Of a stretch of DNA of 64,000 nucleotides, positions 1-64,000 are shown one piece after another. Under the pieces are notes generated by a model, which did not search any database, was not told where the DNA came from, and saw nothing but the letters and a program-made list of their open reading frames with translations. Origin of the DNA: Pseudolabrys sp. FHR47 (lineage in GTDB: Bacteria > Pseudomonadota > Alphaproteobacteria > Rhizobiales > Xanthobacteraceae). A program made the translations under genes and the position numbers. Location of the stretch: positions 62,001 to 126,000 of the forward strand of contig NZ_CP039740.1 in the NCBI RefSeq assembly GCF_005153485.1, written 5' to 3'. Within the stretch, counting starts at the first letter, position 1. The number at the start of each line of letters is the position of its first letter.

Positions 1-579
1 CTGCCGCCGTTCTACTACAAGGGCGTGCCGGATGACGGCCTGGTCGCCTATATCGGCGCGCTCGTCGAGGCGACCGCCAGCCAGAAGCTGCCGATCTATC
101 TCTATCATTACCCGCAGCTTTCCGGCGTGCCGTGGCATGTCGAGCTGATCAAGCGCCTACGCCAGAACTTCCCCGGACGCATCGTCGGCCTCAAGGACTC
201 GTCGGGCGACATGGCCTATGCGCGCTCGGTGGCGGCGATCGCCAAGGACTTTGCCACCTTCCCGTCGACCGAGGCCTGCCTGCTCGACGCCCGCAAGGGC
301 GAATTCGCCGGCTGCATCTCGGCGACCGCCAATGTGAATGCCGACCTTTGCCAGCGCGCCTGGAAGGATGGCGATGCCGCCGCGCATGACAATGCGGTCG
401 CGATCCGCAAACTGTTCGAGGGCCGGCCACTGGTGCCCGGGGTCAAAACACTGCTCGGCCACATCCATGCCGATACGACCCTCGCCCGTGTCCGCCCTCC
501 CTTTGCCGCCGTGTCGGCCGCCGACCGGACCGCCATTACCGCCGGTTACGACGCCATCCGGGCCCAAAACGCCGCCTAA
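1..579 (+). CDS. DapA-family (dihydrodipicolinate synthase / N-acetylneuraminate lyase) aldolase, 3' part only
   Basis: The gene is already open at base 1, so the N-terminal part lies outside the window; about 192 residues remain. The family uses a TIM barrel with a Schiff-base lysine. That lysine is visible in GLKDSSGD (Lys codon at 193-195), and the assisting tyrosine is in YHYP (Tyr codon at 103-105). The segment CISATANV matches the late barrel strand of the family. Members cleave or condense pyruvate-type substrates, and the family is too broad to name the substrate: 4-hydroxy-tetrahydrodipicolinate synthase, a sugar-acid aldolase or a dehydratase are all possible. The gene is followed by a hairpin at 651-680 and then rpsT, so it is probably not co-transcribed with rpsT. 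Confidence 0.85.
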   Translation: MPPFYYKGVPDDGLVAYIGALVEATASQKLPIYLYHYPQLSGVPWHVELIKRLRQNFPGRIVGLKDSSGDMAYARSVAAIAKDFATFPSTEACLLDARKGEFAGCISATANVNADLCQRAWKDGDAAAHDNAVAIRKLFEGRPLVPGVKTLLGHIHADTTLARVRPPFAAVSAADRTAITAGYDAIRAQNAA

Positions 580-650
580 GGGGCTGGAAACGCCCGGATT
601 CTTCGGGCGTTGACGCCCGGGCGTAGGCCAACTATAAGCCACGCGCAATT

Positions 651-680
651 GGGGCCGGATTTCCGGCCCCGTTTATTCTT
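651..680 (+). terminator. Rho-independent terminator-like hairpin between the DapA-family gene and rpsT
   Basis: GGGGCCGG and CCGGCCCC form an 8-bp or longer perfect stem around ATTT, followed by GTTTATTCTT. It fits the end of the DapA-family transcript. A weaker hairpin without a T tract lies just upstream at 589-611. Confidence 0.6.
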
Positions 681-756
681 GGCAACAGACGGGCTCGTGA
701 GCGCGGCACTTCCGCCGCATGCGGCCAGTCGCGTTAGAGACCGAACGAGATTTCAG

Positions 757-1023
757 ATGGCCAACACCAAGTCCGCCCGCAAGGCGACCCGCAAGATCGC
801 GCGCCGCACCGCGATCAACAAGTCGCGCCGCACCGTGCTGCGCAATTCGGTGCGCAAGGTTGAAGAAGCGATCACCGCCGGCGACCGCACCGCGGCCGTC
901 GAGGCGTTCAAGACTGCGGAGCCCGCGATCATGCGTGCGGCGCAGCGCGGTACCGTTCACAAGAACACCGCCAGCCGCAAGGTCTCGCGCCTCTCGCACG
1001 CGATCGCCAAGCTCGGCAAGTAA
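757..1023 (+). CDS. rpsT: 30S ribosomal protein S20
   Basis: An 88-residue, strongly basic protein beginning [13 protein letters not shown], the typical S20 start, with the conserved tail region [15 protein letters not shown]20 is a primary 16S rRNA binding protein of the small subunit. The frame is open further upstream to about 610, but the ATG at 757 gives the normal S20 length and N-terminus, so the longer version is rejected. rpsT lying directly before dnaA is a common arrangement in Hyphomicrobiales. Confidence 0.97.
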
Positions 1024-2245
1024 TCGGCGAGTAAGCTGCAGCAGCCGAGTTCGCCGAACTCGGCGGAATGGCGACTGGTACCGCCCGCGCCGCAGCATAC
1101 ACCGCAAGAACGCCGGGCCGCACAACGCGACGTTCGGCACTGCGGAATTGTTTGGCGCTTTTTCAAAAAATCGATGACAATGACATGGCGCGGACGTTGA
1201 CGACGTTCCGCGCCCGCGCGCGTTCGTCAAACCGTCATGAGCGTGTCAGACAGGTGTGGGCGTTACGCATATTCAGCGTTTCTATGATTTTCTTTTTGCG
1301 ACAACTCAATAATCGCAACGATTTTCGCACCGGGGCTACCTTCATTCATCGCACAAAAAATTCGGCGTTTACATAATGACTTAGGCCGAATGTGACGGCG
1401 AGGACCCGGAAATGCCTGTGCCACAATGGCAAAGCGACCTCGGACGTGGCGTTTTTTTCAAACAACATACCGCTGCATCTTAGATCGCCGGCACGCGCAA
1501 TTCCGCACGACTCATCAACATGTTGGTTAGCGAACGGTAGAAAATTCGAACATGTCGCTGCGCGCCGCACAACTGGAGCGCAGTAATCGTCCGACAATTC
1601 GAAATTGCTCAGCCGCGCACGTCGTGTATTTTGACAAACGCGCCCGGACATTCTCCGCGGCGCATTCAGAAACAAGGAATGGTTCTGCGCTCATTGGCAG
1701 ATGAGAACGGCTATCTGTTGCCCGGTGGCGGGAGTTCCGCCGGCAAAAAAGATGAGCGGGCATGACGACAATCTTGATTTGCCCGCGCCGGAATTCTCGC
1801 TGACGATGAAAAGACTGAGTGGTACCTGAGGCGGATCGAAGCGTCGCAAAGTCGAATTGAAAGCAGTTCGGATTTGGCGAAGATGGATCGGCAACAGGAC
1901 CAGATCGATAGCGAGCCTGGGCGAAAGCCCGAAGATGGGGGGACTGTGATGATGGCGAACTCTGACACGAATAATGGTGACGGCGTCTCCACGACGTTCT
2001 ACACCGGCTCGTTCAGCGTGTTCTCTCGTCAGGTCTCCGACGTTCACTTGGGTAACGCGCCGCCCAATATCTAAAGGCGCGATTCCGCCTCCTTCAAAAC
2101 GATATCGCGCCGTACCGGTAGGCCCGGCCAAGATATCCCGTAAGCGTGTTGCGTCTCGTATCGGCGCGTCGACGGCTCACGCCGTCAGGCCGAGCAACTC
2201 ATTGTCCGTTCAACCAACCAGACCAAAACAAAAGAGAAGAAGAAA
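1024..2245. other. 1.2 kb gene-poor, AT-richer gap between rpsT and dnaA
   Basis: No convincing intact gene is present. Composition is visibly richer in A/T than the flanking genes, especially about 1260-1380 and 1540-1700. I searched by eye for TTATCCACA-type DnaA boxes on both strands and found none. The region could hold the dnaA promoter and regulatory DNA, or part of an origin with diverged boxes. A possible decayed small gene lies at 1752-2074 and is listed separately. Confidence 0.5.
1752..2074 (+). pseudogene. Possible frameshifted small gene upstream of dnaA
   Basis: From ATG 1752 the frame reads MSGHDDNLDLPAPEFSL and then stops at 1829. A -1 shift near 1802 would join it to an open frame reading DDEKTEWYLRRIEASQSRIE and on to a stop at 2072-2074. 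The joined product would be an acidic, helix-prone protein of roughly 105 residues. No family is recognised. Neither half has a strong ribosome binding site. It may be a gene broken by one lost base, or chance open frames in unconstrained DNA. Confidence 0.25.
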
Positions 2246-3679
2246 ATGCCGAACGACGATCAGGAGAGCTGGCTCAGAGTCAAAGCGCGCCTGCGCTCGG
2301 AAGTGGGCGACGATGTCTTCTCCAGCTGGTTTGGCCGCATGGAACTCGAAGGCATCGATGACGGCGGCGTGCGCCTGTCGGTGCCGACCCGCTTTCTCAA
2401 GAGCTGGATCCAGTCGCACTATGCCGAAAAAGTGCTTTCGTGCTGGCAGTCCGAGCGTAACGAGGTCGGCCGCATCGAGCTGATCGTCCGCTCGGCCGTG
2501 CTCAAGACCACGGCGCAGCCCAAGGCGAAGGCCGAACCCGCCGCGTTTACCGGCGCCGGCGAAGGCCGTCCGCTCAACGGCAATGGCGCAGGGCGTCCGA
2601 TCCCGGCCGGCGACGCGGCCGTGCACGAGGCGCTCGGCGGTTCGCCGCTCGATGCGCGGCTGACCTTCGACTCCTTTGTCGTCGGCCGCTCCAACACTTT
2701 GGCGCAGGCCGCCGCCAAGCAGGTCGCCGCTGCGCGCCGCACTGACCCGGTGATGTTCAACCCGCTCTACATTCACTCGGGCGTCGGCCTCGGCAAGACG
2801 CATCTGCTGCAGGCCATCACCTGGGCCGGCAACGCCAATGGCGAGCGCAAGGTGCTGTACCTTACCGCCGAGAAGTTCATGTATGGCTTCGTCGCCGCGC
2901 TACGGGCGCAGAATGCCATCGCCTTCAAGGAAGCGCTGCGCGGCATCGGCGTGCTGGTGATCGACGACCTGCAGTTCCTGCAGGGCAAGTCGACGCAGGC
3001 AGAGTTCTGCCACACCCTGAATGCCCTGATCGATGCCGGCCGCCAGGTCGTCATCGCCTCCGACCGGCCGCCATCCGACCTCGAAAGCCTCGACGAACGC
3101 GTGCGTTCGCGCCTTGCCGGCGGGCTGGTTGTCGAGATGGGTGGTCTCGGCGAGGAGCTGCGCCTCGAAATCCTCAAAGCGCGCGTCCAGGCCGCGCGGG
3201 CGCATCACCCGACCTTCGACGTACCGCTGCCGGTGCTCGGCTATATCGCCAAGACCGTCACCCATAACGGCCGCGACCTTGAAGGCGCGCTCAACCGCCT
3301 GCTGGCGCATTCCAAGCTCACCGGACAGTCGGTGACCATGGAAATGGCCGAGCGCGAGGTGAAGGACCTGATCCGGCCGCAGGAACCCAAGCGCGTCAAG
3401 ATCGAGGACATCCAGCGCATCGTCGCGCGCCAGTACAATGTCAGCCGCTCCGACCTGTTGTCGTCGCGCCGTACCGCCAATGTGGTGCGCCCGCGCCAGG
3501 TGGCAATGTATCTCGCCAAGACCCTGACCCTGCGTTCGCTGCCCGAGATCGGCCGGCGCTTCGGCGGCCGCGACCACACCACGGTGCTGCACGCCGTCCG
3601 CAAGATCGAAGGCCTGGTGAGCAACGACCTCGCTTTGTCGGAGGAGATCGAGATCCTCAAAAGGCAGTTGCAGGAGTAG
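2246..3679 (+). CDS. dnaA: Chromosomal replication initiator protein DnaA
   Basis: A 477-residue AAA+ initiator that binds DnaA boxes, oligomerises and melts the origin. Domain I is at about 1-85, a variable Ala/Pro/Gly-rich linker at about 86-130, and the AAA+ domain follows. Walker A GVGLGKTH is at about 179-186, Walker B VLVIDD at about 236-241, and the C-terminal DNA-binding signature [10 protein letters not shown] starts at about 441. Length is normal for the family. The AAGAGAAGAAGAAA stretch just before the ATG is a purine-rich ribosome binding region. It heads the dnaA-dnaN-recF-gyrB cluster, though gaps and inserts separate the members. Confidence 0.98.
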
Positions 3680-3990
3680 GTGGCTCTTGTTCCGGGCGCT
3701 GCGCGGCATGAAATGGCGCGCTGCAGACCCGGGACCGCCTCGAACCGGAACGGCCCCGGCTCAGCGCCGCACCGCTCTGCCATAGCGCGTCAAAGACGCG
3801 CGTAAACGCGCCTATGGCGGCGCGTCCGGGGCAAGTATCCCCTGTGGACGCCCTGGGGATAGGAACGGGGACTTCGTCCCGGCCCGCAGCCCGCTCTTGC
3901 GGATTTCCCCCACTCTTGCCACCTTTGCCCCCCGGCTTCCGCCGGCTGGCGCCAGGGGTTGGGTAATTGGGCGCCGAAGCGGGATTTTCC
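3680..3990. other. Intergenic region between dnaA and dnaN
   Basis: 311 bases without a gene. GC-rich, with short overlapping CGCG-rich inverted repeats about 3785-3825. I see no DnaA box and no terminator with a T tract. The frames open here run antisense to the 5' part of dnaN and look like shadows. A dnaN promoter may lie within it but I could not pick one out. Confidence 0.5.
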
Positions 3991-5109
3991 ATGAAAATAA
4001 CTGTCGAACGCGCCGAACTCCTCAAGTCGCTGAGCCACGTCTACCGTGTGGTCGAGCGGCGCAATACCATTCCGATCCTGTCCAACGTGCTGATCCGCGC
4101 CGACAACGGCCAGCTCAGCATGAAGGCAACCGATCTCGATCTCGAGGTCACCGACTCGATCGCGGCCGAGGTCGCGCCGGGCGGCGCCACAACCGTGCCG
4201 GCGCACATGTTCTACGACATCGTGCGCAAGCTGCCGGATGGTTCGCAGATCGTCATCGAAGGTTCCGGCGAACGCGCGGTGCTGACCATCCGTGCCGGAC
4301 GTTCGCGCTTCACGCTGCAGACCTTGCCCGAGAGCGACTTCCCCGATCTCGCCGCCGGCGAGATGAGCCACTCGTTCAAGGTGCCGGCCGCCGACTTCAA
4401 ACGCCTCATCGACAAGACGCAGTTCGCGATCTCGACCGAAGAGACGCGCTATTACCTCAACGGCATCTATCTGCACGCCGCCGGCTCGGCCAAGACCGCG
4501 ACCTTGCGCGCGGTGGCGACCGACGGCCATCGGCTGGCGCAGGTCGAACTGCCGCTGCCGGAAGGCGCCGCCGGCATGCCGGGCATCATCATCCCACGCA
4601 AGACCGTCGCCGAAGTTCAGCGCCTGATCGAAACCGGCGAAGGCGACATCGCCATCGAACTGTCGTCCGGCAAAATCCGCTTCTCGATCGGCAACGTGAC
4701 GCTGATCTCCAAGCTGATCGACGGCACCTTCCCGGACTATGGCCGGGTCATCCCGGTCAATAATGACAAGAGCCTCGTCGTCGACAAGAAGGATTTCGAA
4801 GCCGCGGTCGATCGCGTCTCCACCGTATCCAGCGAACGCGGCCGCGCCGTGAAGCTGTCGATCAGCGGCGGACGGCTGGTCCTGTCGGTGACCAACCCGG
4901 ATTCCGGCAGCGCCACTGAAGAGCTTGAGGTCGATTACGAATCCGATCCGCTCGATATCGGCTTCAATTCGCGCTACCTGCTCGACATCGCCGCGCAGAT
5001 CGAGGGCGAGGTCGCGGTGCTCAAGCTCGCCGATCCGGGCTCGCCGACGCTGATCCAGGACAAGGACGCCAAAGGCGCGCTCTATGTCCTGATGCCGATG
5101 CGGGTGTAG
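3991..5109 (+). CDS. dnaN: DNA polymerase III sliding clamp, beta subunit
   Basis: A 372-residue protein starting MKITVERAELLKSL, the standard N-terminus of alphaproteobacterial clamps. The head-to-tail dimer encircles DNA and tethers polymerase III and other enzymes. Typical signatures include RRNTIPILSNVLIRA in domain 1, ATDGHRLAQVELPLP in domain 2, and the C-terminal YVLMPMRV, where the MPMR segment lines the hydrophobic peptide-binding pocket. The frame is open 8 codons further upstream, but ATG 3991 matches the family start. The gene is followed at once by the left inverted repeat of the DUF559 cassette. Confidence 0.98.
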   Translation: MKITVERAELLKSLSHVYRVVERRNTIPILSNVLIRADNGQLSMKATDLDLEVTDSIAAEVAPGGATTVPAHMFYDIVRKLPDGSQIVIEGSGERAVLTIRAGRSRFTLQTLPESDFPDLAAGEMSHSFKVPAADFKRLIDKTQFAISTEETRYYLNGIYLHAAGSAKTATLRAVATDGHRLAQVELPLPEGAAGMPGIIIPRKTVAEVQRLIETGEGDIAIELSSGKIRFSIGNVTLISKLIDGTFPDYGRVIPVNNDKSLVVDKKDFEAAVDRVSTVSSERGRAVKLSISGGRLVLSVTNPDSGSATEELEVDYESDPLDIGFNSRYLLDIAAQIEGEVAVLKLADPGSPTLIQDKDAKGALYVLMPMRV

Positions 5110-5137
5110 GCGGTTTACGCGACGGCCTATCGGCCTT

Positions 5138-5191
5138 ACCCTCTCCCCTTGCGGGAGAGGGTGGCGCGCGGAGCGCGCCGGGTGAGGGGTC
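5138..5191. repeat. Left inverted arm of the DUF559 cassette
   Basis: The arm contains two nested palindromes: CCCTCTCC with GGAGAGGG, and GGCGCGC with GCGCGCC. It matches the reverse complement of 5563-5616 at 51 of 54 bases. The first palindrome lies 29 bp after the dnaN stop and may also act as its transcript end. Confidence 0.85.
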
Positions 5192-5192
5192 G

Positions 5193-5564
5193 GTGCCTGC
5201 AGGATTTCACCACCGTCCAATCGCTAAGCAAAATCGCAAATTTGCGAAAGCGATGCGTCACGCTCCGACTGACGCCGAAACGACAATGTGGCGCCTTCTG
5301 CGAGATCGGCGCCTGATCGGCGTCAAGTTCCGCCGTCAAGCGCCTGTCGAAGGTTACATTCTGGACTTTGTTTTCTTTGACCGGAAAATCGTCATTGAGA
5401 TCGACGGAAGCCACCACTTTCAATCGTCTCGTGATGAGGAACGAGATCGTATTCTTCGCGAGCTGGGCTTCCAGGTCGTGCGCTATTGGAATAACGAGGT
5501 CCTTCAAACGCCCAACGCCGTGCTCGAAGATATTTTCGCCCGCCTCGCGAATGGCAAGGATTGA
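5193..5564 (+). CDS. DUF559-domain protein, predicted PD-(D/E)XK (Vsr-like) nuclease
   Basis: A 123-residue protein with a GTG start at 5193; an internal ATG at 5253 (MRHAPTDAET) is a possible alternative. DUF559 proteins share the fold of very-short-patch-repair endonucleases. The candidate metal-binding core is Asp58 in ILDFVFFDRK and Glu69/Asp71 in IEIDGSHH, preceded by RLIGVKFRRQ, which is typical of the family. Substrate and physiological role are unknown for most members. The stop codon lies in the right inverted arm and the start abuts the left arm, so gene and repeats look like one unit. There is no partner methyltransferase nearby, which argues against a simple restriction system. 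Confidence 0.85.
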   Translation: MPAGFHHRPIAKQNRKFAKAMRHAPTDAETTMWRLLRDRRLIGVKFRRQAPVEGYILDFVFFDRKIVIEIDGSHHFQSSRDEERDRILRELGFQVVRYWNNEVLQTPNAVLEDIFARLANGKD

Positions 5565-5616
5565 CCCCTCACCCGGCGCGCTGCGCGCGCCACCCTCTCC
5601 CCCAAGAGGAGAGGGT
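5563..5616. repeat. Right inverted arm of the DUF559 cassette
   Basis: Begins GACCCCTCACCCGGCGCGCT and ends GGAGAGGGT. It differs from the reverse complement of the left arm at three positions. Its first bases complete the DUF559 stop codon. The arm ends 29 bp before the recF start. Confidence 0.85.
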
Positions 5617-5645
5617 GGGCTGCGACGCGCGGCACCACTTTGCCA

Positions 5646-6791
5646 ATGACCGCCGCCTTTCTCCGACGCCTGTCGCTCACGAATTTCCGCAGCTACCACG
5701 CGGCGAAGCTCGAACTCGACCGTGCCGGACCGGTGGTGCTGACCGGCCCAAACGGCGCCGGCAAGACCAACCTCCTCGAAGCGATCTCGTTGCTGGCGCC
5801 GGGCCGTGGACTCCACCGTGCCACGCTCGACGAACTCGCTTTCACCGAGGGCGACGGCGGCTGGGCCGTGTCGACGGAAATCGAAGGCATGCTGGGCCTT
5901 GCCACGCTCGGCACCGGCATCGAGCCGCCGGCGGGCGAGGAGATCACCAATTCGCGTAAATGCCGAATCGACCGCGAGAAGGTCGCGTCGGCCGCCGCCT
6001 TCGCCGACCATCTGCGCATTATCTGGCTGACGCCGGCGATGGACCCGCTGTTCGTCGGCCCCGCCGCCGATCGGCGCCGCTTTCTCGATCGCCTCGTGCT
6101 CGCGGTCGATGCGCAGCATTCGAGCCGCGTTTCCGCGCTCGAGCGCTCGCTGCGTTCGCGCAACCGGCTTCTGGAGGACGCGCGCAGCGATCCGCACTGG
6201 CTGGACGCCATCGAGCACGAAACCGCCGAGGTCGCCGTCGCCGTCTCGGCGGCGCGCTACGAGACCGTGAACCGCCTCGCCGGCGCGCTTGAGGCCGCGC
6301 GCGAGGAAGCGCCCGTCTTCGCCATGCCGCGCATCGCGCTCGAAGGCTGGATGGAAAACCAGTGGCCGCTGAGCACAGCCCGCGAGATCGAGGATCGCTA
6401 TCGCGATCTCTTGCGCGAGAGCCGCGCCCAGGACGCCGCCGCCGGCCGCACGCTGGAAGGCCCGCATCGCGCAGACCTCAAGGTCATGCACGCCGGCAAG
6501 GGCATTGCCGCGGCGGATGGCTCGACCGGCGAACAGAAGGCGATGCTCATTCGCCTCATGCTGGCGCATGCGCACCTGATCAAGGACATGACCGGTTATG
6601 CACCGGTGATGCTGCTCGATGAAGTCGTGGCGCATCTCGACCCGTTGCGGCGCGCCGCGCTCTACGACGCGCTCGCGGCGCTCGGCACGCAAGTATGGAT
6701 GACCGGCGCCGATCCGGCCGCCTTTGCCGATATCGCCGACCGCGCCCAATGGTTCGACGTGACGCCGGGCGGCGTGTCAAAGCGCGGCTGA
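5646..6791 (+). CDS. recF: DNA replication and repair protein RecF
   Basis: A 381-residue SMC/ABC-type ATPase that, with RecO and RecR, loads RecA onto gapped DNA at stalled forks. Walker A GPNGAGKTN is at about residues 34-42, the ABC signature lies in STGEQKAMLIRL, and Walker B is VMLLDEVVAHLDP near the C-terminus. All three motifs are intact. The start ATG 5646 (MTAAFLRRLSLTNFRSY) is preferred over TTG 5640. The DUF559 cassette ends 29 bases upstream, so the recF ribosome binding region lies just beyond the right repeat arm, and any transcription from dnaN must cross the cassette. Confidence 0.97.
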   Translation: MTAAFLRRLSLTNFRSYHAAKLELDRAGPVVLTGPNGAGKTNLLEAISLLAPGRGLHRATLDELAFTEGDGGWAVSTEIEGMLGLATLGTGIEPPAGEEITNSRKCRIDREKVASAAAFADHLRIIWLTPAMDPLFVGPAADRRRFLDRLVLAVDAQHSSRVSALERSLRSRNRLLEDARSDPHWLDAIEHETAEVAVAVSAARYETVNRLAGALEAAREEAPVFAMPRIALEGWMENQWPLSTAREIEDRYRDLLRESRAQDAAAGRTLEGPHRADLKVMHAGKGIAAADGSTGEQKAMLIRLMLAHAHLIKDMTGYAPVMLLDEVVAHLDPLRRAALYDALAALGTQVWMTGADPAAFADIADRAQWFDVTPGGVSKRG

Positions 6792-6930
6792 AGTTCCAAG
6801 CTCGCACTAACGCTCGATTAATCGTGATATTTTGAAGTCTCGGAAAACCGGAACAATTGCAGTTCCTCGGCTTTTACCTTGCGCCGTATGTGAAACGACG
6901 GCGGATTCGTTTTTGAAGTGATGGACACCT

Positions 6931-7134
6931 ATGACGGAACAAGGACATCCGGTCGAGCGATTGGCGTGCGAGATGCATCGCGCGCTCGACGCCATTGACA
7001 TGCAGTTAATGCGGCTGGAAATCCTCACCGCCGCAATGGCCGCGTTCAGCCGCCCGGTGCCCGACTACGAGACAAGCTTTCAGCACCAGAGGCATTTGAC
7101 CGCCAGCGCCACCGTACTGCGCAATACGCGTTAG
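6931..7134 (+). CDS. Small hypothetical protein (67 aa)
   Basis: ATG 6931 opens a 67-residue frame ending in a stop 6 bases before the convergent ClC gene stop. The sequence is predicted mainly helical (RLACEMHRALDAIDMQLMRL) and has no signal peptide or membrane segment. No family is recognised. It lies in the correct strand and spacing to be a real small gene after recF, but the start is not supported by a strong ribosome binding site. Confidence 0.45.
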   Translation: MTEQGHPVERLACEMHRALDAIDMQLMRLEILTAAMAAFSRPVPDYETSFQHQRHLTASATVLRNTR

Positions 7135-7139
7135 GAGTT

Positions 7140-8894
7140 TTACAGTTCCCCGGTGAGTGCGCGGCGCTGCCGTTCGGAGGCATCCGAAAACCGCCGTAGC
7201 GCATGGGCCTCGGACAGCATACCGACCACCTGCGCGCGCTCGAGACTATCCACCACGGGCAAGGCTTCGGCCTCGAATTTCTCGAAGGCCTTGATCGCTT
7301 CCTGCGCCGTCATCTGCTGCAACAGCATTTCGCCCTTGTGGCGCAGCAAATCCTTGAGCGGCGTTACCGCTGGAACCTCGGATGAGTGCGCTTCGGCCAC
7401 CATCACCATGCCGGCATAGCGGCCGTCCTCATCAACGGCGAGCACCTGATTGGTCGAGCCGAGCGGAAAGGTCTCACGAAATACCGGCAGCGGCGTCTCG
7501 GTCGAAGTGGTCCGCACGTCGGCGCGCATCATCTGCGCCACCGTGAGATCGCGAATCCAGCCAACATCGGCGCCGCCGCGGATGGTCTCGCCGCGCAGAT
7601 GGAAGCGCCAGGTGGCGAAAGAGTAGCCGAACAGTTCGCGCGTCACCTGCATCGACACGATGACGGCGATCAGCACGGTGCCGGTCAGCCAGAGGTCGCC
7701 GGTGGTTTCCAGCGCGATGAAGCACATGGTCAGCGGTCCGCCGATCACGGAGGCCGCGAGCGCGCTCATGCCGATGATCGCGTAGGCGTCGGGATTGAGC
7801 GCGAGCGACGGCCACATCGTGTTCAACGCGGTGGCAAAAAGCTGGCCGCCGAGCGCGCCCATCAGCAACGACGCGAAGAACAGTCCGCCGCGAAAGCCGC
7901 TGCCGAGCGACACAATGGCGGCGATGGCCTTGAGCAACAACAGCAGCAGCAGCGTCTCGACCGGCAGCTTGAACAAAGTGGTCAGATGGAGCGCGCCATG
8001 GCCCGACGACATGATGCGCGGCGTGATCATGGCCAGCAGGCCGACAACGGCGCCGCCGAGCATCGGGCGGAGCCAGGGCCGTACACCGACCCGGCCGAGC
8101 AGCAGTTCGCAGGCGGCAACGCCGCGCATCAACCCAATGCCGAAAAAGGCCGCGAGCAGGCCGAAACCGCCGGCGATCGCGAGATCCCGGAATCCTATCG
8201 TCGCCATCTGGCCGGCCTCGATCCCGAGGTGGTCCGGGGTGAAGGCCGCGGCCGTGAAATATCCGAACAACGCCGCGATCCCGACCGGCGCCAGACTGCC
8301 GACGGCATAGCTGCCGATGATCAGCTCGAAGGCATAGAAGGCGCCGGCCAGCGGCGCGCCAAAGGCGCCGGCAATGGCGCCGGCCGCCCCGCAGCCCACC
8401 AGCAGGCGCATGTCGCTGCGGCGGAGGCGGAAGGCCTCGCCAATTTTCGAGGCAAGACCGCTGGACAGCTGCGTGTAGCCAGCCTCGAGCCCGACCGAAG
8501 CGCCGACCCCGCTCGACCAGATGGTCTGCGCCGCCACGATCAGGCTGCCGCGCATCGACATACGGCCACCATGCAAGGCATTGGCCTCGATGGGATCGAC
8601 CTCGGTGCCGCGCCAGCGCGAAATCGTGCGGGTGGCGAGACCAAGCACCAAGCCGCCAAGGCACGGCACCAGGAAGGCATAAACCGGATCGATCGAGCCG
8701 CGCGCCGACAACCGCTCGCCCGCCTCCAGGCCGAAAAAATGGAGGTGCATGAAGCTTACAACCGCGCCCATGCCGGCGACCACCAGCCCCGCCAGCCCTC
8801 CGGCAAGCGCGGCCAGCAGGATGATGCTGGACTCGCGGGCACGGATAAAGGCGCGAAGACGATGGGGAACTTCAAAGCCGCTGAAGGCGCTCAT
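7140..8894 (-). CDS. ClC-family chloride channel/antiporter with C-terminal CBS domains
   Basis: A 584-residue inner-membrane protein with about ten or more hydrophobic helices, followed by a CBS pair from about residue 450 on. ClC proteins move chloride or other anions, as channels or H+-coupled exchangers. The gating-glutamate region reads ASVGLEAGYTQ, keeping the Glu of the usual G-x-E-x-P motif. GAPLAGAFYAFE and GSGFRGGLFFASLL are other family landmarks. The region that normally holds the GSGIP filter reads TEVDPIEANAL, so the filter serine is not evident. Start ATG 8894 (MSAFSGFEV) is chosen; 21 upstream codons are open but unlike the family. The gene sits between recF and gyrB on the opposite strand. 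Confidence 0.88.
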   Translation of the reverse strand: MSAFSGFEVPHRLRAFIRARESSIILLAALAGGLAGLVVAGMGAVVSFMHLHFFGLEAGERLSARGSIDPVYAFLVPCLGGLVLGLATRTISRWRGTEVDPIEANALHGGRMSMRGSLIVAAQTIWSSGVGASVGLEAGYTQLSSGLASKIGEAFRLRRSDMRLLVGCGAAGAIAGAFGAPLAGAFYAFELIIGSYAVGSLAPVGIAALFGYFTAAAFTPDHLGIEAGQMATIGFRDLAIAGGFGLLAAFFGIGLMRGVAACELLLGRVGVRPWLRPMLGGAVVGLLAMITPRIMSSGHGALHLTTLFKLPVETLLLLLLLKAIAAIVSLGSGFRGGLFFASLLMGALGGQLFATALNTMWPSLALNPDAYAIIGMSALAASVIGGPLTMCFIALETTGDLWLTGTVLIAVIVSMQVTRELFGYSFATWRFHLRGETIRGGADVGWIRDLTVAQMMRADVRTTSTETPLPVFRETFPLGSTNQVLAVDEDGRYAGMVMVAEAHSSEVPAVTPLKDLLRHKGEMLLQQMTAQEAIKAFEKFEAEALPVVDSLERAQVVGMLSEAHALRRFSDASERQRRALTGEL

Positions 8895-11704
<2,810 letters not shown>

Positions 11705-11727
11705 TCTTTCAGCTTCGATGAAACAGA

Positions 11728-11758
11728 CCCGGAGCGGGACTGCCGCTCCGGGCTTTTT
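11728..11758 (+). terminator. Rho-independent terminator after gyrB
   Basis: CCCGGAGCGG and CCGCTCCGGG form a perfect 10-bp stem around GACTG, followed by CTTTTT. It lies 24 bases after the gyrB stop and before the convergent gene at 11780. Confidence 0.9.
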
Positions 11759-11779
11759 CGTTTGCAGGCGGCCGTCGCT

Positions 11780-12268
11780 TCAGTAGCAGACGCGCGAACT
11801 CGCCCAGACCCAGCCGCCATAACCGTCGGAGACCCGGACGCGGCGCACGGTACAGCTATCGCCATAGCTGACGCGATAAGGCCGGTAGCCATCGTAATAC
11901 CCGCCATCATAGCGATACGGACGGCCGTCGTGGTAAGGCCGGCGATAAGGTTCGCTGTACACCGCGGGACGATAATAGGGCTCGCTGTAGCCTACCGTGC
12001 GATAGGGCGATCCGTGATAGTATGCGCCATGATGATGGCGCGGCGCGTAATAGCCGTGGCGATAGCCGTCATCGACGCGCACATAGCGAACAGTGCGAAC
12101 GGTTCTGACGACCTTGCGATAGCAGCAGCTCGACGAATACGAGACGGCGCCGGCGCGATAGCCGTAGCCGCCGTGGTAATATTCGCCGGCCTGGGTTGCG
12201 CTCGGCGCGAAGGCCCAGACGAAAACAAAGGCGCCCAGACCGAGAAGCATCGTGGCAGTTCGACGCAT
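11780..12268 (-). CDS. Secreted Tyr/Arg/His/Gly-rich protein of unknown function
   Basis: A 162-residue protein with an N-terminal signal peptide (MRRTATMLLGLGAFVFVWAF, likely cleaved after SATQA), followed by low-complexity sequence very rich in Tyr, Arg, His, Gly and Pro. Repeated short blocks such as GYSEPYYRP, VYSEPYRRP and PYHDGRPY occur from about residue 85 to 130. A Cys pair occurs near residue 48 (SSSCCYR), with further Cys near the C-terminus. An AGGAG ribosome binding site precedes the start. Similar Tyr-rich envelope proteins are common in Hyphomicrobiales, but no function is assigned. It converges with gyrB. Confidence 0.7.
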   Translation of the reverse strand: MRRTATMLLGLGAFVFVWAFAPSATQAGEYYHGGYGYRAGAVSYSSSCCYRKVVRTVRTVRYVRVDDGYRHGYYAPRHHHGAYYHGSPYRTVGYSEPYYRPAVYSEPYRRPYHDGRPYRYDGGYYDGYRPYRVSYGDSCTVRRVRVSDGYGGWVWASSRVCY

Positions 12269-12416
12269 GACCCTACTCCTGACAAAGAACCGGCCGGGAC
12301 AGGCCGATCGTTAGCATTTTAAACAATGTTAACACTTGTGGCGATGCCCCATTGCAGCTCCGCAAGTCTTTGATTTTATTGAATAGTAGTAGAGTCGTGC
12401 CGCTGCGGACGAGCCG

Positions 12417-12593
12417 TCACGAGGTCAATTTGGCGCCGATCGCCAGCCCGATTGCGATGGCGCCGACGAACAGCACCAGGAAGATGCCGGCCAGCCATTT
12501 GGCGATGGTCGCCGAGGCTTCTTCGACACCGGTGAAGCCGAACAGGCCGGCGACAATGGCGATGATCAGGAAGATGAAAGCCCACTTCAGCAT
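12417..12593 (-). CDS. DUF1328-type small membrane protein (58 aa)
   Basis: Reads [20 protein letters not shown] from the start, then a short polar loop and a second hydrophobic helix ([19 protein letters not shown]). This two-helix plan is typical of the DUF1328/YtjA family of small inner-membrane proteins. Function is unknown; relatives are often stress-induced. The overlapping 78-codon frame on the same strand is Arg/His-rich noise and is rejected. The gene is free-standing, between the Tyr-rich protein and the glutamine-synthetase-like gene. Confidence 0.85.
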
Positions 12594-12687
12594 GGCGCGC
12601 CTCGTTATTCACGGCTGCCGATAGAACGACGGCAGGCCGTTCGAGTTCCCTCGCGTCACACTATGCCGCGAAGCGGCACCGGTGAAT

Positions 12688-14175
12688 TCAGAACAGATCG
12701 AGGTATTCGCGCTGCTCCCAGGGCGTGACCCGCAGCGGATCGTCGGCGTGGGCCGGCTCTTCCTTCTCGAACCGCTCCCGCTCCGCATCCTTGATGTGGG
12801 CGTAATAATCGACGAAGCCCGCGCCGAAGCTGTTGCGGAAGACATCATCGGCCCGCAATGCGGTCACGGCCTCACCCAAAGATTTCGGGAGCAATGCCGC
12901 CGCCGTCTCATAGGGCGTGTCGGCCGACACGCCGGGATCGATCCGGTTCGCAATGCCGTCGAGACCGGCGCGGATTTGCGACGCCATATAGAGATAGGGA
13001 TTGGCCGCCGGTTCGCCGACGCGGTTTTCCAGATGCGTCGACGACGCGCCGGCTTCGCCCAGCAGCCGCATCATCACGCCGCGATTGTCGCGCGCCCAGA
13101 TGGCGCGATCCGGCGCCAACGAATAAGGCCGGTAGCGCTTGTAGCCGTTGACCGTCGGCGTGGTGAAAGCCGCGGCCGCGCGCGCATGCGCCAGCAGCCC
13201 GCCGAGATAATACTGCCCGAGGCTGGACAGTCCGTCCGGATCGACAAAGGCGTTGCGCTTCGACTTTCGCTCGATCAGCGACTGATGCAGATGCCAACCA
13301 CTCGACATCATGTTGGGCAGGCCGGGCCGGCACATGAAACTGGCAAGATAGCCGTGCCTGCGCGCGATCTGCTTCACGGCTGCGCGGAACAGGATCATGG
13401 TGTCGGCGGCTTCGAGGCTTGTCTGCGGGCGGAAGGTGAATTCGATCTGGCTCGGACCCAGCTCCAGTTCGACCGACCGCAACGGCAGGTCCAGCTTCTC
13501 GATGCCATGACGAAGAACCTCGACCGCCGGATCGACCATGTCGAAGCGCGACTCGGTGAGATACTGATAGCCCTGCGTCAGCAGGCTGACCTTCGGCGCC
13601 TGCGGCGGCCAGGTCGCGGCCTCCGGCGTCAGCATGGCGTCATCGAGCTTGAACAGGTGAAACTCGACCTCAAGTCCGGCGAGAAAGTCGTAGCCCGCCT
13701 TGGCGAGATCGGCCAAGGCATCGCGATAGATCGCACGCGTCGAGAACGGCACCGGCGCGCCATTGCCGAAATAGATGTCGCAAAGCAACCAGCCGGTCTT
13801 GTTCGCCCACGGCAGAACACGGAACGTCGTCGGATCGGCGATCATAACGAAATCGGCGCCGCCCTGCATTTCCGCCATGCCGAAGCCGCCGCCCGCGGTG
13901 AACACCGGAAAAACGCTCTTATGCGAGGTGTCCTTGGCCAGCAGCGTCGTCGTCATGTTGACGCCGCTACGCATGGCGCTCACGGCTTCCGATGCAACGA
14001 GCGTCTTGCCACGCAGCACACCGTGCTGATCCGCGAATGAGAAGCGAATGACTTCGAGCTTGTTGGCCTTGATGGCGCGCTCGACCTCGGCCGCGGCCTT
14101 CTCCTGCGCGTCCGACCACAGGCCGTGACGCGAGACGAAGGAGGGAGAGGATTTGGCGGGCTTACGCGGCGGCAT
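12688..14175 (-). CDS. Glutamine-synthetase-family protein (GlnA-like / gamma-glutamyl-amine ligase type)
   Basis: A 495-residue member of the glutamine synthetase superfamily. Landmarks in order: GLEVEFHLF, ELGPSQIEFTF, SGWHLHQSL, GYKRYRPYSLAPDRAIWARD and HLENRVGEPAANPYLYMASQ, matching the metal, ATP and glutamate sites of the fold. The family ligates ammonia or an amine to glutamate with ATP. This sequence diverges from housekeeping GlnA and more resembles the group that glutamylates amines such as putrescine, ethanolamine or aniline. The next gene in the same direction, upstream, is a Rieske oxygenase, so the two may form a catabolic pair. The substrate cannot be read from the sequence. 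A repeat pair separates it from its neighbour. Confidence 0.85.
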   Translation of the reverse strand: MPPRKPAKSSPSFVSRHGLWSDAQEKAAAEVERAIKANKLEVIRFSFADQHGVLRGKTLVASEAVSAMRSGVNMTTTLLAKDTSHKSVFPVFTAGGGFGMAEMQGGADFVMIADPTTFRVLPWANKTGWLLCDIYFGNGAPVPFSTRAIYRDALADLAKAGYDFLAGLEVEFHLFKLDDAMLTPEAATWPPQAPKVSLLTQGYQYLTESRFDMVDPAVEVLRHGIEKLDLPLRSVELELGPSQIEFTFRPQTSLEAADTMILFRAAVKQIARRHGYLASFMCRPGLPNMMSSGWHLHQSLIERKSKRNAFVDPDGLSSLGQYYLGGLLAHARAAAAFTTPTVNGYKRYRPYSLAPDRAIWARDNRGVMMRLLGEAGASSTHLENRVGEPAANPYLYMASQIRAGLDGIANRIDPGVSADTPYETAAALLPKSLGEAVTALRADDVFRNSFGAGFVDYYAHIKDAERERFEKEEPAHADDPLRVTPWEQREYLDLF

Positions 14176-14184
14176 CTCGCTTTA

Positions 14185-14302
14185 CCTCCCCCTGCAAGGG
14201 GGAGGTCGATCCGCGAAGCGGATCGGGTGGGGGTCACGTTTCAATGAAGACGACCCCACCCCGCCGCGCTTCGCGCGGCGACCCTCCCCTTTCAGGGGAG
14301 GG
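14185..14302. repeat. Gene-less inverted repeat pair related to the DUF559 cassette arms
   Basis: Left arm 14185-14235 and right arm 14252-14302 are both 51 bp, inverted, with a 16-bp spacer. Each has the same plan as the DUF559 arms: GACCCC(C)ACCC, then a CCGC/GCGG palindrome, then a CCTCCCC/GGGGAGG palindrome. No gene lies inside. It reads as a short non-autonomous relative. It lies between the glutamine-synthetase-like gene and the Rieske oxygenase gene and may affect their co-transcription. Confidence 0.75.
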
Positions 14303-14322
14303 ATAAGAAAGAACGTGCGCAC

Positions 14323-15636
14323 TTATGCCCCCGCCTTCCAGCTCATCGCCTCGCGCCGCTCGGCTTCGGAGCGCTGGTAATATGCCCTCCAGTCATGAAC
14401 GGGGCCGATGCCGTCGATCGCCAGCGGACCGGTGATACTGGCCGCTTCCTTGTCGTCGACGACAAGGATCGGCTTCTCGCCCTTGCCGGATTTCTCCAGC
14501 GATTGCCGCAACAGCTTGCGATAGGCGATGATTGCCTTGTCCGAGGTGCCGAGATGTTCCTGCGTGCGGTCCTGGATCGTGCCCATGGATTCGCAAGCCC
14601 ACTGGTCATGCACGTTGATGTCGGCGCCCATGCCGGTATAGGTCTCGCTCTCCTGCTCGTGCGGATCAAAGCCGTAATCGTTGCTCTTGTTGCGGTTCGG
14701 GATGTAGTCCGGCAACTGATAGAGTTCGAGGCGCTGATTGCGCATCGTGTCCTTGTCGACCGCCTTTCCGAACGACGTGAAGATCGCGTACCAATAGTGC
14801 TTGGTATCGTCGATCGGCACATGCCACTGCGAGATCGTCATCTCGCGGCTCATCGGAATCATGAAGGCGTTGGGGAAGACGAGATTGGTGACGCGCACAT
14901 GGGTCGATGCGTCGCTGATCTGCCGCAGCGTCACGATGCGGAAGCCGTAATCGGTCTCGTCGACCTCGATGCGCGGCCGCGTCACCTCGCGCATGATCTG
15001 GGTCATCGGCATGTCCGCGTCCTTGGTGTTGTCGCGGAACATCTTGCCGTAACCCTTGGTCGGGTCCTCGTCGTGGAAAAAGCGATGCAGGAACGAGGTG
15101 TGCACGGGGTCGATGCCGACCTCGAGCGACTGCAGCCAATTGCAGTCGATCATGCCCTTGAACGCGAAGGTGTGGCTGTCGGGCGCGACGAAGCAGTCGA
15201 AATGCGGAAACGCGGGCGCCTCGCCACCGCCGAGATAGGCGAACAGGATGCCGCTCTTCTCGACGACCGGATAGGCCTTCTGTTTGATGTTGGCGCAGAG
15301 ATTGCTGTTGTCGGGCTCGGCCGGCGTCTCGAGACACTTGCCGTTCACATCGAACAGCCAGCCGTGGAAGGCACAGCGCAGGCCGCCGTTTTCCAGGCGA
15401 CCGAAGGCGAGATCGGTGCCGCGGTGCGGACAGTGGCGGCCGACGAGGCCGTAGCGGCCCTTGTCGTCCTTGAAGATCACGAGGTCTTCGCCGAACAACC
15501 GCACCGGCTTGATCGGCCGGTTGCCCTTGAGCTCGTCCACCAGCGCCGCCGGCTGCCAATATTGCCGCATCAGCCGCCCGGCCGGCGTGCCCGGCCCGGT
15601 GCGGGTGATGAGATCGTTCTGTTCGGCGCTCAGCAT
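14323..15636 (-). CDS. Rieske non-heme iron oxygenase, alpha subunit (phthalate-dioxygenase-like)
   Basis: A 437-residue ring-hydroxylating or demethylating oxygenase. The Rieske [2Fe-2S] ligands are Cys and His in RHCPHRG and in LRCAFHGW. The mononuclear iron site is DPVHTSFLH with the upstream bridging Asp/Glu region (LEVGID). The C-terminal half resembles phthalate 4,5-dioxygenase and vanillate O-demethylase types, which work as homo-oligomers with a separate reductase. No reductase gene is in the window. ATG 15636 (MLSAEQNDL) is chosen because GAGGGGAAG lies just upstream; 18 more codons are open. The likely partner is the glutamine-synthetase-like gene downstream. Confidence 0.9.
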   Translation of the reverse strand: MLSAEQNDLITRTGPGTPAGRLMRQYWQPAALVDELKGNRPIKPVRLFGEDLVIFKDDKGRYGLVGRHCPHRGTDLAFGRLENGGLRCAFHGWLFDVNGKCLETPAEPDNSNLCANIKQKAYPVVEKSGILFAYLGGGEAPAFPHFDCFVAPDSHTFAFKGMIDCNWLQSLEVGIDPVHTSFLHRFFHDEDPTKGYGKMFRDNTKDADMPMTQIMREVTRPRIEVDETDYGFRIVTLRQISDASTHVRVTNLVFPNAFMIPMSREMTISQWHVPIDDTKHYWYAIFTSFGKAVDKDTMRNQRLELYQLPDYIPNRNKSNDYGFDPHEQESETYTGMGADINVHDQWACESMGTIQDRTQEHLGTSDKAIIAYRKLLRQSLEKSGKGEKPILVVDDKEAASITGPLAIDGIGPVHDWRAYYQRSEAERREAMSWKAGA

Positions 15637-15761
15637 GGTGGCTTCCCCTCGTGTCTTTTGCGTCGTCTGCAGACCGGCTGCTGTTTTCACGGGCGGTCGG
15701 CAGTTTTGCTTTGGACTTATTCGATCACAGACCGGGAGGATGAAAAAGACGTCGATGCACG

Positions 15762-15791
15762 AAAAAAGCCGGCGCTTAGGCCGGCTTTTTC
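15762..15791 (-). terminator. Bidirectional terminator hairpin after the gene at 15814-16182
   Basis: AAAAAGCCGGC and a matching GCCGGCTTTTT arm form a perfect stem around about five bases. It has T runs on both strands and lies 22 bases beyond the stop of the minus-strand gene. Confidence 0.85.
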
Positions 15792-15813
15792 GATATCGGA
15801 AATATGTTTCGCG

Positions 15814-16182
15814 TCAGCCGGCGTGACGTGCGGCCATGCCGTGGTCGAGGCGGCGGCGCCAGGCACTCTGGCGCAAGCTTTTGAGGCTCCGCGCGGCGGT
15901 CTTGGCCTCGGCGCGGCTGGCCGTGGCATAGGTGCGATATTCGAGATCGTTGACGCGCGACACCAACGGCTGCTTGCCAAACAGGCGGGCGAAGGCGCTC
16001 ACGCCACCGTTGACCTTGAGCTCGGAGATCGCATTGGCGACATTGTTCGCCGAACCGAAAGCGACGACGCGGCCAGTCATCGTGTGCCGCACTTCATAGA
16101 CGCCAGGCCCTATCGGTGCTTCGACAACACCACCCGCCTGCGCGTCGGGAAACCGCTTCCACGCACTCCAACTCTGTACCAT
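15814..16182 (-). CDS. Hypothetical protein with a GIY-YIG-like N-terminal pattern (122 aa)
   Basis: A 122-residue protein. The stretch GPGVYEVRH followed by GRVVAFGSANNVANAISEL resembles the opening strand pair of GIY-YIG nuclease folds (GVY-10-x-(Y/F)-(V/I)-G), but the second motif reads VAFGSA and later catalytic residues are not clear. The C-terminal third is rich in Arg and Ala (YATASRAEAKTAARSLKSLR). The resemblance is weak and the protein is best treated as unknown. A near-perfect Crp-type box lies upstream at 16316-16331, and a strong terminator follows the gene. Confidence 0.6.
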   Translation of the reverse strand: MVQSWSAWKRFPDAQAGGVVEAPIGPGVYEVRHTMTGRVVAFGSANNVANAISELKVNGGVSAFARLFGKQPLVSRVNDLEYRTYATASRAEAKTAARSLKSLRQSAWRRRLDHGMAARHAG

Positions 16183-16315
16183 GACCGTAAGCCCTTACCC
16201 GGCAGAAACCCGTGTTAGAACACACGACGTAAGCATTGGTTGCGCGCCGTCAACTCGGACGTGTTGATAAATATCAGCTATGCGCCCTTCTTAAGCGAAT
16301 CCCCTCTCACATCCA

Positions 16316-16331
16316 CGTGACAGGGATCACA
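16316..16331. promoter_or_regulatory. Crp-like palindrome CGTGA-N6-TCACA
   Basis: CGTGACAGGGATCACA differs from the TGTGA-N6-TCACA consensus at one base. It lies 134 bases upstream of the minus-strand gene starting at 16182. Unlike the two boxes at 48.4-48.9 kb, it has no TAGNTT hexamer at 21 nt, so it is less certain. Confidence 0.4.
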
Positions 16332-16407
16332 GAAGTGCGCTTTTGCCGGACAGGGGGGCCGCATATTCGGGCATGCCCGGAAATTGACCAGGGCCGACGT
16401 CGTCCCC

Positions 16408-17271
16408 CTAATGGCCCGGCATTACTAAAATTTTCGGCTTCGCTGGTAATGTTGTCTTGGAAATCACGGTCGATGGTATTTCCAGAACTTCGACCTCCCA
16501 TTCCTGCCGCATGCGCGTGAGGAAACGGTCGAGCGAGTAGCCGCTGAAGTAGTGCATCGGGATCAGGAGCGGCGCCTTCAACGCGTGCAGCACCTCGATC
16601 ATGCCGTCGAGATCAAGCGTGTAACTGCCATCGACCGGCACCATCACCACATCAACGCGGCCCATCTCGTCAAGCTGCGCCTGCGTCAGTGTGTGATGCA
16701 GATGGCCCAGATGCGCGATACAAAGATTGGCAATCTCGAAAATGAAAATCGAATTGCCATGACGTTCGGTCTCGCCGCCGCCCCAGGTGCGGATATTGGT
16801 CGGCACATTGCGCACGCGCACATCCTTGAAGGTCATGTCGATACGCGCCGGCCGCTCGTTGCCAGCCCAGCCGCGCAACACATGGGGAATGCCCGGGTCG
16901 GGGCGGTCGGTGTAATGGGTCGAATGCGCGTGATTCATCGTGACGATGTCCGGCAGCACATTCGGCCGAACGTAGTCGTTGTAGTCGGTCGCGATGCGGA
17001 CGAGCTGCGGGCTTTCGATCAGAAACGTCGAGTGGCCGACAAAGGTGATGCGGACCTGATCGGCGGCGAGCGTCGCGAGCTTCAACGCAGCAGGGTCGAA
17101 CGAAGCGCGCTGAAACAACGGCGAACGAGATGCCACCAGCCCCGGGCAGTTCTCGCGCATTTCCGGTTTGGCTGGCTGCGCCGGAGAGACGCCTTGCGCC
17201 GTCGCCTGAGCGCTCAAGCCGCCGGCAAGCCCCGCCGCCAGCAGTGCAATCCTCAGAGTCGTGCTTCCCAT
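16408..17271 (-). CDS. Exported metallo-beta-lactamase-fold hydrolase
   Basis: A 287-residue protein with a signal peptide (MGSTTLRIALLAAGLAGGLS, cleavage near ATAQ). The metallo-beta-lactamase core is visible: FVGHSTFLIES strand, a His-rich metal motif NHAHSTHYTD, HLGHLHHTL, and the late IPMHYFSGYS with a metal His. This pattern is close to the UlaG-like subgroup. The substrate is unknown; the protein should act in the periplasm. Start ATG 17271 is preferred because it gives a proper signal peptide; 14 more codons are open to ATG 17313. Flanking genes give no pathway hint. Confidence 0.8.
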   Translation of the reverse strand: MGSTTLRIALLAAGLAGGLSAQATAQGVSPAQPAKPEMRENCPGLVASRSPLFQRASFDPAALKLATLAADQVRITFVGHSTFLIESPQLVRIATDYNDYVRPNVLPDIVTMNHAHSTHYTDRPDPGIPHVLRGWAGNERPARIDMTFKDVRVRNVPTNIRTWGGGETERHGNSIFIFEIANLCIAHLGHLHHTLTQAQLDEMGRVDVVMVPVDGSYTLDLDGMIEVLHALKAPLLIPMHYFSGYSLDRFLTRMRQEWEVEVLEIPSTVISKTTLPAKPKILVMPGH

Positions 17272-17395
17272 GTCAAACGGTCCGCGCTGATCCGGCGGCG
17301 TCAAATCTGACATGGTTCGGATGCGGCCGCCACCGGCCTCACGGCAATATGAAGCGGCGCTTGATCGCGTGATTTGGCCGCTTGACGCGGCGCTC

Positions 17396-18361
17396 TTAGA
17401 AGGCGCGACGGTCCTGCATCGACACGATGATGCCCTTGGGCGTGGTCACCACCCAGCGGCCATCGAGACGGCGGATCGATTCGACGGGCCCGAGACCAGG
17501 CAACGGCGCACCGGGGACGACCTGATAGACGTCGCCGGAACGGCCCTGCACGTAGACATAGCCATTGTGGGCACCACGCACCGACCAGTCGCGCACGATG
17601 GGCGGGCGCGATGTCTGGGGCTGTGCCATCGCCATACGGGGCGCCGGCTTCGGCGTCGGCACGTCGGCATAGGCCGGCGTGGCAGGCATTGTCTGCGGCG
17701 GCGAGATCGAGCCGGTGACCTCGGCCTGCTCTTTCTTGAAACGCTCAGCGATGCGCTCGTTGATCCTGTCGCTGATCCTCTTTTCAAGGCTCGCGGTTTG
17801 CGTCTGCGATGACTTGCTCGAAGCCTCAAGATTGGCTTTGAGCGCGGTCAGCTCCTTGGCCATCTTGGCCATGGACTGCTGCATCGCCTTCTTTTCTTCC
17901 TGGGCGGCGACATCGACCTTCGGCGCGTCCTTGAAGCCGCCCATGACGTAAGTGCCGGCGATGGCGCCAAAGCCTGCAGCGAGAGTAACAGCGGCAGCGA
18001 GCCGCATGGCGCGCCAGTGGCGCGGCTTGAGCGTTGCACGGCGGCGCGGCTCCTCAATCTCCAGCGGCTCGAACGGCGGCTCGTTGTCGAACTTGCGCGG
18101 CACCAGAACCAGCGCCTGAAGCGTTTCGCTCCGCGCGGCCTCGATCTCGGGCTCTGCCTTCGGTTCGATCTTCTCTTCCTCGATAGCAACCGGCTCGCTG
18201 ACGGCCGGAGAGATCGACGGCGATTCGACCTCGGGCAAATCGCCTGGTGCCTTGGCGGTGGTCTCGGCCGTTGGCTCAGCGCTGGCGGCAGGCGGCAACA
18301 GGCCGCGATCATCACCCTTCTGCTCGAAACCTTTGCGTTCGGACTCGTTGCTGTCGGCCAT
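17396..18361 (-). CDS. Single-span membrane protein with coiled coil, unknown function
   Basis: A 321-residue protein. Residues 1-115 are acidic and Pro/Glu-rich. One transmembrane helix is at about 118-140 (LAAAVTLAAGFGAIAGTYVM), followed by a Lys/Glu/Ala coiled coil at about 150-215 and a Pro-rich linker. A C-terminal beta-rich domain (WSVRGAHNGYVYVQGRSGDV, then RRLDGRWVVTTPKGIIVS) would be periplasmic. The plan resembles cell-envelope proteins common in Bradyrhizobiaceae. No enzyme motif is seen. The gene is followed by the exported metallo-beta-lactamase-fold gene on the same strand, 124 bases apart. Confidence 0.7.
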   Translation of the reverse strand: MADSNESERKGFEQKGDDRGLLPPAASAEPTAETTAKAPGDLPEVESPSISPAVSEPVAIEEEKIEPKAEPEIEAARSETLQALVLVPRKFDNEPPFEPLEIEEPRRRATLKPRHWRAMRLAAAVTLAAGFGAIAGTYVMGGFKDAPKVDVAAQEEKKAMQQSMAKMAKELTALKANLEASSKSSQTQTASLEKRISDRINERIAERFKKEQAEVTGSISPPQTMPATPAYADVPTPKPAPRMAMAQPQTSRPPIVRDWSVRGAHNGYVYVQGRSGDVYQVVPGAPLPGLGPVESIRRLDGRWVVTTPKGIIVSMQDRRAF

Positions 18362-18461
18362 GGGATTGCTCCGGGCAGGTGTTCACCAATCGGTAACCAT
18401 TAAAGGTTTCCAATTGGTTACCGACGCTCGGAGAGGACCAGCCTGCCGCTCGGCCGGTGGC

Positions 18462-19463
18462 CTACAGGATGAGGCCGTTTTCGGCCGCCAGCGCCTGCAG
18501 CGACACGGCCGGCCGGGCGCCCATGTGCTGGATGACTTCCGACGCCGCCAGAGCCCCGAGCCTGGCCGAGGTCTTGTTGTCCTTGCCGCGGGCGAGCCCG
18601 GACAGGAAGCCGGCCGCAAACAGATCGCCAGCGCCGGTCACGTCGACGACCTTGTCGACGCGCATGGCCTCAACGGCTTCGGTCCGGTCCGGTGTCACCA
18701 CGACACAGCCCTTCTCGCTGCGAGTCACCACGGCGAGCTTCGCGTCCTTCTGCAGCGCCACGGCGGCGGTGGCGAAGTCGGACGTCTGATAGAGACTGTG
18801 CAGCTCGTGCTCATTGGCGAAGACGATGTCGACCGTGCCCTTGCGGATGAGATCGAGGAATTCACCGCGATAGCGATCGACGCAGAATGAGTCCGACAGG
18901 GTCAGCGCCACTTTTCGGCCGGCCTTGTGGGCAATGTCGGCGGCCTTCACGAAGGCCTCCTTGGCGTGCGGCGGGTCCCACAAATAGCCTTCGAGATACA
19001 CGACCGCCGCCGACGCGATCATGTCCTCGTCGATGTCGGCGGGCTTGAGGTCCTGTGCCGCGCCCAGATAAGTGTTCATGGTGCGCTCGCCGTCCGGCGT
19101 CACCATGATGTAGCAGCGCGCGGTCGAGGGACCGTGGCTCGCCGGCTTGGTTTCGAAGGCGACGCGCGCGGCGCGGATATCGTGGGCAAAAGCCTTGCCG
19201 AGTTGATCGTCCTTCACTTTGCCGACGAAGGCCGCCTTGCAGCCGAACGACGCGACACCGACGATGGTGTTGGCGGCCGAGCCGCCCGAGGCTTCCGTCG
19301 CCGGACCCATGGCGTCGTAGATCTTGGCAGCACGCACTTCGTCGATCAGCGCCATACCGCCTTTGTGCATCCCCTGCGCCACCAGGAAGTCGTCTTCGGC
19401 GCGGGCTATCACGTCGACAATGGCATTGCCGATGCCGAGCACGTCGTAGCGGGGAGCGGTCAT
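18462..19463 (-). CDS. PfkB-family carbohydrate kinase, probable adenosine kinase
   Basis: A 333-residue ribokinase-fold protein. It starts MTAPRYDVLGIGNAIVDVIA, and has the substrate-binding motif SGGSAANTI and the PfkB signature DVTGAGDLFAAGFLSGLARG with the catalytic Asp. Adenosine kinases of this group phosphorylate adenosine to AMP and so recycle the adenosine made from S-adenosylhomocysteine. The substrate call rests on overall resemblance, since PfkB members are hard to separate. An AAAAGGA ribosome binding site precedes the ATG. No operon partner is evident. Confidence 0.85.
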   Translation of the reverse strand: MTAPRYDVLGIGNAIVDVIARAEDDFLVAQGMHKGGMALIDEVRAAKIYDAMGPATEASGGSAANTIVGVASFGCKAAFVGKVKDDQLGKAFAHDIRAARVAFETKPASHGPSTARCYIMVTPDGERTMNTYLGAAQDLKPADIDEDMIASAAVVYLEGYLWDPPHAKEAFVKAADIAHKAGRKVALTLSDSFCVDRYRGEFLDLIRKGTVDIVFANEHELHSLYQTSDFATAAVALQKDAKLAVVTRSEKGCVVVTPDRTEAVEAMRVDKVVDVTGAGDLFAAGFLSGLARGKDNKTSARLGALAASEVIQHMGARPAVSLQALAAENGLIL

Positions 19464-19538
19464 GGAAAATCCTTTTCTTGAGGCGGCGCACGTCAGACGC
19501 GCGGCACTATAAAGAACGGCGCAGCGGGCCTCAAAGCC

Positions 19539-19655
19539 CTAATGAACCGGCGGGAGTCTCTTGAGCACTTCGAGACTCCACCACAGGAAGTAGCCCCCGA
19601 TCAGAATGCCGAGAACGATCTTCACCAACTGAACGACAAGTTCGTCTTTGCTCAT
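19539..19655 (-). CDS. Very small single-span membrane protein (38 aa)
   Basis: Reads MSKDELVVQLVKIVLGILIG and then GYFLWWSLEVLKRLPPVH to a stop. It has one hydrophobic helix with a Lys-rich C-terminal end. GGTGAG lies 4 bases before the ATG as a ribosome binding site. No family name is recognised. It is a credible small gene because the composition is that of a membrane segment and the opposite-strand frame (75 codons) runs into repeat sequence. Confidence 0.6.
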   Translation of the reverse strand: MSKDELVVQLVKIVLGILIGGYFLWWSLEVLKRLPPVH

Positions 19656-19690
19656 GAGCTCACCGGGCGCGCGAACGAAGCGGCTTCACC

Positions 19691-19796
19691 TATAGCGTTT
19701 TCGAGCGAAGTGGAAACCGGTTCGCGTGAAGAAAACGCGTCGAAAAATAAGCTAGGGCCCCAGCTTTGATTCTATCAAAGCCGGACAGGCTCTAGC
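19691..19796. repeat. Dispersed intergenic repeat (AGCGTTTTCGAGCGAAGTGG type)
   Basis: The core 19694-19741 contains AGCGTTTTC...GAAAACGC inverted arms and the stretch GGAAACCGGTTCGCGTGAAG. A second copy in the opposite orientation lies at 62351-62398, identical at 46 of 48 positions. The 3' part adds a CTTTGAT/ATCAAAG hairpin and ends GCTCTAG. This repeat type is familiar from rhizobial and Rhodopseudomonas intergenic regions. Confidence 0.85.
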
Positions 19797-19941
19797 ATTC
19801 AACGTCCGCCGTCACAAACCTTGCTTTGCCCACGCGACGGGCTGGCGACGCATATAAAGCCCCCTTGCATCACGCCGCCCCGGCGTGAGATAGACGCCCC
19901 CGCAGCGCGCTCCACCTGCGCAGGCCGTTAAGGGTACCGCT

Positions 19942-20988
19942 ATGTCATTCAAGGAATTGGTTTTTTCCGGCGTCCAGCCGACCGGCAACCTGCACCTCGG
20001 CAATTACCTCGGCGCCATCAAGCGTTTTGTCGAACTGCAGAACAACCATGACTGCATCTATTGCGTCGTCGACATGCATGCGATCACGGTGCCGATCGCG
20101 GTCTGGGGCGGCCCCGAAGGCCTGACCCGCGCCACGCGCGAGGTTACCGCAGCCTTCATCGCCAGCGGCATCGACCCGAAGAAACACATCGTCTTCAACC
20201 AGAGCCAGGTGCACGAGCACGCCGAGCTCGCCTGGGTGTTTAACTGCGTCGCCCGCATCGGCTGGCTCAATCGCATGACCCAGTTCAAGGAGAAGGCCGG
20301 CAAGGACCGCGAGAATGCGTCGGTCGGTCTCTACGCTTATCCGAATCTGATGGCGGCCGACATCCTGGTTTATCGCGCCACGCATGTGCCGGTCGGCGAA
20401 GACCAGAAGCAGCATCTCGAACTGGCCCGCGACATCGCGCAGAAATTCAACAACGACTTTTCCGAGTCGATCGCCGCGCGCGGCTTCGGCGATATGTTCT
20501 TCCCCTTGCCGGAACCGATCATCCAGGGCCCGGCGACGCGCATCATGAGCCTGCGTGACGGCTCGAAGAAGATGTCGAAATCGGAGCCATCCGATTATTC
20601 GCGCATCAATCTTACCGACGATGCCGACGCTATCGCGCAGAAGATCCGCAAGGCCAAGACCGACCCGGAGCCATTGCCGAGCGAAGAAAAAGGGCTCGAG
20701 CCGCGCCCCGAAGCCGACAACCTCGTCGGCATCTACGCCGCGCTCAGCGATACGACCAAGGCCGACGTGTTGCGCGAATTCGGCGGCGCGCAGTTTTCGA
20801 ATTTCAAGTCGGCGCTGGTCGATCTCGCCGTCGCCGCGCTCGGGCCGATCGGCGGCGAGATGAAGCGGCTGGTGCAGGATCACGCTTATATCGACGCCGT
20901 TCTCGCTGACGGCTCGCAGCGCGCTTCGGCGATCGCCGGCAAAACAATGAAAGCCGTCAAGGAAATCGTTGGCTTCGTAGGCCGATAA
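19942..20988 (+). CDS. trpS: Tryptophan--tRNA ligase
   Basis: A 348-residue class I aminoacyl-tRNA synthetase that charges tRNA-Trp. The HIGH-equivalent is TGNLHLGNY within [17 protein letters not shown] (about 10-26), and the KMSKS loop is [10 protein letters not shown] (about 212-221). Other family marks are CVVDMHAIT and [17 protein letters not shown]. Length is normal. The gene appears monocistronic, with its own 280-base upstream region. Confidence 0.97.
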
Positions 20989-21122
20989 CACAGACGCTGC
21001 TTCCGTTGCGTAAAATGCGAGCAGTACCGCGCGCAAGCGAGGCTTGTCGCGTGCCGTCGCGGCGTGGCAGCATGGGCGGCTTGCGCGTCCGTCATTGCTG
21101 ACATCCGTCAAGGGGAGCCCCG

Positions 21123-21617
21123 ATGCCGAAGAAACGCCGCAGCAACGAGGCCGGCCACAAACGCAAATACCTGCTGATCATCGACGACTCGGAAGAGTGC
21201 GATCGCGCCGTATTCTGGGCGGCCTCGCGCGCCAACCGCACCCAGACGCAGATCGTGATGCTGCGCGTCATCGACACCAGCGAGCGTAGCCAGCAATGGC
21301 TCGGCGTCGCCGACATCATGAAGGCCGAAGCGATGGAAGCCGCCAATGCGGCGCTCGACAGGTTCGGCGCCATGGTGAAGAGGATCACCGGCGCCGCACC
21401 CGACCGCGTCATTCGCGAAGGCACGGTGAACGATGAGATCCTGAAGCTGATCGAAGAGGACACCGACATCGGCATTCTCGTGCTCGCTGCCGGCACCGGC
21501 AAGGAAGGCCCGGGCCCCTTGATCTCCGGCCTGTCGAAAACCGCTGCGACCTTTCCCATCCCGATCGCCATCGTGCCGGGCTCGCTCAGCGACGAGGAAC
21601 TGGAGGCGATGGCGTAA
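21123..21617 (+). CDS. Universal stress protein (UspA family)
   Basis: A 164-residue protein with an Usp fold. The first strand is KYLLIIDDSEECDRAVFWAA, and near the end comes IGILVLAAGTGKEGPGPL, where the usual G-x2-G-x9-G(S/T) nucleotide loop is only partly kept. A basic N-terminal tail of about 15 residues precedes it. Usp proteins are small cytoplasmic stress-response proteins, some binding ATP. The gene follows trpS by 134 bases in the same direction. Confidence 0.85.
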   Translation: MPKKRRSNEAGHKRKYLLIIDDSEECDRAVFWAASRANRTQTQIVMLRVIDTSERSQQWLGVADIMKAEAMEAANAALDRFGAMVKRITGAAPDRVIREGTVNDEILKLIEEDTDIGILVLAAGTGKEGPGPLISGLSKTAATFPIPIAIVPGSLSDEELEAMA

Positions 21618-21659
21618 GCCTCTCAAGCGAGGCGTGGGACTTACGCGAATTCAGCTTCT

Positions 21660-21752
21660 CCGTTCGTCCCCGCGAAAGCGGGGACCTAGGAGCCAGGATG
21701 ACAGACTTAGCGTTGTGGCTCCTGGATTCCCGCTTTCGCGGGAATGAACGGA
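21660..21752. repeat. Paired REP-like palindromic repeat (family B)
   Basis: CCGTTCGTCCCCGCGAAAGC on the left and the matching CGCTTTCGCGGGAATGAACGG on the right form inverted arms around about 40 bp. The arms continue inward with AGGAGCCA and TGGCTCCT. It ends 31 bases before the ATG of the WYL regulator. Confidence 0.85.
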
Positions 21753-21783
21753 GTTTGTGTCAACTTCCGTAGATCATTCTCCG

Positions 21784-22467
21784 ATGTCGCGCGCCGTCCG
21801 CCTGCTCGATCTCGTTCAACTGCTGCGCCGTCGCCGTCACCCGGTCAGCGGTGACGTGCTGGCGAGCGAACTCGGCATCAGTCTGCGCACGCTCTACCGC
21901 GACATTGCCAGCCTGCAAGCACAGGGCGCGCCGATTGAAGGCGAGCCCGGTCTCGGTTACGTGCTGCGGCCCGGCTTCACGCTGCCGCCTTTGATGTTCA
22001 CCGAAGACGAAGTCGAGGCTCTGATGCTCGGCTCGCATTGGGTGGCGGAGAACGGCGACCCGCGGCTTGCGCAAGCGGCCATGGATGTGATGGCCAAGGT
22101 CGCAGCAGTTTTGCCGCCTGACCGCCGCGCGCAATTCGAGACGCCCAGTCTGCTGATCGTCACGCGTACCAAGGAACAACTGAACGCGATGGCGCCGATC
22201 CGTGACGCGATCCGGCGCGAGCGCAAGCTGGCAATCGACTATCGCGATGCCGGCAGCGCGGCGACCCACCGCACGATCTGGCCTTTCGCGGTCGGCTTCT
22301 TCGACAACGCCCGCATCGTCGCGGCGTGGTGCGAGTTGCGCAACGACTACCGGCATTTCCGCATCGACCGCATTGGCGGCCTTGCCGAAACCGACACGCG
22401 CTATCCAAAGCGCCGGGCGGTCATGCTCAAGGAATGGCGGAAGCAGATGGGCATTGGGCCGCGGTGA
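21784..22467 (+). CDS. HTH/WYL-domain transcriptional regulator (YafY type)
   Basis: A 227-residue protein. The N-terminal winged helix-turn-helix (MSRAVRLLDLVQLLRRRRHP; SELGISLRTLYRDIASLQAQ) is of DeoR/HTH_11 type, and the C-terminal WYL domain includes GFFDNARIVAAWCELRNDYR. Members sense small ligands and repress or activate nearby genes. ATG 21784 matches the usual MSRA start; a GTG at 21757 would add 9 residues that partly follow repeat sequence. The VOC protein gene 65 bases downstream on the same strand is a likely partner or target. Confidence 0.88.
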   Translation: MSRAVRLLDLVQLLRRRRHPVSGDVLASELGISLRTLYRDIASLQAQGAPIEGEPGLGYVLRPGFTLPPLMFTEDEVEALMLGSHWVAENGDPRLAQAAMDVMAKVAAVLPPDRRAQFETPSLLIVTRTKEQLNAMAPIRDAIRRERKLAIDYRDAGSAATHRTIWPFAVGFFDNARIVAAWCELRNDYRHFRIDRIGGLAETDTRYPKRRAVMLKEWRKQMGIGPR

Positions 22468-22532
22468 TCGCTACTGACAATAACTGACAGCGACGCGTCC
22501 TAAGCCTCCCGCATCACAGAGGAGGATCAACC

Positions 22533-22901
22533 ATGCTGCCTTTCGGACTCGTTGTGCTGTACGTCAAGGACATCGCCGCCAGCACTCATTTCTATCGCGG
22601 CCTGCTCGGCACCGAGCCGGTCGAATCGTCGGCGAATTTCGTGATGTTCCCGATGCCGCCGGTCATGCTCGGATTGTGGGTGCAGGACGAGGTCAAACCG
22701 GCACCTGCCGGGGGGCCGGGCGCGCTGGAACTCGACTTCACCATGGACAGCGCCAAGGCCGTGACGGACTTCCACGCCGAGTGGGTCAAACGCGGCTTCA
22801 GGATCGCCCAGGCGCCCGAGAAGATGGACTTCGGGCATACTTTCGTGGCGCTGGACCCGGACGGCCATCGCCTGCGCGTGCTGGCTCCGAACCCGTCCTG
22901 A
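22533..22901 (+). CDS. VOC (glyoxalase/bleomycin-resistance fold) protein
   Basis: A 122-residue two-module VOC protein starting MLPFGLVVLYVKDIAASTHF, with FYRGLLGTEP typical of the family and a C-terminal FVALDPDGHRLRVLAP. VOC proteins bind a metal and act on, or sequester, small electrophiles or drugs. The substrate here is unknown. A strong GAGGAGG ribosome binding site lies before the ATG. It follows the WYL regulator closely, an arrangement often seen where the regulator controls its neighbour. Confidence 0.85.
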   Translation: MLPFGLVVLYVKDIAASTHFYRGLLGTEPVESSANFVMFPMPPVMLGLWVQDEVKPAPAGGPGALELDFTMDSAKAVTDFHAEWVKRGFRIAQAPEKMDFGHTFVALDPDGHRLRVLAPNPS

Positions 22902-22993
22902 GCCGCCTCCGGTCCGGTTGACCGGCTCTCCCAAACCGCCCATGTAAGGGGTGTCCGCCGGGCCTTGAACCCGGCGGGATGGGAGAACCTGAG

Positions 22994-23548
22994 ATGTTTA
23001 TCCAGACCGAATCGACGCCGAACCCGGCGACATTGAAATTCCTGCCCGGCAAGCCGGTGCTCAATCAGGGCACGCTCGACATGCCGACGCGCGAGGCCGC
23101 GGCGCAATCGCCGCTCGCCGAGAAGCTGTTCGACATTCCGAATGTCGGCGGCGTATTCCTCGGCGCCGATTTCATCTCGGTCACCAAGACCGATGGCGAC
23201 TGGCAGCAGATGAAGCCGGCGATCCTCGGCGCCATCATGGAGCATTACATGTCCGGCGCGCCGATCGTGGCGAGCGGCGCCGAGCCTGCCGACGACGACG
23301 AGTTCTTCGAGGCGTCCGACAGCGAGACGGTCGCCACCATCAAGGACCTGATCGAGACGCGCGTGCGCCCGGCCGTGGCCGGCGACGGCGGCGACATCAC
23401 CTTCCGCGGCTTCAAGGAAGGTGTCGTTTACCTGCAGATGAAGGGCGCCTGCTCGGGCTGCCCGTCCTCGACCGCCACCTTGCAGCACGGCATCCAGAAC
23501 CTGCTCCGGCATTTCGTGCCGGAAGTGACGGAAGTCCGGCCGGTTTGA
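22994..23548 (+). CDS. nfuA: Fe-S cluster scaffold/carrier of NfuA type
   Basis: A 184-residue protein: an N-terminal Nfu_N domain (MFIQTESTPNPATLKFLPGK) and a C-terminal NifU-like domain with the cluster ligands Cys153 and Cys156 in ACSGCPSS. It receives and passes [4Fe-4S] clusters to target enzymes such as lipoyl synthase or aconitase. ATG 22994 is chosen, with GGGAGAA just upstream. Length and order match alphaproteobacterial NfuA. Confidence 0.92.
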   Translation: MFIQTESTPNPATLKFLPGKPVLNQGTLDMPTREAAAQSPLAEKLFDIPNVGGVFLGADFISVTKTDGDWQQMKPAILGAIMEHYMSGAPIVASGAEPADDDEFFEASDSETVATIKDLIETRVRPAVAGDGGDITFRGFKEGVVYLQMKGACSGCPSSTATLQHGIQNLLRHFVPEVTEVRPV

Positions 23549-23560
23549 TTTTCCACTGCT

Positions 23561-23657
23561 GTCATGCCCCGCGAAAGCGGGGCATCCAGTAGTGGCGAAA
23601 TTTCGGCTATATCCGTCCATCGAGATTACTGGATCGCCCGCTTGCGCGGGCGATGAC
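23561..23657. repeat. Paired REP-like palindromic repeat (family B)
   Basis: GTCATGCCCCGCGAAAGCGG on the left, then GATTACTGGATCGCCCGC and GCGGGCGATGAC on the right. The CCAGTA/TACTGG ends of the arms also pair. It ends 14 bases before the tsaB start codon. Confidence 0.85.
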
Positions 23658-23671
23658 GACGCCGGAAGTTT

Positions 23672-24358
23672 ATGCGCATTCTCGCCATCGATACCGCGCT
23701 TGAAGCGTGCTCGGTCGTCCTCATGGACGGCGACGACATCGTCGCGCGCGAACATGAGGCGATGGCGCGCGGCCATGCCGAAGCGCTGATGCCGATGATC
23801 GCGCGGCTGCGTGAACAGGCCTCACTCGACTTCACCACGCTCGACCGCATCGCCGTCACCGTCGGCCCCGGCAGCTTCACCGGCTTACGCGTCGGTATCG
23901 CCGCGGCGCGCGGTATCGGTCTCGCCGCCGGCAAGCCGGTGGTCGGTATCACCACACTTGCCGCGTTCGCTGCGCCGCTGATCGCAGCGGACACATCGAC
24001 GCCCGTGGTGGCCGCCATCGATGCGCGGCACGACCACGTCTACCTGCAGGCCTTTGACGGCAACGGCGCGACGCGCATCAAACCGGTCTTCATTTCCGTC
24101 GCCGACGCGGCGCGACGCATCGCGCCCTATGCACCGCGATTGGTCGGCAATGCCGCGCAAATCCTCGCCGCCGCGTGGCCGGCGGTTGAGGCAGCGCCCG
24201 CCGCTGTCAAGTACCGGACAGCGCCCTCGATCGACTGGGTGGCACGGCTCGGCACCGTGGCCGACCCAACAACGACGCCGCCCAAGCCCTTCTATCTCAA
24301 GCCGGCCGATGCCCAGCCGCAATCCGCGGCGCACATCCCCTTGCAGGCGGCGCCATGA
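23672..24358 (+). CDS. tsaB: tRNA threonylcarbamoyladenosine biosynthesis protein TsaB
   Basis: A 228-residue ASKHA-fold protein. It starts MRILAIDTALEACSVVLMD and contains the TsaB signature VGPGSFTGLRVG. TsaB pairs with TsaD in the complex that makes t6A37 in ANN-decoding tRNAs. The stop overlaps the start of rimI (4-base overlap), so the two are translationally coupled; fur follows. The tsaB-rimI-fur order is common in Hyphomicrobiales. Confidence 0.95.
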   Translation: MRILAIDTALEACSVVLMDGDDIVAREHEAMARGHAEALMPMIARLREQASLDFTTLDRIAVTVGPGSFTGLRVGIAAARGIGLAAGKPVVGITTLAAFAAPLIAADTSTPVVAAIDARHDHVYLQAFDGNGATRIKPVFISVADAARRIAPYAPRLVGNAAQILAAAWPAVEAAPAAVKYRTAPSIDWVARLGTVADPTTTPPKPFYLKPADAQPQSAAHIPLQAAP

Positions 24359-24840
24359 TCTCGTTCCTGCGCCGGCTGTTTGCGCGCGGCACGCCGCAGA
24401 TCACGCCGGCGCATTTGCGCGACGCAGCCGCGATTGCCGCGCTTCACGCCGCCTCGTTTCATCGCGGCTGGAGCGATGAGGAAGTTGAGAACCTGCTGCT
24501 CGATCCGCAGGTGCTGGTGCACAGCCTGCGCGTCGGCGGCGCGTTCGCCGGTTTTGTCATGTCGCGCTCGGCCGCCGATGAGGCGGAAATCCTGTCGATC
24601 GCCGTGTCACGCCGCTGTCAGGGGCGCGGACTGGCGCGCCGGATGCTGGATATTCATATGGGCCGGCTGGCCGCGCTGGGCGTGAAATCGCTGTTTCTCG
24701 AGGTCGCTGAGAATAACGGGCCGGCAATTGCGCTATACCGGAGAGCCGGATTCCAGGACGTGGCCAAGCGGCCGAATTATTATCCCTTGCCTGGTGGCGC
24801 GACCGCCGCCGCCTTGGTATTGCGGCGGGATATCGCGTAA
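24355..24840 (+). CDS. rimI: Ribosomal protein S18-alanine N-acetyltransferase
   Basis: A 161-residue GNAT acetyltransferase. The acetyl-CoA loop RRCQGRGLARRML follows a strand with EILSIAV, and the C-terminal part has FLEVAENNGPAIALYRRAGF, the RimI-type ending. It acetylates the S18 N-terminus; in other bacteria it can act more broadly. Overlap with tsaB supports the assignment over a generic GNAT. Confidence 0.9.
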   Translation: MISFLRRLFARGTPQITPAHLRDAAAIAALHAASFHRGWSDEEVENLLLDPQVLVHSLRVGGAFAGFVMSRSAADEAEILSIAVSRRCQGRGLARRMLDIHMGRLAALGVKSLFLEVAENNGPAIALYRRAGFQDVAKRPNYYPLPGGATAAALVLRRDIA

Positions 24841-24852
24841 ACTTGGCTTACG

Positions 24853-25335
24853 ATGACGACGCACAGCAGAACCAAACCCGGCCTGGTCGTTTCGACGCCC
24901 GACAGGGGTGCCGGCAAACCGAATATCGAGGCGCTCTGCGCGGCCAAGGGCATGCGCATGACCGAGCAGCGCCGGGTGATCGCGCGCGTGCTCGCCGAGG
25001 CCGAGGACCATCCCGACGTCGAGGAGCTTTACCGCCGCTGCGCCAAGGTCGACGACCGCATCTCGATCTCGACGGTCTATCGCACCGTGAAGCTGTTCGA
25101 GGATTCCGGCATCATCGAGCGCCACGATTTCCGCGAGGGCCGCGCGCGCTACGAGACCAGCTCGGAGACGCATCACGACCACCTCATCAACCTGCGCACC
25201 GGCGAAGTGATCGAATTCCAGTCCGAGGAAATCGAGCGCCTGCAGGCCGAGGTGGCACGCAAGCTCGGCTACAAGCTGGTCGATCACCGGCTCGAGCTTT
25301 ATGCGGTGCCGCTCGAGGACGACAAGACCTCCTGA
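24853..25335 (+). CDS. fur: Fur-family metalloregulator (Fur/Mur type)
   Basis: A 160-residue protein with an N-terminal winged helix (MRMTEQRRVIARVLAEAEDH; SISTVYRTVKLFEDSGIIER) and a C-terminal dimerisation domain with the metal motif HHDH (107-110). The first structural zinc CxxC is absent: after HHDHLI comes NLRTGEV. Alphaproteobacterial Mur, which responds to manganese, also lacks these cysteines, so this may be Mur rather than an iron sensor. It is third in the tsaB-rimI-fur block, 12 bases after rimI. Confidence 0.9.
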   Translation: MTTHSRTKPGLVVSTPDRGAGKPNIEALCAAKGMRMTEQRRVIARVLAEAEDHPDVEELYRRCAKVDDRISISTVYRTVKLFEDSGIIERHDFREGRARYETSSETHHDHLINLRTGEVIEFQSEEIERLQAEVARKLGYKLVDHRLELYAVPLEDDKTS

Positions 25336-25359
25336 TGTGCTCCTCCGCCTACCACACAC

Positions 25360-25451
25360 CCGTTCGTTCCCGCGCAAGCGGGAACCCAGAGCGGAATACC
25401 CGAACGCTCATGCGTCGCCTTCTGGGCCCCCGCTTTCGCGGGGGCGAACGG
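25360..25451. repeat. Paired REP-like palindromic repeat (family B)
   Basis: CCGTTCGTTCCCGCGCAAGC and its inverted partner CGCTTTCGCGGGGGCGAACGG bound about 45 bp. It ends 10 bases before the start of the acyltransferase gene. Confidence 0.85.
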
Positions 25452-25461
25452 ATGTGAGCTG

Positions 25462-26262
25462 ATGCTCTACTCGCTGTTCGTCGCCGTGTTCTTCTTCACC
25501 ATGACGCCGCTGGTGATCGCGGTGCAGTGGATCATCGGCAAGCTCGGCCTGCCCGGCTGGGGCACCGTGGCTGCGGGCTACTACGCCGTGCTGTGCAAAC
25601 TCTTACGCTTCAAGATCCGCATCGTCGGCGTACCGATCCGCGACCGTGCCGTGCTGTTCGTCTCCAACCACGTGTCGTGGGCCGACATTCTGGTGATCGG
25701 CTCGATCGCGCCGATCGCCTTCGTGTCCAAGGCCGAGGTCGGCAACTGGCCGCTGGTCGGACCGACCGCCCGCCTGCAGCGAACCGTGTTCGTCGACCGC
25801 TCGCGCCGCCAGCAAACCGGCGACGCCATCGCCGACATGGTGCAGCGCCTCGAATCCGACATCTCGGTCGTGCTGTTCGCCGAAGGCACCTCGAACGACG
25901 GCAACCGCGTGCTGCCGTTCCGTTCCGCCCTGATCGGCGCGGTGCGCGAGGCCGCCTCGCGCGCCGAAAGCGGCATCATCATCCAGCCGATGTCGATCAG
26001 CTACACGTCGATCCACGGCATTCCGATGGGACGTCAGCATCGGCCGCTGATCGCCTGGTATGGCGATCTCGATTTTCTGCCGCACTTCAAGGCGTTCCTG
26101 CGCCGCGGCGTCATCGACGTGGTGGTGAGCTATGGCGAGCCGATCGCGGCCGACGCCACGACCGACCGCAAGAAGCTGGCGCGGCAGTTGGAGGCCGCGG
26201 TGCGCGGTCTCACCACGTCCACGCTGCTCGGCCGGACGCGCCCGCTGCACGCGGGGAAATAA
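25462..26262 (+). CDS. 1-acyl-sn-glycerol-3-phosphate acyltransferase (PlsC family)
   Basis: A 266-residue membrane-associated acyltransferase. An N-terminal hydrophobic segment (MLYSLFVAVFFFTMTPLVIA) precedes the HX4D catalytic motif in NHVSWADIL (about 70). The second block is RTVFVDRSRRQQ, and the third is FAEGTSNDGN, corresponding to the substrate-phosphate motif FPEGTRS. It transfers an acyl chain to lysophosphatidate or a related lipid such as an ornithine lipid precursor. The start follows a palindromic repeat, with GTGAGC as a likely ribosome binding site. Confidence 0.88.
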   Translation: MLYSLFVAVFFFTMTPLVIAVQWIIGKLGLPGWGTVAAGYYAVLCKLLRFKIRIVGVPIRDRAVLFVSNHVSWADILVIGSIAPIAFVSKAEVGNWPLVGPTARLQRTVFVDRSRRQQTGDAIADMVQRLESDISVVLFAEGTSNDGNRVLPFRSALIGAVREAASRAESGIIIQPMSISYTSIHGIPMGRQHRPLIAWYGDLDFLPHFKAFLRRGVIDVVVSYGEPIAADATTDRKKLARQLEAAVRGLTTSTLLGRTRPLHAGK

Positions 26263-26267
26263 CCGCT

Positions 26268-26963
26268 TCAGGGCAAGTCGATCCAGCGCTCGAGGCTGTA
26301 ATCGAAATAGCGCCTCACCCGCGCGCCGTCCCATTCATACTGCAGGTGACGCTCCTGCACCGGAATGCCGACGACATCCGGCCAGAACGCGGCAACGCAT
26401 TCGAAGCCCGTGCGGCGGACGCTTGGATAGACAAAGCCGTCCGAGCCGGCATCGCGGCGCGCCACCGCGTAAGGCTGGCTCTTCGAATAGCTGACGCTGT
26501 CGAGCAGGCCGGCCTTGATGTCATCGTCAAGCGCGAAGATATCCTCGAACTCGTGGTCCAATGCGCCGACCAGCACGCGCATGTCCTCACGGCGCGCGGG
26601 GTCGCCCGAGTCGGCCGCAAAGATTCCGAAGTGATAGACCGTCTCGGCAATCGCCGTCTCCAGCGTGTCGGCGGCGTAATAAACGCCGAACGTGCCATCG
26701 GAGAAGCGTGAGCCGCGCTTGTTGATGTGCGTAAAGGCCGCCATCACCCAAGATGCATTGGCGCCCGACACGCGGCGCTCCGTCGGCACCAGGCTGATCT
26801 CGCCAGCCTCGTCGCGCAGCCGCGGATTGGTCATCTGCTCGAGCGCGATCAGCGCGTCCCAGACCTTGGGATCGTCGGACACGCGTTCGAACAGATCGAT
26901 GGGCGGGAAACGCGACGCAATGATGCGCCACGCTTTCGGCCAGGTGACGCGACGCGACGGCAT
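26268..26963 (-). CDS. RES-domain toxin of a RES/Xre toxin-antitoxin pair
   Basis: A 231-residue protein with the RES-domain pattern: GSRFSDGTFGVYYAADTLET, then AIAETVYHF, and a later DGFVYPSVRRTGFECVAAFW. Known RES toxins deplete NAD+ and resemble ADP-ribosyltransferases; the conserved Arg, Tyr and Glu needed for that are present in the first block. ATG 26963 (MPSRRVTWP) is chosen because it begins 10 bases after the antitoxin gene ends. The two therefore form an operon with the antitoxin first, the usual order. The gene ends 5 bases from the convergent plsC-type gene. Confidence 0.85.
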   Translation of the reverse strand: MPSRRVTWPKAWRIIASRFPPIDLFERVSDDPKVWDALIALEQMTNPRLRDEAGEISLVPTERRVSGANASWVMAAFTHINKRGSRFSDGTFGVYYAADTLETAIAETVYHFGIFAADSGDPARREDMRVLVGALDHEFEDIFALDDDIKAGLLDSVSYSKSQPYAVARRDAGSDGFVYPSVRRTGFECVAAFWPDVVGIPVQERHLQYEWDGARVRRYFDYSLERWIDLP

Positions 26964-26973
26964 AGAGCGCCTG

Positions 26974-27369
26974 TCAGGACCAGGGCGATCTTGCTGCATC
27001 GATGTAGTCTCTGACGGCGGCGAGATCGGTGACGTCGCCCGCCGCCATCCGCGCCAAAGGCGTCTGGCCACCGAAGGCGCGGTTCGGCCGGTTAACCCAG
27101 GAGTCGGCGAGTTGCGGATCGGAGTAGACGATCTGCAGCGCTTTCCAGATGCCGGCGACGTAGCCGATGCGTCGCAACGTATCGTTCGGCAGGCGCGCGA
27201 CCCTGCCCTTCTTCCAGTCGAAGAAGGTGCGTTCGGCGGGTGACCCGAGTACAGCCCGCATCACCTTATTGTCGGCATCCCAGCGGCTCATGATGCCGAA
27301 GAAGCCCTGCATGGCCAGATCGTGGGCCTCGACCGGCAGGAAGTCCGCTTTCTGCAATTTTGCATTCAT
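26974..27369 (-). CDS. Xre/MbcA/ParS-type antitoxin (DUF2384)
   Basis: A 131-residue protein. The N-terminal Xre-like part includes MSRWDADNKVMRAVLGSPAE and SDPQLADSW, and the C-terminal DUF2384 part reads NRPNRAFGGQTPLARMAAGD, the typical antitoxin ending that blocks the toxin active site. It directly precedes the RES toxin gene. Such antitoxins usually repress their own promoter; three TGCAATT/AATTGCA elements lie across and upstream of the start (27353-27420). Confidence 0.85.
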   Translation of the reverse strand: MNAKLQKADFLPVEAHDLAMQGFFGIMSRWDADNKVMRAVLGSPAERTFFDWKKGRVARLPNDTLRRIGYVAGIWKALQIVYSDPQLADSWVNRPNRAFGGQTPLARMAAGDVTDLAAVRDYIDAARSPWS

Positions 27370-27420
27370 TCGCTATAATCCGGCATAATTGCAGAATATA
27401 GTTTAAAGCCTTGAATTGCA
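27353..27420 (-). promoter_or_regulatory. Candidate autoregulatory operators of the RES/Xre pair
   Basis: TGCAATTTTGCA, a perfect palindrome, lies at 27353-27364 inside the first codons of the antitoxin. AATTGCA follows at 27387-27393 and again at 27414-27420, a 27-bp repeat spacing. The region is AT-rich and contains TATATT on the minus strand near 27396-27401 as a possible -10. Operator function is inferred from position only. Confidence 0.4.
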
Positions 27421-27561
27421 AGGGAGTTCCCGCTGGGGTAGACATCCGGCCGCAGAGCGGGTGCCATGACCGCTTGAAATCGTTCGATAAATCAGAGAGT
27501 TAGTGAGGGGCGACAAAGCCGGCCTCGACCGGCTAGGATGCGCTTGCTCGAAAGAACCGGC

Positions 27562-28959
27562 ATGAACAGACCGCGCAAAGTCCACGTCAAATCCTTCGGC
27601 TGCCAGATGAACGTCTACGATTCGCATCGTATGGCGGACACGCTCGCGCCTGAGGGCTACGTCGAGACGCAGCTGCCGGCCGAGGCCGATCTCATCATCC
27701 TCAACACCTGCCACATCCGCGAGAAGGCGGTCGACAAGGTCTATTCCGAGATCGGCCGCATGCGCGAACTCAAGGACCAGGCCGAGCTTGAAGGCCGGCG
27801 CATGCTGATCGCCGTCGCCGGCTGCGTCGCGCAGGCCGAAGGCGAGGAGATCGTGCGCCGTACCGACTCCGTCGATGTCGTGGTTGGTTCGCAGAACTAT
27901 CACAAGTTGCCGGCGCTGATCGCCCGCGCGCTCGACGGCGAGAAGATCGTCGACACCGAATTTCCCGCTGAGGACAAGTTCGACGCGCTGGCGCAGCCGT
28001 CGCCGCAAGCGATCGCCAAACGCGGCATTTCCGCTTTCGTCACCGTGCAGGAAGGCTGCGATAAATTCTGCACTTTCTGCGTCGTGCCCTATACGCGCGG
28101 CGCCGAAATATCGCGGCCGGTTGCCAAGGTGCTGGCCGATATCGAGCGCCTCGCGGCCAATGGCGTGCGCGAAATCTCGCTGATCGGGCAGAATGTGAAT
28201 GCCTATCACGGCGTCGATGCCAATGGCGATGCCGTGACGCTCGGCGCCTTGATGCGCCGCATCGCCCGCGTGCCGGGCATCGCGCGGCTGCGCTACATGA
28301 CCAGCCATCCGCGCGACATGCTCTCGCCGGTTTGCGACGATCTCATCGCCGCGCATGGCGATTTGCCCGAATTGATGCCTTACGTGCATCTGCCGGTGCA
28401 GGCCGGTTCGGACCGCATCCTCGCGGCGATGAACCGCAAGCATACGCGCAAGGAATACATGACGGCGATCGAGCGTCTTCGGGCCGCGAGACCCGACATC
28501 GCCTTCACCTCGGATTTCATCGTCGGGTTCCCGGGCGAAACCGAAGCCGACTTCCGCGAGACCTTGTCGCTCGCCGAGGAAGTCAATTTCGCCATGGCCT
28601 ACACCTTCAGCTACTCGCCGCGCCCCGGCACCCCGGCGGCGAAGCTCGACGATCAGGTGCCAAATGCCGAAAAACACGAGCGTTTGCTGCGCTTGCAGGC
28701 CGTGATCGACCGGCAATGGAAGGCCTTTAACGGCTCATTTGCAGGCAAAACCATGGAAATTCTTCTCGAAAAGCCCGGAAAACTCACTGGGCAACTGGTC
28801 GGCCGCTCCCCATATCTGCAATCGGTCCATGTGATGGCGCAGCCGTCGCTGATCGGCCAGATCGTGCCGGTTCGCATCACCGATATCGGGACCAACACCC
28901 TGTTCGGCGAACTCGCGGACACCACGCGCGCGCCGGCTTTGGCCAGTCTGGGAGCTTGA
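27562..28959 (+). CDS. miaB: tRNA-2-methylthio-N6-dimethylallyladenosine synthase
   Basis: A 465-residue radical-SAM methylthiotransferase that adds the 2-methylthio group to i6A37 of tRNAs reading UNN codons. The N-terminal cluster uses Cys in [15 protein letters not shown] and VAGCVAQ. The radical-SAM CxxxCxxC is CDKFCTFC, and a TRAM domain ends the protein. ATG 27562 ([10 protein letters not shown]) aligns with family starts; ATG 27538 would add 8 residues. The stop overlaps the next gene (phoH), heading the miaB-phoH-ybeY-corC-lnt block. Confidence 0.95.
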
Positions 28960-29999
28960 GAACAACTTTGCGCACACCGGATCCCGTGATCCCCGCCGCC
29001 GCCGTTTCCGACGAAACGGCCACGACGCAGGTCGTGCTCGCTTTCGAGGACAACAAGCTCGCTTCGGTGCTGTTCGGTCAGTACGGCCAGAACCTGGCGC
29101 TGGTCGAGCGCAAACTCGGCGTGAAAGCCGACTCGCGCGGCAATCATGTCACGCTCGAAGGATCGCGCGGCGGCGTCGAACAGGCGCGTCACGTACTAGA
29201 AGGGCTCTACGAGCAGATCAAGCGCGGCCACGATTTGTCTTCGGGTGATGTCGAAGGCGCCATCCGCCAGGCCATCGCGCAAGGCTCGCTGTTCGATTTC
29301 GATTCGAGCCAACCGCGCCAGGCCTTCGAGGAAATCAATTTGCGCAAGCGTCCGGTGCGCGCCCGCACCGCCGCGCAGGACGCCTATATGCGCGCGCTCA
29401 AGCGCCACTCGCTGGTGTTCGGCATCGGCCCGGCCGGCACCGGCAAGACGTGGCTCGCGGTCGCACAAGCGATCCAGATGTTCGAGCGCAAGGAAGTCGA
29501 TCGCATCATCCTGTCGCGTCCGGCGGTCGAAGCCGGCGAACGTCTCGGCTTCCTGCCGGGCGACATGCGCGAGAAGGTCGATCCTTACCTGCGGCCGATC
29601 TACGACGCGCTGCATGACTTGATGGACCCGCGCATCGTCGAACGCGCGTTGGAGCAGGGCGACATAGAGATCGCGCCGCTCGCCTTCATGCGCGGCCGCA
29701 CTTTGGCCAATGCCTGCGTCATTCTCGACGAGGCGCAGAACACGACATCGATGCAGATGAAGATGTTTCTGACTCGCTTGGGCGAGAACAGCCGCATGAT
29801 CATCACCGGCGACCCGTCACAAGTCGACTTGCCGAACGGTCAGGTGTCGGGCCTTGCCGAAGCGACGCGCCTGCTGAAGGGCGTCGAGGGCATCGGCATG
29901 GTCGAGTTCGGCGCCGCCGACGTCATCCGTCACGAACTGGTCCAGCGTATCGTCGAGGCTTACGACCGCGCCGGCACCTCGCGCGAGACCCGGAAATGA
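28956..29999 (+). CDS. PhoH-like ATPase
   Basis: A 347-residue protein: an N-terminal KH-like part ([20 protein letters not shown]) and a PhoH ATPase with Walker [12 protein letters not shown] and Walker [10 protein letters not shown]. PhoH/YbeZ partners YbeY in ribosome-related RNA processing, and ybeY is the next gene. The start is uncertain: TTG 28956 overlaps the miaB stop by 4 bases, and another TTG at 28968 or GTG at 28986 are possible. The phoH stop overlaps the ybeY start by 4 bases, so translation is coupled. Confidence 0.92.
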
Positions 30000-30505
30000 C
30001 ACCCGTCACCGCCGATATCGTGGTCGAGTCCGACCTCTGGGGCGCCGAGCCTGAGGCCGAAGCGACTGTCGCAACCGCGATTTCGGCCGCCGCCGAGTTC
30101 TTGAAGAGCCTGCCCTCAACACGCGGCGGCGAAGTCAGTATTCTGCTGTCCGATGATTCGGAGGTCCGTGACATCAATCGGCAGTTTCGCGGTCTCGACA
30201 AGCCGACCAACGTGCTGTCGTTCCCGGCGGCCAACACACCGGCGACACAGGGCCATCTCGGCGATATCGTCATCGCCTACGAAACGCTGCGAAGGGAGTG
30301 CGAGGCTGAAGACCGCCTGTTTCTTCATCACCTCGCGCATCTGACCGTGCATGGTTTCCTCCACCTCATCGGCTACGATCACGAGACGGACGCGCAGGCG
30401 GACGAGATGGAAGCGCTCGAGAGCCGCATCATGATTTCGATGGACATGCCCGATCCCTGGCGGGATGCGCTCCCCGCCCGCGATCTTCAACATGGCGATG
30501 CGTAA
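29996..30505 (+). CDS. ybeY: Endoribonuclease YbeY (rRNA maturation factor)
   Basis: A 169-residue metalloprotein with the three-His zinc motif in HGFLHLIGYDHETD near residue 120. It acts in 16S rRNA 3' processing and ribosome quality control. The preceding block NRQFRGLDKPTNVLSFPA is the other family signature. Start and stop overlap phoH and the next gene by a few bases, which is typical of this conserved operon. Confidence 0.95.
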   Translation: MTPVTADIVVESDLWGAEPEAEATVATAISAAAEFLKSLPSTRGGEVSILLSDDSEVRDINRQFRGLDKPTNVLSFPAANTPATQGHLGDIVIAYETLRRECEAEDRLFLHHLAHLTVHGFLHLIGYDHETDAQADEMEALESRIMISMDMPDPWRDALPARDLQHGDA

Positions 30506-31632
30506 TGCCCGATAGCGACCCTACCAGTACCAACTTGCCGTTCGACGCGCGCAATCTGCCGGTGCCCGTGCCGGCCAAGCGCGACAGCGACGGCAACTGG
30601 TTCGTGCGCGTCTTCCGCTCGGTGTTCGGCTCGCGCGCCAGCACCATCCGCGCCGACCTGACCGATGTGCTCGATGCCATGACGCCCGGCGAATCCGGCT
30701 TCTCGCCGGAAGAAAGCCGGATGCTCAAGAATATCCTGGGCCTGCGCGAACGCCGCGTCGTCGACGTGATGGTGCCGCGTGCTGACATCATCGCTGTTCA
30801 GCAGGACATTCAGCTCGGCGATCTCCTGATGGTGTTCGAGAAGGCCGGCCATTCGCGCCTCGTCATTTATAACGATACGCTCGACGACCCCGTCGGCATG
30901 GTCCACATCCGCGACCTCATCGGCTACATGACGGCGCACGCGACCATCGATCCGGCCAAGAACGCCAAGCGGCGCAAGCCGCTGCCCGCTGGCCTCGATC
31001 TCAAGGCGATCAACCTGGCGACGCCTCTGACGGCCGCCAAGATCGTCCGCGAAGTCCTGTTCGTGCCGCCGTCGGCGCGCGTCATGGATCTGCTGGCGCG
31101 TATGCAGGCCAAACAAATTCACCTCGCGCTCGTCATCGACGAATATGGCGGCACCGATGGCCTCATCTCGATCGAGGACATTGTCGAACAGATCGTCGGC
31201 GAGATCGCCGACGAGCACGATGAAGACGATGCCGCGGATATCGTGCGCCAGCCGGACGGCTCCTATGTTGCCGATGCGCGCGCCTCGCTCGAGGATGTCG
31301 TTGCGACTTTGGGCAAAGACTTTGTCGTTGACGAGGACATTGCCGAGGAAGTCGACACGCTTGGCGGCTATCTGACGACGCGCGCCGGCCGCCTGCCATT
31401 GCGCGGCGAATTGATCCCCGGCCCCGGCCTGTTCGAGTTCGAAGTGCTCGATGCCGATCCGCGCCGCGTCAAGCGGGTGCGCATCTCACGGCTGACCGAG
31501 AAGCGCCAGAAGCCGCGCGAGCCGAAGAAGCGGGGCGAGCCCGATGCGGTGCTGGCCGGTGTCGCGCCGCCGCAGCTCAACCTCGATGCGCCGCCCAAGG
31601 ACGCGGGCTCGCAGAACCCATCGCGGTCCTGA
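30505..31632 (+). CDS. CBS-domain protein of CorC/hemolysin C type
   Basis: A 375-residue protein without membrane helices. Two CBS domains occupy about residues 85-230 (MVPRADIIAV; IHLALVIDEYGGTDGLISIE), followed by the CorC_HlyC transporter-associated domain, and a basic tail. Related proteins work with CorB/CNNM-like transporters in Mg2+ or Co2+ handling; no such partner is in the window. The start shares one base with the ybeY stop (TAATG). Confidence 0.92.
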   Translation: MPDSDPTSTNLPFDARNLPVPVPAKRDSDGNWFVRVFRSVFGSRASTIRADLTDVLDAMTPGESGFSPEESRMLKNILGLRERRVVDVMVPRADIIAVQQDIQLGDLLMVFEKAGHSRLVIYNDTLDDPVGMVHIRDLIGYMTAHATIDPAKNAKRRKPLPAGLDLKAINLATPLTAAKIVREVLFVPPSARVMDLLARMQAKQIHLALVIDEYGGTDGLISIEDIVEQIVGEIADEHDEDDAADIVRQPDGSYVADARASLEDVVATLGKDFVVDEDIAEEVDTLGGYLTTRAGRLPLRGELIPGPGLFEFEVLDADPRRVKRVRISRLTEKRQKPREPKKRGEPDAVLAGVAPPQLNLDAPPKDAGSQNPSRS

Positions 31633-31634
31633 TC

Positions 31635-33230
31635 TTGGCCGGCACCATCACACGAATTGCTCACGCGATCCTGCTTGCCGACGGATGGCGCCGCGCGGGC
31701 ATTGCCCTTGCCGCTGGCGCGGCCTCGGCACTGGCGATGGCGCCGTTCAACGCCTGGCCCATTCTGTTCGTTACTATTCCGATCGCGGTCTGGCTGATCG
31801 ACGGCTCGGCCTCAGGCCGCTGGAGCGGCGCGTGGTCGGCGGCGATCGCCGGATGGTGCTTCGGTTTCGGTTATTTCGTCGCCGGTGTTTACTGGGTGGG
31901 CTACGCCTTCCTCGTCGACGCCAAGACATTCGGTTGGCTGTTGCCGGTCGCCGTCGCCGGTCTGCCGGCTTATCTCGCGCTCTATACCGCGCTCGGCTTT
32001 GCCGCGGCGCGATTCCTTTGGGTCCGCGGGCCCGAACGGCTATTTGCCTTTGCCATTGCGATGGCCTGCGGCGAATGGCTGCGCGGCCACATGCTCACCG
32101 GCTTTCCGTGGAATGCATTTGGCTATGCGCTGACGCAACCATTGCCCATGGCGCAAAGCGTGTCGCTGGTCGGCATCTGGGGCCTGACGTTCCTGGCGCT
32201 GCTCATTTTCGCAACGCCGGCGACGTTGGCTGACGATCCGGTGGATACACCGCGGCCTTACCGGCCGGTGGCGCTGGCGGTGGTCGCGCTGGCTGGATTG
32301 TTCGCGTTCGGCGCGGCGCGGTTGTCCATGCATCCGACTGCCTATGTGAAGGATCTGAAGCTGCGCATCATGCAGCCGAACTTGCAGCAGGATGCGCGTT
32401 TCAACTACAGCGCCAAGAACGAAGTGATGGCGCGTTATCTCGCGCTGTCGGATCGCGCCACCGGACCGCAGTCGAATGGCGTGAAAGACGCCAACATCCT
32501 GATCTGGCCGGAATCGGCGTTTCCGTTTTTTCTCACACGCGAACCGGACGCACTGGCGCAGATCGTCAACCTGATCAAACCGGGGACCTCACTCATCACC
32601 GGCGCGGTGCGCCCGGGCAATGCCACCGGCGCCAAGGGGCCCCGCGCCTATAATTCGATCTACGTGATCGATCCCGACGGCTCGATCCGCGGCATCTACG
32701 ACAAACTGCATCTGGTGCCGTTCGGCGAATTCCTTCCCTTCCAGAACTTCATGGAGCGGCTTGGCTTTCAGCAACTGACCAAGGAAGTCGGCGGCTTTCT
32801 CACCGGCAGCCGGCGCCGTGCGATGGATGTGCCCGGCGCCCCGCCGATGCTGCCGCTGATCTGCTACGAGGCTGTGTTCCCGGACGAAGTCATGACCGAA
32901 GGTCAGCGTCCCGGGTGGCTGATCAACCTCACCAATGACGGCTGGTTCGGTATCAGCAGCGGGCCTTACCAGCACTTTCATCAAGCGCGGGTTCTGGCCA
33001 TAGCCGAGGGGTTGCCCATGGTACGCGCAGCCAATACCGGCATTTCCGGCGTGATCGACCCGCTCGGCCGTATCACGGCATCACTGCCTCTCGGTGTCGA
33101 AGGCGTCATCGACGCCAGCCTGCCGCGCGCGCTCGGTCCGACGGCTTTTAGCCATTATAGAAACACGCCATTTATTCTATTTTTGGTTGTATCTCTGGTA
33201 TTCGTGGGCAGACGACGCTTTCGCGTTTAG
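31635..33230 (+). CDS. lnt: Apolipoprotein N-acyltransferase
   Basis: A 531-residue inner-membrane enzyme that adds the third acyl chain to lipoproteins. About six to seven membrane helices occupy the first 220 residues, then a periplasmic carbon-nitrogen hydrolase domain with the catalytic triad Glu293 (WPESAFPFF), Lys357 (YDKLHLVPFGE) and Cys410 (LICYEAVFPD), and a final membrane helix. TTG 31635 is the best start; it lies two bases beyond the stop of the corC-type gene, and the next ATGs would remove the first helix. Confidence 0.94.
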   Translation: MAGTITRIAHAILLADGWRRAGIALAAGAASALAMAPFNAWPILFVTIPIAVWLIDGSASGRWSGAWSAAIAGWCFGFGYFVAGVYWVGYAFLVDAKTFGWLLPVAVAGLPAYLALYTALGFAAARFLWVRGPERLFAFAIAMACGEWLRGHMLTGFPWNAFGYALTQPLPMAQSVSLVGIWGLTFLALLIFATPATLADDPVDTPRPYRPVALAVVALAGLFAFGAARLSMHPTAYVKDLKLRIMQPNLQQDARFNYSAKNEVMARYLALSDRATGPQSNGVKDANILIWPESAFPFFLTREPDALAQIVNLIKPGTSLITGAVRPGNATGAKGPRAYNSIYVIDPDGSIRGIYDKLHLVPFGEFLPFQNFMERLGFQQLTKEVGGFLTGSRRRAMDVPGAPPMLPLICYEAVFPDEVMTEGQRPGWLINLTNDGWFGISSGPYQHFHQARVLAIAEGLPMVRAANTGISGVIDPLGRITASLPLGVEGVIDASLPRALGPTAFSHYRNTPFILFLVVSLVFVGRRRFRV

Positions 33231-33455
33231 AGTGTTGTGAGCGTTCGCCCCGGTTATGAAGTTGCTATGCGTGCAAATTATTTTTTCGCGAGCTCGGGCT
33301 TACCTACATCAAAAAGATGTAAAACCCTTTGAAATTTCTACGGTATTTTGAACAACTCGCCCTCTTGGCGTTATTGCCTGCCGCTGAAATCATGGATTGA
33401 TTTGCCGGGCGAACATGTGACATTACGTTTGGCGATAGTTTCATAGGAGATATTT

Positions 33456-33863
33456 ATGGCCAAGAAGGCACCTAATCCGATCGACAAACATGTCGGTTCG
33501 CGCGTGCGTATGCGCCGGATGATGCTGAGTATGAGCCAGGAAAAACTCGGTGACGCTCTCGGCCTCACCTTCCAGCAAGTGCAGAAGTACGAGAAGGGCA
33601 CGAATCGGATCGGCGCCAGCCGTTTGCAGGCGATCGCCAATATCCTGCAAGTACCGGTTTCATTCTTCTTCGAAGGCGCGCCCCACGGCCCAGGCGGCCA
33701 CGTCAGCACCGGCATGTCGGAAGCGCCGTCACCCGCCTACGTATCGGACTTCCTTGCCACCTCGGACGGCCTGTCTCTGACCAAGTCGTTCATGCGCATC
33801 AAGAGCTCGAAGCTCCGCCGCCGCATCGTCGATCTGGTCGAGCAGATCGCCGGCGACGAATAG
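33456..33863 (+). CDS. XRE-family helix-turn-helix regulator between lnt and metK
   Basis: A 135-residue protein with an HTH_3 domain at about 14-68 (RMRRMMLSMSQEKLGDALGL; QQVQKYEKGTNRIGASRLQA) and a C-terminal helical tail (FMRIKSSKLRRRIVDLVEQI). A clear AGGAGA ribosome binding site precedes the ATG. The order lnt-xre-metK-trmB recurs in Alphaproteobacteria, so the protein may regulate cell-envelope or SAM-related genes. That link is inference from context. A strong terminator follows at 33898. Confidence 0.9.
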   Translation: MAKKAPNPIDKHVGSRVRMRRMMLSMSQEKLGDALGLTFQQVQKYEKGTNRIGASRLQAIANILQVPVSFFFEGAPHGPGGHVSTGMSEAPSPAYVSDFLATSDGLSLTKSFMRIKSSKLRRRIVDLVEQIAGDE

Positions 33864-33897
33864 ACCATCAGGTCAGCAGACCTTTACAGACTGCAGC

Positions 33898-33923
33898 AAA
33901 GGCCGCCTCACGGCGGCCTTTCG
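33898..33923 (+). terminator. Rho-independent terminator after the XRE gene
   Basis: AAAGGCCGCC and GGCGGCCTTT form a perfect 10-bp stem around TCAC, then TCG. It separates the XRE transcript from metK, so metK needs its own promoter within about 195 bases. Confidence 0.85.
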
Positions 33924-34082
33924 TTTGGGCCCATTACCGCATGGCAAATCGTCCCGCCCTGCCCCTCTTTCAAAGAAGGGCTTTGCCCGTTTCATTCGGC
34001 CATCGGTACGGCTATTGCCCACGGCGGCCCGCACCTTGACGTTGCGAACGACCGCTGTAAGAACGGCCCCCCGACATACACC

Positions 34083-34112
34083 GGCGCGGCTCCCCCCGCG
34101 CCAAAGGGGGAG
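34083..34112 (+). promoter_or_regulatory. Possible pseudoknot covering the metK ribosome binding site
   Basis: GGCGCGG (34083-34089) pairs with CCGCGCC (34096-34102). The loop between them, CTCCCC (34090-34095), can pair with GGGGAG (34107-34112), which is the Shine-Dalgarno sequence of metK (GTG start at 34119). Together this is an H-type pseudoknot with a 4-base linker. Small pseudoknot SAM or SAM/SAH riboswitches in other Alphaproteobacteria use the same plan before metK or other methionine genes, but their conserved core bases are not recognised here. Chance palindromy is a real alternative. Confidence 0.3.
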
Positions 34113-34118
34113 ATCAGC

Positions 34119-35393
<1,275 letters not shown>

Positions 35394-35443
35394 CCGGTCA
35401 CTCGACCGGTCATCCCCGCGAAGGCGAGGATCCAGCAATTAGT

Positions 35444-35470
35444 AAAGGCCGGGCTGATGCCCGGCCTTTT
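35444..35470 (+). terminator. Rho-independent terminator after metK
   Basis: AAAGGCCGGGC and GCCCGGCCTTT form a perfect 11-bp stem around TGAT, ending in TTTT. A single unpaired family-B half repeat lies just before it at about 35406-35436. Confidence 0.88.
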
Positions 35471-35494
35471 GCTTGTTACGTGATATTTTCTGTT

Positions 35495-35574
35495 GTCATG
35501 CCCCGCGAAAGCGGGGCATCCAGTAATCACCAACGCCAGCGAATACTGGATCGTCCGCTTTCGCGGACGATGAC
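35495..35574. repeat. Paired REP-like palindromic repeat (family B) abutting trmB
   Basis: GTCATGCCCCGCGAAAGCGG and CCGCTTTCGCGGACGATGAC are the outer arms, with CCAGTA/TACTGG inside. The repeat ends only 3 bases before the trmB ATG, so the trmB ribosome binding site must lie within the repeat. Confidence 0.88.
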
Positions 35575-35577
35575 ACC

Positions 35578-36279
35578 ATGAATGACGACCGCGACGACGA
35601 CATTCCGCAACGCGCCTTCTTCGGCCGGCGCAAGGGCCATCCCTTGCGCGCGCGGCAATCCGAACTGTTCGACGAGTTGCTGCCGAAGCTCGCGCTCGAT
35701 CTGACCAAGCCCGCGCCTGCAGAACTGTCGTCGCTGTTTCCGCATGCGCCGAAAACGCTGCGGCTCGAGATCGGCTTCGGCGGCGGCGAGCATCTGGTCG
35801 CACAGGCGATGGCGCATCCTGACCAGGGTTTCATCGGTGCCGACGGATTCCTCAACGCGGTCGGCAAACTTCTGGTCGCCATCGACGACGAGGACCTTAC
35901 CAACATCCGCGTCTTCCACGGCGACGCCACCGACCTCATAGACTGGCTGCCGGCCGGCGCCTTCACGCGCATCGATCTGCTGTATCCCGATCCGTGGCCG
36001 AAGCGCCGGCAATGGAAGCGCCGCTTCATTCAGGACGACAGCCTGCCACGCATCGCGCGCCTCTTGAAGAGTGGCGGCGAATTCCGCTTCGCCACCGACA
36101 TTCCGAGCTACATGACTTACGCGCTGACACGCATTCTGCGATCGAGTGATTTCGTCTGGAGCGCCGAGCAAGCCGACGATTGGCGCAAGCCGTGGGATGG
36201 CTGGACCCGCACGCGCTATGAAGCCAAAGCGATCCGCGAGGGCCGCACGCCGGCGTATTTTATTTTTCGGCGCAATTAG
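35578..36279 (+). CDS. trmB: tRNA (guanine-N7-)-methyltransferase
   Basis: A 233-residue SAM-dependent methyltransferase that makes m7G46 in tRNA. The SAM-binding motif is LEIGFGGGEHLV, and the family signature is the block LYPDPWPKRRQWKRRFI, followed by FRFATDIPSYMTY. An acidic N-terminal tail of about ten residues is usual in Alphaproteobacteria. The start codon touches a palindromic repeat, and no separate ribosome binding site is seen outside it. Confidence 0.95.
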   Translation: MNDDRDDDIPQRAFFGRRKGHPLRARQSELFDELLPKLALDLTKPAPAELSSLFPHAPKTLRLEIGFGGGEHLVAQAMAHPDQGFIGADGFLNAVGKLLVAIDDEDLTNIRVFHGDATDLIDWLPAGAFTRIDLLYPDPWPKRRQWKRRFIQDDSLPRIARLLKSGGEFRFATDIPSYMTYALTRILRSSDFVWSAEQADDWRKPWDGWTRTRYEAKAIREGRTPAYFIFRRN

Positions 36280-36304
36280 ATTCGTTGTGAGAATTAATCA
36301 TTGG

Positions 36305-36991
36305 TCATTGTAGTGATCCCCTTGTGAAAAGACCCGCAGTGAGGTTCTTTTCTGGTCTCGACCAATCAGGCGCAAACTGACCGCCCGAGTATCCCTTTAG
36401 GTCAAGAAGCCATGGAAGCTTTTGGAGAATCCCTCGGGTGACTGGGGCATTCGTCATTTCGATCACGACCTTAGGTGGCCTCACGTCAGCGCCGAACACC
36501 TGCGGAAATTCATGTGGCCCCACGAACCGAGCACTCTTGGGATCTTTGAGATCGCTAAAGGTCACCAGGTTCGGCAAACGAGATGCCGGCACCTCACGCT
36601 TTCCCTCCAGTTTTGGAAGCCTCGCCCATTCCTCGAACGGCAAGCTGAATAATCTAGGAACTATGTCGATGGGGTAATTGACGTTCTCCACGGGCAGACC
36701 GGCAGCCAGCAAAGCAATGACGTTGCGTCCTTCACCGAGGTCGACGAAGATCGCTTCGCCGCGGAACCTACTCGTGTAGCGAGGGACACTTCCGCCTTCG
36801 CGCTGCGTAGCGATCTTGACCTCGATGACACTCTCGCCGGAGCGGAGCTTGCCGCCAACCTCCACGTCAACGGTCATGCGGTAGCGATAGGTGTAAGTCG
36901 GATATTTGATCGTGTGCCAGACGACAAAGCCACCGATCGGCAGCGCGATGATCAGCACGACAGCCAGCAAAACCCTCCCAAGCGTGCGCAT
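36305..36991 (-). CDS. Membrane-anchored protein of unknown function (228 aa)
   Basis: One N-terminal membrane helix (LLAVVLIIALPIGGFVVWHT) is followed by a predicted beta-rich domain starting TYRYRMTVDVEVGGKLRSGE. The latter pattern suggests a periplasmic or inner-membrane-facing sandwich domain. No family is recognised, and no catalytic motif stands out. It is free-standing between trmB and the DUF2336 gene. Confidence 0.65.
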   Translation of the reverse strand: MRTLGRVLLAVVLIIALPIGGFVVWHTIKYPTYTYRYRMTVDVEVGGKLRSGESVIEVKIATQREGGSVPRYTSRFRGEAIFVDLGEGRNVIALLAAGLPVENVNYPIDIVPRLFSLPFEEWARLPKLEGKREVPASRLPNLVTFSDLKDPKSARFVGPHEFPQVFGADVRPPKVVIEMTNAPVTRGILQKLPWLLDLKGYSGGQFAPDWSRPEKNLTAGLFTRGSLQ

Positions 36992-37031
36992 GGACTCGCA
37001 TCCTCTGGACGGGCCAAAACAGCGGGAGCCG

Positions 37032-38111
37032 CTACTCCCCCGTCCCCTGCCTGACCTGCCAGAAGCGCACGACGCGCTGGGCGGTCGGGCCGGTGAGCCG
37101 CTCGAAGTTCTCGTGCGCGGCGTCGATCACGGATTGCGTCGGCTTCGGACCCGGCCGCGAATTGATCACCGCCTTCACTGTCGGCCAGCCGAAATCGACC
37201 GAGCGCGCGAGGATCAGCACCGGATCGGCGCGTTCGCCGTTCATCAAACGATCGACGACTTCGACCGGCACGGCGCAGATCGTCGACAGCGCGGCGATGG
37301 TCTCTTCGTATTTGCCGCTTTCGGCATAGTTCGACACATCGGCCTCGGTGAGCTTGCGCTCCTTGTGCAGCGCGCGCACGGTGGCCAGCGCCGCCGTGTA
37401 ATTGCGCGGCGCCGCCTTGGCGCCGACTTCGTCGGTGACCTTGGCGAGAATCTTGCGGATATCCGCTTGCGTCTCGGGGCTCGCGGCGGCGAGCAGGCGC
37501 TTCTGTACGACTTCGCTCGCCTGCAGCAGAAGCTGACGGAACAGCCGCGGCGGAATGTCGGTACGGCGACCGACCTTCTCGGCGAGATCGCCATCCATCT
37601 GCGCGCGGTTGATCAGGTTGGTGAAAGCGCGTTCGGACAGACTGGCGCCGGGATTGATGACGACGCTGTGCGCGACGTCACGGTCGCCGCGTTTCACCAG
37701 CACGTCGGACACCACTTCACTCAGCCGCTGACGCGACGCCATCGCCAGGAGATGCGCCTGGCTCTTGGTCTCGGCGATGGCCACAAGATCGGGATCGGAC
37801 AGCCGTGCCGTCTTCAGCACAGGCCCGGCAACGTCGATGTCGTCATTCTTTGCAAGAGTGGCGACCACGCGCTCGGGCGCGTTGTCGACCGGCGCAATGC
37901 GCCGCGCGAGTTCGGCGAGCGCTTTGGCCTCGATCTCGGCGATCAGGCAGCCGATGACATCGTCGAACAGCGCGACATGGTGGTCGTTGAAGCTCGGTGC
38001 GCCGTCGAGAAATAAAGTCGTGATTCGTCGCAGCGTCTCGGCCCGCTTTTCGGCGGAGCCGTGCTGGACGACCTCTTCCAGTTCGGGAAGCAGGGAGGCA
38101 GGAGCAGCCAT
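37032..38111 (-). CDS. DUF2336-domain protein
   Basis: A 359-residue, all-helical protein. It begins MAAPASLLPELEEVVQHGSA and contains the recurrent SDPDLVAIAETKSQAHLLAM block with VLVKRGDRDVAHSVV, typical of the DUF2336 family of HEAT-like alphaproteobacterial proteins. Function is unknown. ATG 38111 is chosen over GTG 38114. It is divergent from the rimP-nusA operon across a 230-base promoter region. Confidence 0.8.
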   Translation of the reverse strand: MAAPASLLPELEEVVQHGSAEKRAETLRRITTLFLDGAPSFNDHHVALFDDVIGCLIAEIEAKALAELARRIAPVDNAPERVVATLAKNDDIDVAGPVLKTARLSDPDLVAIAETKSQAHLLAMASRQRLSEVVSDVLVKRGDRDVAHSVVINPGASLSERAFTNLINRAQMDGDLAEKVGRRTDIPPRLFRQLLLQASEVVQKRLLAAASPETQADIRKILAKVTDEVGAKAAPRNYTAALATVRALHKERKLTEADVSNYAESGKYEETIAALSTICAVPVEVVDRLMNGERADPVLILARSVDFGWPTVKAVINSRPGPKPTQSVIDAAHENFERLTGPTAQRVVRFWQVRQGTGE

Positions 38112-38215
38112 CACGCAATACCTGATCGGCGCCGCTAATGACCCCGCGCGGCGCTTTAACCAATCGTAAGGGCAAGTCGTGAAGGAAGCGTTAGCCTTGG
38201 CGGCCGGCCGCGACC

Positions 38216-38244
38216 CTTGCGCGAGGCTGAAAATTCGCTATATT
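38216..38244 (+). promoter_or_regulatory. Probable sigma-70 promoter of the rimP-nusA-infB operon
   Basis: CTTGCG at 38216-38221 and TATATT at 38239-38244 are separated by 17 bases, a good housekeeping-promoter match for Alphaproteobacteria. Transcription would start near 38251, giving a leader of about 90 bases before rimP. Confidence 0.6.
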
Positions 38245-38288
38245 TGCGCTGTCAATCGATACACCCTCAAAACCAAATCAGGTTCTGA

Positions 38289-38317
38289 GAGTGGGTCCCC
38301 CGGGGCCCGCTCTTTTT
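38289..38317 (+). terminator. Terminator-like hairpin in the rimP leader
   Basis: GAGTGGGTC and GGCCCGCTC pair, using two G-T wobbles, around CCCCGG. The tail is TTTTTC. It lies between the predicted promoter at 38216 and the rimP ATG at 38344. So it would stop the operon unless read through, which suggests attenuation, or else it ends a small leader transcript. Confidence 0.6.
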
Positions 38318-38343
38318 CTGTTACAGGCATAGCTCAGCGCAAT

Positions 38344-39030
38344 ATGGCCTCAGGCGAGCGCGACGAAAATCAGGTTTCCGGCGTGGAACTGGCCCCCCTG
38401 GATCAAGGGATGGCCGGCGACGAACCGCGTCTCATTGCCGAGACCGGCCTGCCGGCCCGGGTCGCCGCGATTGCCGGCCCGGTGGTCGAGCAGCTTGGCT
38501 ATCGCCTTGTTCGGATTAGAGTTTCTTCCGCCGAAGAATGCACCATCCAGATCATGGCGGAGCGCCCGGACGGCACCATGACGGTGGACGATTGCGAGGC
38601 GATCTCGCGGGCTTTGTCGCCGGTTTTCGACGTCAACGAGCCGATCGACCGCGCCTACCGGCTGGAAATTTCCTCCCCCGGTATCGACCGGCCGCTGGTG
38701 CGCCGCTCGGATTTCGAGCGCTATGCCGGCCACCTGGTGAAGGTCGAAATGGAAGTTCCGGTCGCCGGCCGCAAACGCTTCCGCGGCATCCTCGACGGCG
38801 TCGAGGGCGACAATGCGCGCCTGACGCGCGACGACCCGAAAGCGGGCGAAGACCCGGCAGTGCTGCTGCCGATCACGGACATGAGCGAAGCAAAGCTCGT
38901 CCTCACCGACGAATTGGTGAGCGAAGCCTTGCGCGCCGAGAAGGCCGCCAAGCGCGAACTGCGCGAGGCGAAGAAGGAACAACGGCGTCTGAAGCAGGCC
39001 AAAAAGGCCGCCAAATCCGCCACCCGATAA
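38344..39030 (+). CDS. rimP: Ribosome maturation factor RimP
   Basis: A 228-residue 30S maturation factor. The family core includes [16 protein letters not shown] and [20 protein letters not shown]. The N-terminal 30 residues and the C-terminal Lys/Arg/Glu-rich tail ([20 protein letters not shown]) are extensions usual in Hyphomicrobiales. ATG 38344 is chosen; the frame is open back to 38179, but that part crosses the promoter and hairpin. It is first in the rimP-nusA-ylxR-infB operon. Confidence 0.94.
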
Positions 39031-39055
39031 ACGAACGAAAGAGGAGTCCTCAGCT

Positions 39056-40663
39056 ATGGCTGTTAGCGCCAACAGGCTGGAACTGTTGCAGATCGCCGAT
39101 GCGGTCGCCCGTGAAAAGTCGATCGACCGCGGCATCGTCATCGCGGCGATGGAAGACGCCATCGCCAAGGCGGCACGCTCGCGCTACGGCGCCGAGACCG
39201 ACGTTCATGCCGAGATCGAGCCGAAGACCGGCGAGCTCAAGCTGATGCGCCACATGCTGGTGGTCGAAGCGGTTGAGAACCCGTCGTCGCAGATCACGCT
39301 CGCCGATGCGCGCCGCCGTCATCCGGCCGCGCAGGTTGGCGACACCATCGCCGATCCGCTGCCGCCGCTCGAATACGGCCGCATCGCCGCGCAGTCGGCC
39401 AAGCAGGTCATCGTGCAGAAGGTACGTGAAGCCGAACGCGACCGTCAGTATGCCGAGTACAAGGATCGCATCGGCGAGATCGTCAACGGCGTCGTCAAGC
39501 GCGTCGAATATGGCAACGTGGTGGTCGATCTCGGCCGCGGCGAAGCCATCGTCCGCCGCGACGAACTGTTGCCGCGCGAAGTGTTCCGCAATGGCGACCG
39601 CATCCGCGCCTATATCTACGACGTGCGCCGCGAGCCGCGCGGACCGCAGATTTTCCTGTCGCGCACGCATCCGCAGTTCACTGCCAAGCTGTTCGCGCAG
39701 GAAGTGCCGGAAATCTACGACGGCATCGTCGAAGTTCGCGCCGTGGCCCGCGACCCGGGCTCGCGCGCCAAAATCGCCGTGATCTCGCGCGATTCCAGCG
39801 TCGATCCGGTCGGCGCCTGCGTCGGTATGCGCGGTTCGCGCGTGCAGGCCGTGGTGAACGAGCTGCAGGGCGAGAAGATCGACATCATCCCGTGGTCGCC
39901 GGATATCGCGACCTTCGTCGTCAACGCGCTGGCGCCTGCTGAAGTCGCCAAGGTCGTGCTCGATGAAGACAAGGAACGCATCGAAGTCGTGGTGCCGGAC
40001 GCGCAGCTTTCGCTCGCCATCGGCCGCCGCGGCCAGAACGTGCGTCTGGCTTCGCAGCTCACCGGCTGGGACATTGACATCCTGACTGAGCAGGAAGAAT
40101 CCGAACGCCGCACCGCCGAGTTCGAAAGCCGCACCAAGACCTTTGTCGAAGCGCTCGATCTCGACGAAGTGGTCGGTCAATTGCTCGCGTCGGAAGGCTT
40201 CTCCTCGATCGAGGAACTGGCGCTGGTGGACGAGAAGGAAATCGCCAGCATCGAAGGTTTCGACGAGGACACCGCCAAGGAATTGCAGAGCCGCGCCCGC
40301 GAATATATCGCGCGGCAGGAGAACGAGCTCGACGAGAAGCGCAAGGAACTCGGCGTCGCCGACGAGCTGCGTGAAGTCGAGGGCGTCACCACCGCGATGA
40401 TGGTCAAGCTCGGCGAGAACGAGGTGAAGACCATCGAAGATCTCGCCGGCTGCGCCGCCGACGATTTGGTCGGCTGGACCGAGCGCAAGGACGGCGAGAC
40501 CAAGCACGAGCCGGGCTTCCTCGACGGTCTCGATGTCTCGCGCGAAGAAGCCGAATCGATCGTCATGCAGGCGCGCCTCAAGGCCGGCTGGATCACCGAG
40601 GCCGAACTCGCCGCGATGCAGGCGCCGGCGGAAGCCGAAGCCGAAACCGCAGAGCCGGCGTAA
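39056..40663 (+). CDS. nusA: Transcription termination/antitermination protein NusA
   Basis: A 535-residue protein: N-terminal RNA-polymerase-binding domain ([20 protein letters not shown]), S1 domain ([19 protein letters not shown]), two KH domains ([40 protein letters not shown]) and two acidic helix-hairpin-helix repeats near the end. It controls pausing, termination and antitermination. GAGGAG lies upstream of the ATG. The gene is preceded by rimP (25 bases) and followed by ylxR (17 bases). Confidence 0.97.
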
Positions 40664-40680
40664 GGAGGCGTGTCGCCGGA

Positions 40681-41361
40681 ATGCTCGCCTTCGCGCAGCC
40701 TGACGCAGACGAACTCGACCGCGGCGCGACGTCCGTCGCCGCGGGCAGCGAGCGTTTCTGCGCCCTGACGCGCGAGGTGAAGCCGGTCGCCGAGTTGATG
40801 CGCTTCGTGGTCGGGCCGGCCGGCGAGGCCGTACCGGACCTCAAGCGCAAACTGCCGGGCCGCGGCCTCTGGATCACCGCGACCCGCGCGGCGATCGGCG
40901 AGGCGGTCAAGCGCAACGTCTTTTCCCGCAGCTTCAAGCGGGAGATGAAGGTGCCGCGTGACCTCGCCGCCGACGTCGAGCGCCTGCTGACGAAATCCGC
41001 GCTGGATGCGCTATCGATGGCGGGGAAGGCAGGCAACGTCGTCACCGGCTTCGCCAAGGTGGAGGCGGCCTTGTCGGAAAAAGGCGTCCTGGCACTGGTT
41101 CATGCGGCCGACGGCGCCGAGGATGGCAAACGCAAACTCAATTCTGTCTTGCAGCGCAATAATCAGTCCCAAAATGGGGAAATAGCGCTGATCGAGGCAT
41201 TTCCGGGCGCGGATTTGGATTTGGCATTGAACCGCCCAAATGTGGTACATGCTGCCGTGCTTGCCGGACCCGCGAGCGAGACATTCCTTGCCCGTGTCGC
41301 GCGCTTGATGCGGTATCGGTCCGGAAACTCGCCCGATTCAACGAGTGCGGCCGCGCCGTAG
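40681..41361 (+). CDS. YlxR-family (DUF448) RNA-binding protein
   Basis: A 226-residue protein. Residues from about 25 to 100 are the YlxR domain (RFCALTREVKPVAELMRFVV; LPGRGLWITATRAAIGEAVK), followed by an Ala/Gly-rich L7Ae-like part (ALSMAGKAGNVVTGFAKVEA). Such proteins sit between nusA and infB in many bacteria and are thought to bind RNA. The ATG directly follows the nusA stop region. Confidence 0.9.
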   Translation: MLAFAQPDADELDRGATSVAAGSERFCALTREVKPVAELMRFVVGPAGEAVPDLKRKLPGRGLWITATRAAIGEAVKRNVFSRSFKREMKVPRDLAADVERLLTKSALDALSMAGKAGNVVTGFAKVEAALSEKGVLALVHAADGAEDGKRKLNSVLQRNNQSQNGEIALIEAFPGADLDLALNRPNVVHAAVLAGPASETFLARVARLMRYRSGNSPDSTSAAAP

Positions 41362-41430
41362 AGGCGCCCGCGAATGTAATGCGCCTGAACTGAATGCGCC
41401 CTCCGGGGCAAAAGGAAAAAGCAGTACTGA

Positions 41431-43965
41431 ATGAGCGACACCAAGAACCCTGGCGAAAAGAAAACATTGACGCTGAAACCGCGCACGGAAACGGGCGTGG
41501 TGCGCCAGAGTTTCAGCCACGGCCGCAGCAAGTCTGTCGTCGTCGAGAAGATCAAGCGCCGCACCATCGGCGGACCGGCCGATGTCAAGGCCGAGCCGGC
41601 CCCGGTCGAAGCGCCGAAGGCCGCCGCACCGGCGCCGAAAGCGCCGCCAGCTCCGCCGGCGCCAAAATCCGGTGTCGTGCTGCGCACGCTGACCGAAGAA
41701 GAAATGGCCGCCCGCGCCAGCGCGCTTGCCGACTCGCGCGTGCGCGAGGCCGAGGAGCGCAAGCAGGCCGAGGAAGAGGCCAAGCGCCGCGCCTCGCGTG
41801 AGTATATCGAACAGGCCGAGCGCGAAGCCGCCGAGGCGCGCAAGCGCGAGGAAGACGCCCGCCACAAGGCCGAGGAAGAACAGAAGCGCAAGGCCGGCGA
41901 AGTCGCCAAGAAGCGTCTTGGCGATGACGAGAAGAAGCCGGCCCCTGGCGCCCGACCCAAGCTCGAAGCCGAAGCCGACGATGAAGCGCCGCGCACGGCG
42001 CGCCGTGCAGGTGCCGGTGCAGGCGCCGGACGTCCGGCCACGGCGCGCCCCGCCGCGCCGCGCGCCGCGCCGCCGAAGGAACGCGGCCGCCTGACCCTCG
42101 TGACCGCGCTTCGCGCTGACGAAGTACGCGAGCGTTCGGTCGCGTCGTTCCGCCGCCGCACCCAGCGCATGAAGGGCCACGTCGCCGAGCAGAAGGAAAA
42201 GCTGACGCGCGAGGTGACGATTCCGGACGCGATCACCATCCAGGAACTCGCCAACCGCATGTCTGAGCGCGCGGTGGATGTCATCCGCCTGCTGATGAAG
42301 CAGGGCCAGATGGCCACCATCAACGACGTCATCGACGCGGACACGGCGCAGCTCATCGCCGAGGAAATGGGCCACACCGCCCGCCGCGTGTCCGAATCCG
42401 ACGTCGAAGAAGGCCTGTTCGATGTGGCGGACGATGAAGGTGCGCTGGAGTCTCGCGCGCCCGTCGTCACCGTCATGGGCCACGTCGATCACGGCAAGAC
42501 GTCGCTGCTCGATGCCATTCGTCAGGCCGACGTCGTTTCCGGCGAAGCCGGCGGCATCACCCAGCACATCGGCGCCTATCAGGTCACGTCAGCATCGGGC
42601 GACAAGGTCACCTTCATCGATACGCCGGGCCACGCCGCGTTCACCGCCATGCGCGCCCGCGGCGCCAAAGTGACCGATATCGTCATCCTGGTGGTCGCTG
42701 CCGATGACGGCGTCATGCCGCAGACGGTGGAAGCTATCCATCACGCCAAGGCGGCCAAGGTGCCGATCATCGTCGCCATCAACAAGATCGACAAGCCCGG
42801 CGCGACGCCCGATCGCGTGCGCACTGAACTGCTGCAGCACGAAATTCAGGTTGAATCTCTCGGCGGCGACGTCGTCGACGTCGAAGTGTCGGCGCTGAAG
42901 AAGACCAATATCGACAAGCTGCTCGAGATGGTCGCGCTGCAGGCCGAAATCCTCGACCTCAAGGCCAATCCCGATCGCGCCGCCGAAGGCACCGTGATCG
43001 AGGCGAAGCTCGATCGCGGGCGCGGACCCGTGGCGACCGTGCTGGTGCAACGCGGCACGCTGCATCCGGGCGACATTGTCGTGGCCGGCGCCGAATGGGG
43101 CCGTGTGCGCGCGCTGGTATCCGACACCGGCGCGGCTGTGCAGACCGCCGGTCCGTCGACCCCGGTCGAAGTGCTTGGCTTCTCCGGTACGCCGGACGCC
43201 GGCGACCGTCTTGCCGTGGTCGAGAACGAAGCCCGCGCCCGCGAAATCACCGATTACCGCCAGCGCCAGAAGCGCGAGAAGTCGTCCGCGCGCGCCACCG
43301 GCATGCGCGGCTCGCTCGAGCAGATGATGGCGCAGGCCAAGACCGCGGGCCGCAAGGAATTTGCGCTCGTGATCAAGGCCGACGTGCAGGGTTCGCTCGA
43401 AGCCATCGCCGGCGCGCTGGACAAGCTCGGCACCGACGAAGTCGGCGCCCGCGTCCTTCACTCCGGCGTCGGCGGCATTTCGGAATCGGATGTCACGCTT
43501 GCCGAGGCGTCTGGCGTGCCGATCATCGCGTTCAACGTCCGCGCCAACAAGGAAGCGCGCGAGGCGGCCGAACGTGCCGGCATCGAAATCCGCTACTACA
43601 ACATCATCTACGACCTCATCGACGACGTGAAGAAGGCGATGTCGGGCCTGCTGCCGCCGACATTGCGCGAAACCATGCTCGGCAATGCGCTGATCCTCGA
43701 AGTCTTCAAGGTGTCGAAGGTCGGTAACATTGCCGGTTGCCGTGTCACCGACGGAAACGTCGAGCGTGGCGCCAGCGTTCGCCTGATCCGCGACAACGTC
43801 GTCGTGCATGAAGGCAAGCTCTCGCAGCTCAAGCGTTTCAAGGACGATGTGAAGGAAGTGTCCGCCGGCATGGAATGCGGCATGGCCTTCGAAAACTACC
43901 AGGACATGCGCCAAGGCGATGTCATCGAGTGCTACCGGGTGGAGACGATTCAACGCAGCCTGTGA
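41431..43965 (+). CDS. infB: Translation initiation factor IF-2
   Basis: An 844-residue GTPase that places initiator fMet-tRNA on the ribosome. The N-terminal third is a long Ala/Pro/Glu/Lys-rich region with charged coiled coil (about 90-220). The G domain begins at about residue 350 with G1 [10 protein letters not shown]3 DTPGHAAF and G4 NKID. The C-terminal domains bind the initiator tRNA. Length is normal for Hyphomicrobiales. A family-B-like repeat lies between it and rbfA. Confidence 0.97.
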
Positions 43966-44011
43966 GTCCAAATCTCGCGGCTTCGTCAGAAATCCAGCTT
44001 CATCTTTTCCC

Positions 44012-44097
44012 CGTCATGGCCGGGCTTGTCCCGGCCATCCACGCCTTTCTTGGTGAAAAGGAAGACGTGGATGCCCGGCACAAGGCCGGGCATGACG
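44012..44097. repeat. Paired palindromic repeat inside the infB-rbfA gap
   Basis: CGTCATGGCCGGGCTTGTCC and CACAAGGCCGGGCATGACG are inverted outer arms, with GTCCCGGCCATCCACG and CGTGGATGCCCGG further in. The sequence differs from the CGCGAAAGCG-centred copies but has the same layout. It splits an otherwise compact translation operon, ending 20 bases before rbfA. Confidence 0.85.
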
Positions 44098-44117
44098 ATG
44101 TTTTTAACTGGATCGAT

Positions 44118-44537
44118 ATGTCACGGAACAAGAACACCCGTCGCCACGACGCGACGCCCGCCGGCGGCTCGCAGCGCCAGTTGCGCGTTGGCGAACTTAT
44201 CCGCCACGCCATTGCCGAGATGCTGACGCGCGGCGACATCCACGACCCGGTGATCGAGGGCCACCTCATCACCGTGCCGGAAGTGCGCATGTCGCCCGAT
44301 TTGCGGCTCGCCACCGTCTACGTCATGCCGCTTGCCGGCCGCGATGCCGCCGAGGTCGTGGCCGCGCTTGAGCGCAACAAGAAATTCATGCGTGGCGAAG
44401 TCGCCCACGCCGTGAACCTGAAATTCGCGCCCGATCTGCGCTTCCACATCGACGATCGCTTCGCCGAGGCCGAGCGCATCGAAAAGCTCCTGCGCTCGCC
44501 GCAAGTCGCGCGCGATCTCACAAAGGACGACGAGTGA
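44118..44537 (+). CDS. rbfA: Ribosome-binding factor A
   Basis: A 139-residue KH-like protein that assists late 16S rRNA maturation of the 30S subunit. It includes [20 protein letters not shown], then [20 protein letters not shown], both typical. ATG 44118 ([10 protein letters not shown]) is chosen; the frame is open to 43875 but that part is infB overlap plus repeat sequence. The stop overlaps the truB GTG start by 4 bases. Confidence 0.95.
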
Positions 44538-45568
44538 CCGACACCGCCGACAATCTCATCGCGCCGGCGGCGCCTGCCGAAGGCCAGGCGCCCCGCAAGC
44601 CGAAGCGTCAGCAGTTCAAGCGCGACAAGCGTGATGTCCACGGTTGGGTCGTGCTCGACAAGCCGGTGGGCATGACCTCGACGCACGCCGTCAGCATCAT
44701 CAAGCGGCTGTTCTCGGCCAAGCGCTGCGGCCATGCCGGAACGCTCGACCCGCTCGCCTCCGGCTGCCTGCCGATCGCCATGGGCGAGGCGACCAAGACC
44801 GTCCCCTTCGTCATGGACAGCCGCAAGCTGTACCGATTTACCGTCCAGTGGGGCGAGGAGCGGGATACCGACGATTCCGAGGGCCGCGTCACCGAGACCA
44901 GCCCGACTCGGCCGACGGCCGACCAGATCCGCGCCGCCCTGCCCGCTTTCACCGGCACCATCCAGCAGATCCCGCCGCGCTATTCGGCCATCAAAATCGA
45001 GGGCGAACGGGCTTATGACCTCGCCCGCGACGGCCAGGAGGTCGAATTGCAGGCCAGAACGGTGAATATCGGCCGTCTGGAGCTGATGGAGACCCCGGAC
45101 GCCGATCACGCGGTTTTCGAGGCCGAATGTGGCAAGGGCACTTATGTTAGGTCGCTGGCCAGGGATTTAGGCCGCCAGCTCGGCTGCTACGGCCATATTT
45201 CGGCGCTGCGCCGGGTCTCGGTCGGCGGCTTCACCCCCGAAACCATGATTCTACTGGAAGATTTGGAGGCTCTGTGTCATAGAGCCGCCGCTGGCGAGGC
45301 TAGCCTCGCCGACGCGCTCATGCCCGTCGAGACCGCGCTGGACGACATCCCGGCGCTGGCCGTCAACGGGTCTGATGCGGCAAGGCTCCAACGGGGCCAA
45401 GCCGTTTTGTTGCGCGGACGGGACGCTCCCAATTTCCGCGGTCCGGTCTACGTCACGGTCTCGGGCCGTTTGCTCGCCCTTGCCGAAGTCGACCGCGGTG
45501 AAGTCGTCCCCAAGCGCGTGTTCAACCTCGCCGGCCTGATTGGCAGAGCCGGTGTCAAGAAAGGATAA
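44534..45568 (+). CDS. truB: tRNA pseudouridine(55) synthase
   Basis: A 344-residue enzyme making pseudouridine 55 in the T loop of tRNAs. The catalytic Asp is in [15 protein letters not shown]; other marks are [14 protein letters not shown] and [13 protein letters not shown]. The GTG start at 44534 overlaps the rbfA stop (GTGA), giving coupled translation. The N-terminal 25 residues are an acidic/basic extension. rpsO follows 3 bases after the stop. Confidence 0.95.
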
Positions 45569-45571
45569 CCG

Positions 45572-45841
45572 ATGTCGCTGACGACTGCCCGCAAGGCCGA
45601 AGTGATCAAGGCCAATGCGACCAAGGCGAATGATACCGGTTCGCCGGAAGTTCAGGTTGCGATCCTGTCGGAACGCATCAACCAACTCACCGAGCACTTC
45701 AAGGTTCACGCCAAGGACAACCACTCCCGTCGTGGCCTGCTCAAGATGGTGTCGCAGCGCCGTTCGCTGCTCGACTATCTGAAGAAGACCGACGAGAAGC
45801 GTTACAAGACGCTGATCGAGAAGCTCGGCATCCGCCGTTAA
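45572..45841 (+). CDS. rpsO: 30S ribosomal protein S15
   Basis: An 89-residue four-helix protein that binds 16S rRNA early in assembly. The sequence [20 protein letters not shown] and [20 protein letters not shown] are typical. It is the last gene of the translation block before a strong hairpin at 45851. In many bacteria rpsO and pnp are co-transcribed; here a hairpin and about 290 bases separate them. Confidence 0.97.
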
Positions 45842-46174
45842 CAAGTTTTGCGCGCGGTGCTTTCAAAAGCGCCGCGCGTTTTTGCAATCGGCAGGCTGAA
45901 GCATCGCCGGTTGATATCGAAGCAGGCGCCGGTTGCGCTCGCTGTTGCCAAACGAGCGTTTGTTGCGTTCGTTTTTAAAAGTCCGGGAAGCGATGGCGCT
46001 TCCGGACAATCCGGGTCGGGCCATAGTCCCGGCCGTAAAGGCGAAGGCTCTTGATGGTCATGGCAGGATCGCCAGACGCTGTTGCATTTCCGCATGGCGC
46101 GGAAGGCAGCAGTTTCTTGCCGTCTTGCACATGGCTTTCGGGAGCCTTTCCGAGAACCATGAGAGAAACAAGCA
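45842..46174. other. Intergenic region between rpsO and pnp
   Basis: 333 bases without a supported gene. The first 42 bases hold the rpsO terminator. The rest should carry the pnp leader, which in other bacteria forms an RNase III hairpin used for pnp self-control. I see only a short hairpin-like GGCA/TGCC near 46106-46122 and cannot show that structure here. Confidence 0.45.
45851..45883 (+). terminator. Rho-independent terminator after rpsO
   Basis: CGCGCGG and CCGCGCG pair, extended through GCTTT and AAAGC after one bulge, with TTTTT following. It may be partial, letting some transcription reach pnp. Confidence 0.85.
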
Positions 46175-48325
46175 ATGTTTAATATCCATCGAGTTGAACT
46201 CGATTGGGGCGGGCGCAAGCTCACCCTTGAGACCGGTCACGTCGCGCGTCAGGCCGATGGCGCCGTGCTCGCCTCCTACGGTGAGACCACCGTGCTGGCC
46301 ACCGTCGTCGCCGCCAAGGCGCCGCGCGAAGGCGTCGACTTCCTGCCGCTGACCGTCGACTATCAGGAAAAATTCTACGCTGCCGGCCGTATCCCGGGCG
46401 GCTACTTCAAACGCGAAGGCCGTCCGACCGAAAAGGAAACGCTGGTTTCGCGCCTGATCGACCGTCCGGTGCGTCCGCTGTTCGCCGACGGCTGGCGCTG
46501 CGAAACGCAGGTCATCGTCACCACTTTGTCGCACGACCTCGAGAACGATCCGGACATCCTCGCGATGGTCGCGTCCTCGGCGGCGCTGACCTTGTCGGGC
46601 GCGCCCTTCATGGGACCGATCGGCGCGGCGCGCGTCGGTTTCATCGAAGGCGAATACGTGCTCAACCCGCAGATCGACGAGATGGCCGAGAGCAAGCTCG
46701 ACCTCGTCGTTGCCGGCACCAATGACGCCGTGCTGATGGTCGAATCGGAAGCCAAGGAACTGTCCGAAGAGATCATGCTCGGCGCCGTTATGTTCGGCCA
46801 CCGCCACTTCCAGCCGGTGATCCAGGCGATCATCCAGCTCGCCGAAAAGGCCGCCAAGGAGCCGCGCGAGCTCGTCGTCGAAGACAACAAGGCGCTGGAA
46901 GATGAAATCCTCGGCCTCGCCGAGAAGGATTTGCGCGCCGCCTATTCGATCCCGATCAAGCAGGAACGCTACAAGGCGGTCGGCGCGGTCAAGGACAAGG
47001 TGATGGCGCACTTCTTCCCGGAAGGCGTCGAACCGAAGTACCCGAAGACCCGCGTCGCCGGCGTGTTCAAGGAGCTCGAAGCGAAGATCGTTCGCTGGAA
47101 CATCCTCGACACCAAGAAGCGCATTGACGGCCGCGATCTCGTGACCGTGCGCCCAATCGAAGTGCAGGCCGGCGTTCTGCCGCGCACGCACGGTTCGGCG
47201 CTGTTCACCCGTGGCGAGACCCAGGCGCTGGTCGTCACCACTCTCGGCACCGCCGAGGACGAACAGTGGATCGACGCGCTGCAGGGCACCTACAAGGAAT
47301 CGTTCCTGCTGCACTACAACTTCCCGCCCTTCTCGGTCGGTGAAACGGGTCGTCTCGGCGGCACCAAGCGCCGCGAAATCGGCCATGGCAAGCTGGCCTG
47401 GCGCGCGATCCATCCGGTGCTGCCGTCGAAGGAAGAGTTCCCCTACACGATCCGCGTCGTCTCGGAGATCACTGAGTCGAACGGCTCGTCGTCGATGGCG
47501 TCGGTCTGCGGCGCCTCGCTGGCGCTGATGGACGCGGGCGTGCCGATGAAGCGCGCCACCGCGGGCATCGCCATGGGCCTCATCCTCGAAGGCGATCGCT
47601 ACGCGGTTCTGTCGGACATCCTGGGTGACGAAGATCACCTCGGCGACATGGACTTCAAGGTCGCCGGCACCGAGGAAGGCATCACCTCGCTGCAGATGGA
47701 CATCAAGATCGCCGGTATCACCGAAGAGATCATGAAGGTCGCGCTTGGCCAAGCCAAGCAGGGCCGCGTTCACATCCTTGGCGAAATGTCGAAGGCGCTG
47801 ACCTCGGCGCGCGCCGAGCTCGGTGAGCACGCGCCCCGCATCGAGACCTTCAAGATTCCGACCGACAAAATCCGCGAAGTGATCGGCACCGGCGGCAAGG
47901 TGATCCGCGAGATCGTCGAGAAGACCGGCGCCAAGATCAACATCGAGGACGACGGCTCGGTGAAAGTCGCCTCGGCGTCGGGCGAATCGATCAAGGCGGC
48001 GATCAACTGGATCAAGTCGATCGCGTCCGATCCGGAAGTCGGCCACATCTACGAAGGCACGGTCGTCAAGGTCATGGACTTCGGCGCCTTCGTGAACTTC
48101 TTCGGCGCCAAGGACGGTCTGGTTCACATCAGCCAGCTCGCCCCGCATCGCGTGCAGAACACCAAGGACGTCGTCAAGGAAGGCGACAAGGTCAAGGTGA
48201 AGCTGCTCGGCATGGACGATCGCGGCAAGGTGCGCCTGTCGATGAAGGCCGTCGATCAGACGACCGGCGAAGACATCGAAGGCAAGCAGAAGGCCGAAGG
48301 CGGCGAACAGCCGGCGGCGGAGTAA
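46175..48325 (+). CDS. pnp: Polyribonucleotide nucleotidyltransferase (PNPase)
   Basis: A 716-residue 3'-5' phosphorolytic exoribonuclease. Two RNase PH domains are present ([20 protein letters not shown] in the first; [19 protein letters not shown] and [20 protein letters not shown] in the second). A KH domain ([20 protein letters not shown]) and an S1 domain ([19 protein letters not shown]) end the protein. It is a core part of mRNA decay and sRNA control. A terminator follows at 48404. Confidence 0.97.
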
Positions 48326-48403
48326 TAGACAAGGCTCGCGGAAGCGCCGCGCTGCACCATATCGTGGTGCCTCTCCGAACCCATTGTCCTCATTATGAGT
48401 CAG

Positions 48404-48432
48404 AAAAGGCGGCCCTTGGGGCCGCCTTTTTT
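48404..48432 (+). terminator. Rho-independent terminator after pnp
   Basis: AAAAGGCGGCCC and GGGCCGCCTTTT form a perfect 12-bp stem around TTG, followed by further T residues. Confidence 0.92.
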
Positions 48433-48468
48433 ATTGGAATCTCAGCCCCTTAAGACAATGCGCCGATT

Positions 48469-48511
48469 TGTGACCCCTATCACAGCCGCGCCTCAGTCAT
48501 CGGCCTAGTTT
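48469..48511 (+). promoter_or_regulatory. Crp-type box plus -10 hexamer upstream of the 71-aa exported protein
   Basis: TGTGACCCCTATCACA at 48469-48484 is a perfect TGTGA-N6-TCACA palindrome. A TAGTTT hexamer follows at 48506-48511, exactly 21 bases after the box. A start about 7 bases further on would put the box centre at -41.5, the class II activator position. The ATG of the downstream gene is at 48561. The box at 48897 has the same layout. Confidence 0.6.
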
Positions 48512-48560
48512 TTAAATATCAGGAACCCACGTTCCCACACCAACAAAGAAGGGAAGGCCA

Positions 48561-48776
48561 ATGAGCGCTTACTTGCCGAAGACTGTTCTGCTCGCCGCTG
48601 CCACCCTGCTTCTCGCCACGGCAGCCCTGGTGACCGACATCATCAGCCCCTATGCCGGTGGCGCCGCGAACAAGCCCGCGCAGGTCCTCGAAATGCCCGC
48701 GCCCTCGCAGCTCCGGGTACCGGTGAAAATCGGCCCCAGCGACATCGCTTTCATTAGCTCTCGTCACGCGAGCTAA
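48561..48776 (+). CDS. Small exported or membrane-anchored protein (71 aa)
   Basis: Starts MSAYLPKTVLLAAATLLLAT, a typical signal peptide or N-terminal anchor, then a short mature part with PSQLRVPVKIGPSDIAFISS. GGGAAGG lies before the ATG. A terminator follows at 48841, so this is a one-gene transcript under a Crp-like promoter. No family is recognised. Confidence 0.7.
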   Translation: MSAYLPKTVLLAAATLLLATAALVTDIISPYAGGAANKPAQVLEMPAPSQLRVPVKIGPSDIAFISSRHAS

Positions 48777-48840
48777 CCCCCGACCGGCCTCGCCCCCCAA
48801 TAACAACCACCGAGGCCGGTGGCTTACCCCAGCCCACCTC

Positions 48841-48871
48841 ATGCGGCCCGCCCGGCGGGCCGCATTTTTTT
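48841..48871 (+). terminator. Rho-independent terminator after the 71-aa gene
   Basis: ATGCGGCCCG and CGGGCCGCAT form a perfect 10-bp stem around CCCGG, followed by a run of T residues. It keeps the transcripts of the two small genes separate. Confidence 0.9.
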
Positions 48872-48896
48872 GCGGCGACCGGACAACCGGCATCCC

Positions 48897-48939
48897 TGTG
48901 ACGCCGGTCACAGCGCGGAACGCCGGCACGCAATAGGTT
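48897..48939 (+). promoter_or_regulatory. Crp-type box plus -10 hexamer upstream of the 46-aa exported peptide
   Basis: TGTGACGCCGGTCACA at 48897-48912 is a perfect TGTGA-N6-TCACA palindrome. TAGGTT follows at 48934-48939, again exactly 21 bases after the box. The ATG is at 48978. The repeated geometry argues for a shared activator. Confidence 0.6.
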
Positions 48940-48977
48940 GTTAGACAATGGCCTTGGCCCAACGAAGGGAGAGCATC

Positions 48978-49118
48978 ATGAAATCCGCCCTGATCAGCGT
49001 CGCCTTCCTGGTGCTGGCCGGCGCCGCCTTTGCCGCGAACCTCGTCATCCACACGCCGCAGTTCAACGACGGTATCGATCCGCTTAAGCCGATCGCCGTA
49101 ATCATTGCCATCGATTAA
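48978..49118 (+). CDS. Very small exported peptide precursor (46 aa)
   Basis: Reads MKSALISVAFLVLAGAAFAA, a signal peptide with a likely AFA cleavage site, leaving a mature peptide of about 27 residues (NLVIHTPQFNDGIDPLKPIA and a short hydrophobic end). GGGAGAG lies before the ATG. It is below 60 residues. No known family is recognised. It lies 129 bases upstream of the Crp-family regulator gene, in the same direction. Confidence 0.6.
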   Translation: MKSALISVAFLVLAGAAFAANLVIHTPQFNDGIDPLKPIAVIIAID

Positions 49119-49246
49119 CGGTACCTTGGCCCTGCCGCGAACCCATCCGCCGGCCGGCCGCCGCCGATATCGCGCGCCGCCGAGGAACTCTGCTACATTG
49201 CCGACGGGCGGGTGACGTCAAGGCCGCCTCCAGTCGGAGTCTCGCA

Positions 49247-49930
49247 ATGGCGGCCGCCGTTCCGGCGAAAAGCAACCTTCTGTCCGACCTGCCGAAGGAC
49301 CTCTCGTCCGACCTGATGGCCGGCGCGACGCCGCGCAAGCTGTCGGCGAACGAGGTGCTGTTCCTCGCCGGCGACCCGGGCGACGGGCTTTATCGCGTCG
49401 ACGAAGGGCTCCTGAAGGTCAGCATCGCCTCGGCCAGCGGCGCCGAGCGTATCCTCGCCATTCTCGGGCCCGGCGCCGTGGTCGGCGACCTCGCCATCAT
49501 TGACGGCCTGCCGCGCTCGGCGACGGTGACGGCGCTGCGTGATTGCAAGCTGAGCTTCCTCAGCCGCTCCGCCTTCGATGCCTTCGTCGCCAGGGAGCCT
49601 CGCATTTACAAATATCTGGTCACCATACTGGCCGCGCGGCTGCGCGATACGGACAAGCTGGTGGCCGCCGGAAGTTTCCTGCCGCTGAAGGGCCGGGTCG
49701 CCCGCGCGTTGCTCGATCTCGCCCATGCCTTCGGCAACGAGGTCGCCGGCGGCCGCGTCGTCATCCGCCACAAGGTGAGCCAGACCGAACTCGCCGCCAT
49801 GGCCGGCATCGCCCGCGAGAATGTCAGCCGCATCATGAACGACTGGATGCGCGCCAAGACGGTCACGCGCCTGTCCGGCTATTACTGCCTGGAGAAGCCG
49901 GCCGCGCTCAAGCGCGAGAGCGAACTTTAA
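49247..49930 (+). CDS. Crp/Fnr-family transcriptional regulator
   Basis: A 227-residue protein. A cyclic-nucleotide-binding beta roll covers about 10-125; the phosphate-binding cassette reads GDLAIIDGLPRSATV, keeping Gly80, Arg90 and Ser91 but with Asp81 in place of the Crp Glu. There is no N-terminal Cys cluster, so it is not an oxygen-sensing Fnr. The helix-turn-helix (about 177-202) ends ARENVSR, with Arg190, Glu191 and Arg195 at the positions by which E. coli Crp reads TGTGA. Two perfect TGTGA-N6-TCACA boxes lie just upstream of the two neighbouring small genes. The 3' end overlaps the convergent oxyR by 23 bases. Confidence 0.9.
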   Translation: MAAAVPAKSNLLSDLPKDLSSDLMAGATPRKLSANEVLFLAGDPGDGLYRVDEGLLKVSIASASGAERILAILGPGAVVGDLAIIDGLPRSATVTALRDCKLSFLSRSAFDAFVAREPRIYKYLVTILAARLRDTDKLVAAGSFLPLKGRVARALLDLAHAFGNEVAGGRVVIRHKVSQTELAAMAGIARENVSRIMNDWMRAKTVTRLSGYYCLEKPAALKRESEL

Positions 49931-50849
49931 AGGTCGCCGCCGACGTCTGATCGCGCTCGTGCGCGGCCGCCATGGCTTCGCCCAACGCCTCGAAATCGTC
50001 GACCCGCGGCGACGTGCGCCGCCAGGCCAGGCCCACCGAACGGCCCGGCTCGGGATCACGGAAGCGCAATAGTTTGACGCGCGGATCCTGCATTTTTGCG
50101 TCAATCGCCACCTCCGGCACCAAGGTTACGCCGTAACCATTCGCGACCATCTGCATCACGGTCGACAGCGAGGTCGCGCCAAGGCTCGCTCGTTGGCCGG
50201 CCGGCTGATCGCCGCGCCGGGTGGTACAGAAGGCGAGCGCCTGATCGCGCAGGCAGTGGCCTTCCTCAAGCAGAATGAGCCGCCGCTGATCGACATCGCT
50301 GACATTGACGCGCGCATTTGCCGGCAATGGATCGTCGGCGGGTACGGCCAGCAGGAAAGCGTCGTTGAACAAAGGCAGCGTCTCGACATCACCGCCTTCG
50401 GGCGGCAGCGCCAGCATCACAACGTCGAGGCTGCCACTCGACAATTCGTCGACGAGCGCCTTGGTCTGGGTTTCGCGTACCTCGAGGCGCAACAGCGGAT
50501 AGTGCTTCTGCAGATGCGGCAGCACGCGTGGCAGAATGTAAGGCGCCAGCGTCGGGATGATGCCAAGCTTCAAGGGCCCGGCCAGGACTTCGCGATGGCG
50601 GGCGAAGTCGACGAGATCGCGCGTCGAAGCGAGGATGTGTTCGGCGCGTCGCGCCACCTCCGCGCCGATCTCCGTGAGCACGATGTCGCCGGGTCGGCGC
50701 TCGACCAGTTCGGCGCCGATTTCGCGCTCGAGCTCGCGCACCTGCATCGACAAGGCCGGCTGCGTGACGGCGCAATCCTCGGCGGCTCGGCCAAAATGGC
50801 GGTGCCGGGCGAGCGAACTCAGGTAACGCAACTGACGCAGCGTGATCAT
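49908..50849 (-). CDS. oxyR: Hydrogen-peroxide-sensing LysR regulator OxyR
   Basis: A 313-residue LysR-type protein with the N-terminal helix-turn-helix MITLRQLRYLSSLARHRHFG. The redox pair is Cys199 and Cys208 in GHCLRDQALAFC, at the same numbers as E. coli OxyR. It activates peroxide defence when these cysteines form a disulfide. It is divergent from katG with a 175-base shared control region, the classic arrangement. Its 3' end overlaps the Crp-family gene by 23 bases. Confidence 0.95.
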   Translation of the reverse strand: MITLRQLRYLSSLARHRHFGRAAEDCAVTQPALSMQVRELEREIGAELVERRPGDIVLTEIGAEVARRAEHILASTRDLVDFARHREVLAGPLKLGIIPTLAPYILPRVLPHLQKHYPLLRLEVRETQTKALVDELSSGSLDVVMLALPPEGGDVETLPLFNDAFLLAVPADDPLPANARVNVSDVDQRRLILLEEGHCLRDQALAFCTTRRGDQPAGQRASLGATSLSTVMQMVANGYGVTLVPEVAIDAKMQDPRVKLLRFRDPEPGRSVGLAWRRTSPRVDDFEALGEAMAAAHERDQTSAATFKVRSRA

Positions 50850-50865
50850 CTGGCCTTCCTTGGCT

Positions 50866-50880
50866 ATAAATTATTCTTAT
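50866..50880. promoter_or_regulatory. LysR/OxyR-type box ATAA-N7-TTAT between oxyR and katG
   Basis: ATAAATTATTCTTAT is a symmetric box that fits the T-N11-A LysR rule. It starts 16 bases upstream of the oxyR ATG and lies in the shared region. A further CGCTAGG follows, but the full four-part OxyR site is not clear. Confidence 0.5.
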
Positions 50881-50949
50881 CGCTAGGCACATGCAATACG
50901 ATTGGACCTGATTGGAACTGTTCAATACAACGCCATCAAGCGCCCTTAG

Positions 50950-53202
<2,253 letters not shown>

Positions 53203-53227
53203 GTTTTCTGCATCGATTGAGAATGAA

Positions 53228-53256
53228 ACGGCCCGGAGAAATCCGGGCCGTTTTTT
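53228..53256 (+). terminator. Rho-independent terminator after katG
   Basis: ACGGCCCGGA and TCCGGGCCGT form a perfect 10-bp stem around GAAA, followed by TTTTT. Confidence 0.92.
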
Positions 53257-53267
53257 CTTTCCGGACG

Positions 53268-53354
53268 CTTGTAGCCCGGGTGGAGCGAAGCGAAACCCGG
53301 GAATAGATCGATCCATCGCCCCCGGATTTCGCTTCGCTCCATCCGGGCTACAAG
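53268..53354. repeat. Palindromic repeat of the TAGCCCGGGTGGAGCGAAGC type (family D)
   Basis: CTTGTAGCCCGGGTGGAGCG and CGCTCCATCCGGGCTACAAG are inverted ends; GCGAAACCCGGG and CCCCGGATTTCGC pair further in. It lies between katG and the convergent DUF1232 gene. This sequence type is known to recur in Bradyrhizobium-like genomes. Confidence 0.85.
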
Positions 53355-53366
53355 AATGCGGCCCAG

Positions 53367-53732
53367 TCAGGCGTTCGCCGCCCGCATTTCATCGAGCCTG
53401 GCGCGGGCGGCATCGCGGTGTTCGGGCTTGATGTGGCTGGCGACGACTTTGAGCGCCGTCATCAGCACCGCGGCGTCGTCGGTGAAGCCGAGGACAGGGA
53501 GAAAATCGGGCGCCATGTCGAACGGCAGCACGAAATAGGCAATGGCGCCGACCAAAGTTCCCTTGACCTGCAGCGGCGTCGCCCGGTCGAAGGCGCAGTA
53601 GTAGGCGGCCAGCAGATCCTCGGCAAAGGGGATGCGCGCCGCAACGGTTGCGAACTTGCGCCAGAATTTGCGCGGCAACGACGGGTCGTCGCCGGCGGCG
53701 GAAGTTCCGAATGTGGTATCGGCGGTGCGCAT
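53367..53732 (-). CDS. DUF1232 (YkvA-type) small membrane protein
   Basis: A 121-residue protein with the family core AYFVLPFDMAPDFLPVLGFT, DDAAVLM, which is typical of YkvA/DUF1232. One or two membrane-associated helices are predicted. ATG 53732 (MRTADTTFG) is chosen; an in-frame TTG at 53795 would overlap the upstream gene phhB. Function unknown. Confidence 0.82.
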   Translation of the reverse strand: MRTADTTFGTSAAGDDPSLPRKFWRKFATVAARIPFAEDLLAAYYCAFDRATPLQVKGTLVGAIAYFVLPFDMAPDFLPVLGFTDDAAVLMTALKVVASHIKPEHRDAARARLDEMRAANA

Positions 53733-53781
53733 CGTCAAAATGTGGTGAGGATCGAGCGGGAGTTCAAGCGTTGGAGCTAGC

Positions 53782-54075
53782 TCACGAATCCGCAATCATC
53801 TCCATTGCCTCGGCGAGATTGATGTCGAGCTCAGTGACACCGCCGGCATCATGGGTCGACAGTGTCACCTCGACGGTGCGGTACACGTTGAACCATTCCG
53901 GGTGGTGGTTCATTTTCTCGGCGACCAGCGCCGCCCGCGTCATGAAGCCGAAGGCCTCGTTGAAATCGCCGAAGGTGAATTTCTTGGCGATGGCGTCGCG
54001 ATCCTTGACGTCGGCCCAGCCGGACAGCCTTGCCAGCGCCGCCTTGCGGGCCTCGGGCGACAGTTTTTGCGCCAT
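53782..54075 (-). CDS. phhB: Pterin-4a-carbinolamine dehydratase
   Basis: A 97-residue protein with the PCD motif [20 protein letters not shown] and [15 protein letters not shown]. The two adjacent His residues are catalytic. It recycles the pterin cofactor of aromatic amino acid hydroxylases, though no hydroxylase gene is in the window, and it can also act as a protein stabiliser. It lies upstream of the DUF1232 gene on the same strand. Confidence 0.93.
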
Positions 54076-54186
54076 GTCATGCTCCTCGCGTCAAATTGGT
54101 GGCAGGATGCATTGCAACGCCGTGGCCTCGCAATCGGTTCGGAACAGCACTATTTCAGCACCATAAGGGCGTTCAACGAGGGTTTC

Positions 54187-55302
54187 ATGTCCTGGTCCTT
54201 GAGCATCGGCAAAATCGCCGGCACCGTCGTCCGCGTCCATCTGACATTTCTGCTGTTCCTCGCCTGGATTTTCGCCGCCGGCTACAGCCAGGGCGGCAGC
54301 ACGGCGGCGTGGGACAGCGTCATCTTCATGCTGCTGCTGTTTACCTGCGTGCTGCTGCACGAATTCGGCCACATCTTCACGGCCCGCGCCTTCGGCGTTG
54401 CGACGCCTTATGTGACGCTGCTGCCGATCGGCGGCGTCGCGCAGCTCGAGCGCATTCCCGAGGAGCCGAGCCAGGAATTCCTGATCGCCATTGCCGGCCC
54501 ACTGGTCAACGTCGCCATCACGATCCTGCTTATCGTGTTCGGCGGCGCCGCGCTGACGCAGAGCGCCGCGGCGGCCATCGACAACGGACAGATTTCGATG
54601 GTCGACCGGCTTGCCGCCGTGAACCTGTTTCTGGCGGTGTTCAACCTCATTCCGGCTTTCCCGATGGATGGCGGCCGTATCCTGCGCGCCGCGCTCGCCG
54701 CCCGGCTTGGCTATGTGCGCGCCACCGAGATCGCCGCGGCGATCGGCCAGTTCGTCGCCTTCGCGCTCGGCTTCATCGGCCTCTTGTACAATCCGATCCT
54801 GATCTTCATCGCCATCTTTGTTTATCTCGCGGCCTCGGGCGAAGCGCACATGGTGGCGCTGCGTGCGGTGTCGCGCGGCGTGCCGGTGAGCCACGCCATG
54901 ATGACGCAGTTCGCGACGCTCACGCCGGAGTCGCATGTCGACGAGGCGGTGCAGACGCTGCTCGCCACCAGCCAGGGCGAATTTCCGGTGGTCGATGGCG
55001 CCGGCAAGCCGGTTGGCCTGCTGACGCGCGCCGACGTCATCAAGGCGATCAAGACTTTGGGCCCCGATGCCCGCGTCGCCGACGCCATGAGCCCGGACAT
55101 TCCGACCATCGGCCACCGCAGTTCGCTCGACGAGGCCTTCAAGCTGCTGCAGGAGAAGGAGGCGGCCGCGATCGGCGTCACCGACGCGGCCGGTCGCCTG
55201 ACTGGGCTGATCACGTCCGAGACCATCGCCGAGATGGTGATGTTAGGGGATGCCCTGCCGAAGGATGCGCGCGGTCCGTGGGGGCGGACGGCCGCGACCT
55301 GA
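54187..55302 (+). CDS. Site-2-protease-like M50 membrane metalloprotease with CBS domains
   Basis: A 371-residue protein. Four to six membrane helices contain the zinc motif HEFGH (LLHEFGHIFTARAFG) and the third ligand Asp in NLIPAFPMDGGRIL. Two CBS domains end the protein (MMTQFATLTPESHVDEAV; MSPDIPTIGHRSSLDEAF). CBS-containing S2P proteases cleave within membranes and are tuned by nucleotides; substrates are unknown. ATG 54187 (MSWSLSIGKIAGTVVRVH) is chosen; 112 upstream codons are open, antisense to phhB. Confidence 0.9.
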   Translation: MSWSLSIGKIAGTVVRVHLTFLLFLAWIFAAGYSQGGSTAAWDSVIFMLLLFTCVLLHEFGHIFTARAFGVATPYVTLLPIGGVAQLERIPEEPSQEFLIAIAGPLVNVAITILLIVFGGAALTQSAAAAIDNGQISMVDRLAAVNLFLAVFNLIPAFPMDGGRILRAALAARLGYVRATEIAAAIGQFVAFALGFIGLLYNPILIFIAIFVYLAASGEAHMVALRAVSRGVPVSHAMMTQFATLTPESHVDEAVQTLLATSQGEFPVVDGAGKPVGLLTRADVIKAIKTLGPDARVADAMSPDIPTIGHRSSLDEAFKLLQEKEAAAIGVTDAAGRLTGLITSETIAEMVMLGDALPKDARGPWGRTAAT

Positions 55303-55388
55303 GGGGGCCGCCGAGCCGGCGGGGTCTGGTCGTTCATCATCCCGCCGTTTTTTGGCCGATTCCGCGTGAAAATACGCGTCCGCGGCGG

Positions 55389-55416
55389 TTGCCAGTTGTT
55401 ATTTCATCGCTATATT
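55389..55416 (+). promoter_or_regulatory. Probable sigma-70 promoter of typA
   Basis: TTGCCA at 55389-55394 and TATATT at 55411-55416 have a 16-base spacer. Transcription would begin near 55423, giving a leader of about 120 bases that contains the hairpin at 55437. Confidence 0.6.
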
Positions 55417-55436
55417 GCGCCGCAAAAGTGCTGCGT

Positions 55437-55462
55437 CGCGGGCCCTTGGAAAGCGGCCCGCG
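55437..55462 (+). other. GC-rich hairpin in the typA leader
   Basis: CGCGGGCC and GGCCCGCG pair perfectly around ten bases. A short GCTTTGGTTTCTGG follows without a clean T tract, so it is not a standard terminator. Possible leader control of typA. Confidence 0.45.
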
Positions 55463-55545
55463 CTTTGGTTTCTGGAACACCCCGCGCCCCGCCCCTGAGA
55501 CAGGAACCGGCTCCGGCTCAGGGCCCCGCGCAAAAGGCAAAACTT

Positions 55546-57372
55546 ATGGATCTCCGCAATATCGCGATCATCGCGCACGTCGACCATGGCAAGACCACCC
55601 TCGTGGACCGCCTGCTGCAGCAGTCCGGCGTCTATCGCGAGAACGAGCGCCAGGTCGAGCGCGCGATGGATAGCAACGACCTCGAGCGCGAGCGCGGCAT
55701 CACCATTCTCGCCAAGGCCGCCTCGGTCGAGTGGAAGGGCACGCGCATCAACATCGTCGATACGCCGGGCCACGCCGACTTCGGCGGCGAGGTCGAGCGC
55801 ATCCTCAACATGGTGGACGGCGCGCTGGTGCTGGTCGACGCCGCCGAAGGTCCGCTGCCGCAGACCAAGTTCGTGGTGTCGAAGGCGCTGAAGATGGGCC
55901 TCAAGCCCATCGTCGTGATCAACAAGGTCGACCGTCCGGACGCCCGCGCCAACGAAGTGCTCAACGAGGTGTTCGACCTGTTCGCGGCGCTCGACGCCAC
56001 CGACGAGCAGCTCGACTTCCCGATTTTGTTCGGCTCGGCCAAGCAGGGCTGGATGTCGACCTCGCTCGACGGTCCGCAGGACCAGGGCATGACGCCGCTG
56101 TTCGATCTCGTGCTCAATCATGTCAAGCCGCCGGTGGTCGAGGAAGGCCCGTTCCGCCTGCTCGGCACCATCATCGAATCCAATCCCTATCTCGGCCGTA
56201 TCGTCACCGGCCGCATCTTCTCCGGCAGCGTCAAGCCGAACCAGGCCGTGAAGGTGCTGGACCGCGACGGTAAGCTCGTCGAGAGCGGCCGCGTCACCAA
56301 GGTGCTGGCGTTCCGCGGCCTCGAGCGCGTGCCGCTCGACGACGCCGAAGCCGGCGACATCGTCGCCATTGCCGGCCTGCCGAACGCCACCGTCGCCATG
56401 ACGATTTGCGATCCGGCCGTGGAAACCGCGCTGCCGGCGCAGCCGATCGATCCGCCGACGCTCGCCATGACCTTCCGCGTGAATGACTCGCCGCTCGCCG
56501 GCACCGAAGGCTCCAAGGTCACGAGCCGCATGATCCGTGACCGCCTGATGGCCGAAGCCGAAGGCAACGTGGCGCTGCGCGTGCGCGAATCCGATGAACG
56601 CGACGCGATGGAAGTCGCCGGTCGCGGCGAATTGCAGCTCGGCATTCTGATCGAAACGATGCGCCGCGAAGGCTTCGAGCTTTCCGTGTCGCGTCCCAAG
56701 GTGCTGCTGCGCAAGGGCGACAACGACCAGATCGAGGAGCCGATCGAGGAAGTCGTCATCGACGTCGATGAAGAGCACTCGGGCGTCGTCGTGCAGAAGA
56801 TGTCGGAGCGCAAGGCCGATCTCATCGAGATGCGCCCGTCGGGCGGCGGACGCACGCGCCTCGTCTTCCACGCGCCGACGCGCGGCCTGATCGGCTATCA
56901 GGGCGAACTGCTCACCGACACCCGCGGCACCGCGATCATGAACCGCCTGTTCCACGGCCACGCGCCGTACAAGGGCGCGATCCAGGGCCGCCGCAACGGC
57001 GTGCTGATCTCCAACGACAAGGGCGAAGCGGTCGCCTACGCGTTGTGGAATCTGGAAGACCGCGGTCCGATGATGATCGAGCCGGGCTGGAAGGTGTACA
57101 CCGGCATGATCGTCGGCGAGCACACGCGCGACAACGACCTCGTCGTCAATGTGCTCAAGGGCAAGCAGCTCACCAACATCCGCACGACGTCGAAGGACGA
57201 GGCGGTGCGTCTCACGCCGCCGATCCGCATGACGCTGGAAAAGGCGCTGGCCTATATTCAGGACGACGAACTGGTGGAAGTGACGCCATCCTCGATCCGC
57301 CTGCGCAAGAAGTTGCTCGACGAGAACGACCGCAAGCGCGAAGAGCGCAAGAAGGAAGCCGAGCTGGCGTAA
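55546..57372 (+). CDS. typA: Ribosome-associated GTPase TypA/BipA
   Basis: A 608-residue translational GTPase related to EF-G that assists 50S assembly and stress growth. G1 is AHVDHGKTT at about 10-18, and the switch region ERGITILAK is followed by G3 [16 protein letters not shown] and G4 NKVD. The C-terminal domains include the family [23 protein letters not shown] 55546 ([12 protein letters not shown]) gives the standard start. Confidence 0.97.
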
Positions 57373-57550
57373 TCGGCGCGGCGCTCCAGGCGCCGCGCTA
57401 CCGGCCGCACCTGTGCCGACCTGTGACATTGACGGGCGGCTGGTACCTTTTTGCTCATGAAAACCGCCCTGTGGCCGGTAATCCACACCCGTTAACCCAT
57501 CGTTAATCATAGGGCTTGAAGCGCACAGGGTTCATTGCTTGAATTCCGCA

Positions 57551-58063
57551 ATGAGCACGACCCTCATCGAGATTCGACGCGCCAAGACCGCCGACGCCCA
57601 GGATGTCGCGGCAACGCATGACGAAGCGTGGCGGACGGCCTATCAGGGCATCATCCCCGGCGCCGAACTCGACAAGCTGATCAACCGCCGCGGCCCCGAT
57701 TGGTGGCAGTCGGCGATCCGCAAGGGCAGCCGCATTACCGTGTTACAATTCGGCGACCGCATTGCCGGCTACGCCAATTACGGGCGCAATCGCGCCCGCA
57801 GCCTTTTCTACGAAGGCGAAGTCTACGAGCTTTACCTCCGCCCGGAGTTCCAGGGCCTCGGCTTCGGCCGCCGCCTGTTCAACGCCGCGCGCAAGGATCT
57901 CGGCCAGAGCGGGCTCAAGAGCCTCGTCGTCTGGGCGCTGTCGGACAACCAGCCGGCGATGGAATTTTACCGCACGCTCGGCGGCCGCGCCGTGGCCCGC
58001 TCGTCCGAAAAGTTCGGACCGAAGACCCTCGACAAGGTCGCCTACGCCTGGCCGCAGGGCTAG
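57551..58063 (+). CDS. GNAT-family N-acetyltransferase
   Basis: A 170-residue protein with the GNAT acetyl-CoA loop in YLRPEFQGLGFGRRLFNAAR and a C-terminal VVWALSDNQPAMEFYRTLGG. The substrate is unknown. ATG 57551 is chosen over TTG 57539. It lies 178 bases after typA and converges with folD over a palindromic repeat. Confidence 0.88.
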   Translation: MSTTLIEIRRAKTADAQDVAATHDEAWRTAYQGIIPGAELDKLINRRGPDWWQSAIRKGSRITVLQFGDRIAGYANYGRNRARSLFYEGEVYELYLRPEFQGLGFGRRLFNAARKDLGQSGLKSLVVWALSDNQPAMEFYRTLGGRAVARSSEKFGPKTLDKVAYAWPQG

Positions 58064-58065
58064 CG

Positions 58066-58191
58066 CCGTCGTCCCCGCGAAGGCGGGGACCCATAACCTC
58101 TGAACTAATTGGGTTACGCAGGCAGGCCATTATCCATGGTTCAATCGCGTTCGCTGCGGCGTATGGGTCCCCGCCTTCGCGGGGACGACGG
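58066..58191. repeat. Paired REP-like palindromic repeat (family B) between convergent genes
   Basis: CCGTCGTCCCCGCGAAGGCG and CGCCTTCGCGGGGACGACGG are perfect inverted arms, extended by GGGACCCATA/TATGGGTCCC. It starts 2 bases after the GNAT stop and ends on the base before the folD stop, so it fills the whole gap. Confidence 0.88.
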
Positions 58192-59085
58192 TTAGATATT
58201 AGCCTTCACCCCATTCAACGCGCACGCCGCGCGCAGAGTGTTGAGCATCAGGCACGCGATCGTCATCGGTCCGACGCCGCCGGGCACCGGCGTGATCGCG
58301 CCGGCGACCTTCACCGCTTCATCGAACGCCACATCGCCAACGATCCGCGATTTGCCGGCTTGTTGTCCTTCTTGGCCCGCCACACGGTTGATGCCGACGT
58401 CGATGACAATGGCGCCCGGCTTGATCCAGTCGCCGCGCACGAACTCGGCCTTGCCGATCGCGGCGATGAGCAGATCGGCGCGGCGCGCCAGCGCGGCGAG
58501 ATCCTTTGTCTTCGAATGCGCGACCGTCACGGTTGCGTTCTCCGCCAACAGAAGCTGCGCCACCGGCTTGCCAACGATATTGGAACGGCCGATCACCAGC
58601 GCGTCGAGACCGGCGAGCGACGGCTTCACCGTCTTTGCCAGCATCACGCAGCCATAAGGCGTGCACGGCACGAGCGCCGGCAGGCCGAGCGACAGGCGCC
58701 CGACATTCACCGGATGAAAACCATCGACATCCTTGGCCGGATCGATGGCCGCGATCACCTTCTGCGGATCGATCTGCGGCGGCAGCGGCAGCTGCACCAG
58801 AATGCCGCTGACGGCTTTGTCCTTGTTGAGCCTGTCGATCAGCGCCAGCAGATCGGCTTCGCTCGTCGTCTCCGGCAGTTTGTGATCGAACGGCGTCATG
58901 CCGGCCTCGACCAGCGCCTTCGACTTGGAGCGCACATAGACTTCGCTCGCCGCGTCCTGCCCGACCAGCACGACGGCGAGGCCGGGCACGATGCCATGCT
59001 CGCGCTTGAGCCGCGCGACTTCCGCCGCGACTTTGCCCCGCAGCTCCGCCGCGATCGCCTTGCCGTCGATGATGGTTGCGGTCAT
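58192..59085 (-). CDS. folD: Bifunctional methylenetetrahydrofolate dehydrogenase/cyclohydrolase
   Basis: A 297-residue enzyme that converts 5,10-methylene-THF to 10-formyl-THF using NADP. The conserved parts are the [13 protein letters not shown] block with the catalytic Lys, the [12 protein letters not shown] block, and the NADP-binding [17 protein letters not shown]. Length is normal. It is third in the yggT-DUF167-folD block. Confidence 0.97.
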
Positions 59086-59113
59086 GCCTCGTCCGTTCTT
59101 ACGCCCAAGACCA

Positions 59114-59434
59114 TTAGCCGTTTTGGACGGCCGCTTTCAATTGGGCCATCAACGCCGCACCATCACCCGCGATCTCGAGCCGCTTCACCCGCGATGTCGC
59201 GCCGGCAGCCAATGTCACGTCACGCGCCGGCACATGCAGCGATTTGGCGATCAACTTGCACAGAGCGGCGTTGGCCTCACCCTCGCTCGGCACGGCACGC
59301 ACGCGCACCTTGAGCACGCTGCGGCCGTCGCTCATGGTCTCGATGCCGTCGATGGCGTCGCGACCACCTTTGGGCGTCAGGCGCACATGAAGCACAAGGC
59401 CGCCGGACGTGACCGACCACGGCTCCCCAGCCAT
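59114..59434 (-). CDS. DUF167 (YggU-type) protein
   Basis: A 106-residue protein with [18 protein letters not shown] and the conserved [18 protein letters not shown] followed by [14 protein letters not shown]. The DUF167 fold is known, but its role is not. It follows yggT by 6 bases and precedes folD by 28. Confidence 0.92.
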
Positions 59435-59440
59435 GAGAGG

Positions 59441-59731
59441 CTAGAACACGTTCGGATAGACGTAGCGGATGATGACGTTCTCGAGCAGCAGGATGAGCAG
59501 GATCAGGATCACCGGCGAGACGTCGATGCCGCCGAGATTCGGCATGGCGCTGCGGATTGGGCGCAGCACCGGCTCGGTGATGCGGTAGAGGAAATCGCCG
59601 ACCGTCGCCACCACCTGGTTGCGGGTGTTGACGACGTTAAAGGCCACCAGCCACGACAAAACGGCCGATGCGATCAGTAGCCAGATGTAGATCTGAAGAA
59701 CCAGGAGGACGATATCGAGAATGGCGCGCAT
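59441..59731 (-). CDS. YggT-family membrane protein
   Basis: A 96-residue protein with two hydrophobic segments (ILDIVLLVLQIYIWLLIASA and VILILLILLLENVIIRYVY) and the family motif ITEPVLRPIRSAMPNLGGID. YggT proteins are linked to membrane or division functions in other bacteria. ATG 59731 (MRAILDIVL) is chosen; 33 upstream codons are open but basic and unlike the family. Confidence 0.9.
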   Translation of the reverse strand: MRAILDIVLLVLQIYIWLLIASAVLSWLVAFNVVNTRNQVVATVGDFLYRITEPVLRPIRSAMPNLGGIDVSPVILILLILLLENVIIRYVYPNVF

Positions 59732-59921
59732 GAGACGGTTTTCCGATCCGAAATGTGGGCGGAAACTAGCTTGTCGCCTCCGCCCGAACAAGCTGCCGCG
59801 CCGACGCCTGATCGGGCCGTTCCGGACCACGATCCTTGACAGGAAGGATGCCCGGTCCTAAATGGCGCCCACTCAGCAAAAAGCGCGGGTTTCGGCTCTT
59901 GTCCGGCACCGCCTTTGGGAA

Positions 59922-59997
<76 letters not shown>

Positions 59998-60027
59998 CCC
60001 ACCCTTCCAAGGTTCCGAAAAAGCGCC

Positions 60028-60825
60028 TCAGGCCCGCTCGGCCGTGGACGCCCGCTTGCTCTGCCGTCGGCTCACCAGGCCGAGCACAATCCGGCGCGGC
60101 AGGATGCGCGCCAGCACCATCACCACCCGGTTGCCGAAGCCCGGCACCACGACGCGGTGGCCCTCCATGAAGCCGCGATAGCCGGCCTCGGCGACCGTCG
60201 CCGCGGTCTGCGTCAACGCACCGGGTCCTATCTTGTCCTTGACCCCGGCGCGCTCGGCGAACTCGGTCGGCACCGGCCCCGGGCACAGCACCGTAACGCG
60301 GATGCCGCGCGGTTTGAGCTCGGCATACAACGCCTCGGAAAACGAGAGCACATAGGCCTTGCTGGCGTAATAGACGGCGCTGCCCGGACCGGGAAGAAAG
60401 CCAGCCACCGAGCCGACATTGAGGATGCCGCCCTTGTGGCGCTCGAGACTGTCGATGAAAGCGAGCGACAGTTCGGTCAGCGCCCGCGCATTGACGTCGA
60501 TGATCTGCAATTGCTCGGCGCGATCGAGATTCGACGCCTGACCCACCAGACCGAAGCCGGCATTGTTGACGACGTATTGCGGCTCGACGCCCGCGGCATT
60601 GAGCGCGTCGGCAACGCTGCGCGTTGCGCCCGACAGCGTAAGGTCCGCCGAGATCACCAGCGGCCGTGGCTGTCTCATGGCTTCGATTTCATCGGCGAGC
60701 GCGTTGAGTCGCTCGACGCGGCGCGCGGTCAGCGCCAGCGCGAAACCGTTGCGCGCGAAAATACGCGCCAGTTCGACGCCGATGCCGGATGAGGCTCCGG
60801 TGATGAGGGTGATGGGTTTGTGCAT
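60028..60825 (-). CDS. Short-chain dehydrogenase/reductase (SDR)
   Basis: A 265-residue classical SDR. NAD(P) loop TGASSGIG is near residue 8; NNAG is in VVNNAGFG; the catalytic Ser in GSVAG, and YYASKAY with Tyr and Lys. The substrate is unknown. ATG 60825 (MHKPITLITG) is chosen over GTG 60834. The gene ends 30 bases from the tRNA gene on the other strand and starts near a family-B repeat. Confidence 0.9.
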   Translation of the reverse strand: MHKPITLITGASSGIGVELARIFARNGFALALTARRVERLNALADEIEAMRQPRPLVISADLTLSGATRSVADALNAAGVEPQYVVNNAGFGLVGQASNLDRAEQLQIIDVNARALTELSLAFIDSLERHKGGILNVGSVAGFLPGPGSAVYYASKAYVLSFSEALYAELKPRGIRVTVLCPGPVPTEFAERAGVKDKIGPGALTQTAATVAEAGYRGFMEGHRVVVPGFGNRVVMVLARILPRRIVLGLVSRRQSKRASTAERA

Positions 60826-60838
60826 GCGGTTCACCCAC

Positions 60839-60922
60839 CCGTTCGTCCCCGCGAAAGCGGGGACCCAAGGGCCAAGCTGTAAGGAAGCAAGAGTGGGTCC
60901 CCGCTTTCGCGGGGACGAACGG
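60839..60922. repeat. Paired REP-like palindromic repeat (family B)
   Basis: CCGTTCGTCCCCGCGAAAGC and CGCTTTCGCGGGGACGAACGG are perfect inverted arms, extended by GGGACCCA/TGGGTCCC. It lies between the SDR start and the TerB-like gene stop. Confidence 0.88.
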
Positions 60923-60959
60923 AGTATAGGTCAGCGCTCAAGGAACATCACGTCGCGGA

Positions 60960-61427
60960 TTACTTGCCCGTCTCCTGCTCGCCCGCCACCCGCGTTTTGA
61001 GTGCGATGCGCTGTTCGCGCGACACATGCAAGAGATCGGCGGCGCGCCAGATCAGGTTGTCCTCGAATTCGGTCACCTTGCCGTCGGCGAACACCACCTG
61101 CCACATCATCTCGACGATGCGGGCGCGCTGCTTGTCGTCGAGCGCGCGGTTGAGCCGCGTCGTGAACTGATAAAGATCGATAGCCTTCTCGTCGGCTTCC
61201 TCGGCACGATTCAGCAGCTTGTCGGCCGCTTTGTCGTCGAGCTTGAAGCGCTGCTTGATCAGATCATGCAGGCTTGCATGTTCCACGTCGCTGATCTGCC
61301 CGTCGACGCCCGCCGTGTGTACGAGCAGCGCCGCCGCGGCGAGCCGGTAATCGGTCTCGGCGAAGTCGTCCGAACGAGGCTCATCCTCGTTCAGCTCACC
61401 GATGAATTTCATGATCGCATCGAACAT
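60960..61427 (-). CDS. TerB-like protein
   Basis: A 155-residue, acidic, helical protein of the TerB fold: ALLVHTAGVDGQISDVEHAS, then VVFADGKVTEFEDNLIWRAA, both with the acidic residues that bind metal in TerB. Related proteins are widespread in Hyphomicrobiales as free-standing genes, and their function is unknown. ATG 61427 (MFDAIMKFIG) is chosen; 29 more codons are open. Confidence 0.85.
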   Translation of the reverse strand: MFDAIMKFIGELNEDEPRSDDFAETDYRLAAAALLVHTAGVDGQISDVEHASLHDLIKQRFKLDDKAADKLLNRAEEADEKAIDLYQFTTRLNRALDDKQRARIVEMMWQVVFADGKVTEFEDNLIWRAADLLHVSREQRIALKTRVAGEQETGK

Positions 61428-61571
61428 GGCCGGTCCTGATAATCTGGCGCTTTTCTGACATGCGCCGTCTTCCGCCCTTAATCTAGGCCGGATCGGATCG
61501 GATGCTCGTGACAAATTCGCAAGGTTTAGGCAACGCGGCCGTGGGCCGCGACCGTCCTCAGCGGACGGTCT

Positions 61572-62183
61572 TTAACGGACGGTCTTGCCCTCGCTGGAAG
61601 CCAGCAGCGCCAGGTTGTTAGCAATATATTTGTTGCCCGGGTCGAGCTGCTGGGCCGCTGTCAGGATCTCGCGGGCCCGCTTCAGATCGCCGCGCAGGAT
61701 GTAGGAATAGCCCTGATTGTTGAGCACCTCGGCGGTCGGACCGACGATCTCGCGGGCCTTGCCGTAGGCCCGGTCGGCCTGGGCGAAGTCGCGCAGCCGG
61801 TCGGCCGAGGCCGCCAGGCCAATCCAGGCCTCGGAACTGCGCGGGTCGAGCTGGGTGGCGCGGCGGAACAGGCGCTCCGCCTCACGGAATTGATTGGCCC
61901 GATAGGCCGCCCGGCCGTCAGCGATCGCCTCGGCGGGGCTGGAGCCCCCTCCGGCGACGGGCTCATCGCCGGGCAGGACCAGCGCCGGCTTGGCATCGGC
62001 CGTTTTTGGCTTCTCGGAGATCGAACCGGTGACGTCGCCCGGCGGCGCCATTGCGAGCGCATGGGTGGCAGCCTGAGGCCCTTGTGGCTTGCCGGCGGCC
62101 AGGTGGTCGCTGGTGGTGTTGCAGGCGGCCAGCATAAGCGCGGCGCCGGTCAGGAGGACTGCTTTGCCGGGAGCGATAGGCAT
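61572..62183 (-). CDS. TPR-containing lipoprotein
   Basis: A 203-residue protein with a lipoprotein signal (LLTGAALMLAAC, Cys21 as the lipid-modified residue), a Pro/Lys-rich stretch, then TPR-like helices from about 95 (AYRANQFREAERLFRRATQL; GYSYILRGDLKRAREILTAA). Two or three TPRs are present. It may act as a protein-interaction module near the outer membrane, like pilus-assembly TadD proteins. ATG 62183 is chosen for its lipobox; ATG 62213 would add 10 residues. Confidence 0.8.
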   Translation of the reverse strand: MPIAPGKAVLLTGAALMLAACNTTSDHLAAGKPQGPQAATHALAMAPPGDVTGSISEKPKTADAKPALVLPGDEPVAGGGSSPAEAIADGRAAYRANQFREAERLFRRATQLDPRSSEAWIGLAASADRLRDFAQADRAYGKAREIVGPTAEVLNNQGYSYILRGDLKRAREILTAAQQLDPGNKYIANNLALLASSEGKTVR

Positions 62184-62350
62184 CGGTCGGACCCATGGAA
62201 TCGCGTTGAGCATGCGAGCCGCAGGCTAGGGCGGGCATGGTTAATGGAACCTTACCGATGGTACCTTGGTGCTCCTCCTTTTGGGGGCGCCGGGCCGGAT
62301 ACCCGCCGGTGACGCCGCTGTGGTATGGGCGTTTTTTGGATTCTTGTTTT

Positions 62351-62398
62351 GTCGCGTTTTCTTCACGCGAACCGGTTTCCACGTCGCTCGAAAACGCT
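62351..62398. repeat. Second copy of the AGCGTTTTCGAGCGAAGTGG-type repeat, inverted orientation
   Basis: Matches the reverse complement of 19694-19741 at 46 of 48 positions. It lies 14 bases before the start of the lyase gene. Confidence 0.85.
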
Positions 62399-62412
62399 CC
62401 GAGGAGCCCTCA

Positions 62413-63762
62413 ATGCCGTCGACCTATCTCGATTCCGCCGTGTTCCGCGACGTCTTCACGACGCCGGCGATGCGTCAGGTCTGGTCGGACGAAAACCGCA
62501 CCCAGAAATATCTGGATTTCGAGCGGGCGCTGGCGGTGACGCAGGGCCGGCTGAAGATCATCCCTCAGGACGCCGCCGACGAGATCGCCCGGCACTGCGT
62601 GCTGGCCGAACTCGACATGGCCAAGCTCAAGGAGGCGACCGAGCGCGTCGGCACGCCGATCATGCCCGTGGTCCAGCAACTGGTGAAGCTGTGCAAGGAC
62701 AAGCACGGCGAATGGGTGCACTGGGGCGCGACCACGCAGGATGTCATGGACACCGCGACGGTGCTGCAAATCGCCGAGTCGCTCGATCTCGTCGACGCCG
62801 AGCTTGGCGGCATCTGTGACGGCCTTGCCGCGCTCGCAAAAAAATATCGCGACACGCCGATGGCCGGCCGCTCTTATCTGCAGCAGGCGGTGCCGATCAC
62901 TTTCGGCTGCAAGATGGCGACCGTGCTCGCCGGCTTCGAACGCCATCGCGAGCGGCTGAAGCAACTCAAGGCGCGCGTGCTGGTCGGCGAATTCGGCGGC
63001 GCCGCCGGCACTCTGTCGTCGCTCGGCAAGGATGGCTTGGAGTGCCAGGCCGAACTGATGAAGGAACTCAAGCTCTCAGCCCCGGCGATCACCTGGCACA
63101 CGGTGCGTGACACGATCGCCGAGACCGGGACGTTCCTCGCGCTGGTCACCGGCTTGTGCGCCAAGATCGCGCTCGACGTGAAGCTCTTGATGCAGACCGA
63201 AATCGAGGAGGTCTATGAGCCGTCGGCGCCGGGCCGCGGCTCGTCATCGACCATGCCGCAGAAACGCAATCCGATTTCGTCGGTCTACATCACGGCGCAG
63301 AACGCGATGGTGAAGCAACACGCCGGCGCTTTGCTGGAATCGATGGTGCAGGACCATGAGCGCAGCGCCGGCGCCTGGCAGATCGAATGGCTCGTGCTGC
63401 CGGAGATTTTCATGCTGGCGGCGGGCGCGCTGGCGCAAACGCGCTTCCTCGCCGAAGGCTTGCAGATCAACGAAAAGAACATGGCCGAGAACCTGACGAT
63501 CACCAACGGCCTCATCATGTCGGAAGCGGTGATGATGAAACTCGGCGACCGCATGGGCCGTGACCATGCGCATCATCACGTCGCGGCGATCGGCCGCGAA
63601 GCCGCCAAATCGGGACGCCCGCTGATCGACCTGCTCGCCGAGGACAAGGAGATCGCGCAATACGCCACGCGCCAGGACCTCGAGGCTATGATGGACCCGG
63701 CGAATTATCTCGGCGCCGCCGGCGAGATGGTCGATCGGGTGATTAAGGGGCGGGGAAAGTAA
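62413..63762 (+). CDS. Fumarase/aspartase-superfamily lyase (PurB- or PcaB-like)
   Basis: A 450-residue protein of the class II fumarase/adenylosuccinate lyase superfamily. It starts MPSTYLDSAVFRDVFTTPAM; GATTQDVMDTATVLQI is the first conserved region and GRGSSSTMPQKRNPISS the signature loop. The overall pattern resembles 3-carboxy-cis,cis-muconate cycloisomerase (pcaB) and adenylosuccinate lyase alike. No protocatechuate or purine genes lie nearby to decide, so I give no symbol. ATG 62413 is chosen; the frame is open back to 62266. Confidence 0.85.
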   Translation: MPSTYLDSAVFRDVFTTPAMRQVWSDENRTQKYLDFERALAVTQGRLKIIPQDAADEIARHCVLAELDMAKLKEATERVGTPIMPVVQQLVKLCKDKHGEWVHWGATTQDVMDTATVLQIAESLDLVDAELGGICDGLAALAKKYRDTPMAGRSYLQQAVPITFGCKMATVLAGFERHRERLKQLKARVLVGEFGGAAGTLSSLGKDGLECQAELMKELKLSAPAITWHTVRDTIAETGTFLALVTGLCAKIALDVKLLMQTEIEEVYEPSAPGRGSSSTMPQKRNPISSVYITAQNAMVKQHAGALLESMVQDHERSAGAWQIEWLVLPEIFMLAAGALAQTRFLAEGLQINEKNMAENLTITNGLIMSEAVMMKLGDRMGRDHAHHHVAAIGREAAKSGRPLIDLLAEDKEIAQYATRQDLEAMMDPANYLGAAGEMVDRVIKGRGK

Positions 63763-63788
63763 GTCTTCATCTTCGCTGCCACACAGGC

Positions 63789-63885
63789 GTCGTGCCCCGC
63801 GAAAGCGGGGCATCCAGTAACCCCGGACTTTCATTGAGCCGAGCGCTCAGTGGCTACTGGATCGTCCGCTTTCGCGGACGATGAC
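63789..63885. repeat. Paired REP-like palindromic repeat (family B) overlapping a gene end
   Basis: GTCGTGCCCCGCGAAAGCGG and CCGCTTTCGCGGACGATGAC are the outer arms, with ATCCAGTA and TACTGGAT inside. The minus-strand gene at 63831-64000 reads through its right half and ends within the repeat. Confidence 0.85.
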
Positions 63886-64000
63886 GACGCGGCCGCAGGC
63901 ATCGTCCGCGAAATCAGCGAAGCGACGATGAACGTCGCAACGCCGATGCCCGCGAACAGCATCGGCAGCGTCGCGCCGACATGCTGCAGCAGCGCCACCA
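63831..64000 (-). CDS. C-terminal end of a probable membrane transporter (partial)
   Basis: Only 55 codons are inside the window. The reading frame VALLQHVGATLPMLFAGIGV, then ATFIVASLISRTMP, looks like the last helix of a major-facilitator-type carrier. After that it reads SSSSAKADDPVATERSAQ through the palindromic repeat and stops at 63831. The final 17 or so residues are therefore repeat-encoded. The transporter call is tentative. Confidence 0.45.
   Translation of the reverse strand, partial: VALLQHVGATLPMLFAGIGVATFIVASLISRTMPAAASSSSAKADDPVATERSAQ

Follow-up and report, generated by a model that had tools for sequence, protein, structure and literature searches.

Between dnaN and recF of Pseudolabrys sp. 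FHR47 lies a small nuclease gene whose two ends abut long inverted repeats, raising the question of whether nuclease and repeats belong together as one genetic unit. An earlier note on this DNA proposed that they do, as a compact cassette, comparable to repetitive palindromes and their associated transposases (REP/RAYT), in which a DUF559 protein may move or maintain its own arms. Here, we address that proposal in the window (the whole stretch of 64,000 nucleotides that was analyzed), in the rest of the host assembly (a single contig of 4.52 Mb), and in other genomes.

A 479-bp cassette at dnaN-recF

The cassette comprises the following features:

5138..5191, plus strand: left arm, a TM-type intrastrand-triplex repeat unit (sequence and self-alignment; fold z -4.1)
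5139..5161, plus strand: stem hairpin of the left arm, with pyrimidine strand 5139-5147, a loop, and purine strand 5153-5161
5163..5179, plus strand: variable palindrome (second hairpin) of the left arm (sequence and fold)
5180..5189, plus strand: third strand of the left arm, GGGTGAGGGG, mirroring the purine stem strand (sequence and triplet rule)
5193..5564, plus strand: gene for a DUF559 (PF04480) Vsr-like PD-(D/E)XK nuclease, 123 aa (ORF, Pfam, alignment, and fold search)
5563..5616, minus strand: right arm, an inverted copy of the left-arm repeat unit (sequence, alignment, and fold)
5593..5615, minus strand: stem hairpin of the right arm

Alignment confirmed the 54-bp inverted arms of the earlier note, with 51/54 identical bases between 5138-5191 and 5563-5616. 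A longer arm alignment spans 63 nt at 89% identity, and the local alignment score is 93, whereas none of 2000 mononucleotide shuffles exceeded 31. As single-stranded DNA, the arms have more stable predicted folds than their dinucleotide-shuffled versions, with z-scores of -4.1, -5.6, and -5.0 in the three strands folded. The tight fit between gene and arms, the DUF559 identity, and the dnaN-recF position were likewise borne out by the ORF list, Pfam, and the sequence. The predicted GTG start lies one base past the left arm, with the GGGTGAGGGG third strand in the position of a ribosome-binding site, and the TGA stop (5562-5564) shares its last two bases with the start of the right arm. The 5' neighbor is dnaN (3991-5109); the 3' neighbor is an ORF (5646-6791) with SMC_N/AAA profile matches, which is recF as called from its position and length. 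The cassette lies between these ORFs rather than inside a target gene's intron or intein. A search of phage sequences returned zero matches, and the 37 matching records of a plasmid collection, some of them chromosome-sized, were each below 60% identity. Three Rfam matches all fell far under their gathering scores, and PADLOC gave weak matches only.

The window protein matches PF04480 with 124 bits (E 2.5e-36; cutoff, 20.6), and Pfam finds DUF559 and MTES_1575 only, with no HUH tyrosine transposase. In a Foldseek-based search its best fold matches are PD-(D/E)XK enzymes, and its fold is Vsr-like. E29, D58, D71, and H75 are invariant across an 18-protein alignment, which points to them as putative catalytic residues. 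The protein is not a Vsr mismatch endonuclease proper, for which TIGR00632 gives 21.9 bits against a cutoff of 97.85, and unrelated toxin chains matched in one library at E 0.8-0.95 are attributable to chance. Predicted nucleases of the DUF559 family are widespread; the named sequences that best match another of the host's DUF559 proteins come in part from Pseudolabrys and Xanthobacteraceae metagenome-assembled genomes (MAGs). At one site, the cassette DUF559 gene is under strong purifying selection.

The arms as intrastrand-triplex repeats

The repeat-plus-nuclease cassette of the earlier note is strongly supported; the note did not recognize its arm as a known triplex-forming repeat. Each arm runs from a pyrimidine strand (a) through a loop to its complement (a'), and from there through a spacer, often a variable palindrome, to a purine strand (a'') that mirrors a'; the base facing A is A or T and seldom C or G. 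The triplets G.GC, A.AT, and T.AT are those of a purine-motif (reverse-Hoogsteen) triplex. This rule is obeyed perfectly by 250 of 311 unique arms, as opposed to a mean of 89 (maximum, 107) when stems were permuted among equal-length arms and 108 when the third strand was read directly instead of mirrored. With the register set from G positions alone, the bases facing A in the 262 fitting arms were A (267), T (211), C (12), and G (7). All of the triplets in the window left arm are compatible by eye (9/9). Across arm types, the third strand changes along with the stem, as in stem CCTTCTCCC with third strand GGATGAGGG.

In stem and mirror third strand, the arms match the TM/TMECO repeats (earlier PIT; related to BoxC) as presented in the sections of Holder et al. 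(2015, PMC4666352) drawn on here, and a triplex fold is predicted for the window arms. TM/TMECO units are likewise dispersed and intergenic, occurring singly or as inverted pairs of unlike types. The arms described here differ from them in often having a variable hairpin between the strands and in flanking a nuclease gene. The window arms depart from the TMECO consensus with its 3-nt second loop, having 18 nt between the strands, 17 of them palindromic; short-loop arm types are present in other cassettes. According to the same sections, TMECO formed a stable intrastrand triplex in vitro, and dimethyl sulfate (DMS) footprinting gave no support for a stable triplex in vivo. These sections describe the genes flanking TMECO as having no function in common, with no mobility genes among them, and the terms "endonuclease" and "DUF" are absent from their text.

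DUF559 genes between arms

PF04480 matches occur at five places in the host genome. Four of them are standalone DUF559 genes, each with inverted arms on its two sides, and the arms are of more than one type; the fifth match is a domain in a 401-aa ORF that is not between arms. The pattern recurs among 39 relatives and in a phylum-wide draw of 199 genomes. We scored arms as a pyrimidine-purine hairpin on each side, or an inverted-repeat score of at least 40, within 260 bp of the domain. "Standalone" denotes a score of at least 76 against a custom-built profile, together with three short or broken loci, and takes in some loci with long open frames.

Counting the DUF559 genes that have flanking arms, as the earlier note had suggested, yielded both-sided arms at 176 of 212 testable standalone loci; 33 were one-sided and 3 had none, so that 209 had arms on at least one side. 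Both arms were present at 64/68 loci of the genus and order draw, at 68/89 of the phylum draw, and at 44/55 named loci. The host and its 39 relatives provided 107 places, from which 94 loci were taken, leaving out 2 of a long-ORF type and 10 weak fragments. The 89 phylum-draw loci are roughly the best by E-value of a longer list; weak members are therefore undersampled. The 60 named loci overlap the genus loci in part, and outside the 212 are nine loci that were too short and three named matches that were too weak. These weak named matches (n = 3) are probably broken or distant copies and provide no clean negative control, because two have both arms and one is one-sided.

Could the gene have GC-rich intergenic repeats or ordinary terminators at its sides simply by chance? 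Repeats of this kind are common in the host genome. Nevertheless, only 2 of 412 shifted pseudo-genes in the DUF559 loci were flanked by arms, as was 1 of 631 pseudo-genes along the window, which is the cassette itself. Among DUF559 genes of the long-ORF type in the genus draw, 0/19 had both arms and 1 was one-sided. The pseudo-gene and long-ORF controls rule this explanation out, leaving it with a negligible probability, and we regard the DUF559-arm association as close to certain.

Both arms are present in named hosts such as Rhodomicrobium, Caulobacter, Rhodanobacter, Sideroxydans, Gallionella, and Nitrosomonas, as well as in MAGs from Nitrospirota and deltaproteobacteria. At two Solimonas loci only one side has an arm, and an Anaerolinea MAG lacks arms. 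By eye, units of related design lie near a Picosynechococcus DUF559 gene.

Two further arrangements were observed. In Neisseria gonorrhoeae (L318), triplex-like units flank the DUF559 gene in direct, not inverted, orientation (by eye). Separately, a conserved ORF of ~400 aa with a C-terminal DUF559-like domain occurs in the host (L033, C1:1764466) and in relatives (L057-L061, L109-L121), with two-sided arms at none of 19 loci.

Matching of arms, protein, and dispersed copies

The left and right arms of one cassette differ by 1.56 edits, compared with 4.21 when arms were permuted (131 cassettes), and the match holds within one genome (1.30 versus 3.69 edits). The predicted start codon falls -3 to 15 nt from the left third strand in 84 of 131 cassettes. 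Protein and arm covary across cassettes (Mantel r 0.26, p 0.001; among pairs below 70% identity, r 0.21), but within genomes a permutation test found no significant correlation between the two (rho -0.24, p 0.11).

Dispersed copies follow the nuclease across genomes. Hairpins of the CCCTCTCC type have a median of 12 copies in 59 DUF559-positive genomes versus 0 in 140 others, and their abundance remains linked to DUF559 when permuted within families (p 0.0002). Here, "DUF559-positive" means a best E under 1e-20, a cut of our own choosing, and shared ancestry is only partly corrected in these statistics, within-family permutation coming nearest. In 42 genomes with typable cassettes, each of four arm types is commoner where the cassette has that type, with medians for own-type cassettes versus only other types of 30.5/2, 123/0, 29.5/2.5, and 30/1. 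There are counter-cases in both directions: 11 of the 140 genomes without a strong DUF559 match hold at least 5 copies, the highest count for a single type being 82; conversely, 10 of the 59 DUF559-positive genomes have fewer than 5 copies of each of the four types. One genome of the host family (G130) has 23 repeat copies along with only a short DUF559 fragment containing a stop codon.

The earlier note saw a danger to the mobile-unit idea in arms surrounding many genes with no link to DUF559. Arms are indeed numerous, with 116 hairpins found by pattern in the host genome, but most sampled DUF559 genes sit inside arms and arm abundance tracks DUF559 across genomes. Among the 78 distinct host hairpins listed, the close gene-sized intervals (403, 445, and 454 bp) are DUF559 cassettes only; three further gaps measure 1.0-1.2 kb.

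Mobility and history

In three sets of loci (L030/L048/L053, L032/L078, and L041/L077), sequence sharing coincides with the arm-to-arm unit to a precision of ~15 bp, with no shared flanks in the sequence covered. We compared 30 loci at each of three sites, 29 of which had both flanks in the case of L030. Many relatives lack the cassette at each site, and some keep one hairpin. No target-site duplication was readable at the three sites, where the flanks are too diverged. Together, arm counts, controls, and arm-to-arm sharing give strong support to a repeat-plus-nuclease cassette like REP/RAYT, in that nuclease and arms are associated and make up a discrete unit.

The dnaN-recF locus itself has a longer history. 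The cassette was found there in 6 of 31 genus genomes examined, from a set of 43; ten genomes were covered on the dnaN side only, and DUF559 was not found in the ~1.5 kb there. The dnaN-recF cassettes form one clade (support 0.96), including two from another genus in the same place, and are scattered on the tree of dnaN and recF. A single clade so scattered rules out a recent insertion, and from these sequence trees the cassette is best read as old and repeatedly lost. The insertion is mainly old and vertical, so this locus alone shows no recent movement. The earlier note had considered vertical descent at dnaN-recF in all relatives as fatal to mobility. Descent is indeed mainly vertical, but only 6 of the 31 genomes have the cassette, and others lie at differing sites without shared flanks. 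In six genomes (G244, G239, G245, G013, G012, and G253), a seemingly different insertion of ~1.5 kb occupies dnaN-recF, with DUF559 not found in the part covered.

Gene-less doublets

Many arms occur without a gene. Of the 78 host hairpins listed, 56 form doublets at a spacing of 84-127 bp. The 14 doublets read consist of two units, mostly of unlike subtypes, separated by 18-26-nt loops that vary in the middle and are conserved at the ends (GTC..GAC, GTTA..TCACTTGC); examples are L007, L011, L017, L021, L024, L028, and L303. With their variable loops and unlike units, doublets are therefore not simple deletion copies of the cassette. The pairs of TMECO in E. coli are also of unlike types, according to the sections consulted of PMC4666352. 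One doublet lies in the window and is a related dispersed element with arm types other than those of the cassette:

14185..14302, no strand assigned: two triplex-type units of differing arm type, inverted relative to each other, forming a doublet without a gene (alignment)

A second dispersed inverted element, with the sequence GTCATTCCGGG, is present at the same intergenic sites in relatives (L162, L174, L175, L281, L292, and L296), where it sometimes adjoins a lone leftover hairpin.

Explanations for the cassette

To our knowledge, the triplex-forming repeats of bacteria, including those of E. coli, have no known way of spreading. We consider direct action of DUF559 on its arms to be the best explanation, and a somewhat probable one. 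On our best reading, the cassette is REP/RAYT-like in design, with triplex-forming repeats and an unrelated enzyme, a Vsr-like PD-(D/E)XK nuclease. The 479-bp unit would then be autonomous, with the nuclease gene between two inverted cognate triplex-forming units. In an arm exposed as single-stranded DNA, as may happen on the lagging-strand template, the pyrimidine strand would pair with the purine strand to form a hairpin, onto which the third, purine strand could fold back via reverse-Hoogsteen pairing. The DUF559 protein may recognize this fold on both facing arms and nick or cut there, and repair or reinsertion would spread or restore the unit. Gene-less arms and doublets could spread in trans. 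Since they are palindromic, the two outer hairpins would act as direct repeats, and recombination between them could delete the cassette and leave one hairpin behind. Within this scheme, we infer triplex formation in vivo, the transposition chemistry, and the origin of single hairpins as deletion scars. The link between DUF559 and the repeats gives a candidate function to both. If the reading is correct, a mobile element would be recognized through non-B DNA, and a REP-like repeat system would be driven by a non-HUH class of enzyme.

Homing endonucleases spread by break repair that copies the element into the cut site. A homing-like nuclease could cut alleles or sites with a single hairpin or repeat, with the arms serving as homology and target while repair copies in the cassette. 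The single hairpins at sites lacking the cassette could equally well be deletion scars, the cassettes occupy diverse intergenic sites instead of one conserved target, and homing leaves the gene-less doublets unexplained; we find it unlikely. Still less probable, in our view, is that another host or mobile enzyme spreads the repeats and that DUF559 is cargo profiting from having two of them. Repeat-rich genomes with no strong DUF559 match are what this would lead one to expect (e.g., G197 with 82 copies, G093 with 63, and G172 with 31). Yet it is at odds with the gene-sized intervals between the listed host hairpins, which hold DUF559 alone, and with the agreement in type between a cassette and the dispersed copies.

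Alternatively, DUF559 could resolve triplex or hairpin blocks and be kept where repeats abound, the arms merely regulating or insulating the gene. The Vsr-like fold, the purifying selection at one site, and the short distance between start codon and left third strand would all suit a role in repair or maintenance. Such a role explains neither a discrete unit at differing sites without shared flanks nor the matching of left and right arms, and we judge it improbable, slightly more so than the cargo explanation. Direct action of DUF559 on its arms remains our preferred reading.

Relation to known systems

In organization, the cassette resembles the REP/RAYT units known as REPtrons; in enzyme and DNA structure it is unlike them. 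In the portions of PMC3733652 and PMC8266576 used here, REPtrons share the nuclease gene between inverted palindromes, dispersed gene-less copies, doublets, and a cognate relation, and DUF559 cassettes likewise place a gene between inverted palindromes, while their repeats recur as dispersed copies and as doublets. In RAYT units the enzyme is of the HUH tyrosine class and the stem-loops carry a tag, whereas the DUF559 cassette pairs a PD-(D/E)XK enzyme with an untagged triplex-type repeat; neither a GTAG nor a CGTC tag is present on either strand of the window left arm. I-Bth0305I is a Vsr-like homing endonuclease that its PDB entry describes as a mobile intron protein, while the window cassette is free-standing and intergenic.

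Other members of the family have been studied. YcjD and NGO0050 are DUF559 proteins of the same family and fold as the window protein, and a repeat association was not found in the portions of the DUF559, YcjD, and NGO0050 literature consulted. Caulobacter VsrA is a DUF559 protein with nuclease-like effects in vivo, namely, a DNA damage response without a methyltransferase (PMC12907096, in part); neither a repeat association nor "palindrom" was found in that part of the paper. A literature search by title, with subscription papers and preprints outside its coverage, found no DUF559-repeat link.

E. coli ycjD and TMECO

In E. coli, a DUF559 gene and a triplex repeat are neighbors. The product of ycjD (b1289) is a DUF559 protein (167 bits) with 41% identity to the window protein over 102 residues, and an earlier study had predicted YcjD to be a PD-(D/E)XK enzyme and linked it to Vsr through a profile match (PMC1189080). 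In MG1655, the interval from ycjD to fabI contains TMECO no. 9 in the table of Holder et al., at a distance of 167 bp from ycjD. It is a tentative proposal, in which we stop short of placing much confidence, that DUF559 proteins are the missing enzymes of bacterial intrastrand-triplex repeats. They would drive an independent class of repeat-spreading element, with a PD-(D/E)XK nuclease and a three-stranded DNA fold as its substrate, ranging from Pseudomonadota to Nitrospirota and possibly to cyanobacteria, and YcjD/TMECO would be a decayed or tamed remnant. In E. coli strain KE47, a TM-like unit is seen by eye directly 3' of ycjD, with a different palindrome upstream.
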